Shown here in pieces: positions 1-64,000 of a DNA stretch of 64,000 bases. Source of the DNA: Cystobacter fuscus (GTDB taxonomy: Bacteria; Myxococcota; Myxococcia; Myxococcales; Myxococcaceae); NCBI RefSeq assembly GCF_002305875.1, contig NZ_CP022098.1, positions 6,572,001 to 6,636,000 of the forward strand, written 5' to 3'. The notes under the pieces were generated by a model, which was given only the letters and a program-made list of their open reading frames with translations, was not told the DNA's origin and did not search any database. How positions within the stretch are numbered: the stretch's first letter is position 1; each line of letters opens with the position of its first letter. The translations under genes were made by a program, and so were the position numbers.

Positions 1-3000
1 AGATGGTGAGCAGGCGTGAGCCATCGGGGCTGAGTGCCATGGGCACGTTGAACTCCATCTCGGTGAAGAAGAACGGTGTGCCCGCGCCTCGAATGGGCCA
101 GAGGCGCGCGGTGCCATCGTCCGAGGCGGTGAGGACGAGGGAGCCGTCGGGGCTGAAGCTGGCGGAGTTCACCCGCTCCAGGTGGCCCGAGAGCACGAAG
201 GGCTCGTCCTTTCCATCGGTGCGCCATAGACGGGCGGTCCCATCCTCCGAGGCGGTGAGGATGAGGGTGCCGTCAGGGCTGAACACGGCGGAGTTCACTC
301 CGTAGGCGTGGCCCGTGAAGATGCGCTCGGCTTCTTCCGCGTCGACGCGCCAGAGCAGCGCGGTGCCGTCATCCGAGGACGTGACGATGTGGGTACCATC
401 GGGGCTGAAGGCCGCTGAGCTCACGAAGCCCGAATGAGCCGCGAAGACGTTCAGGGCTTTCTTCTCGTCCTTGCTCCAGAGACGGGCGGTCTTGTCGTTG
501 GCGACCGTGAGGATGCGGGAGCCATCGGGGCTGAAGCTGGCCGAGACCAGCACATCCTGATGGCCAGTGAATCGTCTGAGTTCTTCTCCGCTCCTATTCC
601 AGAGGCGCGCGGTCTTGTCATCCGAAGCGGTGAGGACGAGGGAGCCATCGGGGCTGAAGACGGCGGAGCTCACCTCTTTCTTGTGGCCGGTGAGTTCGCT
701 GACCAGCTCGCCATCCACGTGCCAGAGGCGCGCGGTCTTGTCATCCGAGGCGGTGAGGATGAGGAAGCCATCGGGGCTGAAGACGGCGGAGTTCACCGGT
801 TTGCGATGACCCTTGAAGGTGTGCAGGGGCCGGATCGTGTCGTGGGTGCTCCAAAGGAGCGCGGTCTTGTCATCCGAAGCGGCGAGGATGAGGGAGCCAT
901 CGGGGCTGAAGACGGCGGAGTTCAAGGGTTGTCGAGAACCCTCGAGGATGCGCGGAGGCCCCCGTCCATCCGCGCGCCAGAGACGCGCGTGACCGTCCGA
1001 GGCGGTGGTGAGGACCTGTAGGCCATCGGGACTGAGAACGACCGTGTTGACGTCGCCTTCGTGTCCGGCGAGGACTGCGCGGCTGATGACGCGCTGGCTG
1101 GTCTGCAGGGCGGACTGCTGCCAGTCATTCCTCGATGCCGCATCCTGGCCGAACACCTCGCGCAGGGCCAACATCGCCTGGGTGGGGTTCTTGTCGATGA
1201 GGGTCCTCACCCGGGCCAGACGGACGTTGAGCTGGACCAGCGCCTGTTGGCGTCGAGCCTCGCGGGCATTGGTCTCGGCGGCCTCCTGCTGCGTGCGTGC
1301 CCGGCGAGCGTTGGCCTCGGCGAGTTCCTTCTGGGTCAAGACCTCACGCGCGTTGGCTTCGGCGGCCTCCTTCTGACGTTGGGCCTCCCAGGCATTGGCC
1401 TCGGCGGTCTCCTGCTGCCTGCGAGCCTCCCGGGCGTTGGTGGTGGCGACCTCCTCCTGACGTTGGGCCTCCCGGGCATTGGCCTCGGCGGTCTCCTGCT
1501 GTCGGCGAGCCTCCCGGGCGTTGGCCTCGGACGCGTTCCTCTGGGTGCTCGCTTCCCGGGCGTTGGCCTCGGCGAGCTGTTGCTGCTCCCGCGCCCTCCG
1601 GGCATTGGCCTCGGCGGCCTCCTGCTGGCGCTGGGCCTCGCGGGCATTGGCCTCGGCGAGCTGCTTCTGGTTCAGGGCCTCGCGGGCGTTGGCCTCGGCG
1701 AGCCGCTGTTGTTCGAGCGCCTCGCGGGCGTGGCGTTCTGAGGACTCGCGCTGGCGCTGGGCCTCCGCGAAGTTGCTCAGGGCGGCGGCTTCCTGCCGGC
1801 GGGCTTCCTCGGCGTGGTGCTCGGCCCGCTCCTGCTGCGCATGAGCCTCCCGCGCGCTGGCCTCGGCTTCCTCCTTTCTCTGTCGGGCCTCTTGGGCGCT
1901 GGCCTCGGCTTCCTCGGCCTTGGCGTGCGCCCGGTCCGCCTGGAAGAGCGCCACCACGGTGAGGAGCACGAGCGCGAGGCCCACCGAGAGCGCCACCGCG
2001 GAGCGGCGGGTGAGCAGCTGGCGCCGCCGTGTCGCGCTTGCCCGGAGGAAGGCGCTCTCGGCGGCGTTGAAGTCCAGGGGCTCGGGCCCCCGCGCGGACA
2101 CGGTGTTCAGGGAGAGGGGCGCCTCCTGCCGGTGCAGGGCCGTGGGCGCGAGTTCCAGTTGCTCCAGGCGCCCATCCGCCCAGAGGAAGTCACGGCCCCG
2201 GCCATGGCGGTGCCACTCGGACGCGGCATGGGAGACGCGGCGCAGCAGCAGCAGCTCACGCCTCGCCTGGAGGGTCCACTCGTGGAGCCGGGGCCAGGCG
2301 GAGAGCAGCGCGTCGTGCGCGGGTTCGACGCAGGGGCCCGCGTCATCGCTGGCCACCACCAGGCGGCAAGCCTCGAGCGTGCGCAGGGCCCGCTGGACGC
2401 GGCGATTCTCCTCGGGCGAGGTGTATTCCAGCTCGGCGCGGGGAACGCGGCGGCGCGCGAGCCCGCCCTCCTCGGGAGACACCATGCGCAGCAGCACGTT
2501 GCGCAGGGTGTGCTGGAAGGCGGGCAGCTCCCCCGGCCCCGGACGGAGCTGTGATGTCTGGCCATCGGTGGCGGGAGGCGGCTCTCCGGCGAAGACGAGC
2601 TCGGCCCGGCGCTGGAGTGCCCCCGCGATGCCGCCGCCAATGCCCCGGTAGTCATCGAAGCCGAGGGTGCGGTCGTCCCGGCCGCTGGTGAGACAGGCGT
2701 CGAACAGCTCGCTGAGGGCCACCGAGAGCAGGGGCAGCGCCCCGGGCATCTGCTCGACGTCATCCAGCAGGCGCTCGATGAGCCCCGGCTCGAAGAAGAG
2801 GACGGAGGCCTCGGCGGGCTTCTCGATGCAGCGCCGCAGCTCGTCCCGGTTCATGGGCGTCAGGGGCTGGCGGCCGCCGTGCCAGGGCTCGGCGGGCACG
2901 CCGGCGGGCCGCAGCAGGGCGTGGAAGTGGGGCTCGTAGTCCGAGCGCAGCAGCCACAGCAGCCGCAGCCGCGGGTGGCCCGCCTGGAGCAGCGCGCCCA

Positions 3001-4333
3001 TCGCCTGGAGGAAGGCCCCGCGCGTGGCGTCGTCGGGACAGGTGGTGACGAGTTCCTCGAGGGGATCGACGACGAGCAGCAGCGACAGGTCCTCGTGGCG
3101 GGCGAGGAAGGAGAGGACACATGCGGCGGCGGCGCGAGGGGTCTCGGCGAGGCTCGCGGCCGAGGGCACCGCGCGGCCGGGCTCCAGCGCGGCGAGCCAG
3201 GAGGACAACGCGTGCAGAGGCCGGGCGGAGGGGCGCAGGGAGCGGGGGATGCGCCAGGCGGGGTCATCGCCCAGTCGGGGCAGGAGGCCCGCGTGGACGG
3301 CGCTGGACTTGCCCGCGCCCGAGGGGCCGCACAACAGCAGCAGGGGCTGGACGCGCAGGTGTCCGTGCAGCGCGTCAACGAGGCGCTCGCGACCGAAGAA
3401 GAGGTGGCGATGGGTGGAGGCGAAGGGTCTCAGGCCCAGGTAGGGATTGGAGTGCCGGGAGAGGGGCGCCGCCAGGGGCAGCGTGGGGAAGGCCTCGGAG
3501 AGGAGGAAGAGGAACTCGCCACTGTCATGCCCATCCAGCGGCCAGAGTGCGGGGGTTTGCGGACTGGGCGAGGGCATGAGGTCGACCAGCCGGTCGCGCA
3601 GGAAGGTGTAGAGCTCGGAGGCGGTGAGCAGGCCGTCCTGGTTGGTGTCCGCGGGCGAAGGGTGCTGGAGGGCCTGGAGCAGCGCCAGGGCGAAGGGGGA
3701 GTGCCGTCCGTCGCCCCGGGCCTCCTGGGCGGGTTTGGCCAGGAGCCGGTCGGAGGCCAATTCATCGTGGGCGGTGGAGGCGAGGAGCTGGAAGGAGCGG
3801 CGGGAGGAGAAGTGGCGAAAGCGCTCGAGGTAGAGGGGCGCGCAGGAGGCGGGGGCGCGCAGGTCGCGCGAGGGCACGTGGGGGAAGGCGCCGGCGAAGC
3901 AGCAGTCGAGGAGGAGCAGCAGGTGGCGGCAGGGCAGCTCCCGCAGCGCATCGCGCAGCGCGTCCATGCGCCAGTAGGTGGAGGGCTCGTCACGCCGGGC
4001 ATCGACGGGCAGGAGGTAGCCGGAGAGCCGGTTCGCGTCGTCGGTGTGCGCCAGCCCATGGCCGGCGAAGTAGATGAGCAGCCGGTCCGGCGGGGACGGG
4101 CGTGAAGCGAGCTGACCGGTCAGGAGCGCCGAGAGGGTGGAGAGGGTGGCCTGCTCATCGAGCAGGCGGAGCACTTCGAAGCCCTGGCGCTCCAGTGTGT
4201 CCGCGACGGCCTGGGCATCCCGGACGGCATTGCACAGCGGGGTGATGCCATGGGCGTAGGTGTTGATTCCAATGACAACGGCCAGACCACGTTCGAGGTC
4301 CAGCCGGACCGGGTCGAAGGGGAAGTCTCGCAT
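1..4333 (-). CDS. caspase - nSTAND1 NTPase - coiled coil - WD40 protein (3' end outside window)
   Basis: One uninterrupted minus-strand frame runs from ATG 4333 to the window edge (1444 codons, no stop). Residues 1-250 form a C14 caspase-like protease with YFAGHG (His92) and LDCCFAG (Cys145 in the DxCxxG position). An EF-hand-like DTNQDGLLTASEL lies near residue 220. The linker NPYLGLRPF followed by LFFGRE is typical of nSTAND1 NTPases; Walker A GPSGAGKS is at 336-343 and the acidic Walker B at Asp423. A transmembrane helix spans about 778-799. Next come some 250 residues of NAREARRQQE-like heptads, a predicted long coiled coil, then at least eight WD40 repeats (SAVFSPDGSLILTASDDKTARLW type) from about residue 1083 on. 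Family knowledge: such proteins are signal-responsive proteases of conflict or cell-death systems. Inference: membrane-anchored sensor with WD40 ligand recognition and NTPase-gated caspase activation. Divergent from the two kinases to its right. Confidence 0.9.
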   Translation of the reverse strand, partial: MRDFPFDPVRLDLERGLAVVIGINTYAHGITPLCNAVRDAQAVADTLERQGFEVLRLLDEQATLSTLSALLTGQLASRPSPPDRLLIYFAGHGLAHTDDANRLSGYLLPVDARRDEPSTYWRMDALRDALRELPCRHLLLLLDCCFAGAFPHVPSRDLRAPASCAPLYLERFRHFSSRRSFQLLASTAHDELASDRLLAKPAQEARGDGRHSPFALALLQALQHPSPADTNQDGLLTASELYTFLRDRLVDLMPSPSPQTPALWPLDGHDSGEFLFLLSEAFPTLPLAAPLSRHSNPYLGLRPFASTHRHLFFGRERLVDALHGHLRVQPLLLLCGPSGAGKSSAVHAGLLPRLGDDPAWRIPRSLRPSARPLHALSSWLAALEPGRAVPSAASLAETPRAAAACVLSFLARHEDLSLLLVVDPLEELVTTCPDDATRGAFLQAMGALLQAGHPRLRLLWLLRSDYEPHFHALLRPAGVPAEPWHGGRQPLTPMNRDELRRCIEKPAEASVLFFEPGLIERLLDDVEQMPGALPLLSVALSELFDACLTSGRDDRTLGFDDYRGIGGGIAGALQRRAELVFAGEPPPATDGQTSQLRPGPGELPAFQHTLRNVLLRMVSPEEGGLARRRVPRAELEYTSPEENRRVQRALRTLEACRLVVASDDAGPCVEPAHDALLSAWPRLHEWTLQARRELLLLRRVSHAASEWHRHGRGRDFLWADGRLEQLELAPTALHRQEAPLSLNTVSARGPEPLDFNAAESAFLRASATRRRQLLTRRSAVALSVGLALVLLTVVALFQADRAHAKAEEAEASAQEARQRKEEAEASAREAHAQQERAEHHAEEARRQEAAALSNFAEAQRQRESSERHAREALEQQRLAEANAREALNQKQLAEANAREAQRQQEAAEANARRAREQQQLAEANAREASTQRNASEANAREARRQQETAEANAREAQRQEEVATTNAREARRQQETAEANAWEAQRQKEAAEANAREVLTQKELAEANARRARTQQEAAETNAREARRQQALVQLNVRLARVRTLIDKNPTQAMLALREVFGQDAASRNDWQQSALQTSQRVISRAVLAGHEGDVNTVVLSPDGLQVLTTASDGHARLWRADGRGPPRILEGSRQPLNSAVFSPDGSLILAASDDKTALLWSTHDTIRPLHTFKGHRKPVNSAVFSPDGFLILTASDDKTARLWHVDGELVSELTGHKKEVSSAVFSPDGSLVLTASDDKTARLWNRSGEELRRFTGHQDVLVSASFSPDGSRILTVANDKTARLWSKDEKKALNVFAAHSGFVSSAAFSPDGTHIVTSSDDGTALLWRVDAEEAERIFTGHAYGVNSAVFSPDGTLILTASEDGTARLWRTDGKDEPFVLSGHLERVNSASFSPDGSLVLTASDDGTARLWPIRGAGTPFFFTEMEFNVPMALSPDGSRLLTI

Positions 4334-4808
4334 CGGCGGACACAACACCCCGCGGCCTGCTCACCCGTTCACGGCCGCCTTCCCTCCTGGGACTCAGCGG
4401 GCCGCTCGCCACCGCGTCCTTCCCTCTGGCGTATGGCGGCACTTCGGCGCCGCCTCGCCGGGCCAGGGGGCAGACAGGCCGCCGTAAGCCCTCGCCCGGC
4501 GAGTGCGGTGGGGTAGCGAGGGCGATCTGCCCACATTGAACGGAAGCTCCGTGTCCATCGTCCTGGCCAACCGCACGGGAGGCGTCGCGGGTGGATGCCT
4601 CGGGCGAGCGGTTCGCGTTGCACTTCATCTACCCGCTCTTGAGGGGCAACCGAGCCAGCTTCGTGGTGAGGGACTTCAATCGGGATGGGGCACTTGGAGA
4701 TTTGTTTTTACGTCGTTGTCATGGGTTCGTGACATCACTCGGATATCTTGCGCGCGGAGCTGTGATGAAGACGACCTACGGCGGCGGAGAGTAGGAGGAG
4801 CGTGTTGT
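4334..4808. other. intergenic region between divergent caspase-STAND and kinase genes
   Basis: About 475 bases separate the two divergent start codons, enough for two promoters. A 67-codon plus-strand frame (4591-4794) has no recognisable domain and no good ribosome site, so it is not called. A lower-GC patch near 4690-4760 and the strong ribosome site AGGAGGAG at 4794-4801 serve the kinase gene. No RNA gene or repeat was recognised. Confidence 0.5.
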
Positions 4809-5819
4809 TTGACTGACCACTTTGGGCGGTATCGGCAGCTGGAGAAGATAGCCGCAGGGGGCATGGCGGAAGTCTTCCGGGCGCGCATGGCAGGGCCTTG
4901 GGGGTTTTCGAAGCAGGTGGTCATCAAGCGCATCCTTCCCAACATGGCCGAGGACATGGAGTTCAGGGAACTTTTCCTGGAAGAGGCCCGTATCGCCACA
5001 CTGCTCAACCATGGCAACATCGCTCACGTGCTGGATTTCGGCGAGCACGAGGGAGCGCTGTATCTGGCCATGGAATACGTGGACGGGCCGTCCCTGAGGA
5101 ACCTCGTCGAGCACCCGTTGCCGGTGTCCCTGCCGGTGGCCGCCCGCATCATCGCATCGGCCTGTGAGGCATTGGCCTACGTCCACGAGCTGTGCTGCAC
5201 CGAGACGGGCGGGCACCTGCGCATCGTCCACCGTGACATCAGCCCCGACAACATCATGGTGGCGGGTAGCGGCACGGTGAAGGTCGTGGACTTCGGCATC
5301 GCCAAGGCGGCGAACCACCTGCGGCGCACCCAATCGGGCAAGCTCCGGGGCAAGCCGAGTTACATGCCCCCCGAGCGCCTGCGGGGAGCACCAGCCGACG
5401 TGCAAACGGATGTGTTCGCCCTGGGCATGGTTCTCTACGAGCTGCTCACCGGCCGCAAGCCCTTCAACGCCCAGAACCCCCACTTCGCGGCCGTGGCCAT
5501 CCTCCGTGAGCCTTTCCTGCCGGTGCGGCAATTGCGCCCGGAAGTGCCCGAGGACTTGCAGCGCATCGTCCACCGGGCCCTTGCCAAGGAGACGCAGGAG
5601 CGCTACCCGGACTGCCGCTTCTTCCAATCCGACCTGGAATCGTGGCTCTCCACCCTGGGCAAGACAGTGGGCCTCCGTCAGATCAAGCAGCACCTGGCGG
5701 AGTTTCAGCAGCCCCTCACCCCTCCTGCCTCGCTCGAAGCCACGACCCCGTCGGCTCCCGCGCGATTCTGGCAGCGGACCCTCAATCAACGCGGCGCCCA
5801 TGCACGAGGAGCAGACTGA
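4809..5819 (+). CDS. Hanks-type serine/threonine protein kinase
   Basis: A 336-residue soluble kinase. The start is taken as TTG 4809 because AGGAGGAG sits 8-9 bases upstream and the kinase fold begins at once (FGRYRQLEKIAAGGMAEVF, glycine loop). Visible motifs: VVIKR with Lys40 (ATP lysine), HRDISPDN with catalytic Asp143, DFG at 161-163, and the APE-equivalent MPPERL. HRDIS in place of HRDLK is common in myxobacterial kinases. About 60 residues after the catalytic domain form a linker rich in Pro and Ala; there is no transmembrane segment or sensor domain. Its stop codon abuts the start of the next kinase gene, and the two catalytic domains are clearly similar, so they look like a tandem duplication in one operon. 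The substrate is unknown. Confidence 0.9.
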   Translation: MTDHFGRYRQLEKIAAGGMAEVFRARMAGPWGFSKQVVIKRILPNMAEDMEFRELFLEEARIATLLNHGNIAHVLDFGEHEGALYLAMEYVDGPSLRNLVEHPLPVSLPVAARIIASACEALAYVHELCCTETGGHLRIVHRDISPDNIMVAGSGTVKVVDFGIAKAANHLRRTQSGKLRGKPSYMPPERLRGAPADVQTDVFALGMVLYELLTGRKPFNAQNPHFAAVAILREPFLPVRQLRPEVPEDLQRIVHRALAKETQERYPDCRFFQSDLESWLSTLGKTVGLRQIKQHLAEFQQPLTPPASLEATTPSAPARFWQRTLNQRGAHARGAD

Positions 5820-7988
5820 TTGTCGTTGAAGAGATCTCTGGGCCCCTATCACCTGGTGAGGAAGATTGCCACGGGGGGCATGGCCGAGGTCTATCTGGCG
5901 CGCAAGGAGGGGCCCGGAGGCATCTCCATGGAGGTGGCGCTCAAGCGCATCCTCCCCCATCTGGCGGAAGAGAAGGACTTCCAGGAGCTGTTCCTCTCGG
6001 AGGTTCGCCTCGCCACCCGACTCCGTCACCCGAACGTCGTCCAGGTCTTCGACTTCGGAGAGCATGAGGGCACGTGGTTCCTGGCCACGGAGTACGTGGA
6101 TGGGCCTACCCTCAAGACCCTGATCCGCAAGGGTGCGGAGTTCCAGCGCCCCCTCCCTCCTCCCCTCGCCGCCCGCATCATCGCCTGGGCCTGCAAGGGC
6201 CTGGTCTATGCTCACGAGCTGCGCAACCCCGACACGGGTCAGCCCCTGGGCATCGTCCACCGTGACATCAGCTCGGACAACATCATGCTGACACGGGGTG
6301 GTTGGGTGAAGGTGGTGGACTTTGGCATCGCCAAGACCGTGGATCAGCTCCACCAGACCCATACGGGCATCTTCCGCGGCAAGCTGGCCTACATGCCTCC
6401 CGAGCGTCTGCGGGGCGAGGCGGCGGACGTACAGATGGACGTGTTCGCCCTCGGAATCGTGCTCTATGAGTTGCTCACCGGCCGCAAGCCTTTCAACACC
6501 GAGATCGAGGAGGCTATTGGCGCGGCGATACTGACAGAGCCTTTCGTGCCCGTGCAGGAGCTGCGGTCAGGGCTCCCCGAGCCACTTCAGCGAATCGTCC
6601 ACCGGGCCATCGCCAAGGAGCCACAGGAGCGCTACCCGAACTGCCGGACGTTCATGATCGAGCTCAAGGCCTGGCTCGCCACACTCGCGGAGAGTTCGGA
6701 CTCGCAAGCGCTGGAGCATTACCTGGCGGAGTTGGGGTTCACCGCGCCCGAGTCCGCGGAACTCCAACCCGCGCAAGAGACTCCGGTGAAGCGCTCCCCT
6801 CCTCCCGCGCCCCCAACGCCAGCAACGCCTCGGTCTACGCGGGTGAGCTCGAAGCCGAGGCACCCCAGCAGGCGCTGGGCCGTGGTGGGGGTTGTGGCGG
6901 CGGCGCTCCTCGCGCTCGCTGCGGTCCTCAGGCCAAGTGGGCTTGGGTCCGCTGACCCATCGCCTGACAATCCGGCCCTGCCTCCAGTCACCCCTGTGGA
7001 GATTTCCATCCTCTACGGCACGGAGAAACATGCCTGGCTGCGGGCGGCGACCCAAGCCTTCCACGAGAGACACCCCCTCATCCGTGTCACCCTCGAGGAG
7101 GCAGGCTCCCTCGAGAGCTTGGAGGCACTGCTCTCGGGAGAGAGGCGGCCGACGATCTGGAGCCCGGCCAGCCAGGACATGCTGAGGCTCCTCGAGCACA
7201 AGTGGCGCGAGCGCACGGGGGCGGCCGAGGCCCCGCTCATCGAGAAGCACGAGTCCGTGGTCATGACCCCGCTGGTCATCGTCAAATGGCGCAGCAATCA
7301 GCGCTGGTCTTCCAAGGATGCCTTTTCATGGGACGCGCTGCGTGGACACCTGCCCGAGCGGGGAGACAATCCACTGAGCATCGGCATGACCAACCCGGCC
7401 TGCTCCAACTCGGGTCTCCAGGCCCTGCAGATGATGCACGATGACTACCACAGGCGCCACCCCAGCCATGGTCAGGCGGCTGCCGACCAGGACTTCCGGC
7501 TCTGGCTGAAGCCGCTCAAGCAGTTCCTCCGTGTCTCGCGCAACTCCAGCGGAGACTTCATGGAAGAGATGCTCCGCTTTGGCTCCACCCGCTACGAGAT
7601 GGCCGTGGTCTACGAGAGCCTGGCCCTTTCCAAGCTCCAGGTCGCCAGGGACCGCTGGGAGGAATTCGAGCTCCTCTACCCCTCGCTGACCTATTGGAGC
7701 GACCATCCCATGGCCATCATGACCCGCTGGACCCAGAAGTCGCAGCGCGAGGCGGCCCAGGAGTTCATCCGGTTCCTCCTCTCACCTCCGATTCAGAAGC
7801 TCGCCCTGGAGCATGGTTTCCGCCCTGTGGATACAGGGCTCAGCCTGACGGAGGGGTCCAGCCCCTTCACGCTCCTCGCCAGCTCCGGCGTGAAGAGGGT
7901 CCTGCCACCCGAGGCACCGCGACTCGATGCCGCGCTCAGCCTCGGTCTGCTGACGGCGTGGGGAAACACCCAATGCGTGGAGCAATAA
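5820..7988 (+). CDS. receptor Ser/Thr kinase fused to a periplasmic solute-binding domain
   Basis: A 722-residue fusion starting with TTG 5820, directly after the previous stop, with GAGGAG just upstream. Residues 10-285 are a Hanks kinase: Gly-rich loop ATGGMAEVY, Lys42, HRDISSDN with Asp149, DFG 167-169. A Pro-rich juxtamembrane linker (310-350) leads to one transmembrane helix (353-370). The outside part (about 392-722) resembles extracellular solute-binding proteins of the SBP_bac_11 type: ISILYGTEKHAW at the mature start, AATQAFHERHP, then a C-terminal FIRFLLSPPIQKLALEHGFRPV close to the usual ending of molybdate/sulfate-type binding proteins. Inference: the domain binds a small extracellular solute and signals through the kinase. 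The kinase-SBP fusion is unusual because most bacterial receptor kinases carry PASTA, TPR or WD40 sensors. The kinase call is firm; the ligand is unknown. Confidence 0.9.
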   Translation: MSLKRSLGPYHLVRKIATGGMAEVYLARKEGPGGISMEVALKRILPHLAEEKDFQELFLSEVRLATRLRHPNVVQVFDFGEHEGTWFLATEYVDGPTLKTLIRKGAEFQRPLPPPLAARIIAWACKGLVYAHELRNPDTGQPLGIVHRDISSDNIMLTRGGWVKVVDFGIAKTVDQLHQTHTGIFRGKLAYMPPERLRGEAADVQMDVFALGIVLYELLTGRKPFNTEIEEAIGAAILTEPFVPVQELRSGLPEPLQRIVHRAIAKEPQERYPNCRTFMIELKAWLATLAESSDSQALEHYLAELGFTAPESAELQPAQETPVKRSPPPAPPTPATPRSTRVSSKPRHPSRRWAVVGVVAAALLALAAVLRPSGLGSADPSPDNPALPPVTPVEISILYGTEKHAWLRAATQAFHERHPLIRVTLEEAGSLESLEALLSGERRPTIWSPASQDMLRLLEHKWRERTGAAEAPLIEKHESVVMTPLVIVKWRSNQRWSSKDAFSWDALRGHLPERGDNPLSIGMTNPACSNSGLQALQMMHDDYHRRHPSHGQAAADQDFRLWLKPLKQFLRVSRNSSGDFMEEMLRFGSTRYEMAVVYESLALSKLQVARDRWEEFELLYPSLTYWSDHPMAIMTRWTQKSQREAAQEFIRFLLSPPIQKLALEHGFRPVDTGLSLTEGSSPFTLLASSGVKRVLPPEAPRLDAALSLGLLTAWGNTQCVEQ

Positions 7989-8040
7989 TGGAACCCAGCG
8001 GGCGCCCCGACCCGCCAAGGAACGACAGAGAACCGTAACG

Positions 8041-8109
8041 CACCGCTTCCCCTCGTACGTGGGCGTGCGCCTCGACGCCGAGCCCTTCCCGCCCGTGGCC
8101 CGGCGCTGA
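8041..8109 (+). pseudogene. possible 3' remnant of a lost gene
   Basis: A short open stretch ends in TGA at 8107-8109 and encodes YVGVRLDAEPFPPVARR, which reads like the C-terminal end of a real protein. It has no upstream gene body: the previous kinase ends at 7988. I cannot name the family. It may be the tail of a deleted gene, or chance. Confidence 0.25.
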
Positions 8110-8220
8110 GTCTCCGGGCCTGTCCGTGGACAGAGCCCCCGAAGGTGCACCCTCCTGGTCTTCCGGGTCGCTTCTCCTTTGATTTCTTGCAAAAGTTGTT
8201 TATCTGGATTTAACCTCCAT

Positions 8221-8236
8221 ATCAGGAGGTCCTGAT
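8221..8236. promoter_or_regulatory. candidate operator: inverted repeat upstream of the GH76 gene
   Basis: ATCAGG-AGGT-CCTGAT is a perfect 6-bp inverted repeat with a 4-base centre. It lies between a possible promoter (TTGCAA 8187-8192, 17-base spacer, TTAACC 8210-8215) and the ribosome site AAGGAGG. The position suits a repressor site for the mannanase gene. No regulator gene lies next to it. Confidence 0.35.
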
Positions 8237-8255
8237 TTCCAAGGAGGAAGCCTAC

Positions 8256-9350
8256 ATGAACTCGCGTCTCTTGAATGGCCTGGTCGCGGCCGTGGTCGTG
8301 GCGTCCGCGCCCGGTGCCCTCGCGCTCACCCCGACGGAGAAGAACCTGGCGTTCGACTCCTACAACAACGCCTTCTATGTCGCGAACGGCGGCAACGGCT
8401 ACTACGTGGTCGACACCAACCGGGTCGCGCCGAGCCGGTTCGACTTCTGGCGGGTCTGCGAGCAGATCGAGGCGGCCGAGGACGCCTACGACCGGACGCG
8501 CAATCCGGTCCACCGAGATCTGGTGTTCAGCCTGCTCAACGGACTGAACAACGTGGTCAGCGGTACCACGGACTTCGCGTCGTGGAACGAGTACAACGAT
8601 GACGTCATGTGGGCGGTCATCGCCCTGACGCGTGGCTACGAGATCACCGGCCACCGCCCGTTCCTGGATCAGGCGCAATGGCAGTTCAACAAGATCTGGG
8701 ACCGGGCCTGGGACAGCCAGCTGGGCGGAGGGCTGTGGTGGCGCACGGACAAGCAGACCAAGAACGCGTGCGTGAATGGTCCGGCCACCATCGCGGCGAT
8801 GCTGCTCGCGCGCAACACGGTGAACACGGGCTACCGGGCGCAGGCGGACCAGATCTACAACTGGCTGCGCGCCACGCTGGTCAACCCCTCGACCGGCCAG
8901 GTGGCCGACCACATCCAGGCCAACGGCACCAAGGTCTGGTGGGCCTTCACCTACAACCAGGGCACCTTCGCGGGAGCGTCGACGCTGCTCTACCAGGCCA
9001 CGGGCAACACGAGCTACCGCGACGTGGGCGGGCTGGCGGTGAACTGGACCCGCCGCAACCTCACGGGCCAGCACATCGCCGACATCCTCAATGACGAGTA
9101 CGACGCCAACGGCGGCCATGGCGACACCGCCGGCTTCAAGGGCATCTTCGTGCGGTGGGCGGGCAAGTGGGCCGGCGCGGCCAATGACGCGTCCATCAAG
9201 AGCTGGCTGGTCAACAACTCCAACACCGCGTGGTCGTACCGGAACTCGTCCGGCGTGATGTGGGGCCAGTGGTGGCGGCGCACCCCGGACAACTACGTCA
9301 CGTCCTGGGAGTCGAGCCCCGGCCTCGCGGTCACGCAGACTCCGTACTGA
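8256..9350 (+). CDS. secreted glycoside hydrolase family 76 (alpha-1,6-mannanase-like)
   Basis: A 364-residue protein with an N-terminal Sec signal (hydrophobic 7-24, cut near ALA-LTP). The body is the GH76 (alpha/alpha)6-barrel type, with SYNNAFYV, the catalytic Asp pair in YNDDVMW (Asp115, Asp116), ITGHRPFLDQA, GGGLWW, and the NQGTFAGAS and GGHGDTAGFKG blocks. Known GH76 enzymes cleave alpha-1,6-mannan backbones, for example in fungal walls. The start ATG has a strong AAGGAGG ribosome site. It sits in a block of secreted hydrolases with the GH71/99-like enzyme further on, which fits predation or saprotrophy on fungal or yeast mannan. Full length for the family. Confidence 0.9.
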   Translation: MNSRLLNGLVAAVVVASAPGALALTPTEKNLAFDSYNNAFYVANGGNGYYVVDTNRVAPSRFDFWRVCEQIEAAEDAYDRTRNPVHRDLVFSLLNGLNNVVSGTTDFASWNEYNDDVMWAVIALTRGYEITGHRPFLDQAQWQFNKIWDRAWDSQLGGGLWWRTDKQTKNACVNGPATIAAMLLARNTVNTGYRAQADQIYNWLRATLVNPSTGQVADHIQANGTKVWWAFTYNQGTFAGASTLLYQATGNTSYRDVGGLAVNWTRRNLTGQHIADILNDEYDANGGHGDTAGFKGIFVRWAGKWAGAANDASIKSWLVNNSNTAWSYRNSSGVMWGQWWRRTPDNYVTSWESSPGLAVTQTPY

Positions 9351-9530
9351 GGCCCCCTCCTGGGTGGGCCGCTGGGGCCGGCGTGTGCCTGAACAGGGAG
9401 CGCACTGCACGATCGGGCGTTGCGCTCCTTGGCACTTTGGCCGACCATCGGGCGACCGGCGAGGAGCGCCGAGGGGAAAACACATGCGTCGCCGCGAATG
9501 TGATGGCGGTGCCAGACATGGAGGCATTGA

Positions 9531-10226
9531 ATGGGCTCGAAGAGATTCGGACGAAGGACGATCCTCGGCGCGGGAGTGGGTGCGTTGCTGGTGCCGACGA
9601 TCGTCGAGAAGGCCGCGGCCGCGCCATCGGCTGGAAAGGGAGCGGGAACGACGATGGAAGACGGAATCTGGCTGAACGAGCCGAAGGTCTGGAAGCGAGC
9701 CGAGGGCGTCCTCGAGGTGACGACGGACAAGTCGACCGACTTCTGGCGTGAGACCCACTATGGCTTCACGCGCGACTCCGGCCATTTCCTGGGTGTTCGC
9801 ACGGGCGCCAGCTTCACGGCGCAGCTCCGCGTCGAGGCGGCCTATGAGCAGTTGTATGACCAGGCCGGCATCATGGTGCGCGTCGACAATCGGCGCTGGG
9901 TCAAGGCGGGCATCGAGATGTCCGATGGCCAGGCGATGCTCAGCAGCGTGCTGACGAATGGCAAGTCGGATTGGGCGACGGGGCCCTATGCACACGACTC
10001 CCGCTCGTTCTGGATGCGCGCGACGGTGGCCAAGGGGGTGCTGCGGTTGCAGGTGTCGGCCGATGGCAAGACGTGGCCGTTGGTCCGGCTCGCACCGTTC
10101 CCGGAGGCCGCGTCCTATCAGGTGGGACCGATGTGCTGTACGCCGGAGCGGGCGGGGCTGAGCGTCCGTTTCTCGGAGTTCCGCCTCACGCCTCCGCTCG
10201 GCAAGGATCTGCACGACCTGACCTGA
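9531..10226 (+). CDS. Tat-exported DUF1349 protein
   Basis: A 231-residue protein with a twin-arginine signal (FGRRTILGAGVGALLVP) ending near AAAAP. The mature part matches the DUF1349 / concanavalin-A-like beta-sandwich family: TDKSTDFWRETHYGF, AGIMVRVDNRRWVKAGIEM, SVLTNGKSDWA, MRATVAKGVLRLQVSADGKTW. Members are small periplasmic or secreted proteins, and the fold suggests glycan binding or processing. Export through Tat means it folds before transport. A GGAGG ribosome site precedes the ATG by 7 bases. It follows the GH76 gene with about 180 bases between them, so it may or may not be co-transcribed. Confidence 0.85.
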   Translation: MGSKRFGRRTILGAGVGALLVPTIVEKAAAAPSAGKGAGTTMEDGIWLNEPKVWKRAEGVLEVTTDKSTDFWRETHYGFTRDSGHFLGVRTGASFTAQLRVEAAYEQLYDQAGIMVRVDNRRWVKAGIEMSDGQAMLSSVLTNGKSDWATGPYAHDSRSFWMRATVAKGVLRLQVSADGKTWPLVRLAPFPEAASYQVGPMCCTPERAGLSVRFSEFRLTPPLGKDLHDLT

Positions 10227-10274
10227 GCCAGGCGAAGTCATTCGGTTGAGGGGGGTAGCCTCCCCCCACCGCGG

Positions 10275-10297
10275 CCCGCCTTCCACGGTGGCTCCTT
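10275..10297 (+). repeat. 23-bp direct repeat, left copy
   Basis: The sequence CCCGCCTTCCACGGTGGCTC plus CTT recurs at 13063-13085 with one mismatch (22 of 23). The two copies bracket the Cys-rich lipoprotein gene and the beta-lactamase-like gene. No transposase or integrase is present. It may mark a past recombination or insertion. Confidence 0.7.
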
Positions 10298-10342
10298 ATG
10301 ACGCGCCGCGCGGGCGTGTGGGCGCGTAGACTGACGGGTTGC

Positions 10343-11269
10343 ATGCTCCCCATTCGCTCCACCACACTCTCCTGGCTCGCCGTGCTCGGCTTTGTAGCGG
10401 CTTGCGGCGATCATTCCAGTCCCAGTGTCGCGACCTGTCAGATCGACGGCAAGCAGGTCACCGACGGGACGGTGAACGCATCGAATTCGTGCGAACAGTG
10501 CTCGCCGACGACGTCCGCGACCGCGTGGACGCAACGCGCTGACGGGACGTCGTGCAACGAGGGACAGGTCTGCTCGGCCGGCATGTGCACCCCGAAGTGC
10601 TTCATTGACGGCGTGTTCCACGCCTCGGGTGCGCCGAACCCGGGGAACGCCTGCGAGGCGTGCGTGCCGGAGACGTCGACCACACAGTGGACGGCTCGGG
10701 CGACCGTTCCGCTGCTGGTCGGTGGTCACGACATCGCGGCGCAAGGCTGGACGACGGCCTCGCAGACGCCAAATACGCTCACGTATGGCGCGGACTACGT
10801 TCGCCTCGCGACGTCGACGAGCAGCGGCGCGCGAACGAGCGGGCAGCTGCTCATCATGAGGGCGAATGCGCTCGACACCACGAAGCCGTTCACCCTCCGC
10901 GTGACGATGCAGGTCGAGTCGGTGAACACCCACAACCAGCTCGACAGCGGCGCGGCCATCCTGGGGAGCTTCACGCCCCCGGCCGGAAATTCCGCGGATC
11001 GCTCGCAGATGATCTACCTCGACAGCGCGGCGATCGGCTGGGCGGACGACACGCAGTCCGCGGCGTTCTCGGTGACCGACAGCGCGTATCATGTCTACGA
11101 ACTCTCGGTGGACACCAAGAAGGTGGCAACGGTGAGCATCGACGGCGTCGCGAAACTCACGCGGAACAACTTCACGACGACCGGCACCATCGCCATCGGC
11201 GACCAGACGAACGATCCGAATATCGACGGAGCCGTGCGGATCAAGTCTGTCGAGCGGCTCTGTCCCTAG
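10343..11269 (+). CDS. Cys-rich secreted lipoprotein with C-terminal beta-sandwich-like domain
   Basis: The start is placed at ATG 10343 rather than 10298 because it gives a normal lipoprotein signal (MLPIRSTTLSWLAVLGFVAAC). The mature region begins with two Cys-rich modules of the form CQIDGKQVTDGTVNASNSC..C and CFIDGVFHASG..NPGNAC..C, separated by a spacer with three more Cys. About 190 residues without Cys follow, with alternating beta pattern (TSGQLLIMRANALDTTKPFTLRVTMQVES, YHVYELSVDTKKVATVSIDG), resembling a concanavalin-like sandwich. The function is not known. Proteins with these Cys modules are frequent among myxobacterial lipoproteins. Convergent with the beta-lactamase gene, 40 bases apart. 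Confidence 0.8.
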   Translation: MLPIRSTTLSWLAVLGFVAACGDHSSPSVATCQIDGKQVTDGTVNASNSCEQCSPTTSATAWTQRADGTSCNEGQVCSAGMCTPKCFIDGVFHASGAPNPGNACEACVPETSTTQWTARATVPLLVGGHDIAAQGWTTASQTPNTLTYGADYVRLATSTSSGARTSGQLLIMRANALDTTKPFTLRVTMQVESVNTHNQLDSGAAILGSFTPPAGNSADRSQMIYLDSAAIGWADDTQSAAFSVTDSAYHVYELSVDTKKVATVSIDGVAKLTRNNFTTTGTIAIGDQTNDPNIDGAVRIKSVERLCP

Positions 11270-11309
11270 AGCGAGGTCGCCAAGGCGCTGCTGGAATACC
11301 GAGGCAGTC

Positions 11310-13013
11310 TCACTGCCCTTCCGCCAGCGCCGGGGCCTTGCTCGTCGCGAGGCGTTCGGCCCGCAGGCGGCGCAGGCGGCGGTTGCTGATCATCAGGCCA
11401 TTCACCTCACCCGATGCGGTCCGCGTAAAGGTCACCGTCCCCAACATGTCGCTGACGAAGCGGTCGCCACCGACGGCTTCGAGCACGGTTTCCTTCTGCC
11501 GCGGCCAGCGCATCGCCAGCTTGCCGTCCGCCAGGCGCACCGCATAGGTCATGTCGACTTCGTCGCCACGGTACTGCCCGGCGAACGAGGCCAGTGCGGC
11601 CGGGGTCGGCATCGGGGCGCTGAAGCGCTCGAAGGTCCGCGGCGTGGGCCACGAGTCGCGGATGCTCAGCGCGTGCTTGCCGTCGGCCGACCTGCGAAAC
11701 CGCCACTCGTGCGTCGATTCGCCAGGACGGAACGTGTCCTTGCCGATCGGAACAAACGCCGTCCGAGCACCGACCTGACGCAGCACGCCGTCCTTCATTT
11801 CCACGCGCACCACCTCGTCCGTCAAGGGGCTCCAGTACGTGCCGGCCAACGCCCGCAGCGTCGCCATGGGCACCTCGACCGCGGGCACCACCTTGGGGCC
11901 CATGCGGTCGCCCAGATACACTTCGGCGATCCGCTGCGTGAGTTCCTGCGGATCGACTGAAGCGCTGTTGCACAGCACCGCGATGCTCAGCCGCTGATCG
12001 GGAAAGGTCATCGCATCCGCGCGATAACCGGCGTCGGCACCGTCATGCTCGATGATGCGCAAGCCGCGATAGGTGCGCAGCATCACACCGCCGCCGTAGC
12101 CGATCGACCGGCCGTCGTTCAACCTGCCCGACGTCAACATCAACTCCATGACGGCTGTCGCGCCGACACGCGGGCGGATGAGGTTGTCCTGCCATTTCAG
12201 CAGGTCGCCGACCGTGGAGAAGAGACTGGTCGAACCGTAGTGGTCGTAATTCGGGATGCTCACACGCCAGTCGCCCTTTTCTCCCGGACGATAGGCGGAG
12301 GTGCGCCGCTTCACGATTTCGCTGTGGTCGGCATGGAAATGCGTGTCGCGCATGCCCAGCGGCTGGAAGATGCGCTCGTCGGCGAATGCCCGCAGCGATT
12401 GTCCTGTCACCCGCTTCACGACGAGCCCCAACAGCGTGTAGCCGGCATTGACGTAGACGACTTCGCTGCCTGGCTCGAAGTTCAGCTTGCGCTGCCGGGT
12501 CACGGCCCACAGCATGTCGGCCTCGGTGGACAGGTCGTCGCCGCGCCAACCGGCCAGGTTCAGCAACTGCCCCTGTTCGCGCAGGCCGCTGGTGTGGTGG
12601 AGCAAGTGGGCGATGGTGATGGTCTTGCCGTAGTCCGGCAGTTCCGGGAGATATTTGCGGACGTCGTCGTCCAGCGACAGCTTGCCTTCGTGCACCAGCA
12701 GCAGGATCGAAAAGGCGGTGAACTGCTTTGAGATCGAGGCGACGTGGAAGATCGATTCCGGCGTGATGGGAACGTCGTACTCCAGGTTCGACACGCCGTA
12801 GCCGCGCACGTAGTCGAGCGCTCCGTCGCGGGAGATGCCGATCGCACAACCGGGCGTATCCGCGCCGCTCCACGGCGCGAAGAGCGCATCCACCTGCTGG
12901 TGGAGCTGGGCGGCGTCGGCATCCTCCGCCGTCTGCGCCCGGACCGGCGACGCTTGCGCGGACCACGCCAGGACGAGGGCAATCAGACAACAGATCGACC
13001 GAACGACGTTCAC
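11310..13013 (-). CDS. secreted serine hydrolase, beta-lactamase/penicillin-binding-protein type
   Basis: A 567-residue protein with a Sec signal (MNVVRSICCLIALVLAWSAQA). Class C beta-lactamase/esterase fold motifs: SISK with nucleophile Ser93 and Lys96, YVN at 187-189, and EHDGADAGY in the KTG/HxG position. The C-terminal 180 residues form an extra domain (KDGVLRQVGARTAFVPIGKDTFRPG; VDMTYAVRLADGKLAMRW) like the DUF3471-type appendage of this hydrolase group. Likely a peptidase or esterase acting on D-amino-acid or ester substrates outside the cytoplasm; resistance is not implied. It lies inside the direct-repeat bracket, and its wording resembles xanthomonad/lysobacterial homologues, so transfer is possible but not shown. 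Confidence 0.85.
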   Translation of the reverse strand: MNVVRSICCLIALVLAWSAQASPVRAQTAEDADAAQLHQQVDALFAPWSGADTPGCAIGISRDGALDYVRGYGVSNLEYDVPITPESIFHVASISKQFTAFSILLLVHEGKLSLDDDVRKYLPELPDYGKTITIAHLLHHTSGLREQGQLLNLAGWRGDDLSTEADMLWAVTRQRKLNFEPGSEVVYVNAGYTLLGLVVKRVTGQSLRAFADERIFQPLGMRDTHFHADHSEIVKRRTSAYRPGEKGDWRVSIPNYDHYGSTSLFSTVGDLLKWQDNLIRPRVGATAVMELMLTSGRLNDGRSIGYGGGVMLRTYRGLRIIEHDGADAGYRADAMTFPDQRLSIAVLCNSASVDPQELTQRIAEVYLGDRMGPKVVPAVEVPMATLRALAGTYWSPLTDEVVRVEMKDGVLRQVGARTAFVPIGKDTFRPGESTHEWRFRRSADGKHALSIRDSWPTPRTFERFSAPMPTPAALASFAGQYRGDEVDMTYAVRLADGKLAMRWPRQKETVLEAVGGDRFVSDMLGTVTFTRTASGEVNGLMISNRRLRRLRAERLATSKAPALAEGQ

Positions 13014-13062
13014 CGAGAATCTCCTTGTCCCTGTCCGCGCAGCCGGAAACCTAGCACGGCGA

Positions 13063-13085
13063 CCCGCCCTCCACGGTGGCTCCTT
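13063..13085 (+). repeat. 23-bp direct repeat, right copy
   Basis: Partner of 10275-10297, differing at one base. It lies between the start of the beta-lactamase gene (13013) and the end of the truncated propeller gene (13125). Confidence 0.7.
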
Positions 13086-13124
13086 CTTCCGAGGGGGGCG
13101 GGCCCGCGTTCCTCGACCGCGGCC

Positions 13125-13556
13125 CTACTTCGCGATCTTCCAGACCTGGCGGGCGTTGCGCCAGTAGACGCCCTCCCCATCCACCGAGATGATTTCGGGA
13201 GTGCGCGTCTGGGGGGACGGGACGGTGGCCAGCACCTGGGAACCGCCGCCGTTCTTGCACGTCGCCGTCAGGGCCGCGCCATTGAACCAGTAGTAGCGCT
13301 CCGCATCGACGGCGATGGACAGATCGGTCGCGGTGCTCGCGAGCCGGGTGACGGCATCGCCGCTCTTGGACACCCTGAAGAGGCCTCCCGTGCGGTCGGC
13401 GAAGTAGAGGTCCGCCTCGTCCGGGGTGAGCGACACGATGCTGCCCGGGATGGTGGCGAGACGCGTCGGCGTCGCCAGGCCCTGCTTCGAGGCCTTCCAC
13501 ACGGTGGACTCGTTCTTCGCCACGTCGTCGGTCACGATGTACACGCAAATTGTCAA
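13125..13556 (-). pseudogene. 5'-truncated beta-propeller lipoprotein gene
   Basis: The 143 readable residues are the C-terminal part of a propeller-like protein: SIVSLTPDEADLYFADRTGGLFRVSKSGDA, LSIAVDAERYYWFNGAALTATCKNGGG, ISVDGEGVYWRNARQVWKIAK. Each blade has the D..xxYY/YW pattern of six-bladed lipoprotein propellers common in myxobacteria. There is no signal peptide, no lipobox and no ribosome site. The frame opens abruptly at about 13556, where the DNA changes from GC-rich to AT-rich (13545-13606). The N-terminal half appears to have been lost, probably by deletion or insertion at that junction. An ORF can still be drawn from an ATG, but a functional product is unlikely. Confidence 0.65.
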
Positions 13557-13606
13557 GGGATTGAATAGATGGAAAATCAGGATCTCAAGAATTATAGTAA
13601 TAATCC

Positions 13607-15658
13607 ATGAAATACGAAAAAATTACCGGTGGACTGAATCGCAGCACCTGGGGGCCACGGCTGCTCTCGTGGTCATGGCTCGCGTGCCTCGTGTGCCTCA
13701 CCCTCCTGCCCGGGCGGGCCGGGGCCGTGACCACGGTCATGACGGCCTGGTCGGGCTCGGACGGCGTCTTCAACACCATCAGCCTGGATGGGAAGACCGT
13801 CTATCAGGGCCAGAACCTCGGCGGTGGCAACTACACGGGGTTGATGTACTTCAAGCGGCCCGCGGGCGTGAACTTCACCCCCGGCGCCACGCTGTACATG
13901 GAGGTCGACTTCAAGGACATCGGGGGCTCGGGCAACTTCGGCACCCAGTACAACGCCGTGGGCAATGACTTCCAGTTCGCGGGCTTCACCGTCGGCAACA
14001 GCGTGCTGGGCTCCGGTGCCTACAAGACGGCGGTCTTCCGTCTGGACAACGCCGACCTGCACTACGGCGAGAACGGCGGCACGGACCTGCGCCTCACCCA
14101 GCCCGGCCCCCTGCAATTGCATATCGTCCAGGTGCGCGTGAGCGATCAGCCCACCCCGCTCTATCAACAACTGACGGCCTTCCTCGGGCCCTACACCGGG
14201 CCCACGTATGCCGGGGGCACGCCGGTGGATGCCACCACGCTCAAGGGCAAGCTCATCTGCGGCTACCAGGGCTGGTTCCGCACCCCGGGAGACGACGACA
14301 ACACGGGCTGGCAGCACTACATCCCCGATTGGGGCGGCGTCATGAGCCCCTCGAAGATCGCCGTGGACTACTGGCCCGACATGACCGAGTACACCCCGGC
14401 CGAACGCCACGTCGCCACCGGCTTCACCCACCCCGATGGCACTCCGGCCACCCTGTTCAGCGCCAACAACGCCCGCACGGTGCTGCGGCACTTCCAGTGG
14501 ATGGAGGCCCACGGCATCGACGGCGTGGCCGTGCAGCGCTTCCTCCCCGGCGCGAGCCCGGACCTGCCCACCCTGCGCGTGCTGAGCCATGCGCGCGCCG
14601 CCGCCAACCTCACCGGGCGCACCTTCTTCGTCGAGTACGACATGACCGGCACGCCCGAGTCCGAGCTCGTCTCCACCATCACCCGCGACTGGCACTACCT
14701 GGTGGACACCCTGAAGCTCACCTCGGACTCGCGCTACCTGCACCACAACGGCGTGCCCGTGGTGGGCATCTTCGGCTTCTTCCGCGACCGCTTCAGCCCC
14801 GCCACCGCCCACGCCATCCTGGACATCTTCAAGGGCCCTGGCCCCTACCAGGCCTTCGTCGAGGGCGCCGGCGCCTGGTACTGGAACATCGAGCCGTACC
14901 CCGAGGAGTGGAAACAGGTCATCTACCGCATGGGCGCCTGGCAGCCCTGGAACACCGGCAACAGCGGCAGCAATCCGGGGGACGTCCCCAACTCCTCCTA
15001 CTGGGCGGCGGATCAGGCCGCGCTGGCCGCTCGCGGCGTCATGTACGTGCCGCAGATCTACCCGGGCAGCAGCGACTTCAACCGCTCGGGCAAGGTCTGG
15101 GACCCCAACGCCGACAACCGGCAATCGGGGGCCTTCCTGTGGAGCCAGGTCGCGCGCGCCGCCTCCATCGGCGCCTCCTCGGTGTTCCTCGGCATGTTCG
15201 ACGAGATCGACGAGGGCACGCAGATCTTCAAGGTGTCCTCGACACCTCCCTCCCAGGCGCATTTCCGCGACAACCAGGGTCTGCCCTCGGATGCCTACCT
15301 GTGCTTCACCGGGCAGGCCACCAAGATGATCCGCGGGGAGATTCCCTATCGCACCACCCCGCCGAACTGCGCCGCCATGACCCAGCCCACCATTCCAGAC
15401 GCGGTGGCTCCCTTGAACGGCGCCACCCCGACGGGCTCCCAGGTGACGTACCAGTGGACCCCCGCCCTCGCGCTCGCCCAGGGCGGCACCCTCGCGCGCT
15501 ACGAGCTGTGGCTGGATGGGGTCATCACGTCCGTGGGCAGCTCGACCCAGGTGACGCGCGGCACCTCCTCCGGCCGCCACGTCTGGCGCGTGCGCGCGGT
15601 CAACTCCCTGGGCAACGCGGGCGGCTGGAGCGTGGCACAAACCTTCACCGTGCCCTGA
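13607..15658 (+). CDS. secreted glycoside hydrolase, GH71/GH99-like, with C-terminal Fn3-like domain
   Basis: A 683-residue protein with a Sec signal (hydrophobic 19-38, cut near GRAGA). Residues 41-190 are a beta-rich N-terminal domain. The catalytic region starts near 215 (KGKLICGYQGWFRTPGDDDN) and has VDYWPDMTEY, LFSANNARTVLRHFQWMEAHGIDG, FFVEYDMTG, FGFFRDRF, and a C-terminal FLGMFDEIDEGTQIFK. This block order matches the family often named xylosidase or GH71/GH99-like. The exact substrate cannot be read; alpha-glucan or alpha-mannan are the known options for GH71 and GH99. The last 90 residues resemble a fibronectin type III module. The start lies in AT-rich DNA without a clear ribosome site, so the first codon is less certain. 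Confidence 0.8.
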   Translation: MKYEKITGGLNRSTWGPRLLSWSWLACLVCLTLLPGRAGAVTTVMTAWSGSDGVFNTISLDGKTVYQGQNLGGGNYTGLMYFKRPAGVNFTPGATLYMEVDFKDIGGSGNFGTQYNAVGNDFQFAGFTVGNSVLGSGAYKTAVFRLDNADLHYGENGGTDLRLTQPGPLQLHIVQVRVSDQPTPLYQQLTAFLGPYTGPTYAGGTPVDATTLKGKLICGYQGWFRTPGDDDNTGWQHYIPDWGGVMSPSKIAVDYWPDMTEYTPAERHVATGFTHPDGTPATLFSANNARTVLRHFQWMEAHGIDGVAVQRFLPGASPDLPTLRVLSHARAAANLTGRTFFVEYDMTGTPESELVSTITRDWHYLVDTLKLTSDSRYLHHNGVPVVGIFGFFRDRFSPATAHAILDIFKGPGPYQAFVEGAGAWYWNIEPYPEEWKQVIYRMGAWQPWNTGNSGSNPGDVPNSSYWAADQAALAARGVMYVPQIYPGSSDFNRSGKVWDPNADNRQSGAFLWSQVARAASIGASSVFLGMFDEIDEGTQIFKVSSTPPSQAHFRDNQGLPSDAYLCFTGQATKMIRGEIPYRTTPPNCAAMTQPTIPDAVAPLNGATPTGSQVTYQWTPALALAQGGTLARYELWLDGVITSVGSSTQVTRGTSSGRHVWRVRAVNSLGNAGGWSVAQTFTVP

Positions 15659-15681
15659 CTCGCCCGGGTGTCGCGCGGGAA

Positions 15682-15710
15682 GCCGGTCCGGAGAGCACTC
15701 CCGGACCGGC
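15682..15710. terminator. hairpin between convergent genes
   Basis: GCCGGTCCGG and CCGGACCGGC form a perfect 10-bp stem around a 9-base loop. It lies between the 3' ends of the GH71/99-like gene and the kelch lipoprotein gene and probably ends both transcripts. There is no U-run, so intrinsic termination would be weak. Confidence 0.55.
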
Positions 15711-15728
15711 CCCACCACGGCGCCCCAC

Positions 15729-18347
15729 TCACGGGGTGTAGAGCATCCCCAGGGCCCATCCCTCGGCGTAGCCACCCACCACCAGCACCTGCCCCGAGGG
15801 CAGCAGCGTCGCCGTGTGGTACGCGCGCTTGCTGCCGATGTCCTCCGAGGCGCTCCACGTGTTGGTGGCCGGATCGTACAGGTTGCTCCATCGTCCGCCC
15901 TCCCCTTCATCCCCTCCCACCAGCAGCACCTTGCCCGAGCGCAACAGTGTCGCCGTGGCGCTGGAGCGGGGCGGCAGGGGCAGCGTCCCCGCCTCGGACC
16001 ACGTGCCCGTCGCCGGATCGTAGAGCTGCGCCATGTCCACCGGAGAGCCTCCGGCCACCAGCACCTTGCCCGACGGCAACAGCGTCGCCGTGTGCCGCCT
16101 GCGCTCCTGGCCCGGCGACGCCGCCGCGGACCACGTGCCCGTCGTCGGATCGTACAGCTCCGCCGTGGCGGATGGGGCGCCGCCCACCACCAGCACCTTG
16201 CCCGACGGCAACAGCGTCGCCGTGGGCGTCTGGTGATCCGAAAGCAGTCCTCCCGTCGGAGCCCAGGTGTTCGTCTCCGGGTCGTACAGCGCCGCCAGCG
16301 CCCCCGCCACCAGCAGCACCTTGCCCGAGGGCAACAGCACCGCCGCGGGGGTCAGGGGCGCGGAGATTCCCGTCTCCAGATCCGCCGCCGGGGACCACGT
16401 GCCCGTCGCCGGATCGTACAGCTCCGCCGAGCGCAGGGGCTCATCCGTGGCCGCGCCCCCCACCACCAGCACCTTGCCCGAGCGCAACAGCGTCGCCGTG
16501 TGCTCGCGGCGGGGCGTGCGCATGCCGCTCGTGACGGACCAGGCGTTCGTCGCCGGATCGTACAGCTCCGCCGTCTCCACCGCTCCCCCTGGAGTACCGC
16601 CGCCCGCGACCAGCACCTTGCCCGAGGGCAACAGCGTCGCCGTGTGCGCGGTGCGGTTCAGGGTCTTGGAGGCCGGGGAGCGCCAGGTGTTCGTCGCCGG
16701 ATCGTACAGCTCCGCGCCGGCCTCGTCGTTGTCGCCTCCCAGCACCAGCACCTCGCCCGAGGGCAGCAACGTCATCGCGGGACGATAGCGGGGCCGAACC
16801 ATGGGGCCGGTGGGGGCCCAGGTCCCCGTCGCCGGATCGTACAGCTCCGCCCCCCGCCCCTCGATCAGCACCAACACCTTTCCCGACGGCAGCACCACCG
16901 CCGCAGCGGCGTCGCGCTCCTCCCCCGCCGGAGACCACGTGCCCGTCGCCGGATCGAAGACCTCCGAGCTCGCCCCTGGCTCGTCCCCCCGCAGGCCCCC
17001 CGTCACCCACACCTTGCCCGAGGGCAGCAGCGCCGCCACGTGGTTCATCCGAGACAGGCGCAGGGAGCCGGCGGAGGACCACGTGTCCGTCGTCGGATCG
17101 TACAGCTCGGTCGAGGTGGTGTCGCCCCCCACCACCAGCACCTTGCCCGAGGGCAACAGCGTCGCCGTATGGCCCCCGTGGCCCGCGAGCGAAGAACGCA
17201 CCGACCTCCACCTGCCCGTCGCGGGCTCGTACAGCTCCGCCGTCGCGAGAGTGGGGCCATTCCAGCCCCCCACCACCAGCACCTGGCCCGAGGGCAACAG
17301 CGTCGCCGTGTGCGAGTCGCGCGGCCCGGACATGGAGCCCGTCGGGGTGCTCGTGCCCGTCGCCGGATCGTACAGCTCGGCCGAGGCGGTGCCGCTCCCC
17401 GCCACCAGCACCTTGCCCGAGGGCAGCACGGTGGCGGTGTGCCAGAGCCGCCACTCGCGCAATCCGCCCGTCAACCGAGAGACCCCCAGCGACGGCTCGT
17501 ACACCTCCGTCATCCGCGCGGCGAGCGGCGTCGCCACACCGCCAATCACCAGCACCCCACCCGAGGGCAGCAGCGTCGCCGAGAAGGACTCCCGGCCCCA
17601 GCTCAACCCCGCGATGGCGCTCCACGAGCCGGGCGCGAGCCGCGAGCACTCCGGCAGCCCGCCGAAGGTGAAGGCGCGGGACGTGGACAGCCCCAGCGCG
17701 TTGCGAACCGTGGCGGTGATGGAGGGCGTCTCCCCGGCGGGCACGCACCTGGGCGCGGTCCAGGCCACCTCGCTCGCCGAGGCGCCCTCCACCGGCGTGC
17801 CCAGCGTCCCCAGGCTCGCCGACCACGTGAAGCCGAGCGCGCTGCCCTGGGGATCCCTCGCCTCCACGCGCAGCGTGAGGGTGCCCCCCGGGGTCGCCTG
17901 CTCGGCGGAGCTCGTGGCCGCCACCACCTCGGGAGGCAGGGGGGGCGGAGGACCCAGGAGCGGCCGCAGGGCGATGTCCACCCGTGCCGTCTGTCCCGCC
18001 ACGATCGTGACGTCCTGGGCCTCGCCCACGAGGAGCTTCGCGCCCCCCGCGCCGAAAGCCTCCGCGTGGAAGGCACGAGCGTCCCCCGCGGGAATGTCCT
18101 CCACCGTTCCGCTCCACTCGTCGTCCACCCGCGCCAGCTCCAGGGTGCGCGGCTCCAGGCCCTCCGCCGAGAGCGTGACGGACACCCGCTCCACTTCCGT
18201 CGGGGCCGGAGTCTGCTCGAGATGGGCCACCAAGCGGGCCGCGCCCGCCATGACGGGCGCGTCAGGCACCTCCGGACGGCAACCCGAGACCATCCACACC
18301 AACCCCACTGTCAGCCATGACAACAGGAACGAACCTTCTCGTTGCAC
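15729..18347 (-). CDS. kelch-repeat surface lipoprotein
   Basis: GTG 18347 is chosen as start because GGGGGAG lies 5-6 bases upstream and gives a compact signal ending in the lipobox VSGC. After a 250-residue part with two Ig-like or carbohydrate-domain-like stretches (VERVSVTLSAEGLEPRTLEL; GTVEDIPAGDARAFHAEAF), the rest consists of kelch motifs of about 45-50 residues, for example HTATLLPSGKVLVVGG followed by AELYDPATGTW. I count more than ten, so at least one full and probably two beta-propellers. Such proteins are surface or outer-membrane lipoproteins of unknown role, abundant in Cystobacterineae. The repeated DNA makes this gene prone to slippage and to assembly error. A decayed relative of its N-terminal part lies at 27563-27774. 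Confidence 0.85.
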   Translation of the reverse strand: MQREGSFLLSWLTVGLVWMVSGCRPEVPDAPVMAGAARLVAHLEQTPAPTEVERVSVTLSAEGLEPRTLELARVDDEWSGTVEDIPAGDARAFHAEAFGAGGAKLLVGEAQDVTIVAGQTARVDIALRPLLGPPPPLPPEVVAATSSAEQATPGGTLTLRVEARDPQGSALGFTWSASLGTLGTPVEGASASEVAWTAPRCVPAGETPSITATVRNALGLSTSRAFTFGGLPECSRLAPGSWSAIAGLSWGRESFSATLLPSGGVLVIGGVATPLAARMTEVYEPSLGVSRLTGGLREWRLWHTATVLPSGKVLVAGSGTASAELYDPATGTSTPTGSMSGPRDSHTATLLPSGQVLVVGGWNGPTLATAELYEPATGRWRSVRSSLAGHGGHTATLLPSGKVLVVGGDTTSTELYDPTTDTWSSAGSLRLSRMNHVAALLPSGKVWVTGGLRGDEPGASSEVFDPATGTWSPAGEERDAAAAVVLPSGKVLVLIEGRGAELYDPATGTWAPTGPMVRPRYRPAMTLLPSGEVLVLGGDNDEAGAELYDPATNTWRSPASKTLNRTAHTATLLPSGKVLVAGGGTPGGAVETAELYDPATNAWSVTSGMRTPRREHTATLLRSGKVLVVGGAATDEPLRSAELYDPATGTWSPAADLETGISAPLTPAAVLLPSGKVLLVAGALAALYDPETNTWAPTGGLLSDHQTPTATLLPSGKVLVVGGAPSATAELYDPTTGTWSAAASPGQERRRHTATLLPSGKVLVAGGSPVDMAQLYDPATGTWSEAGTLPLPPRSSATATLLRSGKVLLVGGDEGEGGRWSNLYDPATNTWSASEDIGSKRAYHTATLLPSGQVLVVGGYAEGWALGMLYTP

Positions 18348-18570
18348 GAACTCCCCCAGGGACAATCACGCGCCGGACGGCGCGCGGTACCCCGCACGCT
18401 ACCCGAGCCTTCGCTCGCGCGGCCGGGTGATGAGGGAACCCTTGAAGTGCCCTCCCTCCTGGCCGTTCTCCCCGCCGAGGAGGAACCGTCTCTCGGAGTA
18501 CAGCCCTCCTGGAGGACCCCTGAAGTACTGAACAGGGACCCCTCCCGCCTGACCCGAGAACCTCAAGCGA

Positions 18571-18615
18571 GGAAGCGCTTCCACCACATGGAGCAGCGCG
18601 GGCTCGTCACCCGCC
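18571..18615 (-). pseudogene. remnant of the 3' end of a DUF3396-type immunity gene
   Basis: This 45-base stretch matches 19137-19180, which is the 3' end of the neighbouring DUF3396 gene (DDEPALLQWWKRFL), with two substitutions and one extra base. The extra base breaks the frame. It overlaps the last codons of the DUF2019 gene. It is best read as what is left of a second copy of the immunity gene after recombination. Confidence 0.65.
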
Positions 18616-19080
18616 GGGCTTGTCCCGCTTGACGCTCCGCCGGCTGTCGCTCACGGGGCGCGCCGCGCGAGCCCTGCTGCGCTGGGGAGGTGGGCGAGGC
18701 GGCTCTGGCTGCTCCACGGCATCATCAGCGGGATCCAAGGCCCAGGTGCCCTCTTCCCAGCGCTTCAAGGCCTCGGAGGCTCCGAACGGAACCAACCCCT
18801 GCCCTTTCGCGGCCTCCTCCAGAACGGCTCGGGCCTCGGTCGTCCGATGGCGGAGCAGGAACACCGCCGCCATGACACGCACGTCCATGCGCGGATGAGA
18901 GAACAGCACCGCGAGCGCGTCCCGCCCGACATCACCGTGTGAACGGAGCTGCGTGAACGCGGCAATCATCTTCCTGGCGTGCAGGTTGCCCTTCTTCGCG
19001 TCCCCCCGGAAGATCTCCTCGTTCTGGGCTTGGACGTGATGAGCAAACTCAGCCACGAACTTCTCGAGATTCTCTACCAA
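18607..19080 (-). CDS. DUF2019 family protein, probable immunity or HEAT-like protein
   Basis: A 157-residue protein. TTG 19080 is used because GAGGAG lies 8 bases upstream. Residues 1-110 match DUF2019: LEKFVAEFAHHVQAQNEEIF, GNLHARKMIAAFTQLR, ALAVLFSHPRMDVRVMAAVFLLRH, SEALKRWEEGTW. These are short helical repeats. DUF2019 genes are often next to toxin or immunity genes in myxobacteria, and here a DUF3396 immunity-type gene lies 51 bases upstream on the same strand. The last 45 residues (Pro/Arg-rich, ending PGG) are not part of the domain, and the final codons overlap a recombination remnant, so the tail may be altered. No toxin gene is adjacent. Confidence 0.75.
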   Translation of the reverse strand: MVENLEKFVAEFAHHVQAQNEEIFRGDAKKGNLHARKMIAAFTQLRSHGDVGRDALAVLFSHPRMDVRVMAAVFLLRHRTTEARAVLEEAAKGQGLVPFGASEALKRWEEGTWALDPADDAVEQPEPPRPPPQRSRARAARPVSDSRRSVKRDKPGG

Positions 19081-19131
19081 ATCCCGCTCCTCACATTCCG
19101 GATCGCCTGCAAACCAAACTCGCGCTGAGCC

Positions 19132-20148
19132 TCAGAGGAAGCGTTTCCACCACTGGAGCAGCGCGGGCTCGTCATCCGCCTGAGCTGAGCAGGAAAGGAA
19201 GCCCGGGTCGAACGGCTCAAGCCAGGGTTCGAGCACCCGAGCAAGCTCGCGATACGCGGGGAGCGCCTGACCTTGGAGCAGGTCCCCCGCTTCGGGCCAC
19301 GGACCCAGCGTCACGACGGCGCGCCCCTCGCCCCACTCCTGGACGGAGGTGGTGGGGGACGAAAGCCGGGCACGAAGGCCGGCAACCTCACCCAGCTCGC
19401 CGAGCATTGGCTGCCCGAGAAAGTTCAGCCAATGCACCCCATCCACCTGAGCGCCCATGAAGTCATGAATGGTGGCATTGCGCAGATCGAAGCCGGGATG
19501 GCGAGTCATCAGCCTACGCAAGTCAGGGGGGCATTCAATACACACGGGCGCGACGTCCAGTGCGAGTCCGGCATGGCCCGAGGCGAAGGGGAGTCGAGAG
19601 GCCATGCCGAGAGCCCATTCACGCATGAAATCGGGTCCCCGCTCCTCCAGGAACTCCGTTGGCAACGTAACGCGGAGGATGCTGACGAAGTTGGGTGGCG
19701 CTTCGCGGAAGGGAAGCCGAGCACGGTAGTCGAAGCAGTAACCGCTCTCGCGTGCGCCGTGGAGGATGAAGAAAGGATCCGTCCCATCCTTCTCCGCGGA
19801 ACGGGCCTTGTATGCGGGGTAGTCCTCGAAGAACGTGCGCTCCTTCGGATTCAAAGTGTCCCGAATGAGTTCCCATCCACGCTCCTCCAACGGAAAAGCT
19901 TGCCACCAGCGGCAATTGTATTCGGCGAGCGCTTCAGGACGGCCCTCCACCGCGCGCAAGTAAGTGTCGAGCGCATGGGACACCCCCGGCGCGAGGTCGA
20001 AATGATCGTGGGGAAGGAAGAAGATGATGCGAAAGACATCTCTCACGAGGAGCTGGTGCTCGACGGTCTCGACCGTTCCCCCTTCGGGAGTCCACGACGA
20101 CCGGGTGATGGGCCCGGAGATTCTGACTCGGGGGAAAGGCGCACTCAT
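19132..20148 (-). CDS. DUF3396 family protein (type VI immunity-like)
   Basis: A 338-residue protein. The pattern VEHQLLVRDVFRIIFFLPHDH, VSHALDTYLRAVEGRPEALAEYNC, FHxx-type strand FVSILRVTLPTEFLEERG, MASRLPFASGHAGLALD, HDFMGAQVDGVHWLNFLGQPML and a C-terminal EPALLQWWKRFL matches DUF3396, a family that includes immunity proteins of type VI effectors (TsiV type). Myxobacteria carry many paralogues, mostly beside toxins. Here no effector lies adjacent, so this may be an orphan immunity gene. It shares its strand with the DUF2019 gene downstream. A partial duplicate of its 3' end sits at 18571-18615. Confidence 0.8.
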   Translation of the reverse strand: MSAPFPRVRISGPITRSSWTPEGGTVETVEHQLLVRDVFRIIFFLPHDHFDLAPGVSHALDTYLRAVEGRPEALAEYNCRWWQAFPLEERGWELIRDTLNPKERTFFEDYPAYKARSAEKDGTDPFFILHGARESGYCFDYRARLPFREAPPNFVSILRVTLPTEFLEERGPDFMREWALGMASRLPFASGHAGLALDVAPVCIECPPDLRRLMTRHPGFDLRNATIHDFMGAQVDGVHWLNFLGQPMLGELGEVAGLRARLSSPTTSVQEWGEGRAVVTLGPWPEAGDLLQGQALPAYRELARVLEPWLEPFDPGFLSCSAQADDEPALLQWWKRFL

Positions 20149-20173
20149 CGGCTCACCGGGTGTAATGCATTGC

Positions 20174-20221
20174 GATTGACTGACGAGGTCGGACTTCAGT
20201 GTGCCTTTGCGTCAGTCAATC
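20174..20221. repeat. inverted repeat, possible terminator or operator
   Basis: GATTGACTGACG and CGTCAGTCAATC form a perfect 12-bp stem around a 24-base loop. It lies between the end of the GGCT-like gene and the start of the DUF3396 gene, both minus strand. It could end the first transcript or regulate the second. The inner arms contain TGAC/GTCA half-sites typical of dimeric regulators. Confidence 0.5.
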
Positions 20222-20259
20222 AAGCGGCTGCGTGTTCGCGTTTCCCCAGGTAGTGGGTG

Positions 20260-20781
20260 TCAGGGCCCGCGGGCCAGGCGCTCGACGTACTCGGCGGGCA
20301 GGCCCGCGCTCTTCGCGCCACGCACCAGCGCCTCGATGAAGCGCGGGCTCACCGGCCCCTCCGTGGACGAGCGCCGGGGCGACGTCACGAACGCCGTGGC
20401 CTTCACCTCCTGGCCCTCCACGCGCACGCGCACCTCGCGCTCCACGCACATCCCCGTCACCGCCCCCTCCTTGTGCTGGATGATGGGCCAGTCCTTGCCC
20501 CCAATCTCGAACAGCCGCCCGAACACGCTCCGCCCCGGCTCGTCCGTCAGCCCCGCCACCCGCCCTCCCCACCACCGCGACGGGAAGTCGTAGACCAGGT
20601 CCACGTCCAGCGCCTCGGCCAGCCTGCCCTCGGGCAATTCGAAGAAGCCGTAGCTGTGCTGATCCCTCCACTCCAGGAACGCGGCCCGGTCCAGGATGGT
20701 GGAGTAGGCGAAGTACAGCCGCGACGCCCCGGAGTCCGCCGCGTTCCGGGCCTTCATCACCTGATCGTAATGCGAGTCCAT
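20260..20781 (-). CDS. gamma-glutamylcyclotransferase-like protein
   Basis: A 173-residue protein. RLYFAYSTILDRAAFLEWRDQHSYGFFELPEG and FGRLFEIGGKDWPIIQHKEG fit the GGCT/AIG2-like fold, in which a YxxYGSxL loop binds the gamma-glutamyl group; here the loop reads YFAYSTIL, so the usual Gly-Ser is changed to Ser-Thr. RVRVEGQEVKATAFV is the late conserved strand. An acidic residue in VFGRLFEI/EG could serve as the base, but this is uncertain. It is the last gene of a minus-strand run: polyprenyl synthetase, GbsR regulator, then this gene 24 bases later. Its role in that run is unclear. Confidence 0.7.
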   Translation of the reverse strand: MDSHYDQVMKARNAADSGASRLYFAYSTILDRAAFLEWRDQHSYGFFELPEGRLAEALDVDLVYDFPSRWWGGRVAGLTDEPGRSVFGRLFEIGGKDWPIIQHKEGAVTGMCVEREVRVRVEGQEVKATAFVTSPRRSSTEGPVSPRFIEALVRGAKSAGLPAEYVERLARGP

Positions 20782-20805
20782 GGGGTGCTCCTTCTCACGA
20801 CTTGC

Positions 20806-21378
20806 CTACCGGTTCGACTCCTCGCGCAGCGCGTCGAGGATTCCGCCCACGTCCAGCCGGGCCGTCTTGATGAACAGGCGCAGCGCGCGCTCCACGCGCT
20901 CGGCGAGCGTGGTCATCTTCTCCAGCCGCGCCAGCCGCTCGGAGGGCACCAGGCCCTGCGCCTCGGCGAGCCGGCGCGCCTCGAGCAGATCCGCGCGGAT
21001 GCGGGCGATGAAGGACGCCTCGCGCTCCTCCACCACGTGCGACACCATGCGGATGAGATCCGTCTCGGCCGCGTAACGCCAGGCGCTGTCCTGGGGCGAG
21101 CGCACCCGCCGCACCACGCCCCAGCGCTCCAGGTCGCGCAGCAGCATGGACACCCCGCCCTTGGACAGCTCCAGCTCGCGCTCCAGCTCGCCCGCGGTGA
21201 GGGGCTCGCCGCGCAGGTAGAGCAGCGCCCACACCCGGCCCTGGTTGCGCTTGAAGCCCCAGAACTCGATGACGTTGCCCACCGCGTCCGTGGCGACGGC
21301 CTCCCAGGGAGCCAGGTGCCCGGAGACGGGTGGCCCACCGCTGCCCGTCTCGCCACCCGTCCACAGGTAGCCCTTCAT
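20806..21378 (-). CDS. GbsR/MarR-family transcriptional regulator
   Basis: A 190-residue protein with a winged helix-turn-helix at 45-110: RVWALLYLRGEPLTAGELERELELSKGGVSMLLRDLERWGVVRRV, followed by a helical dimerisation tail. The WGFKRNQGRVWALLYL start is typical of the GbsR subgroup of MarR regulators. ATG 21378 overlaps the stop of the polyprenyl synthetase gene by 4 bases (ATGA), which implies translational coupling. GbsR members often act as repressors that sense small molecules. A possible target is its own operon or the divergent MFS gene across the shared promoter region near 22380-22557. Confidence 0.85.
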   Translation of the reverse strand: MKGYLWTGGETGSGGPPVSGHLAPWEAVATDAVGNVIEFWGFKRNQGRVWALLYLRGEPLTAGELERELELSKGGVSMLLRDLERWGVVRRVRSPQDSAWRYAAETDLIRMVSHVVEEREASFIARIRADLLEARRLAEAQGLVPSERLARLEKMTTLAERVERALRLFIKTARLDVGGILDALREESNR

Positions 21379-22379
21379 GCCGCCCGGCTCCGGGCCTCGG
21401 CCTGGGCGGTGATGCCCTCGGAGAGCTGGCGCGCCCAGCGCACCAGCTCCGTGCCCATGCCCTGGTGCGCGTAGGGCCCGAGCGCCTCCAGCGCGGCGGC
21501 GATCTCCGCGTTCATCCGCTCGACGGCCAGCGGCACCGCGTCGGTGCGCTCGATGGCGTCGCCGAGGGCGCGCGTGCGCTCGGGGTTGATGGTGGTGAAG
21601 GCCCAGGCGTCCTTGAGCTTGCCGCGCAGGGAGCCATCGCGCGCCACGGCCAGGAGGATGGGCAGCGAGGGCGTGCCGGAGAGCACGTCCGCGTAGCGGG
21701 GCTTGCCGGGGTCGGTGCCGAGCACGTCGCGGATGTCGTCGGCGATCTGGAAGGCCACGCCGAGCCGGCGGCCGAAGGCGTCGAAGCGCTCGGCGGCCTC
21801 GGGCTGGCCGGCGAGCGTGGCGGCGGCATGGCCACACCAGCCGAAGAGCGAGCCCGTCTTGCCCTCGGCCACGTAGCGCAGCCGCTCCAGGGACAGCTCC
21901 AGGTTGCCGCGCGACTCCACCTCGGCGATGGCCGCGCGCGACATCTCCATCACCACCGCGAGCGCGCTCTGGGTGAGGCGCGGATCCAGGTGGCTCAGGC
22001 GGAAGAGCGCCGTGGAGAGGATGAGGTCACCGCTCATCACCGCGACGATGTTGCCCCAGCGCGCGTTCACCGTGGGCCGGGCGCGGCGGAACATGCCGGC
22101 GTCCACCACGTCGTCGTGCAGGAGGCTGGAGGAGTGGATCATCTCCGCGGCCACGGCCACGTCGAGCAGCTTCTCGGGGGGAACGCCGAACACGCCGCCG
22201 AAGAGGCGCACCAGCAGGGGCCGGGCCCGCTTGCCGCCAGCGCCCAGGCACAGGTGGCGCGCGGCCTCCATCAACGTGTCTCCCTGGGTGTCCGGTCCCG
22301 CGTCTCCGTCGTCCAGCATGGTGCCCAGCCGCTGCTCCACGCTCCCCAGAAAGTCCGCCAGCTCACGCGCCAATTCCAT
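21375..22379 (-). CDS. trans-isoprenyl diphosphate synthase (polyprenyl synthetase family)
   Basis: A 334-residue enzyme. ATG 22379 is chosen over upstream codons because GGAGGAGAGG precedes it. The first aspartate-rich motif is HDDVVD (Asp89, Asp90, Asp93) and the second is ADDIRD (214-218). GGKRARP at 49-54 binds diphosphate. These are the Mg2+-binding hallmarks of enzymes that condense isopentenyl diphosphate with allylic diphosphates. The first motif has DDxxD spacing. Chain length cannot be read safely; geranylgeranyl or longer (quinone side chain) are both possible. It is first in an operon with the GbsR regulator and divergent from an MFS exporter. Confidence 0.9.
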   Translation of the reverse strand: MELARELADFLGSVEQRLGTMLDDGDAGPDTQGDTLMEAARHLCLGAGGKRARPLLVRLFGGVFGVPPEKLLDVAVAAEMIHSSSLLHDDVVDAGMFRRARPTVNARWGNIVAVMSGDLILSTALFRLSHLDPRLTQSALAVVMEMSRAAIAEVESRGNLELSLERLRYVAEGKTGSLFGWCGHAAATLAGQPEAAERFDAFGRRLGVAFQIADDIRDVLGTDPGKPRYADVLSGTPSLPILLAVARDGSLRGKLKDAWAFTTINPERTRALGDAIERTDAVPLAVERMNAEIAAALEALGPYAHQGMGTELVRWARQLSEGITAQAEARSRAA

Positions 22380-22557
22380 GTACCCCTCTCCTCCGCGGCG
22401 TTCATATAGTTCAAGACCGCATGAACCGCACCAGCTTCCTGTGGGTCCGAGGGGCCCGAGGGGTCGGTGGAGGTGGGCGGAGGACACTCGGCCCCGGAGC
22501 AGGCGGGCCCGGGGGGCTGGTTGGAGCGGGTGGGAGGGGTCGGGTAGAGACAGGCGC

Positions 22558-24078
22558 GTGCCTCTCGCCGTCCTGCACCGTCACGTCCTGCGCAGTCTGG
22601 CCGCCCTCGCCTCCGTCGTGCCGTTCGCCCGGCCCGGAGCCCCTCCCCTCGCGAGTGCCCCCTCCACGAGCACCACGGCGCACGTGCCCTCAAGCCACAA
22701 GGCGCGCCGCCGCCTGCGCCGGTCGCTCCGGGCCTCGGTGGCCGAGGGCATCATGGCGGAGGTGGTGACGGCGGGCGCGGGCTCCACGGCGCTCACCGCG
22801 TGGGCGCTGGCGCTCGAGTTGGGCCCCTTCCAGGTGGGGATGATGACCGCCCTGCCCTTCTTCGCCCAGTTCGTGCAGTTCCCGGCGGCGTGGCTGACGT
22901 CCACCTTCGGCCACCGGCGCATGGCGCTCTCGGTGGTGCTCGTCTCCCGGTTGATGATGCTGGCGCTGTGCGCGCTGCCGTGGCTGCCCTTGCCGCTGGT
23001 GGGCCAGCAGCGGTTGCTGATGTCGGTGGCGGGGCTGTGGGCGGTGCTGGGCGTCATCGGCAACAACGCCTGGGTGGCGTGGATGGGCGAGCTGGTGCCC
23101 GAGTCCATCCGCGGGCGCTTCTTCGGCCGGCGCACGGCGCTGTGCACGTTGAGCAACCTGATCGCCTCGCTGGTGGCGGGCGTGGTGATGGACAGGCTGC
23201 GTCCGGCGACGGGCGTGGGTCCGGCACTGCCCCTGCTGGCGGCGGTGTCGTGCGCGGCGGGCATCGTGTGCACGGTGCTGATGGCCCGGCAGCATGATCC
23301 GGCGCCCCCCGGCACCCGGGAGAAGCCGAAGTTGGACCTGCGCGTGGCGCTCGTGCCGCTGCGCGACGAGCGGGCGCGCCGGGTGCTCGTGTACCAGACG
23401 TTCTGGAACGCGGCGGTGGGCCTGTCCGCGCCCTTCTATTCCTTCTTCATGCTGCAGAACCTGAAGATGAGCTTCCTGCTCATGTCCGTGCAGCTCGCGG
23501 CGGTGGCCGCCGTGCGCATGCTGGCGGCGCCCCTGTGGGGCAAGCTCATCGACAGGCTGGGAGCACAGCCCGTGGTGGTGCTGTGCTCGCTGATCCTGGG
23601 CCTGTTGCCGCTCGTGTGGCTGTTCCCCACGGCCACGTTCCTCTGGCCGCTCATCCTCGACGCGCTGCTGGCGGGCGTGCTGTGGGGAGGCCACAATCTG
23701 GCCATCTTCGCGCTGCCGCTCGCGGTGGCCCCGCGCCAGGGCCGGCCCTTCTACCTGGCGGCGTTCTCCACGGCGGCGGGACTGTCCTACGCGCTGGCCT
23801 CGTCCGTGGGTGGGGCGCTGGCGAGCGCGCTGCCCACGGAGTTCACCCTGGGCGGCCACGTGTGGGCCAACCTCCAGGTGCTCTTCGCCCTGTCCGCGGT
23901 GGCGCGGTTGTGCGCGGCGCTGCTCGCCCTGCGCATCATCGAGCCGGGGGTGAAGAGCGTGGACTCGCTCGGGGCGCTGGTGGCCCTGGTGCGCCCGTCC
24001 CGGCGGGAGGCTCCGGCGGTGGAATCCCGGAGCGCTTCCCTGTCCCCGCTCGCCGAGCCCGTGCGCGTGGAGAGCTGA
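22558..24078 (+). CDS. major facilitator superfamily transporter
   Basis: A 506-residue membrane protein. The long open frame extends further upstream into DNA shared with the polyprenyl synthetase, so GTG 22558 is taken as start; an exact start is uncertain because the ribosome site is weak. About 12 hydrophobic segments are seen in two halves. MFS signposts: ESIRGRFFGRRTAL in the cytoplasmic loop 2-3 region, and GKLIDRLGAQPVVVL after TM7 as the equivalent loop of the second half. The first 60 residues are a Ser/Ala/Arg-rich cytoplasmic extension. The substrate cannot be predicted. Transcribed divergently from the polyprenyl synthetase/GbsR operon, whose regulator may control it. Confidence 0.8.
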   Translation: MPLAVLHRHVLRSLAALASVVPFARPGAPPLASAPSTSTTAHVPSSHKARRRLRRSLRASVAEGIMAEVVTAGAGSTALTAWALALELGPFQVGMMTALPFFAQFVQFPAAWLTSTFGHRRMALSVVLVSRLMMLALCALPWLPLPLVGQQRLLMSVAGLWAVLGVIGNNAWVAWMGELVPESIRGRFFGRRTALCTLSNLIASLVAGVVMDRLRPATGVGPALPLLAAVSCAAGIVCTVLMARQHDPAPPGTREKPKLDLRVALVPLRDERARRVLVYQTFWNAAVGLSAPFYSFFMLQNLKMSFLLMSVQLAAVAAVRMLAAPLWGKLIDRLGAQPVVVLCSLILGLLPLVWLFPTATFLWPLILDALLAGVLWGGHNLAIFALPLAVAPRQGRPFYLAAFSTAAGLSYALASSVGGALASALPTEFTLGGHVWANLQVLFALSAVARLCAALLALRIIEPGVKSVDSLGALVALVRPSRREAPAVESRSASLSPLAEPVRVES

Positions 24079-24087
24079 CGCCCGCGC

Positions 24088-24855
24088 TCAGACGGAATCG
24101 AGCGCCATCTGGCGCAGCCGCTCGTTGTAGACGGCCGTGGCCTGGAAGAAGTCGCGCACCAGGGAGAGGAAGCTCGCCCGCCGCTCCTCCAGTCCCGGCT
24201 CGAGCGGGAGCTGGGGCGCGCCCCGGTCGAACCACAGCAGGCCGCGCAGTCCCGCGATCAACCGGTGCAGGGGAAACAGGCGCACCGCGTCCAGCACCAC
24301 GATGCGCCGCGCGTTCATGGGGGTGAAGGAACTCTCGTACTCATCCGAGCCCCTGCTGCTCCAGACTCCTATCTCCTCGAAGTAGGCCAGCGTCTCGTCG
24401 GGCAGGAGGAACAAGGAGCGGCGCAGGTGCACGCCGCTCTGGGAGCCACAGCGGGGTTGCCCCGAGACCGACAGGCCGGAATCCATCCCGAGCGGATAGC
24501 CCGGCGAGTCCAACCACGCCTCGCGCAGGACCTTGTCCGGAGGGGTGCCCAGCCGCGATTCCAGGGCGCGCCGCCGCGCCTCCAGCGAGCCTCCCGGGAA
24601 GTCGAGGCGCTCGCGCAGGGGCGCGAGCTGGAAGTACTTCATGGCCGGGGCGGCCAGGGGGATGAGCCGCTCGAGCAGGAGCGCCTGACGCACCTCGATC
24701 TCCTGGAACAACTCCGCCTCGGACAAGCACTCGTCCGGGGACGGAGCCTCGGCGGTGGCGGGCACCCTGTCGGGATCGAAGGTGGGGAGATCCTTGAGGG
24801 TGGGCCGCCGGTCGGACAGGTAGATGACGGGAGGCGGTTCGCGGGAGTCCTTCAT
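24088..24855 (-). CDS. conserved hypothetical protein
   Basis: A 255-residue protein that I do not recognise. It has no signal peptide and no membrane segment. The middle is helical (EAELFQEIEVRQALLLERLIPLAAPAMKYF), followed by RRIVVLDAVRLFPLHRLIAGLRGLLWFD and an acidic/aromatic C-terminus (FLSLVRDFFQATAVYNERLRQMALDSV). Coding is supported by strong third-position GC and an intact length. It is convergent with the MFS gene and lies 85 bases downstream of the Imm52 gene on the same strand, so it might belong to the toxin locus. No function is assigned. Confidence 0.65.
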   Translation of the reverse strand: MKDSREPPPVIYLSDRRPTLKDLPTFDPDRVPATAEAPSPDECLSEAELFQEIEVRQALLLERLIPLAAPAMKYFQLAPLRERLDFPGGSLEARRRALESRLGTPPDKVLREAWLDSPGYPLGMDSGLSVSGQPRCGSQSGVHLRRSLFLLPDETLAYFEEIGVWSSRGSDEYESSFTPMNARRIVVLDAVRLFPLHRLIAGLRGLLWFDRGAPQLPLEPGLEERRASFLSLVRDFFQATAVYNERLRQMALDSV

Positions 24856-24940
24856 GCAGGGGGCGAGGTTAGCGCCGGAGCCGCACGGGCGTCAGGGACT
24901 CAGGGTGTAGGGGTCCATGGCGTTGGGGGGCACGCAGCCT

Positions 24941-25660
24941 CTACGAGAGCACTGGGCGGAGTAGGCCCTTCGCGTCCAACACCTCCTGGACCCTGCGACC
25001 GAGCGCCAGGTGCTCTGGGTTGGAGGCGCTCAGACGCTCCGGTGCCAGGACCATGACCGTCCCCTTGTCCTCTACTGGCTCTGCTCGGACGGGCGGAGGC
25101 AGCGGAGGCACATCCCCGCGCTCACGCGCTACGTAGGTGAGCCAACCCGCGAAGCCCCGCGGATCTCTCGCGGGTCGAAGCGCCCTACGAAACTCATGGG
25201 TGGCGATGACGCCGAAGAGCGGCTCCCACGCGAGCACCATTGCCCGCAGCACGCTCACCAGGACGGGAGCTGTCAGCACGCGTGCACCCTCTGGTTCAGC
25301 GTCCGTCCGAGGGAGATAAAGCACGCAGCTATTGGGGTAGGCTCCAGATGCATCCCCACAAGTGAGTTGCACCATGCCCCCGTGCCCGGCCTCCGCGTGC
25401 CCCGTCCAGGCTCCAAGGCTAAATCCGTCCTTTCCGAGCTGGTTCTCCTCACACTGAAAGTAGCGAAGGAAGGTCCCAACATCCGGCGTGAGCTCCCTCT
25501 GAAGCGCTTCCTCCAGTGAGTCCCCCTGCTCGAACCAACGAGCGTAGATCTCGTCGCACTGCGCGAGGAGACGAAAGAAAGCAACCGAACGCCGGGCGCA
25601 CTCCTCTGCGGACTCAAGCCGGGCCGGCCAGTAGACGCCTGCGTAGTACCTCTCCGTCAT
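24941..25660 (-). CDS. Imm52 family immunity protein
   Basis: A 239-residue protein. The N-terminus YYAGVYWPARLESAEECARRSVAFFRLLAQCDEIYARWFEQG, then FLRYFQCEENQLGKDGFSLGAWTG and VLAWEPLFGVIATHE, is the Imm52 pattern. Imm52 proteins neutralise restriction-fold toxins, especially Tox-REase-5. This gene starts within the stop codon of the Tox-REase-5 gene (ATGA overlap at 25657-25660). Toxin and antidote are therefore made together from one mRNA. The pairing supports both names. Confidence 0.9.
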   Translation of the reverse strand: MTERYYAGVYWPARLESAEECARRSVAFFRLLAQCDEIYARWFEQGDSLEEALQRELTPDVGTFLRYFQCEENQLGKDGFSLGAWTGHAEAGHGGMVQLTCGDASGAYPNSCVLYLPRTDAEPEGARVLTAPVLVSVLRAMVLAWEPLFGVIATHEFRRALRPARDPRGFAGWLTYVARERGDVPPLPPPVRAEPVEDKGTVMVLAPERLSASNPEHLALGRRVQEVLDAKGLLRPVLS

Positions 25661-27390
25661 GGCACTCCTCCCGCTGAAGCCCGCTGGTAGACAACCTCAA
25701 TCCCGTGAAGGCCCGCATTCTCGATCATCTTCTCAAGAATACCGACCATCTCCGGCTCTGCCACGTACCACCGAATGGGGACGCCATCGGCTACCCGGAT
25801 CTGGCGCTTCGCTGTCTCCAGCATCTTCTTTGCGCCTCGAAAATATTCCTTGGGTTCAAGGTTCTCGTCGAAGTGCTTGGCGTAGCTGAACGCTTTGCCG
25901 TCCTGCAGAACACCCTCCGAGATGCTGTAGCCGTCGAAGTCTGCCTTCTCTCCGTTCCTCCACACGCGGTAGACCCACCCCGGCGGCGCTCCTGTCACCT
26001 GGCATTGATAGCAGCGAGAGTCCTCAGACATGCTCTCGTTTGCCGGCTCCCACTTCCCAGGACCACCCGAGGGAGGCCAGCCGCTCCCCCCTCCGCCACC
26101 CTGCGCTCCCACGTTGGCCATGTGCAGGACGTAGGTGGCACTCAGCGCGTTGCCCGCTACTGCAACGGCTCCCCCTACAGGAACCGCGACCAGACGCACC
26201 GCGAGAAGCCCATCCCCCGAGAGGGACAAGAGTGGCACGCTCATACTCCCGAGCTTGCCTCCCCAGGATGAGGCCTTCGCAGCTCCCGCCCCCGTGGTGC
26301 CCACCGTCAGAACTATTCCCGTCGACAGCCGGGAGATCGTCCGCACCTTCGCCGCATACGGCTTGTGACGGAACTCCTCCCACAACTGCGGCGAGTTCTC
26401 GTAGAGCTGCCTCACCGCGCCCGGCAGCTGCGCCAGCCCCTCGAGCGTCTCTCCCGTATAGAAGACCAGCCGGTAGAGACCTTCCACCATGTCCACCACA
26501 GCGAGCACCGCTCCCTCGGCAACCGCCAGCGCCGGGTTGTCGTCGGGCTCATACATGCCCGTCGGCCGCGCCCCCTTCGGCACCTCGAGCTGCTGGTTCA
26601 CTGGAAAGAGGCGCTCGCCCTCGATGGCGTAGAACGGGCCCACCTCGAAGCGACCGGCCCGTAACGCCCCGTCCTCGGCGAGTACGACCTGACCGGCTTG
26701 CTGGACCGCCACTCCCGTCGTGGCCCTCACCAGGTATCCGTCCGGACGAAGCACCAGCAACCGCGAGAAGCGCCGCATTCGCGCATGGAGCTCGTCCCTC
26801 GTCACCCCCTCGCCGCTAGCGGCTACCTCCAAGAGCAGGTGCGCCGCCATGCGGCGCAGCCCGAAGTTGCCCAGCGTCACCGGCGTGGAGAGCAGGTGCT
26901 GCACCAGCTCCAATGCCTGCTGAGGCGCCAGTGTGCGCCCTTCCCTGGGCAACGCGGTGCCAGGCACGCCAGCTTGCGCGAGGAACCCCTGGAAGTAGTC
27001 GAGCGTCATGGGCACCTCGAACGGCCGCCCGTCACCCACTCCATCCGGCCATCCACCGCCCTTCCCCTCCGGGTGTACCTCCTCGTCCACCACGCTCACG
27101 CCGCGCGGTCGATTCCGGGCCCGCTCCGGCGCCCTGGCAGACCCGGCCGCGCCAACCTCCGTCGGGACTGCGGCTTCGCGCGCCTCAGTGCCAGCGTCAC
27201 TGCCCTCGGTGTCCTCAATGGCCGCCCCGGTCCTCGTTGAAGACACCCTCTGGACCTGGCCAGCGCCCTCCTGTGACCTGGGACTCGTACGCTGCACCCG
27301 CCACCGATGGCGCGCGCCGCCAGCGAGCATCCCGCCCATGGGGTAGCCCGTCGCGCATGCCGTCTGCAGCCCGAGGAGCACCAGCGCCAC
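25657..27390 (-). CDS. Tox-REase-5 polymorphic toxin with lipoprotein-like N-terminus
   Basis: A 577-residue protein. The C-terminal 115 residues form the toxin domain: CYQCQVTGAPPGWVYRV, DFDGYSISEGVLQDGKAFSY, and KEYFRGAKKMLETAKRQIRVADGVPIRWYVAEPEMVGILEKMIENAGLHGIEVVY-type ending. The D-x-K core (FDG...QDGK) is that of a restriction-endonuclease fold, so a nuclease is expected. The N-terminus has a short hydrophobic stretch ending in QTAC, a lipobox-like site. The only in-frame start is GTG 27390, without a clear ribosome site, and an in-frame stop lies 81 bases upstream, so the true start is uncertain. The middle carries a hydrophobic Gly/Ala-rich region (360-440) that may help translocation. 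Coupled to Imm52. Confidence 0.85.
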   Translation of the reverse strand: MALVLLGLQTACATGYPMGGMLAGGARHRWRVQRTSPRSQEGAGQVQRVSSTRTGAAIEDTEGSDAGTEAREAAVPTEVGAAGSARAPERARNRPRGVSVVDEEVHPEGKGGGWPDGVGDGRPFEVPMTLDYFQGFLAQAGVPGTALPREGRTLAPQQALELVQHLLSTPVTLGNFGLRRMAAHLLLEVAASGEGVTRDELHARMRRFSRLLVLRPDGYLVRATTGVAVQQAGQVVLAEDGALRAGRFEVGPFYAIEGERLFPVNQQLEVPKGARPTGMYEPDDNPALAVAEGAVLAVVDMVEGLYRLVFYTGETLEGLAQLPGAVRQLYENSPQLWEEFRHKPYAAKVRTISRLSTGIVLTVGTTGAGAAKASSWGGKLGSMSVPLLSLSGDGLLAVRLVAVPVGGAVAVAGNALSATYVLHMANVGAQGGGGGSGWPPSGGPGKWEPANESMSEDSRCYQCQVTGAPPGWVYRVWRNGEKADFDGYSISEGVLQDGKAFSYAKHFDENLEPKEYFRGAKKMLETAKRQIRVADGVPIRWYVAEPEMVGILEKMIENAGLHGIEVVYQRASAGGVP

Positions 27391-27562
27391 AAAGAGCGAG
27401 GCCCACCACGGCGTGCCCCGCGGCTCCGCCGAACCTCGAGCTGCGTACCGCCGCCCTTCCCCGCCTCAGGACTCCGGTATTCATTCTCCATGGCGCTGCC
27501 TTTCCCCCAGGTGAAACAACCCTGAAGAATAGGACACGGGGGCACCCAACCATACAGGGGGG

Positions 27563-27774
27563 ATGCCCTCGCGCGGGGCCGAGAAGGTGGAGGTGACGGT
27601 CGCCGCGGCCGAGGAGGATCCGGAGACCACCACGCTCTCGGTCAAGACGAGCCCATGGACAGGGGCATGTACGCGCTCGCCGAGGGCACCGAAAGGACCT
27701 TCACCGCCCGAGCCCTGGACTTTGCCGGGACACAGCTCTACGCGGGGCCGCCTACGACTCCGCACGGGACTTGA
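27563..27774 (+). pseudogene. decayed N-terminal fragment of a kelch-type lipoprotein gene
   Basis: Frame one encodes AEKVEVTVAAAEEDPETTTLSVKT. After a frame change near 27653, the second frame encodes MYALAEGTERTFTARALDFAGTQLYAG and stops at 27774. Joined, they match the domain in the kelch lipoprotein at 15729-18347 (VERVSVTLSAEGLEPRTLEL...EDIPAGDARAFHAEAF..GGAKLLVG). The rest of the gene is missing. It therefore looks like a broken paralogue fragment. Confidence 0.55.
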
Positions 27775-27821
27775 AGGGAGCAGCGCCGCCACACGCGCGG
27801 CGCTCCTCCCAACGGGGTGCG

Positions 27822-29051
27822 TCAGCTCGTGGGCAGATCGAGCTTGTAGCCCGCGCGCTCGAGCATCTGCTTGAACTCGCCCTTGGCCACGGCCTTGATG
27901 TAGGCGTCGTTCGGCTCGCACAGCTTGCGCTTGACGAGGTCGAACAGCGAGTCGTTGAGCGTGGACATGCCGATGCCGCGCGACGTCTGCATGATGGACG
28001 GAATCTGGAACGTCTTGCCCTCGCGGATGAGGTTGGCGACGGAGCTGGTGCACAGGAGCACCTCCTGCGCGGGCACGCGGCCTCCACCAATCTTCTTCAC
28101 GAGCATCTGCGAGATGACGCCCTTGAGGGACTCGGAGAGCATCATGCGGATCTGCTCCTGACGGTCCGCGGGGAACTGGTCGATGATGCGGTCCACCGTC
28201 GAGGGCGCCGTGTTGGTGTGCAGGGTGCCGAAGACGAGGTGGCCCGTTTCCGCCGTTTCGATGGCGATGGCGATCGTCTCCAGGTCTCGCATTTCGCCCA
28301 CGAGCACGATGTCTGGGTCCTCGCGCAGCGCGGCGCGGAGCGCGTTCTTGAAGCCGTGCGTGTGGACGTGGACCTCACGCTGGTTGACCAGACATTTCTT
28401 GTTCGGGTGGACGAACTCGATCGGGTCCTCGATCGTGATGATGTGATCCTCGCGGTTGCGATTGATGTAGTCGATCATCGCCGCGAGCGTGGTGGACTTG
28501 CCCGAGCCGGTGGGGCCGGTGACGAGCACCAGGCCCTTGCTCAGGAAGCACAGATCGAGGATGTGCTTGGACAGACCCATGTCCTCGGCCGTCATGATCT
28601 TCGTGGGGATCTGCCGCATCACCGAGCCGATGCCCTTGCGATCCTCGAAGACGTTGACGCGGAAGCGGGCGCGATCGGTCTCGTAGGCGAAGTCCGTGTC
28701 GCGCGTCTCCTCCCACTGCTTCTTGTTCTTCTCCGGCGCGATGCTCCAGAGCATGGCCTTGAGCCGGTCATGCGACAGCTCGCGGTAGTCATCCTGGGGC
28801 ACCATGTCGCCGTCGATGCGCAGCATGGGCACCACCTGGCTGGACATGTGAAGGTCCGAGGCCTTCTTGTCGAGCATTCGGTTGAGCAGGCCGAGCAGCG
28901 TCTTGTGCGCGTCCGGATCCGCCTCCACGGGCAGCACCTTGATGGAGGACGGCTCGGGGGCGGCCGGGGCCGGAGCCGGTGTCGGCGCGGGGCCTTGGCG
29001 GCGGCGGGGCCTTGGCGGCGGCGGCGGGAGCGGGCGCGGTGAAGGCACCAC
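27822..29051 (-). CDS. PilT-like type IV pilus retraction ATPase, core part
   Basis: This frame encodes the intact ATPase core. Walker A GPTGSGKST is at 179-187; IITIEDPIEF (Asp box), HVHTHGFKNALRAALREDPD (Walker B region) and FGTLHTNTAPSTVDRIID (His box) follow. VANLIREGKTFQIPSIMQ corresponds to the AIRNLIRE signature of PilT rather than PilU. PilT-type hexamers pull type IV pili back, which powers social motility in myxobacteria. The frame opens at a GTG in Pro/Arg-rich nonsense (MVPSPRPLPPPPP), so this is not the real start. The real N-terminus is in the overlapping frame at 28789-29490, and one base too many separates them. Either the gene is frameshifted or the sequence has an error; see the repeat at 28989-29022. 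Confidence 0.85.
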   Translation of the reverse strand: MVPSPRPLPPPPPRPRRRQGPAPTPAPAPAAPEPSSIKVLPVEADPDAHKTLLGLLNRMLDKKASDLHMSSQVVPMLRIDGDMVPQDDYRELSHDRLKAMLWSIAPEKNKKQWEETRDTDFAYETDRARFRVNVFEDRKGIGSVMRQIPTKIMTAEDMGLSKHILDLCFLSKGLVLVTGPTGSGKSTTLAAMIDYINRNREDHIITIEDPIEFVHPNKKCLVNQREVHVHTHGFKNALRAALREDPDIVLVGEMRDLETIAIAIETAETGHLVFGTLHTNTAPSTVDRIIDQFPADRQEQIRMMLSESLKGVISQMLVKKIGGGRVPAQEVLLCTSSVANLIREGKTFQIPSIMQTSRGIGMSTLNDSLFDLVKRKLCEPNDAYIKAVAKGEFKQMLERAGYKLDLPTS

Positions 29052-29490
29052 CGGAGCCCCGGGCCGCCAGCTCCATCATGTCTGCGGGCGAGGCCAGCTC
29101 CAGCTTCTCCTCACCGGAGGACGGGGGCAGATCCAGGGCGGCCGGGGCCGAGGGCGCCGCCACGACGGTGTTGGCCGCCGGGGCCGGGGCCTTGTAGGGC
29201 ACCAACGCCACCTTCAAGTGGCCCGAGACGTTCTGTACCTTCACCTGCACCGAGCCCGCGGGGGCCGCGTACGGGAAGGTGGACACTCCCTCGGGAGGGA
29301 AGTTCGCGCGCAGATCCGCGGGGACGATCTCCGAGAGCGCGCCGATGATCTGCTGCGTGTTGAGCCCCGCCTTGACCATGGGCACGTTGCCCGAGGCGGT
29401 ACGCAGGGTGATGCCACTGCCGGTCTCCAGCATGATGGCGACAGCGGATTCCTTGTAGAGCTTGTCGATGAAGGCGTCGAACCGGGCCAT
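28789..29490 (-). CDS. N-terminal domain of the PilT-like ATPase (out of frame with the core)
   Basis: Residues 1-150 (MARFDAFIDKLYKESAVAIM, ITLRTASGNVPMVKAGLNTQQIIGALSEIVPADLRANFPPEG, VKVQNVSGHLKVALVPYKAP) make a compact domain seen at the start of some myxobacterial PilT-like ATPases. An Ala/Pro linker follows (APAPAAAAKAPPPP). After that the frame runs antiparallel in sense to the true protein and becomes Arg-rich noise. The ATPase core starts in another frame at SSIKVLPVEADPDAHKT. Alone, this product would lack ATPase function. The ATG has no close neighbour upstream except the 159-residue gene, 6 bases away, which suggests an operon. Confidence 0.6.
   Translation of the reverse strand: MARFDAFIDKLYKESAVAIMLETGSGITLRTASGNVPMVKAGLNTQQIIGALSEIVPADLRANFPPEGVSTFPYAAPAGSVQVKVQNVSGHLKVALVPYKAPAPAANTVVAAPSAPAALDLPPSSGEEKLELASPADMMELAARGSGGAFTAPAPAAAAKAPPPPRPRADTGSGPGRPRAVLHQGAARGGGSGRAQDAARPAQPNARQEGLGPSHVQPGGAHAAHRRRHGAPG
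28989..29022. repeat. 17-bp exact tandem duplication at the PilT frame break
   Basis: GGGGCCTTGGCGGCGGC occurs twice in a row (28989-29005 and 29006-29022). The unit length is not a multiple of 3, so any change in copy number shifts the reading frame. By my count one additional copy would bring the two PilT frames into register; so would removal of a single base. Confidence 0.75.
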
Positions 29491-29496
29491 GGCTAC

Positions 29497-29976
29497 TCAG
29501 CGGCGAAGGGTTTCCACATAAGCGACGTGTTTCTTGTTGACGAGAACGACCTGCCCCGCCTCTTGGAGGATGGGGAAGAACGAGGGGGCGCTGTTGAGGT
29601 AGTCCGTCAACCGCGAGTGGGCCTCGGGCAGTACGTAGGTGATGAGCCCGCGCAGCCGCTGCCCGTCCGTCAGCCGCACCTCCACCTCGTGCTCGGTGGG
29701 GATGTTGAACGGATCCACGACATTGGGCTCGTGCTCGGCGGCCACGCGCGCCATGGCGAGGTTCTCGCAGTGCACGAACGTCATGGTCTCCGTCTCCGCG
29801 TCGAGCGCGGGGATGAACTGGGAGCCACTGTCGTTGAGGAGATCCGAGAGCCGCTCGCCACCGGCGCGCGCGGGAGTGGCTTCGGCGAGGAACACGGCGA
29901 CCTGGCGCGAGGAGCCACCCGGCAGGATGAACTGGGCCGCCACGCGTCGTTTCGGTACGGAGAGGGAATCCAGCAT
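29497..29976 (-). CDS. conserved protein with an internal duplication
   Basis: A 159-residue cytoplasmic protein. The two halves are similar: RVAAQFILPGG...ERLSDLLNDSGSQFIPALD...FVHCENLAMA, and VEVRLTDGQ...SRLTDYLNSAPSFFPILQ...VVLVNKKHVAYVE. Each half is a small beta-barrel-like unit with an RL(S/T)D(L/Y)LN signature; I think it may be related to DUF6812, but am not sure. It lies just upstream of the PilT-like gene on the same strand, 6 bases from its start, so a link to pilus regulation is plausible through context only. Confidence 0.7.
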   Translation of the reverse strand: MLDSLSVPKRRVAAQFILPGGSSRQVAVFLAEATPARAGGERLSDLLNDSGSQFIPALDAETETMTFVHCENLAMARVAAEHEPNVVDPFNIPTEHEVEVRLTDGQRLRGLITYVLPEAHSRLTDYLNSAPSFFPILQEAGQVVLVNKKHVAYVETLRR

Positions 29977-30164
29977 AGGGAGCAGGGGGGGGAAGGCGTG
30001 TGTTTTCTAGCATACTCCCGCCCGCTCCCGGCATCCCCGCTCCTCCGCTCGCCCTCTTCCCACCCCCTTCACCCTCCCGTCACCCGGGAGCCACCCACCA
30101 GGGGCCCCCTGCTTCCTCTCCCAGGAGGCGGATTCAGGTTGCCCCCTGGCGCTCCGTCCAATAT

Positions 30165-30183
30165 GACAATGCGAATCATTATC
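30165..30183. promoter_or_regulatory. Fur box
   Basis: GACAATGCGAATCATTATC matches the 19-base Fur consensus GATAATGATAATCATTATC at 16 positions. It sits 22 bases before the start of the siderophore-interacting protein gene, where bound Fur would block transcription when iron is plentiful. Confidence 0.85.
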
Positions 30184-30204
30184 AAGATTCAGGAGAAAGA
30201 CTGA

Positions 30205-31017
30205 ATGGAGCCAACCGAACGCGCCGGCCGGCGAGGACCCCTGCCCGTGAAGCTGCGACTGCTCGAGGTGCGGCGGGTGACGCAGCTCAGCCCGCACATG
30301 CGGCGGATCACCGTGGGAGGCCCGGAGCTGGAGGGATTCCAGAGTCCCGGAGCGGATGATCACGTGAAGCTGTTCTTCGCGGAGCCGGGGCAGCGCATGC
30401 CGTCCATGCCGGTGCTGGGGCCCCAGGGGCTGACGATGCCGGAGGGCAAGCCCAAGCCCGCCTCGCGCGACTACACGCCCCGCCGGTATGACGCGGCCAG
30501 GGGGGAGCTGGACATCGACTTCGTGCTGCATGACGCCGGGCCCGCCTCGTCGTGGGCCGCCCAGGCCAAACCGGGTGACTTCCTCGGCGTGGGAGGCCCG
30601 CGCGGCACGTTCTTCGTCGCCAACGACTTCGACTGGTACCTGCTCGCGGGCGACGCGAGCGCCCTGCCCGCCATCGGCCGTCGGCTCGAGGAGCTCCCCG
30701 CCGGGGCGCGCGCCCTCGTCTTCATCGAGGTGGCCGACGCCTCCGAGGAGCAGCGCTTCGACACCAAGGCCCAGGCGTCCATCACCTGGCTGCACCGCAA
30801 TGGGGCCGAGGCCGGGACGACGAACCTCCTGGAGAAGGCGCTGCGCGAGGTGCAACTGCCTCCGGGAGACGGCTTCACCTGGGTGGCGGGCGAGGCCAAC
30901 ACGCTCAAGCCCATCCGCGAGCACCTGACCCAGGAGCGCGGCCTGCGCAAGGAGTGGACCCGGGTGACCGGCTACTGGAAACGTGGAGTAGGCGACCATC
31001 ACGACTCCAAGGGGTAG
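30205..31017 (+). CDS. siderophore-interacting protein (ViuB-like ferric-siderophore reductase)
   Basis: A 270-residue flavoprotein of the SIP/FAD-binding-9 family. Motifs: RRVTQLSPHMRRITVGGPEL, SRDYTPRRYD (FAD-binding RxYTxR), ELDIDFVLHDAGPASSWAAQAKPGD (WA..AxxGD), and the C-terminal WVAGEANTLKPIREHLTQERGLRKEWTRVTGYWKRG (NAD(P)H-binding/siderophore reductase signature GYW). These enzymes reduce ferric siderophores in the cytoplasm to release iron. The Fur box directly upstream gives iron control. No siderophore synthase or TonB receptor is within the window, so partners must be elsewhere. Confidence 0.93.
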   Translation: MEPTERAGRRGPLPVKLRLLEVRRVTQLSPHMRRITVGGPELEGFQSPGADDHVKLFFAEPGQRMPSMPVLGPQGLTMPEGKPKPASRDYTPRRYDAARGELDIDFVLHDAGPASSWAAQAKPGDFLGVGGPRGTFFVANDFDWYLLAGDASALPAIGRRLEELPAGARALVFIEVADASEEQRFDTKAQASITWLHRNGAEAGTTNLLEKALREVQLPPGDGFTWVAGEANTLKPIREHLTQERGLRKEWTRVTGYWKRGVGDHHDSKG

Positions 31018-31074
31018 GCGCGACAACTCGCCGCAGGGGGAAGGGCGGGCGGCTGGCCCTACAGTGCGAGCGCC

Positions 31075-31968
31075 ATGTGGAAGATCCGATTCGCCCTCGC
31101 CGCCCTGGCCTGCTTCCTCCTCCTCTTTCCCCGGGAGGGACTCGCCTGTGCCACCTGTGCCTGTGGTGACCCCACCCTGACGTCCATGGGCACCGAGCAG
31201 CCCTTCGCCGGGCGCCTGCGCCTGGCCACCCAGGTGCGCGCCTGGAGCCTCGCGTCGGGCCAGCCCCGCGTGGACAACATCGACCTGCGCGAGCTGCGCA
31301 TGGACTTGTCGGTGGCCTATGCCCCCCTGCCCTGGCTCTTCCTGTCCGTCATGGCGCCCCTGCAGGCCCGGAGCCTCCAGGACGTCAGCCTCGCGCGCGA
31401 GGGGGGCTGGGGGCTCGGGGACATGGAGGTCAGCGCCCGCTTCTTCCTCTTCCGGGATCGGGACTTCTCCGCCAACCACCTCGTGAGCGTGCTCGCGGGC
31501 AGCCGGCTGCCCACCTCCGTCACCCAGACGGCCCGGGGCCTGCCGCTGTCGCTGGATGCCCAGCTCGGCACGGGCTCGTGGGATCCCTTCCTGGGGCTGT
31601 CCTACACGGCCTACGCGGGGGACTGGTCCTTCATCGCCAGCGCCACGGGCTACCTCCCCACGCGCGGGCGCGAGGGCTTCCGCGCGGGCCCCTCGGTGCT
31701 CTCCACCCTGGCCGCGCAGTTCCAGCCGAGCCCCGCCTGGGCGCTGCGGCTCGCCGTGGATGGCCGCGTCGAGGGCGAGAGCAACCAGGCCGGCGTCCGG
31801 GACGAGGTGGGCAGCGGCGCCATCGCGTACGTGTCGCCCGACGTGCTCTTCAGCCCCGTCACGGACGTGGTGGTGCAGCTCGGGGTGCGCGTGCCCGTCA
31901 TCAACCAGTTGCGCGGCAACGTCCGGCCCACCCCCATCCTCCAGGCCGCGCTCGTCCACGATCTATGA
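31075..31968 (+). CDS. outer-membrane beta-barrel protein with N-terminal CxxCxC
   Basis: A 297-residue protein with a Sec signal followed at once by LACATCACGDPTLTSMG. This Cys cluster could bind a metal or become lipidated at the first Cys. The rest consists of amphipathic strands of an outer-membrane transporter type (PF13557-like): RLATQVRAWSLASG, RMDLSVAYAPLPWLFLSVMAPL, GWGLGDMEVSARFFLF, WDPFLGLSYTAYAGDWSFIASATGYLP, DVVVQLGVRVPVI. It overlaps the next gene by 4 bases (ATGA), so barrel and lipoprotein are produced together. Inference: a two-part envelope system, possibly for a metal ion. Substrate unknown. Confidence 0.8.
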   Translation: MWKIRFALAALACFLLLFPREGLACATCACGDPTLTSMGTEQPFAGRLRLATQVRAWSLASGQPRVDNIDLRELRMDLSVAYAPLPWLFLSVMAPLQARSLQDVSLAREGGWGLGDMEVSARFFLFRDRDFSANHLVSVLAGSRLPTSVTQTARGLPLSLDAQLGTGSWDPFLGLSYTAYAGDWSFIASATGYLPTRGREGFRAGPSVLSTLAAQFQPSPAWALRLAVDGRVEGESNQAGVRDEVGSGAIAYVSPDVLFSPVTDVVVQLGVRVPVINQLRGNVRPTPILQAALVHDL

Positions 31969-32687
31969 AAACCTCCGCCCCTCTCCTCCTCGCCCTGCTG
32001 GCCCTGTGCGCGTGTGGCTATCGCGAGGAGGGCACCCGGCTGCACCTCGGTCTCGACTTCCGCCCGGCGGGCGACGTGCACACGCAGGGCAGCACGCGCG
32101 AGTTCCTCGATGACCGAGGAGACCGCATCGTCCTTCGCCGCGCCCACGTCACGCTCGGCGCCATGGAGATCTTCCCCTGCCAGAGGAGCAGTGCCTGGAA
32201 GTGGCTGCGCGCGCTCTCCCCCATCGGCACGGCCGAGGCCCACTCGGAAGGCAGCCCCCGGAAGCTGGGCACGCCGTACGTGGTGGGCCTGACGCTCGCG
32301 GACGGCGAGGCGCTGGCACTGGGCACCCTGCGGCCTCCGCCGGACAGCTACTGCCGTGTCCACCTCGTCTTCGCCCCGGCGGACGCGGATGCCGAGGGCC
32401 TGGGCACCCAGCCCGACATGGAGGGCAAGACCCTGGTGTTGGAGGGCGAGCGGATTCCCGCCGACGGAGGCCCCACCGTGCCCTTCCACCTGGAGACGAG
32501 CGACGTCATCAACGCCGAGGTGTCGCTGGAGGGGCTCACCTTGTCGCCCGAGTCCCTGGAGGCGAACCGCACCCTGCACCTGGCCTATGATCAGTGGCTG
32601 GATGGGGTGGACTTCGTGGCGACGGGAGGCTCGGCCACGAACCAGATTCTGAGCAACCTGGCCCGCTCCGTGTCCCTCCAGCCCTGA
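31965..32687 (+). CDS. periplasmic lipoprotein paired with the barrel protein
   Basis: A 240-residue protein with a lipoprotein signal (LLALLALCACG). The mature part has VLRRAHVTLGAMEIFPCQ, AHSEGSPRKLGTPYVVGLTL, LGTLRPPPDSYCRVHLVFAPADADAEGL, DMEGKTLVLEGERI, and ANRTLHLAYDQWLDGVDF. I recognise this as a conserved lipoprotein pattern that occurs beside CATCACGDPTLT-type barrels, but cannot name an established function. It is somewhat reminiscent of MbnP-type copper proteins; that is a guess. Two conserved Cys (FPCQ, SYCR) may form a disulfide. Its ATG lies within the stop codon of the barrel gene. Confidence 0.75.
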   Translation: MKTSAPLLLALLALCACGYREEGTRLHLGLDFRPAGDVHTQGSTREFLDDRGDRIVLRRAHVTLGAMEIFPCQRSSAWKWLRALSPIGTAEAHSEGSPRKLGTPYVVGLTLADGEALALGTLRPPPDSYCRVHLVFAPADADAEGLGTQPDMEGKTLVLEGERIPADGGPTVPFHLETSDVINAEVSLEGLTLSPESLEANRTLHLAYDQWLDGVDFVATGGSATNQILSNLARSVSLQP

Positions 32688-32800
32688 GCCCGTCGGGCCA
32701 CGAAGCAGGCGAGCGGCCCGGGTGCAATCGGCCCGGGCTCGGGACGTAGGACCCGAGGACTCCGAGGCCCCCGCGCCTCCTGCTTCCCGAGGTCACCGAC

Positions 32801-33502
32801 ATGTCGCGCTCCCTGCTGCTGCCCCTCGTCCTCCTGGTGTCCGCTCCCGTGCTCGCGCAGGACCAGGCCGCGCCCCCGAGGCCAGGCACGATCGAGGTCC
32901 CCGACTTCCGCGGCGTGGCCGTGGGCCATGGCCTGCGCGCCGAGGTGAAGCCGGGCGCGAAATCGGTCCGTCTGGAGGGCCGCGCCGAGGACCTGGCGCG
33001 AATCAAGCTCGAGGTGAAGGACGGCATCCTGACGACGCGGGTGGACAAGGACTCGTGGCGCTCCTCGGGAATCCGGGACGTGCGCCTCTACGTCACCAAT
33101 CCGCGGCTCGAGCACGTGTCGGCCAGCGGCGGCGCCCATGTCGACGCGGAGGTCACCCCCGCCAGCGAGCTGGAGCTGGAGGCCAGCGGCGGCGGTGAGC
33201 TGCTCGTCGCCGGGGTGGACACGAAGAAGCTGGAGGTGGAGGCCAGCGGCGGCGCGGAGGTGACCCTCCGGGGCCGCGCGGCGGAGATGAAGGTGGAGGG
33301 CAGTGGCGGCTCGACCATCCAGGCGCGCAAGGTCCAGGTGGAGACGCTGGTGGTGGAGGCCAGCGGGGGCACCCACGTCGAGGCTTCTCCCACGCAACAA
33401 TTGCGTGGCGAGTTGTCCGGAGGCGCCACCCTCAAGGCCGGCGCCAAGCCCGCCAGGGTCCAGTTGGAGCGCTCCGGCGGCTCCGAGGTGCGCTACGAGT
33501 AA
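32801..33502 (+). CDS. secreted GIN-domain (DUF2807) adhesin-head-like protein
   Basis: A 233-residue protein with a Sec signal cut after VLAQ. The mature domain is a right-handed beta-helix of the DUF2807/GIN family: IEVPDFRGVAVGHGLRAEVKPG, then rungs marked by ASGGAHVDA, ASGGGELLVAG, ASGGAEVTLRG, GSGGSTIQARK, ASGGTHVEAS, LSGGATLKAG. The rungs recur every 20-24 residues. GIN domains are thought to be surface or periplasmic beta-solenoids; their ligands are mostly unknown. Single gene between two operons. Its promoter probably lies in 32688-32800. Confidence 0.85.
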   Translation: MSRSLLLPLVLLVSAPVLAQDQAAPPRPGTIEVPDFRGVAVGHGLRAEVKPGAKSVRLEGRAEDLARIKLEVKDGILTTRVDKDSWRSSGIRDVRLYVTNPRLEHVSASGGAHVDAEVTPASELELEASGGGELLVAGVDTKKLEVEASGGAEVTLRGRAAEMKVEGSGGSTIQARKVQVETLVVEASGGTHVEASPTQQLRGELSGGATLKAGAKPARVQLERSGGSEVRYE

Positions 33503-33625
33503 CCGGCGTCAGTAGACGGGCCTGGGGTGGAAACGGGGAGAGTTGCAGGGCGGTCGGGGTCGTTCTACACCCCGCCTCCGCCGGGTGAGGACCTGTTCCC
33601 CCACCGTCCCACCCGCAGGTGACCC

Positions 33626-34561
33626 ATGAGTCGCGATCCGCAACTCGCCGTCGTCTACGAGCATCCCGAGTGGTTCAAACCGTTGTTCGCGGTCCTCGAT
33701 CGGCGGGGCGTGCCCTACGTGCCCCTCCGCATCGATCAGCATTACTTCGACTTGAACGAGCGCAAGCCGCCGGCGCCGGTCATCTTCAGCCGCCTGGCGA
33801 TGAGCTCCTTCCTGCGCCAGGGCGAGCACGCCATCTTCTATACCCAGTCGCTCTACTCGCACTGGGAGCAGGCCGGCGCGCGGATCATCAACGGCAATCC
33901 GGCGCTGGCGGTGGACACGTCCAAGGCGCGCCAGCTCTCGCTGATCAACTCCCTGGGCTACGCGACGCCGGCGACGCGCGTGGTGCATCGCCGGGCGGAC
34001 CTGGTGCGCGCCGCCGAGGGCCTGCGCTTTCCCATCGTGGTCAAGGTCAACATCGGCGGCTCGGGGGCGGGCGTCGTGCGCTACGAGAGCGCCGCGGAGC
34101 TGGCCCAGGCCGTCGAGGAGCGCTCCACGCCCGACAGCATCGACAGCGTGCTGCTCGTGCAGGAGTACGTGCCCACGAAGGAGCGCCACATCGTCCGGGC
34201 GGAGACGCTCAACGGCCGCTTCCTCTACGCCATCACCGTGACGACCACCGGCGGCACCTTCGACCTGTGCCCCGCCGATGCGTGCATGGTCGGCAAGCCC
34301 CAGGTCACCCTCAAGCAGACGACGCTGGACGCCGACACCATCCACGCGGTGGAGACCATCTCGCGCGCGGCGAACATGGAGCTGTGCGGCATCGAGTTCA
34401 TGATCGACGAGCGTGACGGGGTGCGCCGCTTCTACGACATCAACGGCCTGTCCAACTTCGTGGCCAAACCACTCGAGGTGCTGGGGTGGGATCCGCACGA
34501 GCAGTTGGTGGACTACCTCGAGGGCATTGTCGCCACGGCGCGGCGCGGGGAGGCGGCATGA
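33626..34561 (+). CDS. ATP-grasp ligase (RimK-like)
   Basis: A 311-residue protein. ATP-grasp features: FPIVVKVNIGGSGAGVVRYES (Lys of the first nucleotide site and Gly loop), SVLLVQEYVPTKERHIVRAETLNGRFLYAI, and MELCGIEFMIDERDGVRRFYDINGLSNFVA (acidic metal ligands Glu/Asp with a terminal Asn, as in RimK-like enzymes). These enzymes join a carboxylate to an amine or thiol via acyl-phosphate. It overlaps the following monooxygenase gene by 4 bases, and the ABC importer genes follow. The substrate is not known; context suggests that an imported small molecule, oxidised by the monooxygenase, is ligated. Confidence 0.8.
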   Translation: MSRDPQLAVVYEHPEWFKPLFAVLDRRGVPYVPLRIDQHYFDLNERKPPAPVIFSRLAMSSFLRQGEHAIFYTQSLYSHWEQAGARIINGNPALAVDTSKARQLSLINSLGYATPATRVVHRRADLVRAAEGLRFPIVVKVNIGGSGAGVVRYESAAELAQAVEERSTPDSIDSVLLVQEYVPTKERHIVRAETLNGRFLYAITVTTTGGTFDLCPADACMVGKPQVTLKQTTLDADTIHAVETISRAANMELCGIEFMIDERDGVRRFYDINGLSNFVAKPLEVLGWDPHEQLVDYLEGIVATARRGEAA

Positions 34562-35592
34562 GGTACGGATTCTGGGCTCCCGTCTTCGGCGGCTGGCTGC
34601 GCAACGTGCGGGACGAGGGGATGGAAGCGAGCTGGGAGTACATGAGCCGGCTGTGCAGGCGCGCCGAGGAGATCGGCTATGACCTGACGCTCATCGCCGA
34701 GCTCAACCTCAACGACATCAAGGGCGTGACCGAGCCGGCCCTGGATGCCTGGTCCACCGCGGCGGCGCTCGCGGCGGTCACCCGCCGGCTGGAACTGATG
34801 GTGGCGGTGCGGCCCAACTTCCACCACCCGGCGTTGTTCGCCAAGCAGGCGGCCAACATCGATCGCATCTCCGGGGGCCGGCTGGCGCTCAACGTGGTGT
34901 CGTCGTGGTGGGCGGACGAGGCGCGGCAGTACGGCCTCCAGTTCGATCAGCATGACGACCGGTACGCCCGCACCACCGAGTGGTTGCAGGTGGTGGACGG
35001 GCTGTGGTCGCGCACGCCCTTCAGCTTCGAGGGCCAGCGCTACCAGCTCAAGGAGGCCATCTGCGAGCCCAAGCCGCTGTCCTCGCCGCGTCCGCTCCTC
35101 TACGCGGGAGGCGAATCCGAAGCGGCCAAGCAGATGATCGCGCGGCAGTGCGACGCCTACGTCATGCACGGGGACGAGCCGGAGGTGATCGCCGGGAAGA
35201 TCCAGGACATGCGGGCGCGGCGCGAGCGCGAGGGCCTGCCGCCGATGCGCTTCGGCATGGCCGCCTACGCCATCGTGCGCGACAGCCAGGAGGAGGCCCA
35301 GGCCGAGGTCGAGCGCATCACCACGTTGGATCCCCAGGCCGCGGGCTTCGCGAACTTCGAGCAGTGGCTGTCCGGCACGCAGCTCGAGCGGGAGCTGAAG
35401 ATCAAGGAGTACTCGGTCTCCAACCGCGGGCTGCGGCCGGGCCTGGTGGGCACGCCCCAGCGCGTGCGCGCGCGGATCGCCGAGTTCGAGGCGGCCGGCG
35501 TGGATCTGCTCCTGCTGCAGATGAGCCCGCAGCTCGAGGAGATGGAGCGCTTCTCCTCGGCGATCATCGCACCGGAGCGCAAGGCGGCCTGA
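34558..35592 (+). CDS. LLM-class flavin-dependent monooxygenase (SsuD/SfnG-like)
   Basis: A 344-residue TIM-barrel enzyme of the bacterial-luciferase-like family. [103 protein letters not shown] and the late [26 protein letters not shown] are all family blocks. It follows the alkanesulfonate/dimethyl-sulfone monooxygenase type, which uses reduced FMN to break C-S bonds. Followed after 166 bases by a SsuABC/NMT1-type importer, as expected for sulfonate or a related organosulfur source. A reductase to supply FMNH2 is not visible nearby. Confidence 0.88.
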
Positions 35593-35758
35593 GCGCCGCT
35601 CCCCTCCCGGGGCCCGCGGGGAGGCCGACGAGGCCCTGGGAGGAGTCCATGCGCTGGGATGGAGGTGGGGCCCGGGCCTTGCGCGGGCCGTGCCAGCCAC
35701 CGGGTGGTCGGATGAGGTTGGCCCCCGACGCGCGGGGCGGGTAGAACCCAGGCACCTC

Positions 35759-36576
35759 ATGACTTCCACCCCCTCGGAATCCCCCCCCCCCGTGGCGCCC
35801 GACGAGGGCTCGGGGGGCGTGCGCGTGCGGCTCTCGGGCCTGCGGCGTACCTTCCCGGGCGGAGTGCCCGTGATCTCGGGCATGGACCTGGACATCGGCG
35901 CGGGCGCCTTCGTGGCGCTGGTGGGCCCCTCGGGCTGCGGCAAATCCACCCTGCTGAAGCTGGTGGCGGGACTGGACCGGCCCAACGCGGGCACCCTCAC
36001 CTTCTCCCCCCCGCTCGAGCACACGCGGGGCGCGCGCAACCCCATCGCCTACGTCTTCCAGGACGCACACCTGCTGCCCTGGCGCTCGGTGCTGGACAAC
36101 GTGGCGCTGCCGCTCGAGTTGACGGGAGTGCCGGCCCCGAGCGCCACGCGGCGGCGCGGGCCCTGCTCACCGAGGTGGGCCTGGGGGACGCCACGGCGCG
36201 CTACCCGGCGGAGCTCTCGGGCGGCATGCGCATGCGCGTGTCACTCGCCCGGGCGCTCGTCACCCGCCCCCGGCTGTTGCTGCTCGACGAGCCCTTCGCC
36301 GCCCTGGACGAGCTGACGCGCAACCGGCTGGATGATCAGCTCCTCGCGCTGTGGAAGGAGCTGGGGATGACCGTCCTCTTCGTCACCCACTCGCTCTCGG
36401 AGGCGGCCTACCTGGCCCAGCGCGCCGTGGTGCTGTCGCGACGGCCCGCGCGGGTGATGCTGGACCGGTGGCTCGACCTGCCCGCGGAGCGCCGTCCCTC
36501 CCTGCGCGCCGAGCCCGGCTTCGCCCGGGAGCTGGGCCTGCTCCAGGAAGCCCTCGAGCGAGGAGACTCGACATGA
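35759..36576 (+). pseudogene. ABC importer ATPase, interrupted by a -1 frame change
   Basis: The first frame encodes [25 protein letters not shown] (Walker A) and [26 protein letters not shown] (Q-loop). At about 36135-36140 the frame breaks in a CCCC run; one missing base would restore it to [24 protein letters not shown]. The second frame holds the signature [15 protein letters not shown], Walker [14 protein letters not shown] and the H-loop VTHS. Together they form a complete NrtD/SsuB/TauB-type subunit. If the base really is missing, the importer cannot work. If it is a sequence error, this is a normal CDS. Its stop overlaps the permease start (ATGA). A run of 11 C lies at 35781-35791. 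Confidence 0.8.
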
Positions 36577-37358
36577 ACGGCTCCTTCGCGCGGCAGGTGG
36601 TGCCGCCCCTGGTCGCGCTCGGGGTGCTGCTGGCGCTGTGGGAGGGGGTGACGCGGGTGTTCGGCATCGCCCCCTGGCTGCTGCCGCCCCCGTCCGCCAT
36701 CGCGCTCGCGGGGGCGCACGAGGCGCCCGCCCTGTGGAACGCGATGTTCACCACCGGCCGCGCCGCGCTGATCGGCTTCGGCTTGAGCGCCGGGGTGGGC
36801 GTGCTCATCGCCATCCTCCTGGCCTCCTCGCGGCTGTTGGAGCGGGCGCTCTACCCCTACACGCTCTTCCTCCAGACGGTGCCCATCGTGGCCATCGCCC
36901 CGCTGCTGGTGCTGTGGTTCGGCCCGGGCACGCGCGCCGTGGCCATCTCCTCCTTCATCGTCTCGCTCTTTCCCGTCATCACCAACACGCTCACCGGGCT
37001 GCGCTCGGTGGAGCCGGCGCTGCGCGACCTGTTCCGCCTGTACGGGGCGAAGCGGCTCGCCACGCTGTGGAAGCTGGAGCTGCCGGCGGCGCTGCCGCAG
37101 ATCTTCACCGGGCTGCGCGTCGCCTCGGGGCTGGCCGTCATCGGCGCCATCGTGGGCGAGTTCGTCGCGGGCTTCTCCGAGGAAGGCGCGGGCCTGGGCA
37201 TCCTGGTGCTGACGGCCTACCGGCAGTTGCGCACGGATCTGCTCTTCGCCTCCGTGCTGGCGGCGGCGGTGTTGGGACTGGCGCTGTTCGGCGCGGTGAA
37301 CCTGACGGGCTTCCGGCTGCTCAAACGCTGGCATCCCTCGGCCTCGTCGGAGCCGTGA
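36573..37358 (+). CDS. ABC importer permease, nitrate/sulfonate/taurine type
   Basis: A 261-residue protein with six or so transmembrane segments. The EAA-type loop is ALRDLFRLYGAKRLATLWKLELPAALPQIFTGLRVASGLAVIGAIVGEFV, which contacts the ATPase. The whole sequence follows the SsuC/TauC/ThiX pattern (LFLQTVPIVAIAPLLVLWFGPG). It partners with the ATPase upstream and the NMT1/THI5-like binding lipoprotein downstream. Start ATG 36573 lies in the ATPase stop codon. Substrate class: sulfonates, nitrate, riboflavin or pyrimidine precursors; the neighbouring monooxygenase favours organosulfur. Confidence 0.88.
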   Translation: MNGSFARQVVPPLVALGVLLALWEGVTRVFGIAPWLLPPPSAIALAGAHEAPALWNAMFTTGRAALIGFGLSAGVGVLIAILLASSRLLERALYPYTLFLQTVPIVAIAPLLVLWFGPGTRAVAISSFIVSLFPVITNTLTGLRSVEPALRDLFRLYGAKRLATLWKLELPAALPQIFTGLRVASGLAVIGAIVGEFVAGFSEEGAGLGILVLTAYRQLRTDLLFASVLAAAVLGLALFGAVNLTGFRLLKRWHPSASSEP

Positions 37359-37388
37359 GAAACCCTTGCATTGGAGAGGAAGGCACAC

Positions 37389-38426
37389 GTGAAAGGACGT
37401 CTGGCTGGAGTCGTGGGTGGACTGGTGCTGCTCGTGGTGGCCGGGGCGTGCTCGCGCTCGAAGGAGAACGCGCCCCAGGCCGCCGGAGGGGACGCGGGGA
37501 GCGCCGCCCCCCAGGTGGCGCAGGTCAAGCTGGCCCTCAACTGGGTGGCCGAGCCCGAGTTCGGTGGCTTCTACGCCGCGAGGGATCTGGGGCACTACAA
37601 GCGCCGTGGCATGGACGTGAGCATCCAGGGTGGCGGCGCCGGGGTGCCGGTGATGCAGATGGTGGCGTCGGGCCAGGTGGACTTCGGCATCGCCGGCGCG
37701 GATGAAATCCTCACCGCCCGGGCGCGGGGCGTGGATGTGATTCCGCTGTTCGCCGTGTACCAGACGGCGCCACAAGCCCTGATGACGCATGCGTCGCGAG
37801 GCGCCAAGGGCATCAAGGATCTGCTCTCCTCGGGCACGGTGGCCCTGGAGCCGGGCCTGCCCTACGCCGCGTATCTGAAGAAGAAGTATGGCTTCGACAA
37901 GGTGAAGGTGGTGCCCTACGACGGCGGCGTGGCGCGCTTCGTGGCGGACAAGGACTTCAGCCAGCAGTGCTTCATCACCTCGGAGCCCATCGCCGCGCGG
38001 CGCCAGGGCGCGGATCCCTCCGTGTTCCTGGTGGCGGACGAGGGCTTCAATCCCTACATCGCCGTGCTCATCACCCGCCGGGCGCTCTGGAAGGAGCAGC
38101 CGTCCCGGGTGAAGGACTTCGTGGAGGCGGTGCGCGAGGGCTGGCGGGCCTACCTGGACGACCCCGCGGCCACCAACGCCGTCATGGGCAAGCTCAACAC
38201 CTCCATGGACGCGGAGACGTTCGCCGAGGCGGCGCGCGCCCAGAAGCCCCTCATCGAAACGGAGCAGACGCGCGCCAAGGGCCTGGGCACCATGAGCCGC
38301 GAGCGATGGGACACCCTGGCGCGGCAACTCGTGGACCTGGGCCTCATCGACAAGGTGCCCGCCTCGGACGACTTCCTGCTGCCGGAATTCGTCGACATGG
38401 GTTCGCCCGCCCCCGCCACGCCGTAG
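37389..38426 (+). CDS. NMT1/THI5-like substrate-binding lipoprotein of the ABC importer
   Basis: A 345-residue protein. GTG 37389 is chosen because GGAGAGGAAGG lies just upstream and a lipoprotein signal ending VAGAC follows. The mature domain starts VKLALNWVAEPEFGGFYAARDLGHYKRRGMDVSIQGGG, the classic NMT1/SsuA-like beginning. Then come VPVMQMVASGQVDFGIAGADEILTARARG, FAVYQTAPQALMTH, and FITSEPIAARRQGAD. These bind thiamine-pyrimidine, sulfonate, riboflavin or related ligands in the periplasm. As the last gene of the operon it is followed by an AT-rich region with two hairpins. Confidence 0.9.
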   Translation: MKGRLAGVVGGLVLLVVAGACSRSKENAPQAAGGDAGSAAPQVAQVKLALNWVAEPEFGGFYAARDLGHYKRRGMDVSIQGGGAGVPVMQMVASGQVDFGIAGADEILTARARGVDVIPLFAVYQTAPQALMTHASRGAKGIKDLLSSGTVALEPGLPYAAYLKKKYGFDKVKVVPYDGGVARFVADKDFSQQCFITSEPIAARRQGADPSVFLVADEGFNPYIAVLITRRALWKEQPSRVKDFVEAVREGWRAYLDDPAATNAVMGKLNTSMDAETFAEAARAQKPLIETEQTRAKGLGTMSRERWDTLARQLVDLGLIDKVPASDDFLLPEFVDMGSPAPATP

Positions 38427-38441
38427 CAAAGACAGACAAAT

Positions 38442-38476
38442 CGACATCGAATGACAATCATTGCCATTCGATGTCG
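38442..38476. promoter_or_regulatory. long palindrome with a Fur-like core
   Basis: CGACATCGAATG and CATTCGATGTCG are perfect 12-bp arms around ACAATCATTGC. The core AATGACAATCATTGCCATT resembles the Fur half-site pattern TGACAATCATT. It may be an operator for a metal regulator or an mRNA hairpin ending the importer operon. It has no U-run after the right arm, so operator or stabilising hairpin is favoured over a terminator. Confidence 0.5.
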
Positions 38477-38483
38477 ACATATC

Positions 38484-38526
38484 AAATTTGTATGTTTTTA
38501 TTTTCAATTAAACATATACAAAATTT
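38484..38526. repeat. AT-rich inverted repeat
   Basis: AAATTTGTATGTTT pairs with AAACATATACAAAATTT, interrupted by a TA and an A insertion, around a T/A-rich 12-base loop. In a GC-rich genome such a sequence stands out; it could be a curved or easily melted site, or a terminator-like hairpin. Confidence 0.6.
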
Positions 38527-38619
38527 GCAAGCTTCGTGCCAATAGAAGACAATCAACAAATAGGCAATTCGTGTCTGTCTATCAAGATATGATCCCACTG
38601 TCATTCACATAGTCCGTCT

Positions 38620-39804
38620 ATGTGGGCTAGACCTCCAACGACTTCCCGCCCCGCCCCCGAGGCCTCCGTGCGCGTGCTCTTCATTGGCAACAGCTACACC
38701 TACAACAACGATCTTCCGGCGATGCTGGAGGGCCTCGTGCGGGCGCTGTCTCCGGGGACGCGGTTGGAGACGGGCGCGGTGCTCCTGGGTGGAGCGACGC
38801 TCGAGTCGCACTGGAAGCGGGGCGAGGCGAGGGAGCTGCTGCGCGGGGAAGCCTGGAGCCACGTCGTGCTGCAGGAGCAGAGCCTGCTGGGCCACCTGCG
38901 CATCGACGGAGCGGTGCAGATGAACGAGCCCGAGGACAGCTTCTACCCCTACGCCCGCCTCTTCGCGCGGGAGAGCCTGGCGGTGGGCGCGAGCCCGGTC
39001 TTCTACATGACGTGGTCGCGCAAGGCGGACCTGCCCGCCCAGGAGGTGCTCACGCGCGCCTATGCCCACATCGCTCACGAAGAAGGAGGCGTGCTGGCAC
39101 CGGTGGGGGTGGCGTGGGAGCGGGCGCGGAGGGAGCGGCCCGAGCTGGAGCTGTACGGGGAGGACGGCCACCACCCGGGGCCCGCGGGCACCTACCTGGC
39201 GGCCTGCGTGCTCTACGCCTCGCTGTTCCACCAGCCCTGCCTGGGCGCGCCTGGCACCCTCTCCGGGGCGCCCTGGACGGGCTCGGCCTTCGATCCCTCG
39301 CGCACCGAGACGCTGGTGGAGCTCCCGGAGGACACCGCGCGCTACCTCCAGCAGGTGGGCTCCGAGGTGGGCCTGTCCCCCGCGCTTCCCGAAGGCCCCA
39401 CCCCCACCGGGCCCCGCCTCGCCTTCCCCCAGCTACCGCGCGGCGCTCCGCTGGACGCCTCCAGGGTGGCGGGCACGTGGCGGGGGATGCTCTCGCTCTA
39501 CCCCACGGAGCTGGAGATGGCGCCCGTGCCCATGTGGCTCTCGGTCGAGTCCCGGGGGACGCGGCTCACCGGGCAGGTGCGCATCCTGTTTCCACGAGAC
39601 GCCCCCCTCGAGGAAGACGTGACGCCCCGGGTGGAGGGCGAGGAGCTGACGTTCTCCCTCCACGACGCGAGGATCCTCGGCGCCACGCTGCACTTGCGCG
39701 CGGTGCGCACGGAGGAAGGGCTGTGCGGGGTGGCCCACGCCCAGGACGCCCAGGGCGGGCGCTGGTTCGGTTCCTGGTCCGCGAGCCCCTCCTCCCCGGC
39801 CTGA
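38620..39804 (+). CDS. SGNH/GDSL-type hydrolase
   Basis: A protein of up to 394 residues. Block I is VLFIGNSYTYNNDLPAML (nucleophile Ser in GNSYT), VVLQEQS is the next block, and EDGHHPGPAGTYLAACVLYASLF holds the Asp/His pair. That is the SGNH hydrolase arrangement, with esterase or carbohydrate-deacetylase activity expected. The C-terminal 130 residues (AGTWRGMLSLYPTELEMAPVPMWLSVES...TGQVRILFP) form an extra beta domain. ATG 38620 lacks a ribosome site; GTG 38668 has GAGG 6 bases upstream and would remove a 16-residue Pro-rich tail in front of the core, so it may be the true start. No signal peptide is seen. Confidence 0.8.
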   Translation: MWARPPTTSRPAPEASVRVLFIGNSYTYNNDLPAMLEGLVRALSPGTRLETGAVLLGGATLESHWKRGEARELLRGEAWSHVVLQEQSLLGHLRIDGAVQMNEPEDSFYPYARLFARESLAVGASPVFYMTWSRKADLPAQEVLTRAYAHIAHEEGGVLAPVGVAWERARRERPELELYGEDGHHPGPAGTYLAACVLYASLFHQPCLGAPGTLSGAPWTGSAFDPSRTETLVELPEDTARYLQQVGSEVGLSPALPEGPTPTGPRLAFPQLPRGAPLDASRVAGTWRGMLSLYPTELEMAPVPMWLSVESRGTRLTGQVRILFPRDAPLEEDVTPRVEGEELTFSLHDARILGATLHLRAVRTEEGLCGVAHAQDAQGGRWFGSWSASPSSPA

Positions 39805-39822
39805 GCCACGGAGGACGCGGCG

Positions 39823-40689
39823 CTACTTCGGCGGGCGCATGCGGACGAGCCCCTCTTGCGCCACGGAGGCCACCAGGCGGCCGTCCCGCGTGAAGATGTG
39901 CCCATACGACAGGCCGCGCGAGTTGCCGGCCCAGGGGCTGACGATGGAGTACAGCAGCCAGTCATTCATCCGCAGGTTGCCGTGGATCCACAGGGCATGG
40001 TCCAGGCTCGCCAGCTGCATCTGGGGATGCATGTAGCTGGTGCCGTGCGGCTGGAGCGCGGTGGTGATGAGGTTGAAGTCCGAGGCATAGGCGAGCAGGT
40101 AGCGGTGCACCCGCGAGTCATCGGGCAGCGCGCCATCGACGCGGAACCACACCTGCTTGGCGGGCTCGAGCACGTGGGGATCGAAGGGATCCAAGTGCGT
40201 CACCGGGCGGATCTCGATGGGCTTCTCGCACAGGAGCTTGTCGCGGATCTTCTCGGGGATGAGGTGCGCCTTGCGGCCGAGCAGCTCGCGATCCGTGGGG
40301 AACCCCTCGGGGCCGGGCACCTCGGGCATCTTCGCCTGGTGCTCGAAGCCGGGCTCTTCCGCCTGGAAGGACGCCATCACCGTGAAGATGGGCTCTCCCT
40401 TCTGGATGGCCACCACCCGGCGGGTGGTGAAGCTGCCGCCATCGCGCAGCCGGTCCACGGTGTAGACCACGGGCAGGCTGGCATCGCCGGGGCGCAGGAA
40501 GTAGCCGTGCAGCGAGTGCACGGGGCGATGCGGGGGCACGGTCTGGCTGGCCGCCGACAACGACTGTCCCAGCACCTGCCCCCCGAACAACTGCCGGAAA
40601 CCGAGATCCTGGCTCCGTCCGCGAAAAAGATTCTCCTCAATGGGCTCCAGCTTCAGGAGCTCCAGCAGGTCCTCCAGGACGCGACTCAT
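39823..40689 (-). CDS. tesB: acyl-CoA thioesterase II (TesB-like)
   Basis: A 288-residue double-hotdog enzyme. ATG 40689 is preceded by GAGGAAGAGGA. Conserved blocks: LLKLEPIEENLFRGRSQDLGFRQLFGGQVLGQSLSAA, VHSLHGYFLRPGD, IQKGEPIFTVMASFQ, QVWFRVDGALPDD, RYLLAYASDFNLITTALQPHG, ASLDHALWIHG, WLLYSIVSPWAGNSRGLSYGHIFTRDGRLVASVAQEGL. The last blocks hold the catalytic Asp-Thr-Gln type triad region. It hydrolyses medium- and long-chain acyl-CoA in the cytoplasm. Stand-alone gene convergent with the SGNH hydrolase gene, 18 bases apart. Full family length. Confidence 0.93.
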   Translation of the reverse strand: MSRVLEDLLELLKLEPIEENLFRGRSQDLGFRQLFGGQVLGQSLSAASQTVPPHRPVHSLHGYFLRPGDASLPVVYTVDRLRDGGSFTTRRVVAIQKGEPIFTVMASFQAEEPGFEHQAKMPEVPGPEGFPTDRELLGRKAHLIPEKIRDKLLCEKPIEIRPVTHLDPFDPHVLEPAKQVWFRVDGALPDDSRVHRYLLAYASDFNLITTALQPHGTSYMHPQMQLASLDHALWIHGNLRMNDWLLYSIVSPWAGNSRGLSYGHIFTRDGRLVASVAQEGLVRMRPPK

Positions 40690-40797
40690 TCCTCTTCCTC
40701 GATGCAGGGGCGGAGATGGCGGCGAGGCACCTTGCCGCGCCGCGTAAAGCCGCACCATGGAGGATGTGGTGCGAGCGCGCCAGAGACATCGCGCGAA

Positions 40798-41433
40798 TCA
40801 GGGCCTGGTGATCGTCGTCTCCACGGGAGCGCACGTCACCGGCCGGGCGGTCATGACCTCGAACGAGCGCGCCGTGTCGGGCAGCTTGTCGGTGACGTCC
40901 ATGAGCGGGCCGGGAAACACGATGCGGTAGCGCCCGGGCTGGCTCAGATCGTAGGCCTGGGCCAGATCGAGCCGCCCTTCCACCGTGGCCCCTGGCGCCA
41001 CCGCCAGGTACTGGTCCGGGGAGGGCGCGGCGCGCTTCTTCATCGGCCCCTGGTAGGCCACCTCGGCGCCATCGCGGGTGATGTCGAAGTCACGTCCCCC
41101 CAGGCGCTCGAGCGGCGAGCGCCAGGAGAGCACGTACAGCGGCGCCGCGGTGCGGTTGGTGAGCTGGAAGAGCAGCTCCACCGGCTGGCCCACGGGCGCG
41201 CTCGCCGGCACGCTCAACTTGCACTCCAGGGTCGTGGCCATGGCGGGAGTCTCCTTCTGCTCGGGGGCCTGCGTCTCCGGGGGCTTCTGCGCCGAGGGCT
41301 CTGCTGGGGCCGAGGGCTGGGCGGGCGCCGCCGGCTCCGGGGGCTTGCCTTCCGCGGACTCGCGGCGAGTACAGCCACCACCACTCAGCGCCAGGCAGCA
41401 CAGCGCGACCCAACCCACATGTCCACGCGTCAT
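40798..41433 (-). CDS. lipoprotein related to the pro-domain of the adjacent M35 protease
   Basis: A 211-residue protein starting at ATG 41433 (GAGGAG upstream). The lipobox is LSGGGC. A Pro/Ala/Glu linker precedes a single domain: KLSVPASAPVGQPVELLFQLTNRTAAPLYVLSWRSPLERLGGRDFDITRDGAEVAYQGPMKKRAAPSPDQYLAVAPGATVEGRLDLAQAYDLSQPGRYRIVF. This lines up with the N-terminal (pro) part of the M35 peptidase in the next gene (VSLSVASSSLSAREDVAVTVTFTNVSS..VPGTEGVKAGLFEVSRNGEEVAYVGPHVKRVAPRAEDFVTLAPG...YDLSESGTYSVRF). Inference: a stand-alone inhibitor or chaperone of the protease, or a decoy pro-domain. The pair shares one strand and a terminator lies between them. Confidence 0.7.
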   Translation of the reverse strand: MTRGHVGWVALCCLALSGGGCTRRESAEGKPPEPAAPAQPSAPAEPSAQKPPETQAPEQKETPAMATTLECKLSVPASAPVGQPVELLFQLTNRTAAPLYVLSWRSPLERLGGRDFDITRDGAEVAYQGPMKKRAAPSPDQYLAVAPGATVEGRLDLAQAYDLSQPGRYRIVFPGPLMDVTDKLPDTARSFEVMTARPVTCAPVETTITRP

Positions 41434-41481
41434 AAACAGGGTGTTCTCCTCTGGGAGGGAGCCCGGAACGGACCCCCTGGC

Positions 41482-41512
41482 AAAAAAAAACGGGAGCGTC
41501 GCCGCTCCCGTT
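41482..41512 (-). terminator. intrinsic terminator of the M35 gene
   Basis: On the minus strand AACGGGAGCG pairs with CGCTCCCGTT around a 4-base loop, followed by nine T. A strong rho-independent terminator. Nearly identical to the one at 42871-42898. Confidence 0.9.
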
Positions 41513-41543
41513 CCTTCCTTCAACTTCTCTCTGCCTGTCCGCC

Positions 41544-42647
41544 TCAGTTCTGGGCGGGGTTGTTCTCGGCGATGTACTCGTGGTTGTCCGCGTTGTCCAA
41601 GGCCTGGGTGGGGCTGGACTTGGCCAGGCTCTTGGCGGCGCTCTGGCCGTAGGCGTGGTCATCCGTGCCGGCCACCACGGTGAAGTGGCTCATCTCGTGC
41701 ACCAGCGTGCCCGCGCGGGAGTCCGTGCCCGTGTTCGGCGCGCTCCAGAAGGCGCCGCACACGTAGATCTTGTAGGGCGAGGCCGGGTACACGTAGGCGT
41801 AGGTGCCCGAGTCCGTGCAGCTGCAGTCCACCGTGACCGCCGCGGAGGCGAAGGCGCTGCTGATCTTCGTGAAGTGCGAGCGGGCCGTGGTCACGTTGGT
41901 GGACGAGTAGGTGCCGAACCACGTGGTGTAGCGCGTGGTGCCCGAGGAAATACCGTTGAGGTAGGTCGACGTGCTGCTCGCGTACGTCTTGGCGGAGGCG
42001 AACGCCGTGGCGATCTGCGAGGCGCGGGTGCTCGAGCAGTTGCTGGCGGCGGTGACACCCTGGGCCGTCACGGCCTGGGCCTGGATCTCCGGCTCGCGGC
42101 TGGCGCGGCCCTCGATCCACAGGTTCACGATGTTGGAGTCCAGGGCCGCGGCGCGGGTGAGCCCCACGTTGTGCTGGTTGATGGACTGGGCGGCGAAGCG
42201 CACCGAGTACGTGCCGCTCTCGCTCAGATCATAGAGGCCCGACAGGAGCGCGGTGCCCGAGCGGCTCTCGCCGGGAGCCAGGGTGACGAAGTCCTCGGCG
42301 CGCGGCGCCACGCGCTTGACGTGGGGGCCGACGTACGCCACCTCCTCACCATTGCGCGACACCTCGAACAGACCGGCCTTCACGCCCTCGGTGCCGGGCA
42401 CGTACCAGCGCAAGAGCTGCACCGGCTGGGAGGACACGTTGGTGAAGGTCACCGTCACCGCCACGTCCTCACGGGCGCTCAGGCTGCTGCTCGCCACCGA
42501 CAGGCTCACCGCCACGTCGCCCAGGGCCTGATCGCTCAGCGCGGACGAGGTGTCCTCCCCCTCCATTGGCGCGCCACACGCGCTCAGCAGGGACATTCCG
42601 ACCACTCCGCCGACCAGCCACTTGAAACCACGCACGTTCTGGTTCAC
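41544..42647 (-). CDS. secreted M35 (deuterolysin/peptidyl-Lys type) metalloendopeptidase
   Basis: GTG 42647 is used (AAGGA upstream), giving 367 residues with lipobox SAC at Cys24. Residues 45-160 are the pro-domain, 180-360 the protease. The aspzincin zinc motif is HEMSH (His317, Glu318, His321) with the third ligand in GTDDHAYG (Asp330). The many Cys (NCSS, VDCSCTDSG, YVCGAF) fit disulfide-bonded deuterolysins. Family knowledge: these are secreted proteases, some with Lys specificity, made as zymogens. The neighbouring gene carries a copy of the pro-domain. Probably part of the predatory secretome. Ends with a strong terminator. Confidence 0.9.
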   Translation of the reverse strand: MNQNVRGFKWLVGGVVGMSLLSACGAPMEGEDTSSALSDQALGDVAVSLSVASSSLSAREDVAVTVTFTNVSSQPVQLLRWYVPGTEGVKAGLFEVSRNGEEVAYVGPHVKRVAPRAEDFVTLAPGESRSGTALLSGLYDLSESGTYSVRFAAQSINQHNVGLTRAAALDSNIVNLWIEGRASREPEIQAQAVTAQGVTAASNCSSTRASQIATAFASAKTYASSTSTYLNGISSGTTRYTTWFGTYSSTNVTTARSHFTKISSAFASAAVTVDCSCTDSGTYAYVYPASPYKIYVCGAFWSAPNTGTDSRAGTLVHEMSHFTVVAGTDDHAYGQSAAKSLAKSSPTQALDNADNHEYIAENNPAQN

Positions 42648-42870
42648 GCAGTCAATTCCTTTCAAAAAGGACCGGTAGCTTGGCTACCCCGGTGGACCCA
42701 TTGTAACACGATAAAGCTGGATTAAGTACAGGTACTGAAGGACGTAGAAATAGTTCTTAATGCGCCACTGATGCTTTGACGGCAAAGCGAGATCACCCCG
42801 ACACGGGGTGTGACATCGAGGGCACGCCCTGTAGCATTCCACAGGAGCTGAAGTGGGCACGCCCCCGGGC

Positions 42871-42898
42871 AAAAAAAACGGGAGCGTCACCGCTCCCG
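42871..42898 (-). terminator. intrinsic terminator of the GST gene
   Basis: CGGGAGCG pairs with CGCTCCCG around TCAC, with eight T on the minus strand. It is nearly the same as the terminator at 41482-41512 (loop TCGC there), including the flanking GGGC/TGGC-A-run. Confidence 0.9.
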
Positions 42899-42929
42899 GT
42901 CCTTCCATGAACGAAACGAAACGCGAGGA

Positions 42930-43580
42930 CTACGCGAGTGCGCGCACGTCGGGCCGGTCGCGGTGCTGCTCGGCCCAGCGGGAGAGCTCCGGAGGCAGAC
43001 GCCAACCCAGGGAGCAGATCTGGGCGGCCGGGGCGAAGGTGGGGGCACGCGCGGGCAATGAAGCGAACCAGTGCTCCGCGGTGAACAACCACATGTCCGG
43101 CGCGGACCAGCCCCGCCGGGAGAAGGTGGGACGCGAGAGCGCCGCGGCCCGTTGACCCAGGGTGTCCAACGCGCGCTGCATGCGCTCCATCGCCTCGGTC
43201 CGGACGGTCTCCCAGGCCTCGGAGGTGCGCAGCGCGTGGTAGCGCCCCCCGAGGTCCACCGCGGTGTTGATCGCCAGGTCCACGAGCGAGGCCACCTCGA
43301 AGGCGGCGAGGGCCTCGTCGGGCTCGGAAGGCCACAGCGGCGGCGTCGAGGGGTAGGCCCGATCCAGGTAGTGGGAGATGGCCGTCGAGTCTCCGAGAAC
43401 CCGCCCATCCTCCTCGACCAGCACGGGAACCGTCTTGAGCGGGGAGAGCCGCCGGGACTCCTCGAAGAACTCGGGGTGGGCACGCACGTCGCGCAGTTCG
43501 ACGGTCAACCCCTTGGCGGCGAGGGCGAGCCGGGTACGCCGAGCAAACGGCGAGTGGGCAATGTGAAAGAGGATTCTCAT
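42930..43580 (-). CDS. glutathione S-transferase family protein
   Basis: A 216-residue protein. N-terminal thioredoxin fold with ILFHIAHSPFARRTRLALAAKGL (active-site SPF, as in Ser/Cys-type GSTs), LSPLKTVPVLVEEDGRVLGDSTAISHYLD (cis-Pro and glutathione gamma-Glu loop), and a helical C-terminal domain. Such proteins conjugate or reduce with glutathione or act in isomerisation. Its ATG overlaps the divergent frame of the amidohydrolase gene, so there is almost no space between the two coding regions. Ends with the strong terminator at 42871-42898. Confidence 0.85.
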   Translation of the reverse strand: MRILFHIAHSPFARRTRLALAAKGLTVELRDVRAHPEFFEESRRLSPLKTVPVLVEEDGRVLGDSTAISHYLDRAYPSTPPLWPSEPDEALAAFEVASLVDLAINTAVDLGGRYHALRTSEAWETVRTEAMERMQRALDTLGQRAAALSRPTFSRRGWSAPDMWLFTAEHWFASLPARAPTFAPAAQICSLGWRLPPELSRWAEQHRDRPDVRALA

Positions 43581-43635
43581 GGCGCGGGAGTATAGGGTGC
43601 CGCGCGCTTCGTTCGACCCCTTTGGGAGGTGCCTT

Positions 43636-45012
43636 CTGAAATCACACGCCCTGCTCTTCTCGCTCCTGACCGCCCCGCTCCTGGCGTCCGCCGCGCCCGC
43701 GAAGACCTCTCCGGGCGCCGTCGTCCTGCGCGGCGCGCGGCTCATCGACGGCCAGGGAGGTGCCCCCATCGAGGACTCCGTGGTCGTCATCCAGGACGGG
43801 CGCATCCTCGCGGTGGGTCCGGCCTCGAGCACGACGGTGCCGGCCAAGGCCCGCGTGGTGGACTATCAGGGAAAGACACTCATCCCGGGATTGATTTCCA
43901 ATCACTCACATGTGGGTCAGGTCCAGGATGCCAACATGGGTGCTGGGAACTACACCCGCGCCAACATCTCGCGGCAGCTCCGCCAGTACGAGGCCTATGG
44001 CATCACCACGGTGCTGGCGCTCGGGCTGAATGGTCCCCTGTTGCAACAACTGCGCACGCAGCAGCACGCGGGCCGCGGGCCCGGCGCCGACCTCTTCGGG
44101 GCGGACCGGGGCATTGGCGTGCCCCAGGGCGCGCCGCCGACCCTGGGTGGTCGCCCGGTGGGCGAGGATCAACTCGCCCGCCCCGAGACGGCGGAGCAGG
44201 CGCGCCAGGCCGTGCGTGACATGGTGGCGCGCAAGACGGACGTGGTGAAGCTGTGGCTGGACGACTTCGGCGGCTCGCTGTCCGCGAAGATGAAGCCAGA
44301 CATCTACCAGGCGGTGATCGACGAGGCTCACCAGCGGGGCGTGCGCGTCGCCGCCCACATCCATGATCTCGAGGACGCCAAGATGATCGTCCGGGCGGGC
44401 GCGGACATCGTGGCCCATGGCGTGCGCGACCAGCCCGTGGACGCCGAGCTCATCCAGCTCATGAAGGAGCGCTCGGTCTGGTACGTCCCGACGCTGAGCC
44501 TGGACGAGGCGACCTTCATCTACGCCGAGCGTCCCGAGTGGATGGCCGAGCCCTTCTTCCAACGCGCCGTGCAGCCCGCGCTGCGCGCGCGGTTCGCCGA
44601 CCCGGCCTGGGTGGAGAAGACGCGCGCGGAGCCGAAGTCGGAGAAGGCCCGGAAGGACGTGGCGATGAACCAGCGCAACCTCAAGGCCCTGTACGACGCG
44701 GGCGTGCGCATCGGGTTCGGCACGGACTCGGGCGCGACTCCCCTGCGCATCCCCGGCGTCGCGGAGCACCGGGAACTGGCGCTGATGACCGAGGCCGGGC
44801 TCACGCCCCTGCAGGCGCTCACGCTCGCCACCCGGGAGGCCGCCACCCTCCTCGCGCTGGAGGATCGGGGCGTCCTCGCCCCCGGCAAGCAGGCGGACCT
44901 CGTGGTGTTGGACGGCGACCCGAGCACCGACATCTCCCGGACGAAGACGATCCACGCCGTCTGGCACCGCGGCAAGCAGGTCTCCGGGACGGTGGACACC
45001 TTCAAGCCGTGA
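43636..45012 (+). CDS. secreted amidohydrolase (imidazolonepropionase-like)
   Basis: Start placed at CTG 43636: GGGAGG lies 7 bases upstream and LKSHALLFSLLTAPLLASAAPAK is an exact signal peptide. The longer frame (ATG 43579) overlaps the GST start and leaves no room for a promoter. Metal-binding motifs: HSH in ISNHSHVG, Lys in VKLWLDDFGG, His in VAAHIHD and AHGVRDQP, Asp in GTDSG. Near the end LTPLQALTLATREAATLL and LAPGKQADLVVLDGDPS are classic. Family members hydrolyse cyclic amides, prolyl peptides or organophosphates; substrate unknown. The non-ATG start is inferred. Confidence 0.85.
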   Translation: MKSHALLFSLLTAPLLASAAPAKTSPGAVVLRGARLIDGQGGAPIEDSVVVIQDGRILAVGPASSTTVPAKARVVDYQGKTLIPGLISNHSHVGQVQDANMGAGNYTRANISRQLRQYEAYGITTVLALGLNGPLLQQLRTQQHAGRGPGADLFGADRGIGVPQGAPPTLGGRPVGEDQLARPETAEQARQAVRDMVARKTDVVKLWLDDFGGSLSAKMKPDIYQAVIDEAHQRGVRVAAHIHDLEDAKMIVRAGADIVAHGVRDQPVDAELIQLMKERSVWYVPTLSLDEATFIYAERPEWMAEPFFQRAVQPALRARFADPAWVEKTRAEPKSEKARKDVAMNQRNLKALYDAGVRIGFGTDSGATPLRIPGVAEHRELALMTEAGLTPLQALTLATREAATLLALEDRGVLAPGKQADLVVLDGDPSTDISRTKTIHAVWHRGKQVSGTVDTFKP

Positions 45013-45037
45013 GGCGCCGGGGGCCCGCCCCCACCCG

Positions 45038-45469
45038 TCACGCCGGCAGGAGCCGCTCGAGCGCCGTGCGCAGGCGCTCGGGAATGGCGACGGCCTTGCG
45101 GGTGTGCCGGTCCACGAAGACGTGCACGAAGTAGCCGTGGGCGGCGGCCCGCTCCTCGCCCTGCTTGAAGATGCCAATGCCATACGTCACCGAGCGGTTG
45201 CCCAGCTTGTCCACGCGCAGCCCCGCCCGGAGCGCATCCGGATAGGCGAGCGGCGCGTGGTAGGAGCACTTGGACTCCACCACCAGGCCGATGACGGGGC
45301 TCGCGAGGATGTCCAGCCCTCCCTCGTGGATGAGGTAGTGATTGGCCACCGTGTCGAAGTAGCTGTAGTAGGTGACGTTGTTGATGTGGCCGTAGGCGTC
45401 GTTGTCCATCCACCGCGTGGTGATGGGCAGGAAGTAACGGTAGTGCTTGGCGGTCTCGGCATCGGACAC
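45038..45469 (-). CDS. acyl-CoA thioesterase, 4-hydroxybenzoyl-CoA thioesterase type
   Basis: A 143-residue single hotdog. [22 protein letters not shown] is the YbgC/4HBT active-site block with catalytic Asp22; [18 protein letters not shown] and [21 protein letters not shown] follow. It cleaves acyl-CoA thioesters. Operonic: it begins 19 bases after the stop of the HOT-type alcohol dehydrogenase gene upstream on the same strand. The pairing suggests a role in acid/CoA metabolism. Confidence 0.9.
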
Positions 45470-45488
45470 GGGCGTGGTCTCCGCGGGG

Positions 45489-46799
<1,311 letters not shown>

Positions 46800-46857
46800 G
46801 TCTCGACCTCCTCCTGGAAAAGCCCGCGGACTGTAGCGCGAAGGAGGGGCCGCTGAC

Positions 46858-46882
46858 GCCCGGAGGGAAGAGCCCTCCGGGC
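46858..46882 (-). terminator. hairpin after the carboxylesterase gene
   Basis: GCCCGGAGGG and CCCTCCGGGC form a perfect 10-bp stem around AAGAG, just after the esterase stop on the minus strand. Lacks a T-run, so it may work with Rho. Confidence 0.65.
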
Positions 46883-46889
46883 GCCGGGC

Positions 46890-48545
46890 TCACTTCGTGA
46901 GGACTTCCCGCCAGAGCAGGCGCTCCTCGCGCCCCGGATCGTTCTCCACCTGGGACTGGAGGTTGAAGAGCATCGTGGCGCGCCGCTCCGCGTCATAGGC
47001 GGGCCACTCGGGGATGCCCGGGTGCTGGGGCGAGCCCGAGCGGGCGAAGAAGATCCACGCGGTGCTCATCTGGTCGACGAGGCCCGCGCGCTCGGGGGCG
47101 CGGCCGGTGAGGCTCGGCATCAGATCCACGTTGTCGAACACGAAGGGAATCTCCAGGGCGTGCGTGGCCTTGAGCCGGCCGTCGAGCACGGGCGTCTCCC
47201 AGTTGAACTGGTACACGTAGACCGGGGCCTGCTGGGCGGCCTTGCGCTCGGCGACGAGGAGCGAGGACGTGCGGAACATGTCGCTGCCCGCGGTCATGAG
47301 CACCTCCTTGGCCGAGTCCTCGGGCAGCCGCTTACGGTAGTGATCGAAGATCGGACCAGCCGCCTCTCCCGCGATCCGGCCCATGCCCATGCGCGCCATG
47401 CCATCGGTCATGAGCGACGTCTGTCCGTAGAGGAAGAGCGTCATCTCGTCCTTGTTGGTGCCGATGAGCAGCGGCACGCTGGCCGAGACGGCCGGAGCCT
47501 CGGGATCGAACGGGTGGCCGGGCAGGACCGTCCCATCGGCCACGGGGGAGAAGGGCGAGTTGAAGCTGAACGCGCCCCGGTTCTTCTTGAGCACCGCGGC
47601 CTGGGCGTCCAGCACCTTCTCCACGGGAAGCTCCCGCAGCGCGGCGAAGTCGCCGGGCTTGAGGCCGAGCTCGGCGAGCACCTCCCCGGCCTGCGAGGCC
47701 GCCGGCTCGGACGCCAGCGCCTTCATCATGGCTCCACTCTGGCTGATGGCGCGGTGGAACAGTCCCTGCGCCGCGGGCATGGCGAGCAGCAGCGTCACCT
47801 TCATGCCGCCGCCCGACTCGCCGAAGATCGTGACGTTGCCCGGGTCGCCGCCGAACGAGGCGATGTTGTCACGCACCCACTGCAGCGCCGCGACGATGTC
47901 GAGCATGCCCGCGTTGCCCGAGGAGGCCCATGCCTCGCCGGCCGCGGCGCCCGGGTACAGGTAGCCGAACACGCCCAGCCGGTGGTTGAGCGTGACGACC
48001 ACGACGTCGCCCCGCCGCGCGAGCGCGGTCCCGTCATACATGGCGGCCGAGCCGGAGCCCTCGACGAAGCCCCCGCCGTGCAGCCAGACCATGACCGGGC
48101 GCTTGCCACCATCCGCCACGTTGGGCGTCCAGATGTTGAGGCGCAGGCAGTCCTCGCTCATCTCCTTCGTGTCGGGAGTGACGAGCGTCGAGACGACCTC
48201 GGGGGCGACGTTGGCGCCAATGGCGCTGCGCTGGGCACAGCGCGGGCCGAACGCGAGCGCATCCCTCACGCCGCTCCACGACTCGGGCCGCGTGGGGGGC
48301 ATGAAGCGGTTCTTGCCCGAGGTGGGGCCTCCGTAGGCAAGGCCCTTGAAGACGCGAATGCCCTCGAGGGTGGCTCCGCGCACCTGACCCTGAGCCGTGT
48401 CCGCGATCACCGGCCCCTCATCCTGGGCCTCCCGGGCCTTGTTCTCGGAGCGAGGGATGTGGGCACAGCCACTCGCCAGGACACACGCGAGCAGGCCCAT
48501 CAGGGCGGATGAAGCGGACACCACGGACGGACGACCAGAACGCAT
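46890..48545 (-). CDS. lipoprotein carboxylesterase, type B
   Basis: A 551-residue protein. ATG 48545 has AGGAGGAAC upstream; the longer open frame to 49682 is a shadow of the caspase gene. The signal ends in LASGC (lipobox). Type-B carboxylesterase motifs: VFKGLAYGGPTSGKNRFMPP, SEDCLRLNIWTPN, VMVWLHGGGFVEGSG (oxyanion hole), FGGDPGNVTIFGESGGG (nucleophile Ser; the usual GESAGG carries Gly here), and the late ALEIPFVFDN (His region). The change of Ala to Gly next to Ser is conservative. It hydrolyses esters at the cell surface. Single gene with its own terminator. Confidence 0.9.
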   Translation of the reverse strand: MRSGRPSVVSASSALMGLLACVLASGCAHIPRSENKAREAQDEGPVIADTAQGQVRGATLEGIRVFKGLAYGGPTSGKNRFMPPTRPESWSGVRDALAFGPRCAQRSAIGANVAPEVVSTLVTPDTKEMSEDCLRLNIWTPNVADGGKRPVMVWLHGGGFVEGSGSAAMYDGTALARRGDVVVVTLNHRLGVFGYLYPGAAAGEAWASSGNAGMLDIVAALQWVRDNIASFGGDPGNVTIFGESGGGMKVTLLLAMPAAQGLFHRAISQSGAMMKALASEPAASQAGEVLAELGLKPGDFAALRELPVEKVLDAQAAVLKKNRGAFSFNSPFSPVADGTVLPGHPFDPEAPAVSASVPLLIGTNKDEMTLFLYGQTSLMTDGMARMGMGRIAGEAAGPIFDHYRKRLPEDSAKEVLMTAGSDMFRTSSLLVAERKAAQQAPVYVYQFNWETPVLDGRLKATHALEIPFVFDNVDLMPSLTGRAPERAGLVDQMSTAWIFFARSGSPQHPGIPEWPAYDAERRATMLFNLQSQVENDPGREERLLWREVLTK

Positions 48546-48652
48546 CGATTGTTCCTCCTGGTGGGGCGCCATAGCAGAAGGACGGGCCCGCCCCCGACGG
48601 AGAAATCGGCGCGGGAGCCAACGGGTTGTCCTCTGTTCATCGGTCGCCGGAG

Positions 48653-50872
48653 TCAGATGCGCAGGCCGAGCTGGATGCCGGGCCAGTACTGCATCGAGCC
48701 GCCATCGCCCAGCGGACGCTCGCGCGGCGTGAACCGCGTCATGTCGCGCTGCTCCCCGGGCGAGAAGGCGAAGTAGACGTTGTACGTGGGCGCGGCGAAC
48801 ACCGCGAGCCTCGGGAGGATCTGGAAGCCCACCATCGCCCGGGCCTGGGCCAGCAGGTTGTTTCCGGTGAAGGGATCCCGGAGCAGGTGCACGCTGCTGC
48901 CCACCGCGTCCACGTCCACCCAGAAGCGCGTGCCCAGGGGCATGTGCACGCCCAGCCCCACCCCCAGGCTGAAGCGCTGGAACCGATCCGTCGGATCGAA
49001 GCCCCCCACGAACGTGGAGTACACGTGCTGGCCGCCCAGCTTCACGCCCACGTTGGTGAGCAGGATGTCGCTCGACCAGAGCTCCAGGTGGAACTGCCCC
49101 TGCTTCACGAAGGAGAGCAGCCCCACGGGCGCGCCGTGCACCTCGTCGGCCACGTTGATGATCCCCACCTGCGCGCCGCGCACCACCTTGCCCACGTTGA
49201 TGATCCCCACCTGCGCGCCAGACACGTCTCCGCCCACGTTGACGACGGAGAGCTGCAACCCCGAGACGCTCCGCGCATGGTTGATGGCCCCGCTCACCTG
49301 GACGCCCGACATCGTCCCGCCCACCGTGTTCACCGCTCCCGCGACCTGGCTTCCCACCATGCTCCCGCCCGCCACGTTCATCCCCCCCGTGAGCTGCACG
49401 CCCCGCTGCTCCCGGCCCGTGACGTTGAGGAGCGAGGACACCTGCACGCCCCGCACGTCCCCACCCGCCACGTTCACTCCTCCCGTGAGCTGCACGCCCC
49501 GCTGCTCCTGGCCCGTGACGTTGAGAAGCGAGGACACCTGCACGCCCCACATGCCCCCGCCCACCACGTTCACTCCCGCCGAGACCAGTGCTCCGTCCGA
49601 CTCGTCGCCGTAGGCGTTCGACAACACCGACAGGGACAAGCCCTTGAGCGCCGTGGCGTGGTTCATGAACCCAAGCGCCCACCCGTTCTCCACCTCCGCG
49701 CCCCGCGCGAACCAGTCGTTGCTGCTCACCGCCGGCGCGATGCCGAAGTTGAAGGCCAGGCGCTTGCGGCCGGGGACGGCCTCCCTCACCTCTTCCACCG
49801 GACCTCCCCGCGACACCGTGGCCTCGCCCAGCACCGAGGAGAAGCTCGCGGTCACCAGCTGCGTGCTGCGGCCCTCGGCGAGCACGAAGGACGCCTCGGA
49901 CAGCCCACCCTCCAGCTCGCGCCGCACCCGGTAGCGTCCGGGCGCCAGACCCAGCTCCGTGGACCGCCCCGCCATCTTCATCACCTCCACGACGAGCCGC
50001 CCCGTCTCGTCGCGCACGAAGAGCCGCCCCTGCAACGAGTCGGTCAGCACCAGCGCCGCGGAGGTCGCGCGCAGGTCGGTCATCACCAGGTCTCCCGTGC
50101 CCGCCAGCTCGATGTCGTAGGCCGGGTGCTGGGCGCCGCGCTGGGTGCGCTCGGTGCGCGAGAGCGTCTCGTGGAAGGCGAACTGGTAGGCCTCGTTGAG
50201 CGTCACCCGCCCATCCCGCGTCATGTCCGCCGCGCCCCGCAGCCCGGAGATGAGGTGGTGGGTGAAGAAGGAACCCCCCAGCCGATCCGACTCCTGGGAG
50301 GCCTCGTCCTCGCTGGACGAGGTGAGGATGGCCTGCCCCGTCACCCGGCTGCCGGCATCCACGAGGAAGGCGGGCCGCGGCGAGCCCCCCTTGCGGCGCG
50401 CGAAGGCTCCCGAGGCACAGGAGTCCAGCACCGCGATGCGCACGTCCGCGGGCAGGCCCTCCAGGGCGCGGCGCAGCTCGCCATACGTCAGGCGCTCGCC
50501 CTGGAGCAGCAAGCCATCCTCGTCCGAGTGCCCCGAGTAATAGAGCAGCACCTCCACCCGGCTCACCCCCGAGGCCTTGGACGACGCGACCAGGCGCTTC
50601 ATCCGCTCGAAGCCCTCGAGCAACCCGGCCCGGCCCGTCTCCAGCAGCAACACCCGATCCGCGGGAGCCACACCGCCCAGCTCCCCCAGCACCTGGGAGA
50701 AGGACTGGGCATCGGTGGCGGCGTAGCGCAGGCGCGTCCGCTCGGGCCCTCCGTCATTGACGCCCACCAGGAGCGCCAGCCGGCGCACCCCAGTGTTGGC
50801 GGGCGCCGCATCGGCCACGGTGGAGCCCCACAGCAAGGCCGACCACAACAGGACTGGGATCATCCGGTTCAT
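48653..50872 (-). CDS. secreted caspase fused to a repeat region and beta-barrel-like domain
   Basis: A 739-residue protein with a Sec signal (MNRMIPVLLWSALLWGSTVADA). Residues 28-270: C14 caspase with RRLALLVGVND, LLYYSGHSDEDG (His115) and IAVLDSCASGAFAR (Cys152). Residues 280-390: beta-rich linker. Residues about 430-590: imperfect repeats of 18-35 residues (GVQVSSLLNVTG..RGVQLTGGVNVAGG), whose DNA shows a near-identical tandem repeat around 49380-49545. Residues 590-739: strands typical of an outer-membrane protein (FSLGVGLGVHMPLGTRFWVDVDAVG; AQARAMVGFQILPRLAVFAAP; ending LGLRI with a terminal aromatic/hydrophobic pattern). Its ATG overlaps the anti-sigma stop codon (ATGA). Inference: an envelope caspase controlled by its own ECF sigma factor. 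Confidence 0.85.
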   Translation of the reverse strand: MNRMIPVLLWSALLWGSTVADAAPANTGVRRLALLVGVNDGGPERTRLRYAATDAQSFSQVLGELGGVAPADRVLLLETGRAGLLEGFERMKRLVASSKASGVSRVEVLLYYSGHSDEDGLLLQGERLTYGELRRALEGLPADVRIAVLDSCASGAFARRKGGSPRPAFLVDAGSRVTGQAILTSSSEDEASQESDRLGGSFFTHHLISGLRGAADMTRDGRVTLNEAYQFAFHETLSRTERTQRGAQHPAYDIELAGTGDLVMTDLRATSAALVLTDSLQGRLFVRDETGRLVVEVMKMAGRSTELGLAPGRYRVRRELEGGLSEASFVLAEGRSTQLVTASFSSVLGEATVSRGGPVEEVREAVPGRKRLAFNFGIAPAVSSNDWFARGAEVENGWALGFMNHATALKGLSLSVLSNAYGDESDGALVSAGVNVVGGGMWGVQVSSLLNVTGQEQRGVQLTGGVNVAGGDVRGVQVSSLLNVTGREQRGVQLTGGMNVAGGSMVGSQVAGAVNTVGGTMSGVQVSGAINHARSVSGLQLSVVNVGGDVSGAQVGIINVGKVVRGAQVGIINVADEVHGAPVGLLSFVKQGQFHLELWSSDILLTNVGVKLGGQHVYSTFVGGFDPTDRFQRFSLGVGLGVHMPLGTRFWVDVDAVGSSVHLLRDPFTGNNLLAQARAMVGFQILPRLAVFAAPTYNVYFAFSPGEQRDMTRFTPRERPLGDGGSMQYWPGIQLGLRI

Positions 50873-51663
50873 GGGGAACTCTTTTCGAGAAGGAAGGACA
50901 CCTGCCGGAAGCGCTCGGCGAGCGGGAGGAGCGCGGTGCGCGCGCCGTCCGACGTGGCGAGCACGCGGGCGGGGGCGAGCACCTCCTCCAAGGTGAAGGG
51001 CTCGTCCGAGGTGACGAAGAAGAAGCGCTCGAAGGCGGGGGCGTCATCCAGCGCATAGGCCTGGGGCAGCGCGTGCGTCCCCGAGGGCTTGAGCGACATG
51101 GCGTCCAGGCCACCCTCGGGGGCATGGAGGGTGACGGTGCCCCGGCCGTCCACGGAGAAGATGACGCCGAAGCGGGCTCCCGCGGCCACGTAGGAGACCT
51201 GCACCACGTCCCCTTCCGAGGCCAGGGTCCCCTGGGTGAGAGCCTCCGGACCCTCGGCCGCCAGACGATGCAGGCCGAGCTGGGGCGACAGCCCCTTGGT
51301 GCGGGTCTCCTCGGCGCTCTCCTCTTCCAGCGCTCCCGGCCTCGTGCCGGGGCGCGCCACCACGAGCAGGAGCACGGCCAGCACGGGCACCAGGGCGAGC
51401 GCGGGACGCCACCGGAGCCAGGGGCTCGTCTCGAGTGAGCGAGCCTCGCTCCGCCGGGCGCGGCGTTCCACCTCGCGCGCCACGACGGAAGGGGGCCGTT
51501 GCTCCAACAGGGTGCGGTTCTCCGCCTCGAGCGCGGCCAGACGGGCCTCGCCGTCGGGCTCCTGGGCCAGGCGGGCGCGGGCCGCGGCCAATTCATCCGG
51601 AGGCAGCTCGCCCAGGGCGATGCGCTCCAACAACCAGTCCGGGGTGCGGTGGGGGGACATCAT
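50869..51663 (-). CDS. membrane anti-sigma-factor-like protein
   Basis: A 264-residue protein. The N-terminal part (RTPDWLLERIALGELPPDELAAARARLAQEPDGEARLAALEAENRTLLEQRPP) resembles an anti-sigma cytoplasmic helical domain, without the His-x3-Cys-x2-Cys zinc motif. One transmembrane helix follows (WRPALALVPVLAVLLLVVARPG), then an extracytoplasmic domain of about 150 residues (VVQVSYVAAGARFGVIFSVDGRGTVTLHAPEGG; FFFVTSDEPFTLEEVLA). The gene overlaps the ECF sigma gene upstream by 4 bases and the caspase gene downstream by 4. Its role is inferred from this arrangement: it would hold the sigma factor until an envelope signal arrives. Confidence 0.75.
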   Translation of the reverse strand: MMSPHRTPDWLLERIALGELPPDELAAARARLAQEPDGEARLAALEAENRTLLEQRPPSVVAREVERRARRSEARSLETSPWLRWRPALALVPVLAVLLLVVARPGTRPGALEEESAEETRTKGLSPQLGLHRLAAEGPEALTQGTLASEGDVVQVSYVAAGARFGVIFSVDGRGTVTLHAPEGGLDAMSLKPSGTHALPQAYALDDAPAFERFFFVTSDEPFTLEEVLAPARVLATSDGARTALLPLAERFRQVSFLLEKSSP

Positions 51664-52169
51664 GCGGTCTCCAGTTCCTCGAGCACGGTCGAGAGGGCCC
51701 GGAGGCGCTTGCGCACCCCGGAGACGGACAACCCCACCTCGCGGGCGGTCTCCTCCAGCGTCATCCCATCCACAAGGTGGAGGACGGCGATGTCCTGGCT
51801 GGAGGCGGGCACCCGGCCGAAGAGCCGGTCCAGCAGGCCCCTCGCCTCGGTGCGTGCCCCGGTGTCCTCGGCGGAGGCGATGCGCAGCACCAGCTCGTCG
51901 TGGGCATCCTCGGGGCGGCGGCGGGCGCCGCGCAGCCGGTTGAGGCACACCCGCGTGGCGATCTGATGGAGCAGGCTCGAGGGAGCGCTGTTCCTCAAGT
52001 CCTCTCGATGACGCAGGAGCTGAACGAATACGTCGTGCATGGCATCCACCGCCTTCTCTTCATCGCGCAGGAGGAAGCGGCAGCGCCGGAGCACCTGGGG
52101 GCCGTAACGGCGATAATAAGCCTCGACATCGATGGCCAACGGACTGTCGCCTCCCTCTTTCGGCGGCAT
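51660..52169 (-). CDS. ECF RNA polymerase sigma factor
   Basis: A 169-residue sigma-70 family protein. Region 2: VEAYYRRYGPQVLRRCRFLLRDEEKAVDAMHDVFVQLLRHRED. Region 4: SSQDIAVLHLVDGMTLEETAREVGLSVSGVRKRLRAL, a helix-turn-helix that binds the -35 element. Between them is a short linker and there is no region 1.1 or 3, which defines an ECF factor. It is the first gene of an operon with the anti-sigma-like and caspase genes, joined by ATGA overlaps. Likely autoregulated; an upstream stretch with an A/T run (52201-52220) lies in its promoter region. Confidence 0.9.
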   Translation of the reverse strand: MPPKEGGDSPLAIDVEAYYRRYGPQVLRRCRFLLRDEEKAVDAMHDVFVQLLRHREDLRNSAPSSLLHQIATRVCLNRLRGARRRPEDAHDELVLRIASAEDTGARTEARGLLDRLFGRVPASSQDIAVLHLVDGMTLEETAREVGLSVSGVRKRLRALSTVLEELETA

Positions 52170-52380
52170 GGAACACCGTCGCCAGAAGGATCCGTCACTC
52201 CCCTATCTTCTTTTTTTTCGTGGGGGACGCCCTCCCCCCGGCGCGAGGCCACTCCAAGCCCGGGCGGAGCGCCCGCGGGCCAAGGGCCTTCACGAAGGGG
52301 GGGACGTGACGAGGAGCCATGCCGCGGCAAGGGGCCTGGCCAGGGGCTACCCGCTTACCGGCGCGGGGGACCGGAGCCCT

Positions 52381-52677
52381 TCACTTCTCGGCGTTCGAGG
52401 ACTCGGGAGGGCACTCGCCCTGCGACGAGACCTGATCGGACGAAGCCGTCCCCGGCCCATGGCCATGCTTGAAGTGCTGGTGGTAGGGCAGCTCGTTCGC
52501 GCTCGAGCGGGCCTCCTGTTGCGAATCCGAGCAGTTGGCCGGGCTCGTCCCCCGTCCGTGCTTGAAGTGCTGGTGGTAGGGAAGCTCGTTCGCGCTCGAG
52601 CGGGCGACGGGTTGCGAATGCGAGCAACCGAGCAAGCCCAGGGTGGTGACAGCGGTACACAGGATGAGCGTCTTCAT
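52381..52677 (-). CDS. small His-rich tandem-repeat lipoprotein
   Basis: A 98-residue protein starting at ATG 52677 (GGGAGG upstream). The signal ends in LGLLGC. The mature part contains the same 16-residue motif twice: ARSSANELPYHQHFKHG at about 27-43 and again at 63-79, separated by RGTSPANCSDSQQE. The motif holds three His, so metal or haem binding is conceivable. I do not recognise the family. The DNA of the two copies is almost identical (52490-52525 and 52575-52610), suggesting recent duplication. Confidence 0.7.
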   Translation of the reverse strand: MKTLILCTAVTTLGLLGCSHSQPVARSSANELPYHQHFKHGRGTSPANCSDSQQEARSSANELPYHQHFKHGHGPGTASSDQVSSQGECPPESSNAEK

Positions 52678-52864
52678 GTGGGACCTCCCTTTTCTCAACA
52701 GCTTCTCGACCCTAAAAACGTCCTATTTTCGGATCAAACCAATCGACCGATGTGAGATGGAAGGGAGTATCCACTCCATGTAGGGGAGCTAATCCCGTGT
52801 CATTCGCGGTGTAGTTCTCCTGTTGCCGCGAGTGTCCACCGGGCCCACCCTCGGCGCGGCGCGC

Positions 52865-53290
52865 CTACTGCTGCCCCGCCGCGGCCTTCGGGTCCATCCA
52901 CATGACTTCCCAGTGGTGGCCGTCGAGATCGTAGAAGCTCCAGCCGTACATGAAGCCGTGGTCCTGCGGGTCCATCGCATGCTTGCCGCCCGCGGCGATC
53001 GCGCTCTTCACCATCTGATCGACCTCGGCCCGGCTGGAACAGGACAGCGCGAAGAGACCCTCGGTCTGGGTGCTCGTGTCGCAGATCTTGTTCTTCGTGA
53101 AGGTCTTGAAGAACGGCTCGGCCAGCAGCATCACGAAGGCCTGCTCGCTGACGATCATGCAGGCGGCCTTCTCGTCGGTGAACTGCGGATTGAACTCGAA
53201 GCCGAGCCGGCTGAAGAACTCCATCGAGCGCTTCAGGTCGCGGACGGAGAGATTGACGAAGATCATCCGGGGGGAGCGGTTCGCGGTCAT
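52865..53290 (-). CDS. VOC family protein (glyoxalase/bleomycin-resistance fold)
   Basis: A 141-residue protein. ATG 53290 has GGAGG 6 bases upstream. The VOC fold is visible: MIFVNLSVRDLKRSMEFFSRLGFEFNPQFTDEKAACMIVSEQAFVMLLAE, EVDQMVKSAIAAGGKHAMDPQDHGFMYGWSFYDLDGHHWEVMWMD, with the metal ligand Glu in WEVMW. The subgroup is often called lactoylglutathione lyase-like; the exact substrate is unknown. Single gene. Confidence 0.85.
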   Translation of the reverse strand: MTANRSPRMIFVNLSVRDLKRSMEFFSRLGFEFNPQFTDEKAACMIVSEQAFVMLLAEPFFKTFTKNKICDTSTQTEGLFALSCSSRAEVDQMVKSAIAAGGKHAMDPQDHGFMYGWSFYDLDGHHWEVMWMDPKAAAGQQ

Positions 53291-55312
<2,022 letters not shown>

Positions 55313-55360
55313 CTCGAGAAGTCATGACAATTCGCGTCATCACGGCAATAAAATAACTTC

Positions 55361-55389
55361 TTGACCTCCATGTATTTGGTCCTTAAAAC
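55361..55389 (+). promoter_or_regulatory. candidate promoter of the CIS-peptide gene
   Basis: TTGACC (55361-55366), a 17-base spacer and TAAAAC (55384-55389) lie in an AT-rich stretch 127 bases before the peptide start. The -35 element is good, the -10 moderate. Not tested against other start sites. Confidence 0.45.
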
Positions 55390-55470
55390 AAACATGCGAC
55401 CAGGAAACCAGAGAGCCGGTCGGCCAGGTCGTGGAGCACCCGATCGCAGCGGGGTGCGAGCAGTGGAAGT

Positions 55471-55482
55471 GTGATCAATCAC
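55471..55482. promoter_or_regulatory. short palindrome upstream of the CIS-peptide gene
   Basis: GTGAT-CA-ATCAC is a perfect 5-bp inverted repeat with a 2-base centre. It lies between the promoter candidate and the ribosome site, where a repressor could act. Confidence 0.35.
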
Positions 55483-55515
55483 GCATCATCCACCAGTCCA
55501 TTCTCGGAGGTTCAA

Positions 55516-55719
55516 ATGAAGCACCTGATTCGCCAGCTCGCCCAGGATCATCTGTGGAACCAGTGGGTCGAGGCCAACTCGCCCGCGGAAGCGGTGGACG
55601 CCGGTTGCATCTCCGGTCCCGCGAAGGCCGGCTGTATCTCTGGCCACGCGAAGGCCGGCTGTATCTCCGGTCCCGCGAAGGCCGGCTGCATCTCCTCCAA
55701 GGCGGGCTGCATCAGCTGA
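55516..55719 (+). CDS. multicore CIS-repeat RiPP precursor candidate
   Basis: A 67-residue peptide with a strong ribosome site (GGAGG, 5 bases before ATG). Residues 1-29 form a leader with two Trp and no Cys (MKHLIRQLAQDHLWNQWVEA...). The rest is a tandem array with Cys at 31, 40, 49, 58 and 65, each as AGCIS: units AGCISGPAK, AGCISGHAK, AGCISGPAK, AGCISSK and a final AGCIS at the stop. Spacing is 9, 9, 9 and 7 residues. The leader/array layout is that of a multicore precursor, as in other ribosomally made and modified peptides. It is followed by three overlapping enzyme/transporter genes. I know no described family with this motif. It could also be a small secreted or metal-binding peptide; modification is not shown by sequence alone. 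Confidence 0.8.
   Translation: MKHLIRQLAQDHLWNQWVEANSPAEAVDAGCISGPAKAGCISGHAKAGCISGPAKAGCISSKAGCIS
55600..55716 (+). repeat. tandem 27-base repeat encoding AGCISGxAK
   Basis: Three nearly identical 27-base units, then shorter units of 21 and 15 bases. All stay in frame. Third-position changes (TGC/TGT, TCC/TCT) show that the copies are not identical, so selection on the peptide is likely. Confidence 0.85.
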
Positions 55720-55735
55720 GAGGCTTGTCCTGGGT

Positions 55736-55787
55736 CGCGAGCGCGGCGGGCGCATCATCGTCCGCGAGGATTCCCGCCGCGCTCGCG
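55736..55787. terminator. long perfect hairpin between precursor and biosynthetic genes
   Basis: CGCGAGCGCGGCGGG and CCCGCCGCGCTCGCG form a perfect 15-bp stem around a 22-base loop, 16 bases after the precursor stop. No T-run follows. In RiPP operons such hairpins reduce or process the downstream transcript, so that much precursor and little enzyme is made. Confidence 0.7.
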
Positions 55788-55854
55788 GCCATTTCAATGG
55801 GTGGGTGTAACGCTTCTGGATGGCCCGTTCGACTGTCTTTCCCAGACTCAACCG

Positions 55855-57126
55855 ATGAACGCCCATAAACAGACTTTCGCCGAGATGATCGAGCAGGTCC
55901 GGGACATCCCCATCTATCGCCCGTCGATCGAGCAGGGGCACTTCCCGATCCTGGAGAAGCCGGAGATCGCCAGGGGCTTCCCAGGCAACTGGATGACCCC
56001 GAGGCTCGCCGATGCCCTGAAGGAAGGCGCGGCGGAGTTCGTGCTCTCCACGGGAACCAACCACGCGCGGATGCAGATCATCCGCCCGCCCTTCTTCCTG
56101 TTGAAATCGTACTACCAGCTCTGGAGCGAGCATCCCGACATCGCCGACACCTGGAAGCAGGACTGCCAGCGCGTGTCGATCACCACGGTGCTCGCGACCG
56201 AGCACGTGGCGCGGCTCAACGCGAGGAAGCGCGGCGCCGAGCCCTCCGCCCTTCCGAGCCTCGAGGAGCGGCGGCTCGATCCGCGCACGCTCTATCTCAA
56301 CCTGCGACTCGATCCGGCGCTCTGGGAGCGCGGTGAGGTGGAGCGCATGCTCGAGGAGATGAGCGTCATCCAGCAGGCGCATCCACGGGGCTGGTATCAC
56401 CTCGACTGCGACAGCTACCACCTCGCGCATCTGGTGCGGAAGGCCTTGGACTGGGATCTGTGGCGGCACTTCCCGAAGCCGGCCAGCATCATTCACGCCT
56501 ATGAGTACACACCGAGGAACGTCCAGCGCTTCCTGCAGCGGCACTTCGAGTGCCCGATCATCGACCTGTTTGGCAGCACCGAGCTGGGGTATCTGTATTT
56601 CAATGATCGTCACGGACGGTACTGGCCCTACCTCGACAAGATGCACCTGGAGCTGATCCCCGTCGACAAGGGCAGCAAGATCTACAGCATCATCGTCTCG
56701 AGCCTGCGCAACCCCTACATGCCGCTGATCCGCTATCGCTCTGGCGATTGCGCCGAGACGAGCGATGGCTCCCCTGATCCGCTGAGGATCCGCCGGTTCT
56801 GCGGGAGGGAGAAGGAGCTGCTACGGCTCGAGCATGGGGGGATTATCTCCCAGGCCGATCTCGACGACTGGATCGCCGACGCCACACCTTCCATCTTCGT
56901 CTATCAGCTCCACCTGGAGGCGTCCCGGCGAGCGCGCCTGCTGTACACCACCTTCGACGGCGGACCCATCGAGCCGGCCGCGGCGCAGGCGCTGCGGCGG
57001 GAAGTCCTGGAGGCCACCGGGCTCGAGTGTGCCCTCGAGCATCGCGCGCACATCGCGATCGGCAAGTCTGGGAAGTATGCGTGGCTGGTACGAGAGGATG
57101 AGATGACTGGACGAGGTGAGCCGTGA
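55855..57126 (+). CDS. adenylate-forming enzyme, PaaK/CoA-ligase-like
   Basis: A 423-residue protein. ATG 55855 is used; GTG 55801 is an alternative and neither has a clear ribosome site. Motifs of the ANL superfamily: FVLSTGTNHARMQIIRP (P-loop position), IIDLFGSTELGYLYF (A5, GSTE), and MPLIRYRSGDCAE (Arg/Asp of the hinge region). Overall length and order resemble phenylacetate-CoA ligase or coenzyme F390 synthetase relatives. Expected reaction: activation of a carboxylate as acyl-adenylate, then transfer to CoA, an amine or a thiol. In this cluster it may activate the peptide or an added acid; that is an inference. Its stop overlaps the next start (GTGA). Confidence 0.75.
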   Translation: MNAHKQTFAEMIEQVRDIPIYRPSIEQGHFPILEKPEIARGFPGNWMTPRLADALKEGAAEFVLSTGTNHARMQIIRPPFFLLKSYYQLWSEHPDIADTWKQDCQRVSITTVLATEHVARLNARKRGAEPSALPSLEERRLDPRTLYLNLRLDPALWERGEVERMLEEMSVIQQAHPRGWYHLDCDSYHLAHLVRKALDWDLWRHFPKPASIIHAYEYTPRNVQRFLQRHFECPIIDLFGSTELGYLYFNDRHGRYWPYLDKMHLELIPVDKGSKIYSIIVSSLRNPYMPLIRYRSGDCAETSDGSPDPLRIRRFCGREKELLRLEHGGIISQADLDDWIADATPSIFVYQLHLEASRRARLLYTTFDGGPIEPAAAQALRREVLEATGLECALEHRAHIAIGKSGKYAWLVREDEMTGRGEP

Positions 57127-57671
57127 AGCCCCATGCCGCCAAGGTGACACCCGCCGCGCTCAAGGCCCTGCTCGATGACTCGCTCTACTCCGGCGTGGTC
57201 CGGCACTTCGTGCTGACCACCGGCGAGGAGCCCGCGTACGTCGAGCGTCAGCTCCTCGAGTGTCTGAGGTACCTGTATCTGCTCTCGCGCTACCCGCAGC
57301 GGCTGGTCGGGCTGTTCCTGCCGGTGGAGCAGGCCATTGACGAGGTCTGGCACTATTTGATCCTCCAGACCCGGGAGTATCGGGAGCTGTGCGAGGAGCG
57401 ACTCCCCGGACGCTTCTTCATCCACCACCGCAGCCTGCCGTACGAGGACTACCAGCAGGGGCAACCCAACCGGGAGCGGATGCTGGAGGAGGCCCTGCGC
57501 TGGCTGCCACTGTACCGCGAGGAGTTCGGCCCCTTCGACGCGGGGGCACTGCCGCACTGGACCATGGTGCGCTTCCTCCACCAGCGTCTGGGCCTCTCCC
57601 TGGAGGAGATCGCGACGCTCGAGGCGGAGGCTCCATCCGCCGCGCCCCCCGGTGCGGAGCGCGCGTGTTGA
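57123..57671 (+). CDS. GRDP (DUF1399)-like small protein
   Basis: A 182-residue protein starting with GTG 57123. The block VEQAIDEVWHYLILQTREYRELCEERLPGRFFIHHRSLPYEDY resembles the conserved core of glycine-rich-domain-containing (DUF1399-like) proteins: D..WH..I..T..Y...C........HH. The arrangement of one His, one Cys and a His-His pair could bind a metal. Length is short compared with multi-domain members, so this is a minimal form. It overlaps both neighbouring genes by 4 bases. No enzymatic activity is known to me for this family. The C-terminus is Pro/Ala-rich and ends RAC. Confidence 0.65.
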   Translation: MKPHAAKVTPAALKALLDDSLYSGVVRHFVLTTGEEPAYVERQLLECLRYLYLLSRYPQRLVGLFLPVEQAIDEVWHYLILQTREYRELCEERLPGRFFIHHRSLPYEDYQQGQPNRERMLEEALRWLPLYREEFGPFDAGALPHWTMVRFLHQRLGLSLEEIATLEAEAPSAAPPGAERAC

Positions 57672-58849
57672 GTCTTCGCGTCCCGTGGGCCGCGTCCGCG
57701 CCGTCCCTCAACACGGGCGTCCTCCTGCTGTGTCAGGTGGTGGGGATCGCCAGCGTGGCCGCGATCCAGTTCGTGGGCGGCCTGGTGGGCAAGGGACTCG
57801 CGATGGACATGCGGCTGGCGACCCTGCCGGTGGCCGTGCTGGTGCTGTCCGCGTCCCTGGGCACCTGGCCCGCCAGCCAGCTCATGCGCCGCTTCGGACG
57901 CAAGCCGTGCTTCATCACCGCGGCGCTGCTGGGGGCCGGCTGCCTGGTGCTCGCCGCGCACGCGGTGCACCGGATGGAGTTCTGGCTGTTCTGCGCGGCC
58001 GTTCTGGGAGTCGGGCTGCAAGGCGCCTTCGTCCAGCAGTACCGCTTCGCCATCCTCGAAGGGCAGCAGAGCAGCAGCGCCCCGGGCCTGCTGACCCGGA
58101 TCCAGCTCGCCAGCGCCGCGGGCATCATTCCCGGCATCTCGCTCTTCAGTCTGCTGGAGGGAAGGACCGCCGACTATGTGCCCTGGGCCCTGCTGACCCT
58201 GGCGCTGCTCCAGGTGCTGGGCGCGCTCGCGTTGGTGCTGTACCAGCAGCCCCAGGCCACGCTCGCGGCGACGGCATCCGCCGCTCCCGAGGCCCGGGCG
58301 CGCGAGCTGTATTGGCCGATGGTGGCCATGGGGGCCAGCGCCTTCCTGGTGATGAGCCTGCTCATGGTGCCCACGCCGCTCCAGATGTGCGGCGTCGAGA
58401 AGTACATGATCCGGCAGGCGAGCTGGGTGATCCAACTCCACCTGCTGAGCATGTACCTGCCTTCGCTGTCGATCGGCGCCCTGCTCAAGAGGATGTCGAT
58501 CGCGCGGGTGCAGGGACTGGGGCTGCTGTTCCTGCTCGTGGGCTTCCTGGTGAGCTGGGTGCAGGGGTTGGGCGGGCACCTGATCGGGCTGGCGCTGATC
58601 GGGGTGGGCTGGTGCTTCGTGTTCGTGACCGCGACGACCCTGGTGGCGCGCAGCCGCTCGGGCGCCGAGTCCTTCCGCGCCCAGGGCATCAATGATCTGT
58701 GCGTGTTCGCCGCCAGCGGCCTGGCGTCGCTGACGTCCGGGGCCCTGCTGTCGGTGCTGGGGTGGAATGGCCTGGTGCGCCTGGGCCTGGTGCTGGTGCT
58801 GGGGCTGATGGCCCTCTCCTGGCACATCCACCGCCCACGGCCTCAGTAG
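57668..58849 (+). CDS. MFS exporter of the CIS-peptide cluster
   Basis: A 393-residue membrane protein. TTG 57668 overlaps the previous stop (TTGA). About 12 hydrophobic segments; SQLMRRFGRKPCFITAALLGAGC is the loop 2-3 signature of MFS proteins and SIGALLKRMSIARVQGLGLLFLLVGF the matching loop in the second half. The charge patterns fit an exporter type (DHA1-like), but the substrate is unknown. As the last gene of the operon it is the obvious candidate to export the finished product or to give self-resistance. Confidence 0.8.
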   Translation: MSLRVPWAASAPSLNTGVLLLCQVVGIASVAAIQFVGGLVGKGLAMDMRLATLPVAVLVLSASLGTWPASQLMRRFGRKPCFITAALLGAGCLVLAAHAVHRMEFWLFCAAVLGVGLQGAFVQQYRFAILEGQQSSSAPGLLTRIQLASAAGIIPGISLFSLLEGRTADYVPWALLTLALLQVLGALALVLYQQPQATLAATASAAPEARARELYWPMVAMGASAFLVMSLLMVPTPLQMCGVEKYMIRQASWVIQLHLLSMYLPSLSIGALLKRMSIARVQGLGLLFLLVGFLVSWVQGLGGHLIGLALIGVGWCFVFVTATTLVARSRSGAESFRAQGINDLCVFAASGLASLTSGALLSVLGWNGLVRLGLVLVLGLMALSWHIHRPRPQ

Positions 58850-59197
58850 GAGATTGAAGAGGACGAGCCCCGCGGTCAACCCCAGGCCTCCCACCTGTAC
58901 GGGGTGGGCTGTGCCATTTGCGTCAACTTCGTGTCCGCTCGCCCGGCGAGCGTTGGAGCGGGAGGCGCCGTGCGCCATCCGTGACACGACAGTCATTCAT
59001 GACATGTGAACCGCCATTGGCGGAGATTTGACGCAATTGGAGCGCGCGGAGTCCGCGGTTTGAGGCACCTTGCGCCCCGTCGAACCGGCCCCGACCGGGC
59101 TCGACGCCTTTCCCCAAAGCCCGCGTTCCCGTACCCGCTTGGCGGAGAGGCATTGCCTTTGTCCAGAATCAAATCCTCGCAACTGGGAGCATTCGTC
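58850..59197. other. intergenic region
   Basis: About 350 bases after the MFS gene. It carries many small inverted repeats: GCTCGCCCGGCGAGC at 58937-58951 and CCGCCATTGGCGG at 59011-59023. The ribosome site GGGAG lies before ATG 59198. No convincing ORF or known RNA is seen. Confidence 0.5.
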
Positions 59198-60265
59198 ATG
59201 AACAAGATGAAGTGGGCCATGTCGGCCGCCGTGGTGGTGACGATGTCCGTGGTGGGCTGTGGTGGCGAGTCCATGAGCACCGAGCAGCAGCAGCTCGGCT
59301 CGGTGGTCCAGAATCTGGGTCCCAACAACGAGTTCTACGGCTCGGACACCCTGAAGGAGGCCCTGATCGCCGCCAACGTCCAGTCGGTCGCTGGCCTGAC
59401 CATCGAGGGCAAGGGCTCGAGCGTGGGTGAGGGCTGTCTGCGCAACGGCTCTGGCACGTCCTGTATCGGCCGCCAGCAGACGCTCGCGCCCATGTCGCGC
59501 GACTTCAAGGCGGGCACCTGCGCGGGTGGCACCGCCTCCAGCGGCGCGTGCTGCCCTGGCGAGTCCAGCAACGTCATCGCGCTCGACGCGGTGAACGCCT
59601 TCGTGAGCAGCTCCACCTACAGCGCCCTGGTCGGCAACAGCATCTCCACGGCCAACCTGAAGAAGGCCTTCTGTGGCGACGGCAGCGGCAGCGCCAGCAC
59701 CTGCGTGAGCAACTGGTCCGCGCTGGGCCGCCCCACCGCCGGCACCATCGCGAAGTACCGCCGTGACGATCTGTCCGGCACGACGGACACCTTCAAGTCG
59801 CTGCTCGGCTGCACCACGTTCTGCGCCGACGTGGTCGTCATCAACGACGAGTCCGCCAGCAACCCCTCGCCCTGCACCACCTCCGACAGCGCCACCACCT
59901 GCATCGGCAAGCTGACGGCCGCCAACGCCAACGCCATCGGCTACGCCGGTGACTCGGCCAGGCGCACCGGTAACGCGGCGCTCAAGGTGGACGGCATCGC
60001 CCCCACCGCGGCCAACGTCCGCAAGCTGATCGCCAGCAACACCACGGGCGTCTACCCGCTCTCGCGCAAGCTGTTCCTCAACGAGAACGTGAACTACGCC
60101 AAGGCTTCCCAGGAGCAGGCCCTGTATGACTGGGTCTACAGCACCAACACCCAGGATTTCGAGGACCTCCTGGTCCAGCAGGGCTTCATCTCCTGCAGCG
60201 ACGTCAGCCCGCTCGACTGCGGCGGGGACCTGGGCCGCGGCGCCGGCGTGTGCAAGGGCCTGTGA
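59198..60265 (+). CDS. PstS-like substrate-binding lipoprotein, Cys-rich
   Basis: A 355-residue protein with lipobox VVGC. NNEFYGSDTLKEALIAANV, IEGKGSSVGEGCLRNG, QQTLAPMSRDFK and VVVINDESASN follow the layout of PstS/SBP type-II folds, where GSD(T/S) loops bind an oxyanion. It is rich in Cys (CLRNG, SCIG, GTCAGG, ACCPG, AFCGDG, TCVSNW, CTTFCAD and others), which suggests several disulfides and life outside the cytoplasm. The C-terminus DVSPLDCGGDLGRGAGVC is unusual. It is followed by a strong hairpin and then the cytochrome gene. Function beyond binding is not known. Confidence 0.75.
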   Translation: MNKMKWAMSAAVVVTMSVVGCGGESMSTEQQQLGSVVQNLGPNNEFYGSDTLKEALIAANVQSVAGLTIEGKGSSVGEGCLRNGSGTSCIGRQQTLAPMSRDFKAGTCAGGTASSGACCPGESSNVIALDAVNAFVSSSTYSALVGNSISTANLKKAFCGDGSGSASTCVSNWSALGRPTAGTIAKYRRDDLSGTTDTFKSLLGCTTFCADVVVINDESASNPSPCTTSDSATTCIGKLTAANANAIGYAGDSARRTGNAALKVDGIAPTAANVRKLIASNTTGVYPLSRKLFLNENVNYAKASQEQALYDWVYSTNTQDFEDLLVQQGFISCSDVSPLDCGGDLGRGAGVCKGL

Positions 60266-60292
60266 GCTGAATCCCACCCCCTGAGCCACTCC

Positions 60293-60325
60293 ACGGCCGG
60301 AGGAGCCTCCCGCTCCTCCGGCCGT
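60293..60325 (+). terminator. intrinsic terminator
   Basis: ACGGCCGGAGGAGC and GCTCCTCCGGCCGT make a perfect 14-bp stem around a 5-base loop, followed by CACCTTTTCG. It ends the PstS-like gene. Confidence 0.85.
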
Positions 60326-60469
60326 CACCTTTTCGTCAAAGACATACAATCGTGACGAACCCGGTGGTCCTGGAAGATTCCAGCCCGACGCTCGTCACGA
60401 TGTTTTTTCAAACCCCTCCCCACGTTCTCCGATAAGGCTCGCACGCAGCGTAGGAGGAGATCCCGTCTC

Positions 60470-63199
60470 ATGGTGATGACAAGGAATGGGCTCGTCACGG
60501 GCCTCGCTCTCGGTGTGTCCATGTTCGTGGTTGCCACGATGGGCGGCTGCCCGTCCCCGGAGACGCCCGCGGTCGTCCCGGACGCCGGCTCGGCGGACGG
60601 GGGGAGCGGGCCCGGCGCGGATGACGCGGGCACGCCTCGTCTCACCTGCACCCCGGCACGCTCGAACGAGCGCATTCCCCTGCGCCGCGCGGCGACGCGC
60701 GAGGTCGTCACGGAGACCTTCGACAACCTGAGGGCGCGCGTGGACGCGCAGTGTGGCTCGTGCCACAAGGCCCCCGAGACAAGGGGCGGCTTCCAATACA
60801 CCTCGGACCTCGCCAGCCTGCGGGTGACCGCCCCCGCCATGGCGCGGATGGCCACGCAGGGCGCCATGCCGCCCCTGCCCTCCTCCGAGCAGCTCAAGCA
60901 GGCGGTGGCGCTCGGACAGGCGCTCTCCTCCTGGCTCGCGCAGGGTACGCCGGAGGGCTCCTTCGAGGTGCGGGAGGAAGGCTCGAGTGATGGCGGCGTG
61001 GACGTGGCGCGAGGCGTGGGCGAGGCGATGACGGACCTGGGCCACTGCATCCCCGAGAACGCGCCGCTGGGCGGCGATCCGGAGAAGGATGCCTGGTTCG
61101 CCCGCGCCACCGCCCTGCCCCGCTTCCTGTCCGAGACGGACACCGACATCGTGACCTTCGACGCGGAGAAGCTGGCCCAACACGGAACCGTCGCCTTCGC
61201 GCCCACCTACCCGCTCTTCTCGGACCACGCCAGGAAGCTGCGCCAGGTGCACGTCCCGGCTGGCACGTCCATCCGGTACGACGCCACGACGAAGCGCTTC
61301 GAGATTCCCCCCAACACCCGCTTCTACAAGACGTTCTTCAAGCCGGTGAAGGACGCCCAGGGACAGGTGGGCTACCGGAAGATCGAGACGCGGCTCATCG
61401 TCGTGCGCCAGCCGTGGAAGGACTCGCTCTTCGGCACGTACCTCTGGAACGAGGACGAGACGGTGGCGGAGCTGCATGACCTGCGCTACCGCGACGGCTC
61501 GAGCTTCTCCGACCGTGTCATCGTCTACCGCACGGACGAGGCCACCGGCGCCACGCGCAACTACGCCATCCCCGGCCGCCACCGCTGTGTGGACTGTCAT
61601 ACCGGCTCCGAGGGACAGAACTTCGTCCTCGGCTTCACCCCTCTGCAACTCAACCGCCGGCCCGCTGGCGAGGGCGGTGTGGACGCCGAGGCGGACGTGC
61701 TCGAGGACGAGCTGTCGCAGGTGGACCGGTTGATCAGCTACGGCGTCCTCCAGGGCATCCGCTCGAGCGCGGACCTGCCCAGGCTGGAGACGTACGGGAG
61801 CAAGCGCCCGCGCAACACGCAGGAGTTGGAACTCCAGGGCTATTTCATCGCCAACTGCGCCCAGTGCCACAACCCGAACGGCTTCGCGGTGCTCAGCAAC
61901 CCGGCGATCGCCTCGCTCGACTTCTCCGCGGGGGGCAGCCTGTTCCAGTTCCCCACCACGCTGAAGGAGAGCAACGGGCTGCGCTCCTACGTCAACCTCG
62001 GGGTGACGGACTTCGCCGCCGACCTGCGCGGCCCGACCCCCTCCAGCACGCTCTTCCAGCGCGTCGCCCGCGACACCGACGAGCGCATCATCCACATGCC
62101 CGCCAATGTCCCCGGCCAGGACTGCCGCGCGCCGCTGCTGGTGGCGCGATGGCTCGCCTCGCTGGACTGGCCTCGCGACAGCGGACTGAGCACGGCGCAG
62201 AAGGAAGCCAACCGCCAGGAGCGCCTGCGCCAGGCGGAGCTCGCCGTGAAGGAGACGTGCCAGGATCCCCCCGACGTGCGCTGGGTCTCCGAGGACTTCA
62301 CCGACAAGGTTCCCTACGAGCCGCGCAACACCCACTGGGAGTCCAGCATCGGCGTCCCACCCTTCGAGTACCTGAAGCGCTACCCCATCACCGCGGCGCA
62401 CGAGGCGCTCGCCCACCAGCGCATCCCCACCAACTTCTGGACGCCGAAGCCGGGCTGCCGCTTCGACGCCAACGCGCCGCCGCCGGAGTCGATCGAACCG
62501 TGGATGAGGGACAAGCTGGGCAATCCCAAGCAGCCGTGGGGCGAGTTGTACTCCACCACGCCCGGAGCCGCGGTGTTCCAGGGCATCTGCGCCAACTGCC
62601 ACGGCCGCGCGGGTGACGGGCAGAGCGGCGCCGCCAAGACGCTGGTCGCGCTCAACGGGGCGCGCGTGGCCAACCTCGCCAAGGGACTGTTCGGCACCTC
62701 CTCCACCGGCGAGCCCCACCTCGCGATGTTCGAGCGGGTGCTCGGACAGCACGGCGGCGCGCGCTACATGACGTGGATGGCCGCGGGCGGCACCACGGTG
62801 ACCTTCACTCCGGAATTCATGCAGGCGTGGATCAAATACGGGGAGGTGGACATCGACTTCTCGCCCCGGGAGACGGACTGGGGCAGGTGGGGCGCCAACA
62901 TGCTCGGCGCGGCTCGCGGTGCCTGCGATCTCGTGCGCGTCGGCAAGTTCGGCACCGGCTCGAGCGAGCCGCCCAGCGGCAACCCGAGCGCCATCGGCGG
63001 CGCCACCCTGTGGAAGAAGCTCTGCACGCTCGACAATCCGCTGACCCCGGAGATCGAGGCCGGGACGGATTCCGCCGCGGTCTCGGAGTGGCTCCAGCAC
63101 GCGCAGTTCAACGCGGGCGTCATGGCCTACTTCTACCTGCGCGATGAGCTGTCCAGGGGCCGCATCTACCCGCTGCGCGGCGAGTGCGAAAAGCGATGA
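60470..63199 (+). CDS. four-haem c-type cytochrome lipoprotein
   Basis: A 909-residue protein with GGAGGAG upstream and lipobox MGGC (Cys27), then an Asp/Gly/Ala linker. Four CxxCH haem sites are visible: CGSCH at 95-99, CVDCH and CAQCH in the middle, and CANCH in the last third. KAPETRGGFQYTSDL-type neighbourhoods and RMATQGAMPPLPSSEQ (distal Met) resemble small cytochrome c domains; the remainder is unlike known enzymes. Expected to carry electrons at the outer membrane or periplasm. Next to a PstS-like lipoprotein and a DUF4397-like lipoprotein, which may form one surface module. No terminal oxidase gene nearby. Confidence 0.85.
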   Translation: MVMTRNGLVTGLALGVSMFVVATMGGCPSPETPAVVPDAGSADGGSGPGADDAGTPRLTCTPARSNERIPLRRAATREVVTETFDNLRARVDAQCGSCHKAPETRGGFQYTSDLASLRVTAPAMARMATQGAMPPLPSSEQLKQAVALGQALSSWLAQGTPEGSFEVREEGSSDGGVDVARGVGEAMTDLGHCIPENAPLGGDPEKDAWFARATALPRFLSETDTDIVTFDAEKLAQHGTVAFAPTYPLFSDHARKLRQVHVPAGTSIRYDATTKRFEIPPNTRFYKTFFKPVKDAQGQVGYRKIETRLIVVRQPWKDSLFGTYLWNEDETVAELHDLRYRDGSSFSDRVIVYRTDEATGATRNYAIPGRHRCVDCHTGSEGQNFVLGFTPLQLNRRPAGEGGVDAEADVLEDELSQVDRLISYGVLQGIRSSADLPRLETYGSKRPRNTQELELQGYFIANCAQCHNPNGFAVLSNPAIASLDFSAGGSLFQFPTTLKESNGLRSYVNLGVTDFAADLRGPTPSSTLFQRVARDTDERIIHMPANVPGQDCRAPLLVARWLASLDWPRDSGLSTAQKEANRQERLRQAELAVKETCQDPPDVRWVSEDFTDKVPYEPRNTHWESSIGVPPFEYLKRYPITAAHEALAHQRIPTNFWTPKPGCRFDANAPPPESIEPWMRDKLGNPKQPWGELYSTTPGAAVFQGICANCHGRAGDGQSGAAKTLVALNGARVANLAKGLFGTSSTGEPHLAMFERVLGQHGGARYMTWMAAGGTTVTFTPEFMQAWIKYGEVDIDFSPRETDWGRWGANMLGAARGACDLVRVGKFGTGSSEPPSGNPSAIGGATLWKKLCTLDNPLTPEIEAGTDSAAVSEWLQHAQFNAGVMAYFYLRDELSRGRIYPLRGECEKR

Positions 63200-63289
63200 A
63201 CCATGAGCACGGGTGATTTCGAATGGGGGCGCATCCCTCGCGCCCCCACCCGTGGATGTCTGTCTTCTCTTTCCTGTGGGAGAGCACGC

Positions 63290-64000
63290 GTGAAGAGGAA
63301 CGTTCTGGGTGTCTGGTTGTTGATGACGGTCCTCGCCCTGTCGGCCGGGATCACCACCGGCTGCGACGACGGCGGCCCGGAGAACCCGCCCGGTGACACG
63401 GACGCGGGGGGATCCCCGACGGACGGCGGAGACCGTCTTCCGGACGCTGGGGACGGTGGACCCGTCATCGAGCCCCCGTCGGACGCGGGCACCGATGGCG
63501 GCACGGACGCTGGCACCGTCGCACCCAAGGCCTACGTCCGCTTCGTCAACGCCTACCTGGGTCTGAAGAACAACCCCAGCGACAAGGCCGACGCGCCGTG
63601 GGAGCCGTACGAGATCGACCTCTACGCCGGGGACACGAAGCTGTTTCCGGTGCCGGTGGAACCCGGGGACGAGGCGGTGACGGCCTACCGTGAGTTCGAG
63701 CTGATCCCCGGCCAGAGCGTGCAGTTCGTCGTGCGCAACGCGGAGTCGGAGCTCTCGGAGGCTCCGGTGGCGGCCTCGGAGGCCATCACCCTCGAGGAGG
63801 GGGAGCGGCTCACCCTCGTGGGCACCGGGAACGTCGTGTACGCCGGGGCGGACCGCATGGACAAGCCGCGGCTGCTGGTGCTGAAGGAGTCCTTCGAGCC
63901 GGCGGAGGCGGGCTCGGTCCGGGTGCGCTACGTGACGGCGGACCGGGTCACGGGAACCAGCCGCAACCGCCGGCTCGCCGACGAGACGGGCACGACCCCC
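63290..64000 (+). CDS. lipoprotein with DUF4397-like domain (3' end outside window)
   Basis: An open frame from GTG 63290 to the window edge (237 codons, no stop). Signal peptide MKRNVLGVWLLMTVLALSAGITTGC with lipobox at Cys25 or 26. Residues 27-70 are an Asp/Gly/Thr-rich linker (DAGTDGGTDAG). The domain starts KAYVRFVNAYLGLKNN, IDLYAGDTKLFPVPV, AYREFELIPGQSVQFVVRNAES, TLEEGERLTLVGTG, the pattern of DUF4397 beta domains that often sit in surface lipoproteins. It follows the cytochrome gene by 90 bases and is probably in the same operon. Confidence 0.8.
   Translation, partial: MKRNVLGVWLLMTVLALSAGITTGCDDGGPENPPGDTDAGGSPTDGGDRLPDAGDGGPVIEPPSDAGTDGGTDAGTVAPKAYVRFVNAYLGLKNNPSDKADAPWEPYEIDLYAGDTKLFPVPVEPGDEAVTAYREFELIPGQSVQFVVRNAESELSEAPVAASEAITLEEGERLTLVGTGNVVYAGADRMDKPRLLVLKESFEPAEAGSVRVRYVTADRVTGTSRNRRLADETGTTP

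Follow-up and report, generated by a model that had tools for sequence, protein, structure and literature searches.

To our knowledge, little is settled about the tasks of bacterial caspases beyond CRISPR and antiphage defence. Two proteolytic systems with which the locus described here can be compared are DegS-RseA-σE, whose DegS is a PDZ trypsin-like protease, and CalpL-CalpT-CalpS, which has a σ role and is not known to be located in the envelope. The same pairing of σ factor and caspase as in the window (the whole 64-kb stretch of Cystobacter fuscus DNA that was analysed) is found in the operons described by Asplund-Samuelsson et al. 2012 (PMC3501461), where four of the five Myxococcus xanthus metacaspases are encoded with σ70 factors and similar operons occur in Anaeromyxobacter, Haliangium, Sorangium, Ralstonia and Fibrobacter. 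The same account raises the possibility that the N-terminal helices of metacaspases are signal peptides and suggests a role for these proteins in M. xanthus developmental death; as excerpted, it names no anti-σ factor, promoter, barrel or Lys-Gly sites, whereas the window operon has an apparent instance of each.

As far as the excerpted accounts of other systems go, the type III-E CRISPR system Csx29-Csx30-CASP-σ provides a caspase-like protease that cuts a σ inhibitor and so relieves an ECF-like σ factor, but Csx29 is a cytosolic, RNA-activated TPR-CHAT protein working with Cas7-11 (PMC10028731), whereas the window caspase, in which Pfam matched Peptidase_C14 alone and neither a TPR nor a CHAT domain, is predicted to be exported and its anti-σ factor to span the membrane. 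In the Caspase/EACC2 systems a caspase and an ECF σ factor share a neighbourhood and a transcriptional response has been proposed; the partners there are EACC2, TRADD-N and TPR (DUF1822), and the excerpted account mentions neither an exported caspase nor an anti-σ factor (PMC8195603). DegS-RseA-σE (named in PMC10028731) resembles the window in that a periplasmic cut of a one-pass anti-σ factor would free an ECF σ factor, the candidate here being instead an exported caspase whose gene belongs to the operon itself. TonB-dependent cell-surface signalling likewise joins an outer-membrane protein, an anti-σ factor and an ECF σ factor (PMC11637429), but no TonB-transducer plug or receptor domain was found in the window proteins, and the periplasm-facing domain would be the caspase. 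CalpL shares with the model proposed below a protease acting on an anti-σ factor, but it is a Lon protease with a CRISPR second messenger, unlike the window caspase (PMC11417357).

The three-gene operon and its products

On the minus strand of the window, an ECF σ factor, a membrane anti-σ factor and an exported caspase are predicted from three adjoining open frames, with the following features.

52172..52198, minus: predicted operon promoter GTGAC-N16-GGTGTT, with conserved copies ahead of relatives from several phyla
51660..52139, minus: ECF σ factor, likely 159 aa (Sigma70_r2 and r4_2), start TTG 52139, with a longer frame from ATG 52169
50869..51663, minus: putative membrane anti-σ factor, 264 aa, with five N-terminal helices, one membrane helix and a DUF4384-type periplasmic beta sandwich
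51349..51405, minus: its predicted transmembrane helix, about residues 87-105 (hydrophobicity; pLDDT <50 at 95-116)
51292..51303, minus: Arg121-Thr-Lys123-Gly124 next to the membrane, a candidate for cleavage (alignments show K123 and G124 invariant)
50881..51282, minus: its periplasmic DUF4384-like beta sandwich (weak profile match and predicted structure)
48653..50872, minus: predicted exported caspase-repeat-barrel protein, 739 aa (Pfam, AlphaFold, fold comparison)
50807..50872, minus: likely signal peptide, residues 1-22, lipobox absent (sequence, custom rule)
50066..50785, minus: caspase domain, with His115 at 50528-50530 and Cys152 at 50417-50419, both invariant in 57 sequences
50387..50398, minus: Arg159-Arg-Lys161-Gly162 (Cys+7 to Cys+10), a candidate for self-processing, where a low-confidence loop begins
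49823..50065, minus: small beta domain that separates the caspase domain from the barrel region (AlphaFold strands)
49334..49600, minus: 16-residue GVQxSxxxNVxG repeats that resemble LA_2272 but score under the cut-off of that model
48656..49765, minus: residues 370-738, the C-terminal region, with repeats and a barrel-like part (AlphaFold, Foldseek)

Both gene junctions are ATGA overlaps, which bears out the claim of an earlier note on this DNA that three genes are joined by two 4-base overlaps; its operon with an own σ factor also holds, as an operon-like cluster with overlapping frames and Pfam σ models. A carboxylesterase gene at 46890-48593 was considered as a fourth member and rejected: among loci L001-L115 it was found only at L001, which is the window's place, and at L007, from the same genus, in a comparison in which the relatives' loci from the genome search covered just 1.5 kb downstream.

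The σ factor matched Sigma70_r2 (PF04542; 45.4 bits, cut-off 24), Sigma70_r4_2 (PF08281; 26.1 bits, cut-off 25.7) and TIGR02937 (56.1 bits, cut-off 42.9), and the presence of regions 2 and 4 together with the absence of a region 3 model places it among ECF σ factors. Its start is more likely the TTG at 52139 than the ATG at 52169, because the conserved stretch of the promoter runs almost up to this ATG and orthologue starts lie later; in the closest clade, most orthologues begin ∼10 codons downstream of it, behind a ribosome site. The second product appears to work like an anti-σ factor, an identity that rests on its place, its topology and its paralogues. Curated anti-σ models stayed below their cut-offs (NF010501, 18.7 bits against 225; NF052375, 18.3 against 100), the zinc anti-σ (ZAS) motif H-x3-C-x2-C is absent from the cytoplasmic domain of the window protein and present in the paralogues L002-L005, and the predicted fold found no PDB match at E ≤0.001. 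DUF4384 (PF14326) reached 12.1 bits on the window protein, under its cut-off of 27, and exceeded this cut-off in two of 10 matches from five genomes.

Peptidase_C14 (PF00656) covers residues 30-252 of the caspase with 37.5 bits (cut-off 21.4). The His-Cys dyad of metacaspases is present, and since H115 and C152 are invariant in 57/57 aligned sequences, catalysis seems kept. The predicted structure has the metacaspase fold (Z 18.8 and 3.2 Å over 210 residues to metacaspase-4, 6w8r), in a comparison whose VIA rows span residues 26-269 and hardly cover the barrel; searched against the PDB, the single caspase sequence gave no match, and the caspase profile found metacaspase-1 and -4. D54, whose nearest metacaspase motif is LRGC(V/I)ND, and D150, in DSC, are invariant and aligned with metacaspase-4, and may form the acidic S1 pocket for Arg or Lys of metacaspases. 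The related orthocaspases are described, in the excerpted text of PMC6426788, as cleaving after basic residues.

The N-terminus, MNRMIPVLLWSALLWGSTVADA with a presumed cut before AP, resembles a plain signal peptide, with no lipobox. By our own rule-based call, which included near copies and left out L006 and L113, the N-termini of 113 family members show a hydrophobic core in 109 cases, AxA behind the core in 87 and a lipobox in none. Predicted export of the caspase, as the earlier note had it, is supported at the level of sequence; its "unusual envelope form" is too modest a description, the family being large and the σ-metacaspase operon having been printed in 2012 (PMC3501461). The C-terminus combines 16-residue repeats with long strands in an AlphaFold model of mean pLDDT 87. 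The LA_2272 surface repeat model NF047436 gave 17.4 bits, below its cut-off of 25. Of the barrel-like C-terminus suggested earlier, the strands appear in the AlphaFold model, and the region drew weak Foldseek matches to transmembrane barrels, to 6x9z at E 9.3e-3 and, at E >0.01, to OmpW (2.9e-2), NspA (8.8e-2) and OmpA.

Gene order and promoter among relatives

The earlier note had proposed a survey for the same three-gene order, with lack of conservation counting against it. The order σ factor, anti-σ factor, caspase (S-A-C) proved conserved, occurring in 54 of the 74 named relatives that had sufficient upstream DNA (80 loci minus six in which it was cut), from records labelled Myxococcota, Spirochaetota, Fermentibacterota and FCPU426. 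The count includes L036 and L008, with the σ gene in two pieces, and L095, reassigned by hand from A-C to S-A-C, whose σ match falls in the caspase's own open frame. Five of the six copies within the C. fuscus genome show this order, which is also the commonest state in a 75-row caspase tree with midpoint rooting, where the σ gene was lost twice. Because eight of the 74 named members stand without an anti-σ factor, the caspase must have other work too.

The predicted promoter has a single exact match within the window, where up to two mismatches gave 10 matches against 12.85 expected. Within one mismatch it stands ahead of 44 of the 51 named S-A-C loci tested, 35 of these matches being exact (shuffles give 0.15); the 51 are the 54 triads less L093, L095 and L102, which have merged frames. 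The promoter also precedes 33 of 34 A-C pairs that lack a σ gene (11/12 named and 22/22 in a second set, the two sets sharing some places; L045 and L016, for example, score alike), and these pairs therefore seem to answer to a σ factor in trans; two Myxococcus-type genomes have such a σ gene within a triad that has lost its caspase part (L117, L132). The motif is absent from all four C. fuscus paralogues L002-L005 (0/4), which therefore have other promoters. We found no earlier report of this promoter in print.

Genome-wide, motif matches exceeded those of the reversed pattern in G015 (20 versus 1) and G063 (16 versus 0), by little in G000, G032, G033 and G062, and not at all in G037 and G003; six distant genomes gave no clear excess (2/0, 1/0, 1/1, 5/5, 5/3 and 2/3 versus reversed). 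The matches inspected comprised five of six in G000 (the sixth being the window), all six in G062 and nine of the 16 from G063, with no G015 match among them. The motif also precedes caspase-free genes for exported proteins, namely a lipoprotein-like amidohydrolase, a di-haem peroxidase, DUF2807, beta-lactamase-like and repeat-barrel proteins. Not every match belongs to the regulon, since L124 and L125 (G000) and L121 (G062) lie against other frames and L135 (G063) precedes a radical-SAM gene whose product is not export-like.

Lys-Gly marks in caspases and anti-σ factors

Lys-Gly stands nine residues past the catalytic Cys (Cys+9) in 101 of 102 distinct caspase segments, or 63 of 64 once near copies are removed, most commonly within the letters T-R-L-K-G-G. 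Read by eye, Cys+9 is K in L165, L166, L174 and L179 and R in L006 and L178; the SG after Cys is altered in L165, L166, L174, L179 and L210, whose caspases still carry Lys-Gly. In three genomes, caspases with no σ or anti-σ gene found adjoining lack Lys-Gly at Cys+9 in all seven readable cases; unlinked caspases do have some basic-Gly pairs, with Arg-Gly at Cys+8 in L197 and at Cys+9 in L224 and L006.

On the anti-σ side, K123 and G124 are invariant in alignments of 65 and of 11 sequences, and a script placed Lys-Gly in the 35-aa periplasmic stalk of 82 of 87 dereplicated proteins, most commonly within T-R-I-K-G-L. Among the five misses, L114 has Lys-Gly 39 residues past the helix, L177 has Arg-Gly, and L171, L175 and L176 were probably miscut by the script. 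In a rough zf-HC2 control (30 loci examined), stalk Lys-Gly occurred in 0 of 17 proteins with a membrane helix and long tail, many of these 17 being long proteins of other kinds. DUF4384 proteins without a caspase link were considered as a further control and dropped, all 10 matches from five genomes falling inside anti-σ matches. Stalk Lys-Gly is present in 32 of 36 anti-σ factors with a caspase versus four of 12 with no caspase found adjoining (L145, L146, L160 and L167, by script), to which L143 is added. As a separate observation, the genomes of these last five carry other caspases. In the window protein the mark could be structural, as it abuts the first modelled strand at pLDDT ∼80.

A second class of the family, the lipoprotein caspases, carries Lys-Gly in the tether behind the lipid in 53/53 loci read by eye (the best 30 of a search, 20 picked and three earlier, with one place present twice as L206 and L242) and at Cys+9 in none of 52 readable loci, the Cys loop of L287 being left out; L284 and L288 have an extra Lys-Gly at Cys+4. 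The anti-σ factors of this class have Lys-Gly ≤45 residues past the helix in 51/51 found. Within operons, P3-Arg of the self site covaries weakly with that of the stalk (Fisher p 0.055 and 0.03, in tests uncorrected for kinship and with some self sites misassigned). Neither the paired marks nor the tether mark of the lipoprotein class was found in earlier printed reports.

A candidate site-1 protease and the rival readings

The matching Lys-Gly marks suggest that the caspase cuts the anti-σ switch to turn genes on. We tentatively propose that the operon forms a self-inducing unit of envelope signalling, with the caspase as the site-1 protease of its own anti-σ factor, a reading that to our mind falls somewhat short of probable. 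Its sequence-level parts are an ECF σ factor, a one-pass anti-σ factor, an intact His-Cys caspase with a signal-peptide-like start and a promoter common to most such operons. Gene order, the promoter, the paired marks, the lack of Lys-Gly at Cys+9 in unlinked caspases, the lipoprotein class and the metacaspase fold speak for this reading; against it stand the stalk mark of some anti-σ factors without a caspase neighbour, the basic-Gly pairs of unlinked caspases, the extra Lys-Gly of L284 and L288, the weak P3-Arg covariation, the members without an anti-σ factor, the altered SG in five members and the possible structural role of Lys-Gly. The caspase would be anchored in the outer membrane through its C-terminal barrel, with the protease domain in the periplasm, where an outer-membrane signal would activate it, perhaps with self-cleavage at Lys161-Gly162; the active caspase would then cut the anti-σ stalk after Lys123, site-2 and cytoplasmic proteases would complete the breakdown, and the σ factor so released would read its own operon along with further genes, of which many encode exported proteins. 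It is possible, if on balance doubtful, that outer-membrane-held or lipid-anchored exported caspases of several phyla are, as a whole family, dedicated site-1 proteases of ECF anti-σ factors and that the stalk copies the self-processing site, which in the window's class would be Arg-x-Lys-Gly cut between Lys and Gly. If so, one recognition rule would both activate the protease and fire the gene switch, caspase-type proteases would join the site-1 proteases of envelope signalling, bacterial caspases would gain a definite role in signalling that has nothing to do with cell death, and the death-centred view of myxobacterial metacaspases would need revision. The family is large, widespread and chromosomal, with a predicted partner, a residue-level candidate cleavage site and a predicted promoter; the open-licence papers searched contained no account in which an exported caspase cuts an anti-σ factor.

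Alternatively, the caspase may be output only, one of several exported products acting on envelope or outside proteins, while an ordinary pair of ECF σ and anti-σ factor senses envelope stress through another site-1 protease and Lys-Gly is structural in both proteins. The promoter before caspase-free exported-protein genes, the eight of 74 named caspases without σ and anti-σ factor and the Lys-Gly kept by some anti-σ factors without a caspase neighbour all fit such an output, but the σ gene was lost twice while anti-σ factor and caspase stayed paired, and a structural role in the caspase hardly explains why the lipoprotein class has Lys-Gly at a different flexible place; we regard this alternative as rather unlikely. 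The proteolysis system of the earlier note is a possible output in this sense, and the marks point at least equally to a caspase acting on the anti-σ factor.

A TonB-dependent-like signalling route, in which the outer-membrane protein contacts the anti-σ factor uncut and the caspase domain serves for docking, would match the layout of outer-membrane protein, anti-σ factor and ECF σ factor, and one lone-caspase clade (L116) sits behind ExbB-ExbD-TonB-receptor genes, with the same predicted promoter 5.8-5.9 kb upstream that is exact in three of eight named loci, near the end of the compared DNA. The invariance of the catalytic dyad, with catalysis seemingly kept, and the absence of plug, receptor and FecR domains from the window proteins in Pfam make this route improbable. 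Prey- or development-triggered lysis, with an exported caspase that kills prey or siblings, strikes us as very improbable: such caspases are common in myxobacteria (93 of 96 genomes of the taxonomic family), but MAGs labelled Spirochaetota, Fermentibacterota and FCPU426 have them too, the three-gene cluster showed neither an immunity gene nor a toxin partner, and nothing found in the sequence analyses supports the prey trigger that the earlier note had envisaged.

A minor observation on the caspases of the family is that their C-terminal residue is mostly I or L.

Architecture of the operon and its neighborhood

The earlier note had described a cluster of σ factor, anti-σ factor, and caspase genes with two overlaps, and this is confirmed: three genes lie on the minus strand, and both junctions are ATGA overlaps. 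The operon and the frames flanking it are as follows.

52381-52698, minus strand: small frame directly upstream of the operon; its start resembles that of a lipoprotein, and it contains a repeated SSANELPYHQHFKHG stretch
51660-52139 or 51660-52169, minus strand: ECF σ factor
50869-51663, minus strand: anti-σ factor
48653-50872, minus strand: caspase, predicted to be exported
46890-48593, minus strand: carboxylesterase (364.7 bits), starting 60 bases behind the caspase gene

Two papers report a σ-metacaspase operon in M. xanthus and other genera (PMC3501461) and caspase systems with EACC2 and an ECF σ factor (PMC8195603). Our literature search found no report of the anti-σ factor, promoter, barrel, or Lys-Gly sites, and we propose that the operon belongs with ECF anti-σ proteolysis as a known kind of system.

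The σ protein has ECF-type regions 2 and 4. A conserved ribosome site precedes the start of most orthologues in the closest clade, about 10 codons after ATG 52169, and the conserved promoter stretch terminates directly before that ATG; TTG 52139 is therefore the likelier start. The N-terminal part of the middle protein forms five helices, followed by a membrane helix and then a beta sandwich (mean pLDDT of 87 in the AlphaFold model); the sandwich is of the DUF4384 type, with the DUF4384 cutoff passed in 2 of 10 related hits and not reached by the window protein itself. The third protein opens with a signal-peptide-like start and a caspase domain matching metacaspase-4 (Z of 18.8, 3.2 Å over 210 residues); a small beta domain comes next, then 16-residue repeats, and the long strands that run to the C terminus give weak matches to transmembrane barrels. 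Among loci L001 to L115, a carboxylesterase at this downstream place was otherwise seen only at L007, a locus of the window's genus.

Conservation of gene order and promoter

The window's genome holds 6 caspase copies including the window's own, 5 of them with σ and anti-σ genes upstream, and relatives are present in 93 of 96 family genomes (E of 1e-10). GTDB 220 species genomes gave 525 candidate stretches, and a relative is encoded by 424 of them; the best 80 of the 424 were retained, of which 74 had sufficient upstream DNA, and these divide into 54 σ-anti-σ-caspase triads, 12 σ-less anti-σ-caspase pairs, and 8 lone caspases (L095 assigned by hand). The earlier interpretation is supported in part: gene order is conserved, and the analysis turned up no support for a prey trigger. 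In a 75-row caspase tree (quick method, midpoint root, with paralogues L004 and L005 on long branches), the triad is the widespread state, σ was lost twice, and lone caspases form one clade; gene order changes 3 times, versus a shuffled mean of 20.6. Triad carriers include MAGs labeled Spirochaetota, Fermentibacterota, and FCPU426. Two loci, L051 and L068, come from records titled Comamonas sp. KCTC 72670, probably a wrong label, as L068 falls within a Myxococcus clade and L051 scores identically to L028 of a family genome.

Near the first gene of named triads, GTGAC-N16-GGTGTT with fixed spacing occurs exactly in 35 of 51 and within one mismatch in 44; shuffled sequences average 0.15, and the reverse strand gives 7. 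Motifs within one mismatch on the opposite strand near the start, present in 7 of the 51, are perhaps divergent promoters. The promoter also precedes σ-less pairs (11 of the 12 named ones and all 22 unnamed ones, in overlapping sets), and, from this retention, the pairs seem to answer to a σ factor encoded elsewhere. Such a σ factor is located in the Myxococcus-type genomes G062 and G063, in triads L117 and L132, whose third gene has lost the caspase and the repeats and is reduced to signal peptide and barrel. Elsewhere, the promoter precedes repeat-barrel proteins without a caspase (L118 and L131), several lipoprotein-like genes, and, at L116, a series of ExbB, ExbD, TonB, a TonB-dependent receptor, a lipoprotein-like gene, and a lone caspase-barrel gene; the exact motif lies 5.8 to 5.9 kb upstream in 3 of 8 named lone caspases. 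Genome counts for the true and reversed patterns were 6/2 (G000), 5/1 (G032), 5/1 (G033), 4/3 (G037), 20/1 (G015), 6/1 (G062), 16/0 (G063), and 2/2 (G003). Across the 20 motif places inspected, L121, L124, and L125 look like chance matches rather than regulon sites, and the product of the gene behind the L135 motif does not appear to be exported.

Lys-Gly marks in the anti-σ factor and the caspase

K123 and G124, in the predicted periplasmic stalk of the window anti-σ factor, are invariant in 65 anti-σ factors and in a set of 11 that includes paralogues at 27 to 33% identity. By script, 82 of 87 dereplicated anti-σ factors carry Lys-Gly at most 35 residues after the membrane helix, and 86 of the 112 Lys-Gly pairs in these proteins fall within that stretch; the commonest surrounding letters are T-R-I-K-G-L. 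No stalk Lys-Gly was found in 17 zf-HC2 proteins that have both a membrane helix and a long tail (30 loci inspected in three of these genomes), a rough control in that many of the 17 are other kinds of protein.

In the caspase family, every one of the 102 distinct segments containing DxCxSG has Lys-Gly shortly after the catalytic Cys, at Cys+9 in 101 (commonest letters, T-R-L-K-G-G), and with near copies removed the Lys stands at Cys+9 in 63 of 64. Six further hits lack DxCxSG: four retain the Lys at Cys+9, and L006 and L178, where neither σ nor anti-σ was found adjacent, have Arg at that position. Between residues 161 and 174 the loop has a pLDDT under 50; it lies at roughly the position where animal caspases are cut between subunits. 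Lys-Gly at Cys+9 was absent from all 7 readable caspases for which no adjacent σ or anti-σ gene was found (three genomes), two of which have Arg-Gly at Cys+8 or +9. The window itself holds a different caspase kind, a long open frame that matches C14 (about 3614-4291, minus strand, 69.5 bits) and lacks Lys-Gly at Cys+9; no σ or anti-σ gene was found adjoining it.

A possible site-1 protease and a second class of caspases

Building on the observed parts, their order, the promoter, the catalytic residues, and the marks, we tentatively suggest, as a possibility falling somewhat short of probable, that the caspase makes the site-1 cut in its own anti-σ factor. The caspase would sit in the outer membrane, a signal would act on the unit, and the caspase would process itself and cut the anti-σ factor, freeing σ. 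A precedent for this logic is CASP-σ, relieved when Csx29 cuts Csx30 (PMC10028731), and orthocaspases are described as cutting after basic residues (PMC6426788). Against the site-1 reading, the mark is retained in anti-σ factors without a caspase found adjacent (L143, L145, L146, L160, and L167), within-operon covariation is weak, and five caspases with an altered SG keep Lys-Gly; by script, 4 of 12 anti-σ factors without a caspase found adjacent carry the stalk Lys-Gly.

A second class bears on the same question.

L202, L206, L220, and L242-L291: second-class triads, with a lipoprotein caspase and a Lys-Gly tether

Of 92 family genomes, 68 encode L206-related lipoprotein caspases; the 4 genomes of the window's genus have none. 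The short tether that links the lipid to the caspase carries Lys-Gly in all 53 loci read, and second-class anti-σ factors have Lys-Gly at most 45 residues behind the predicted helix in 51 of 51 found; this class lends the Lys-Gly reading support that is partly independent. Lys-Gly at Cys+9 occurs in 0 of 52 readable second-class caspases, and L284 and L288 have an additional Lys-Gly at Cys+4. Since the second-class mark occupies another flexible place, a cleavage site fits better than a structural need.
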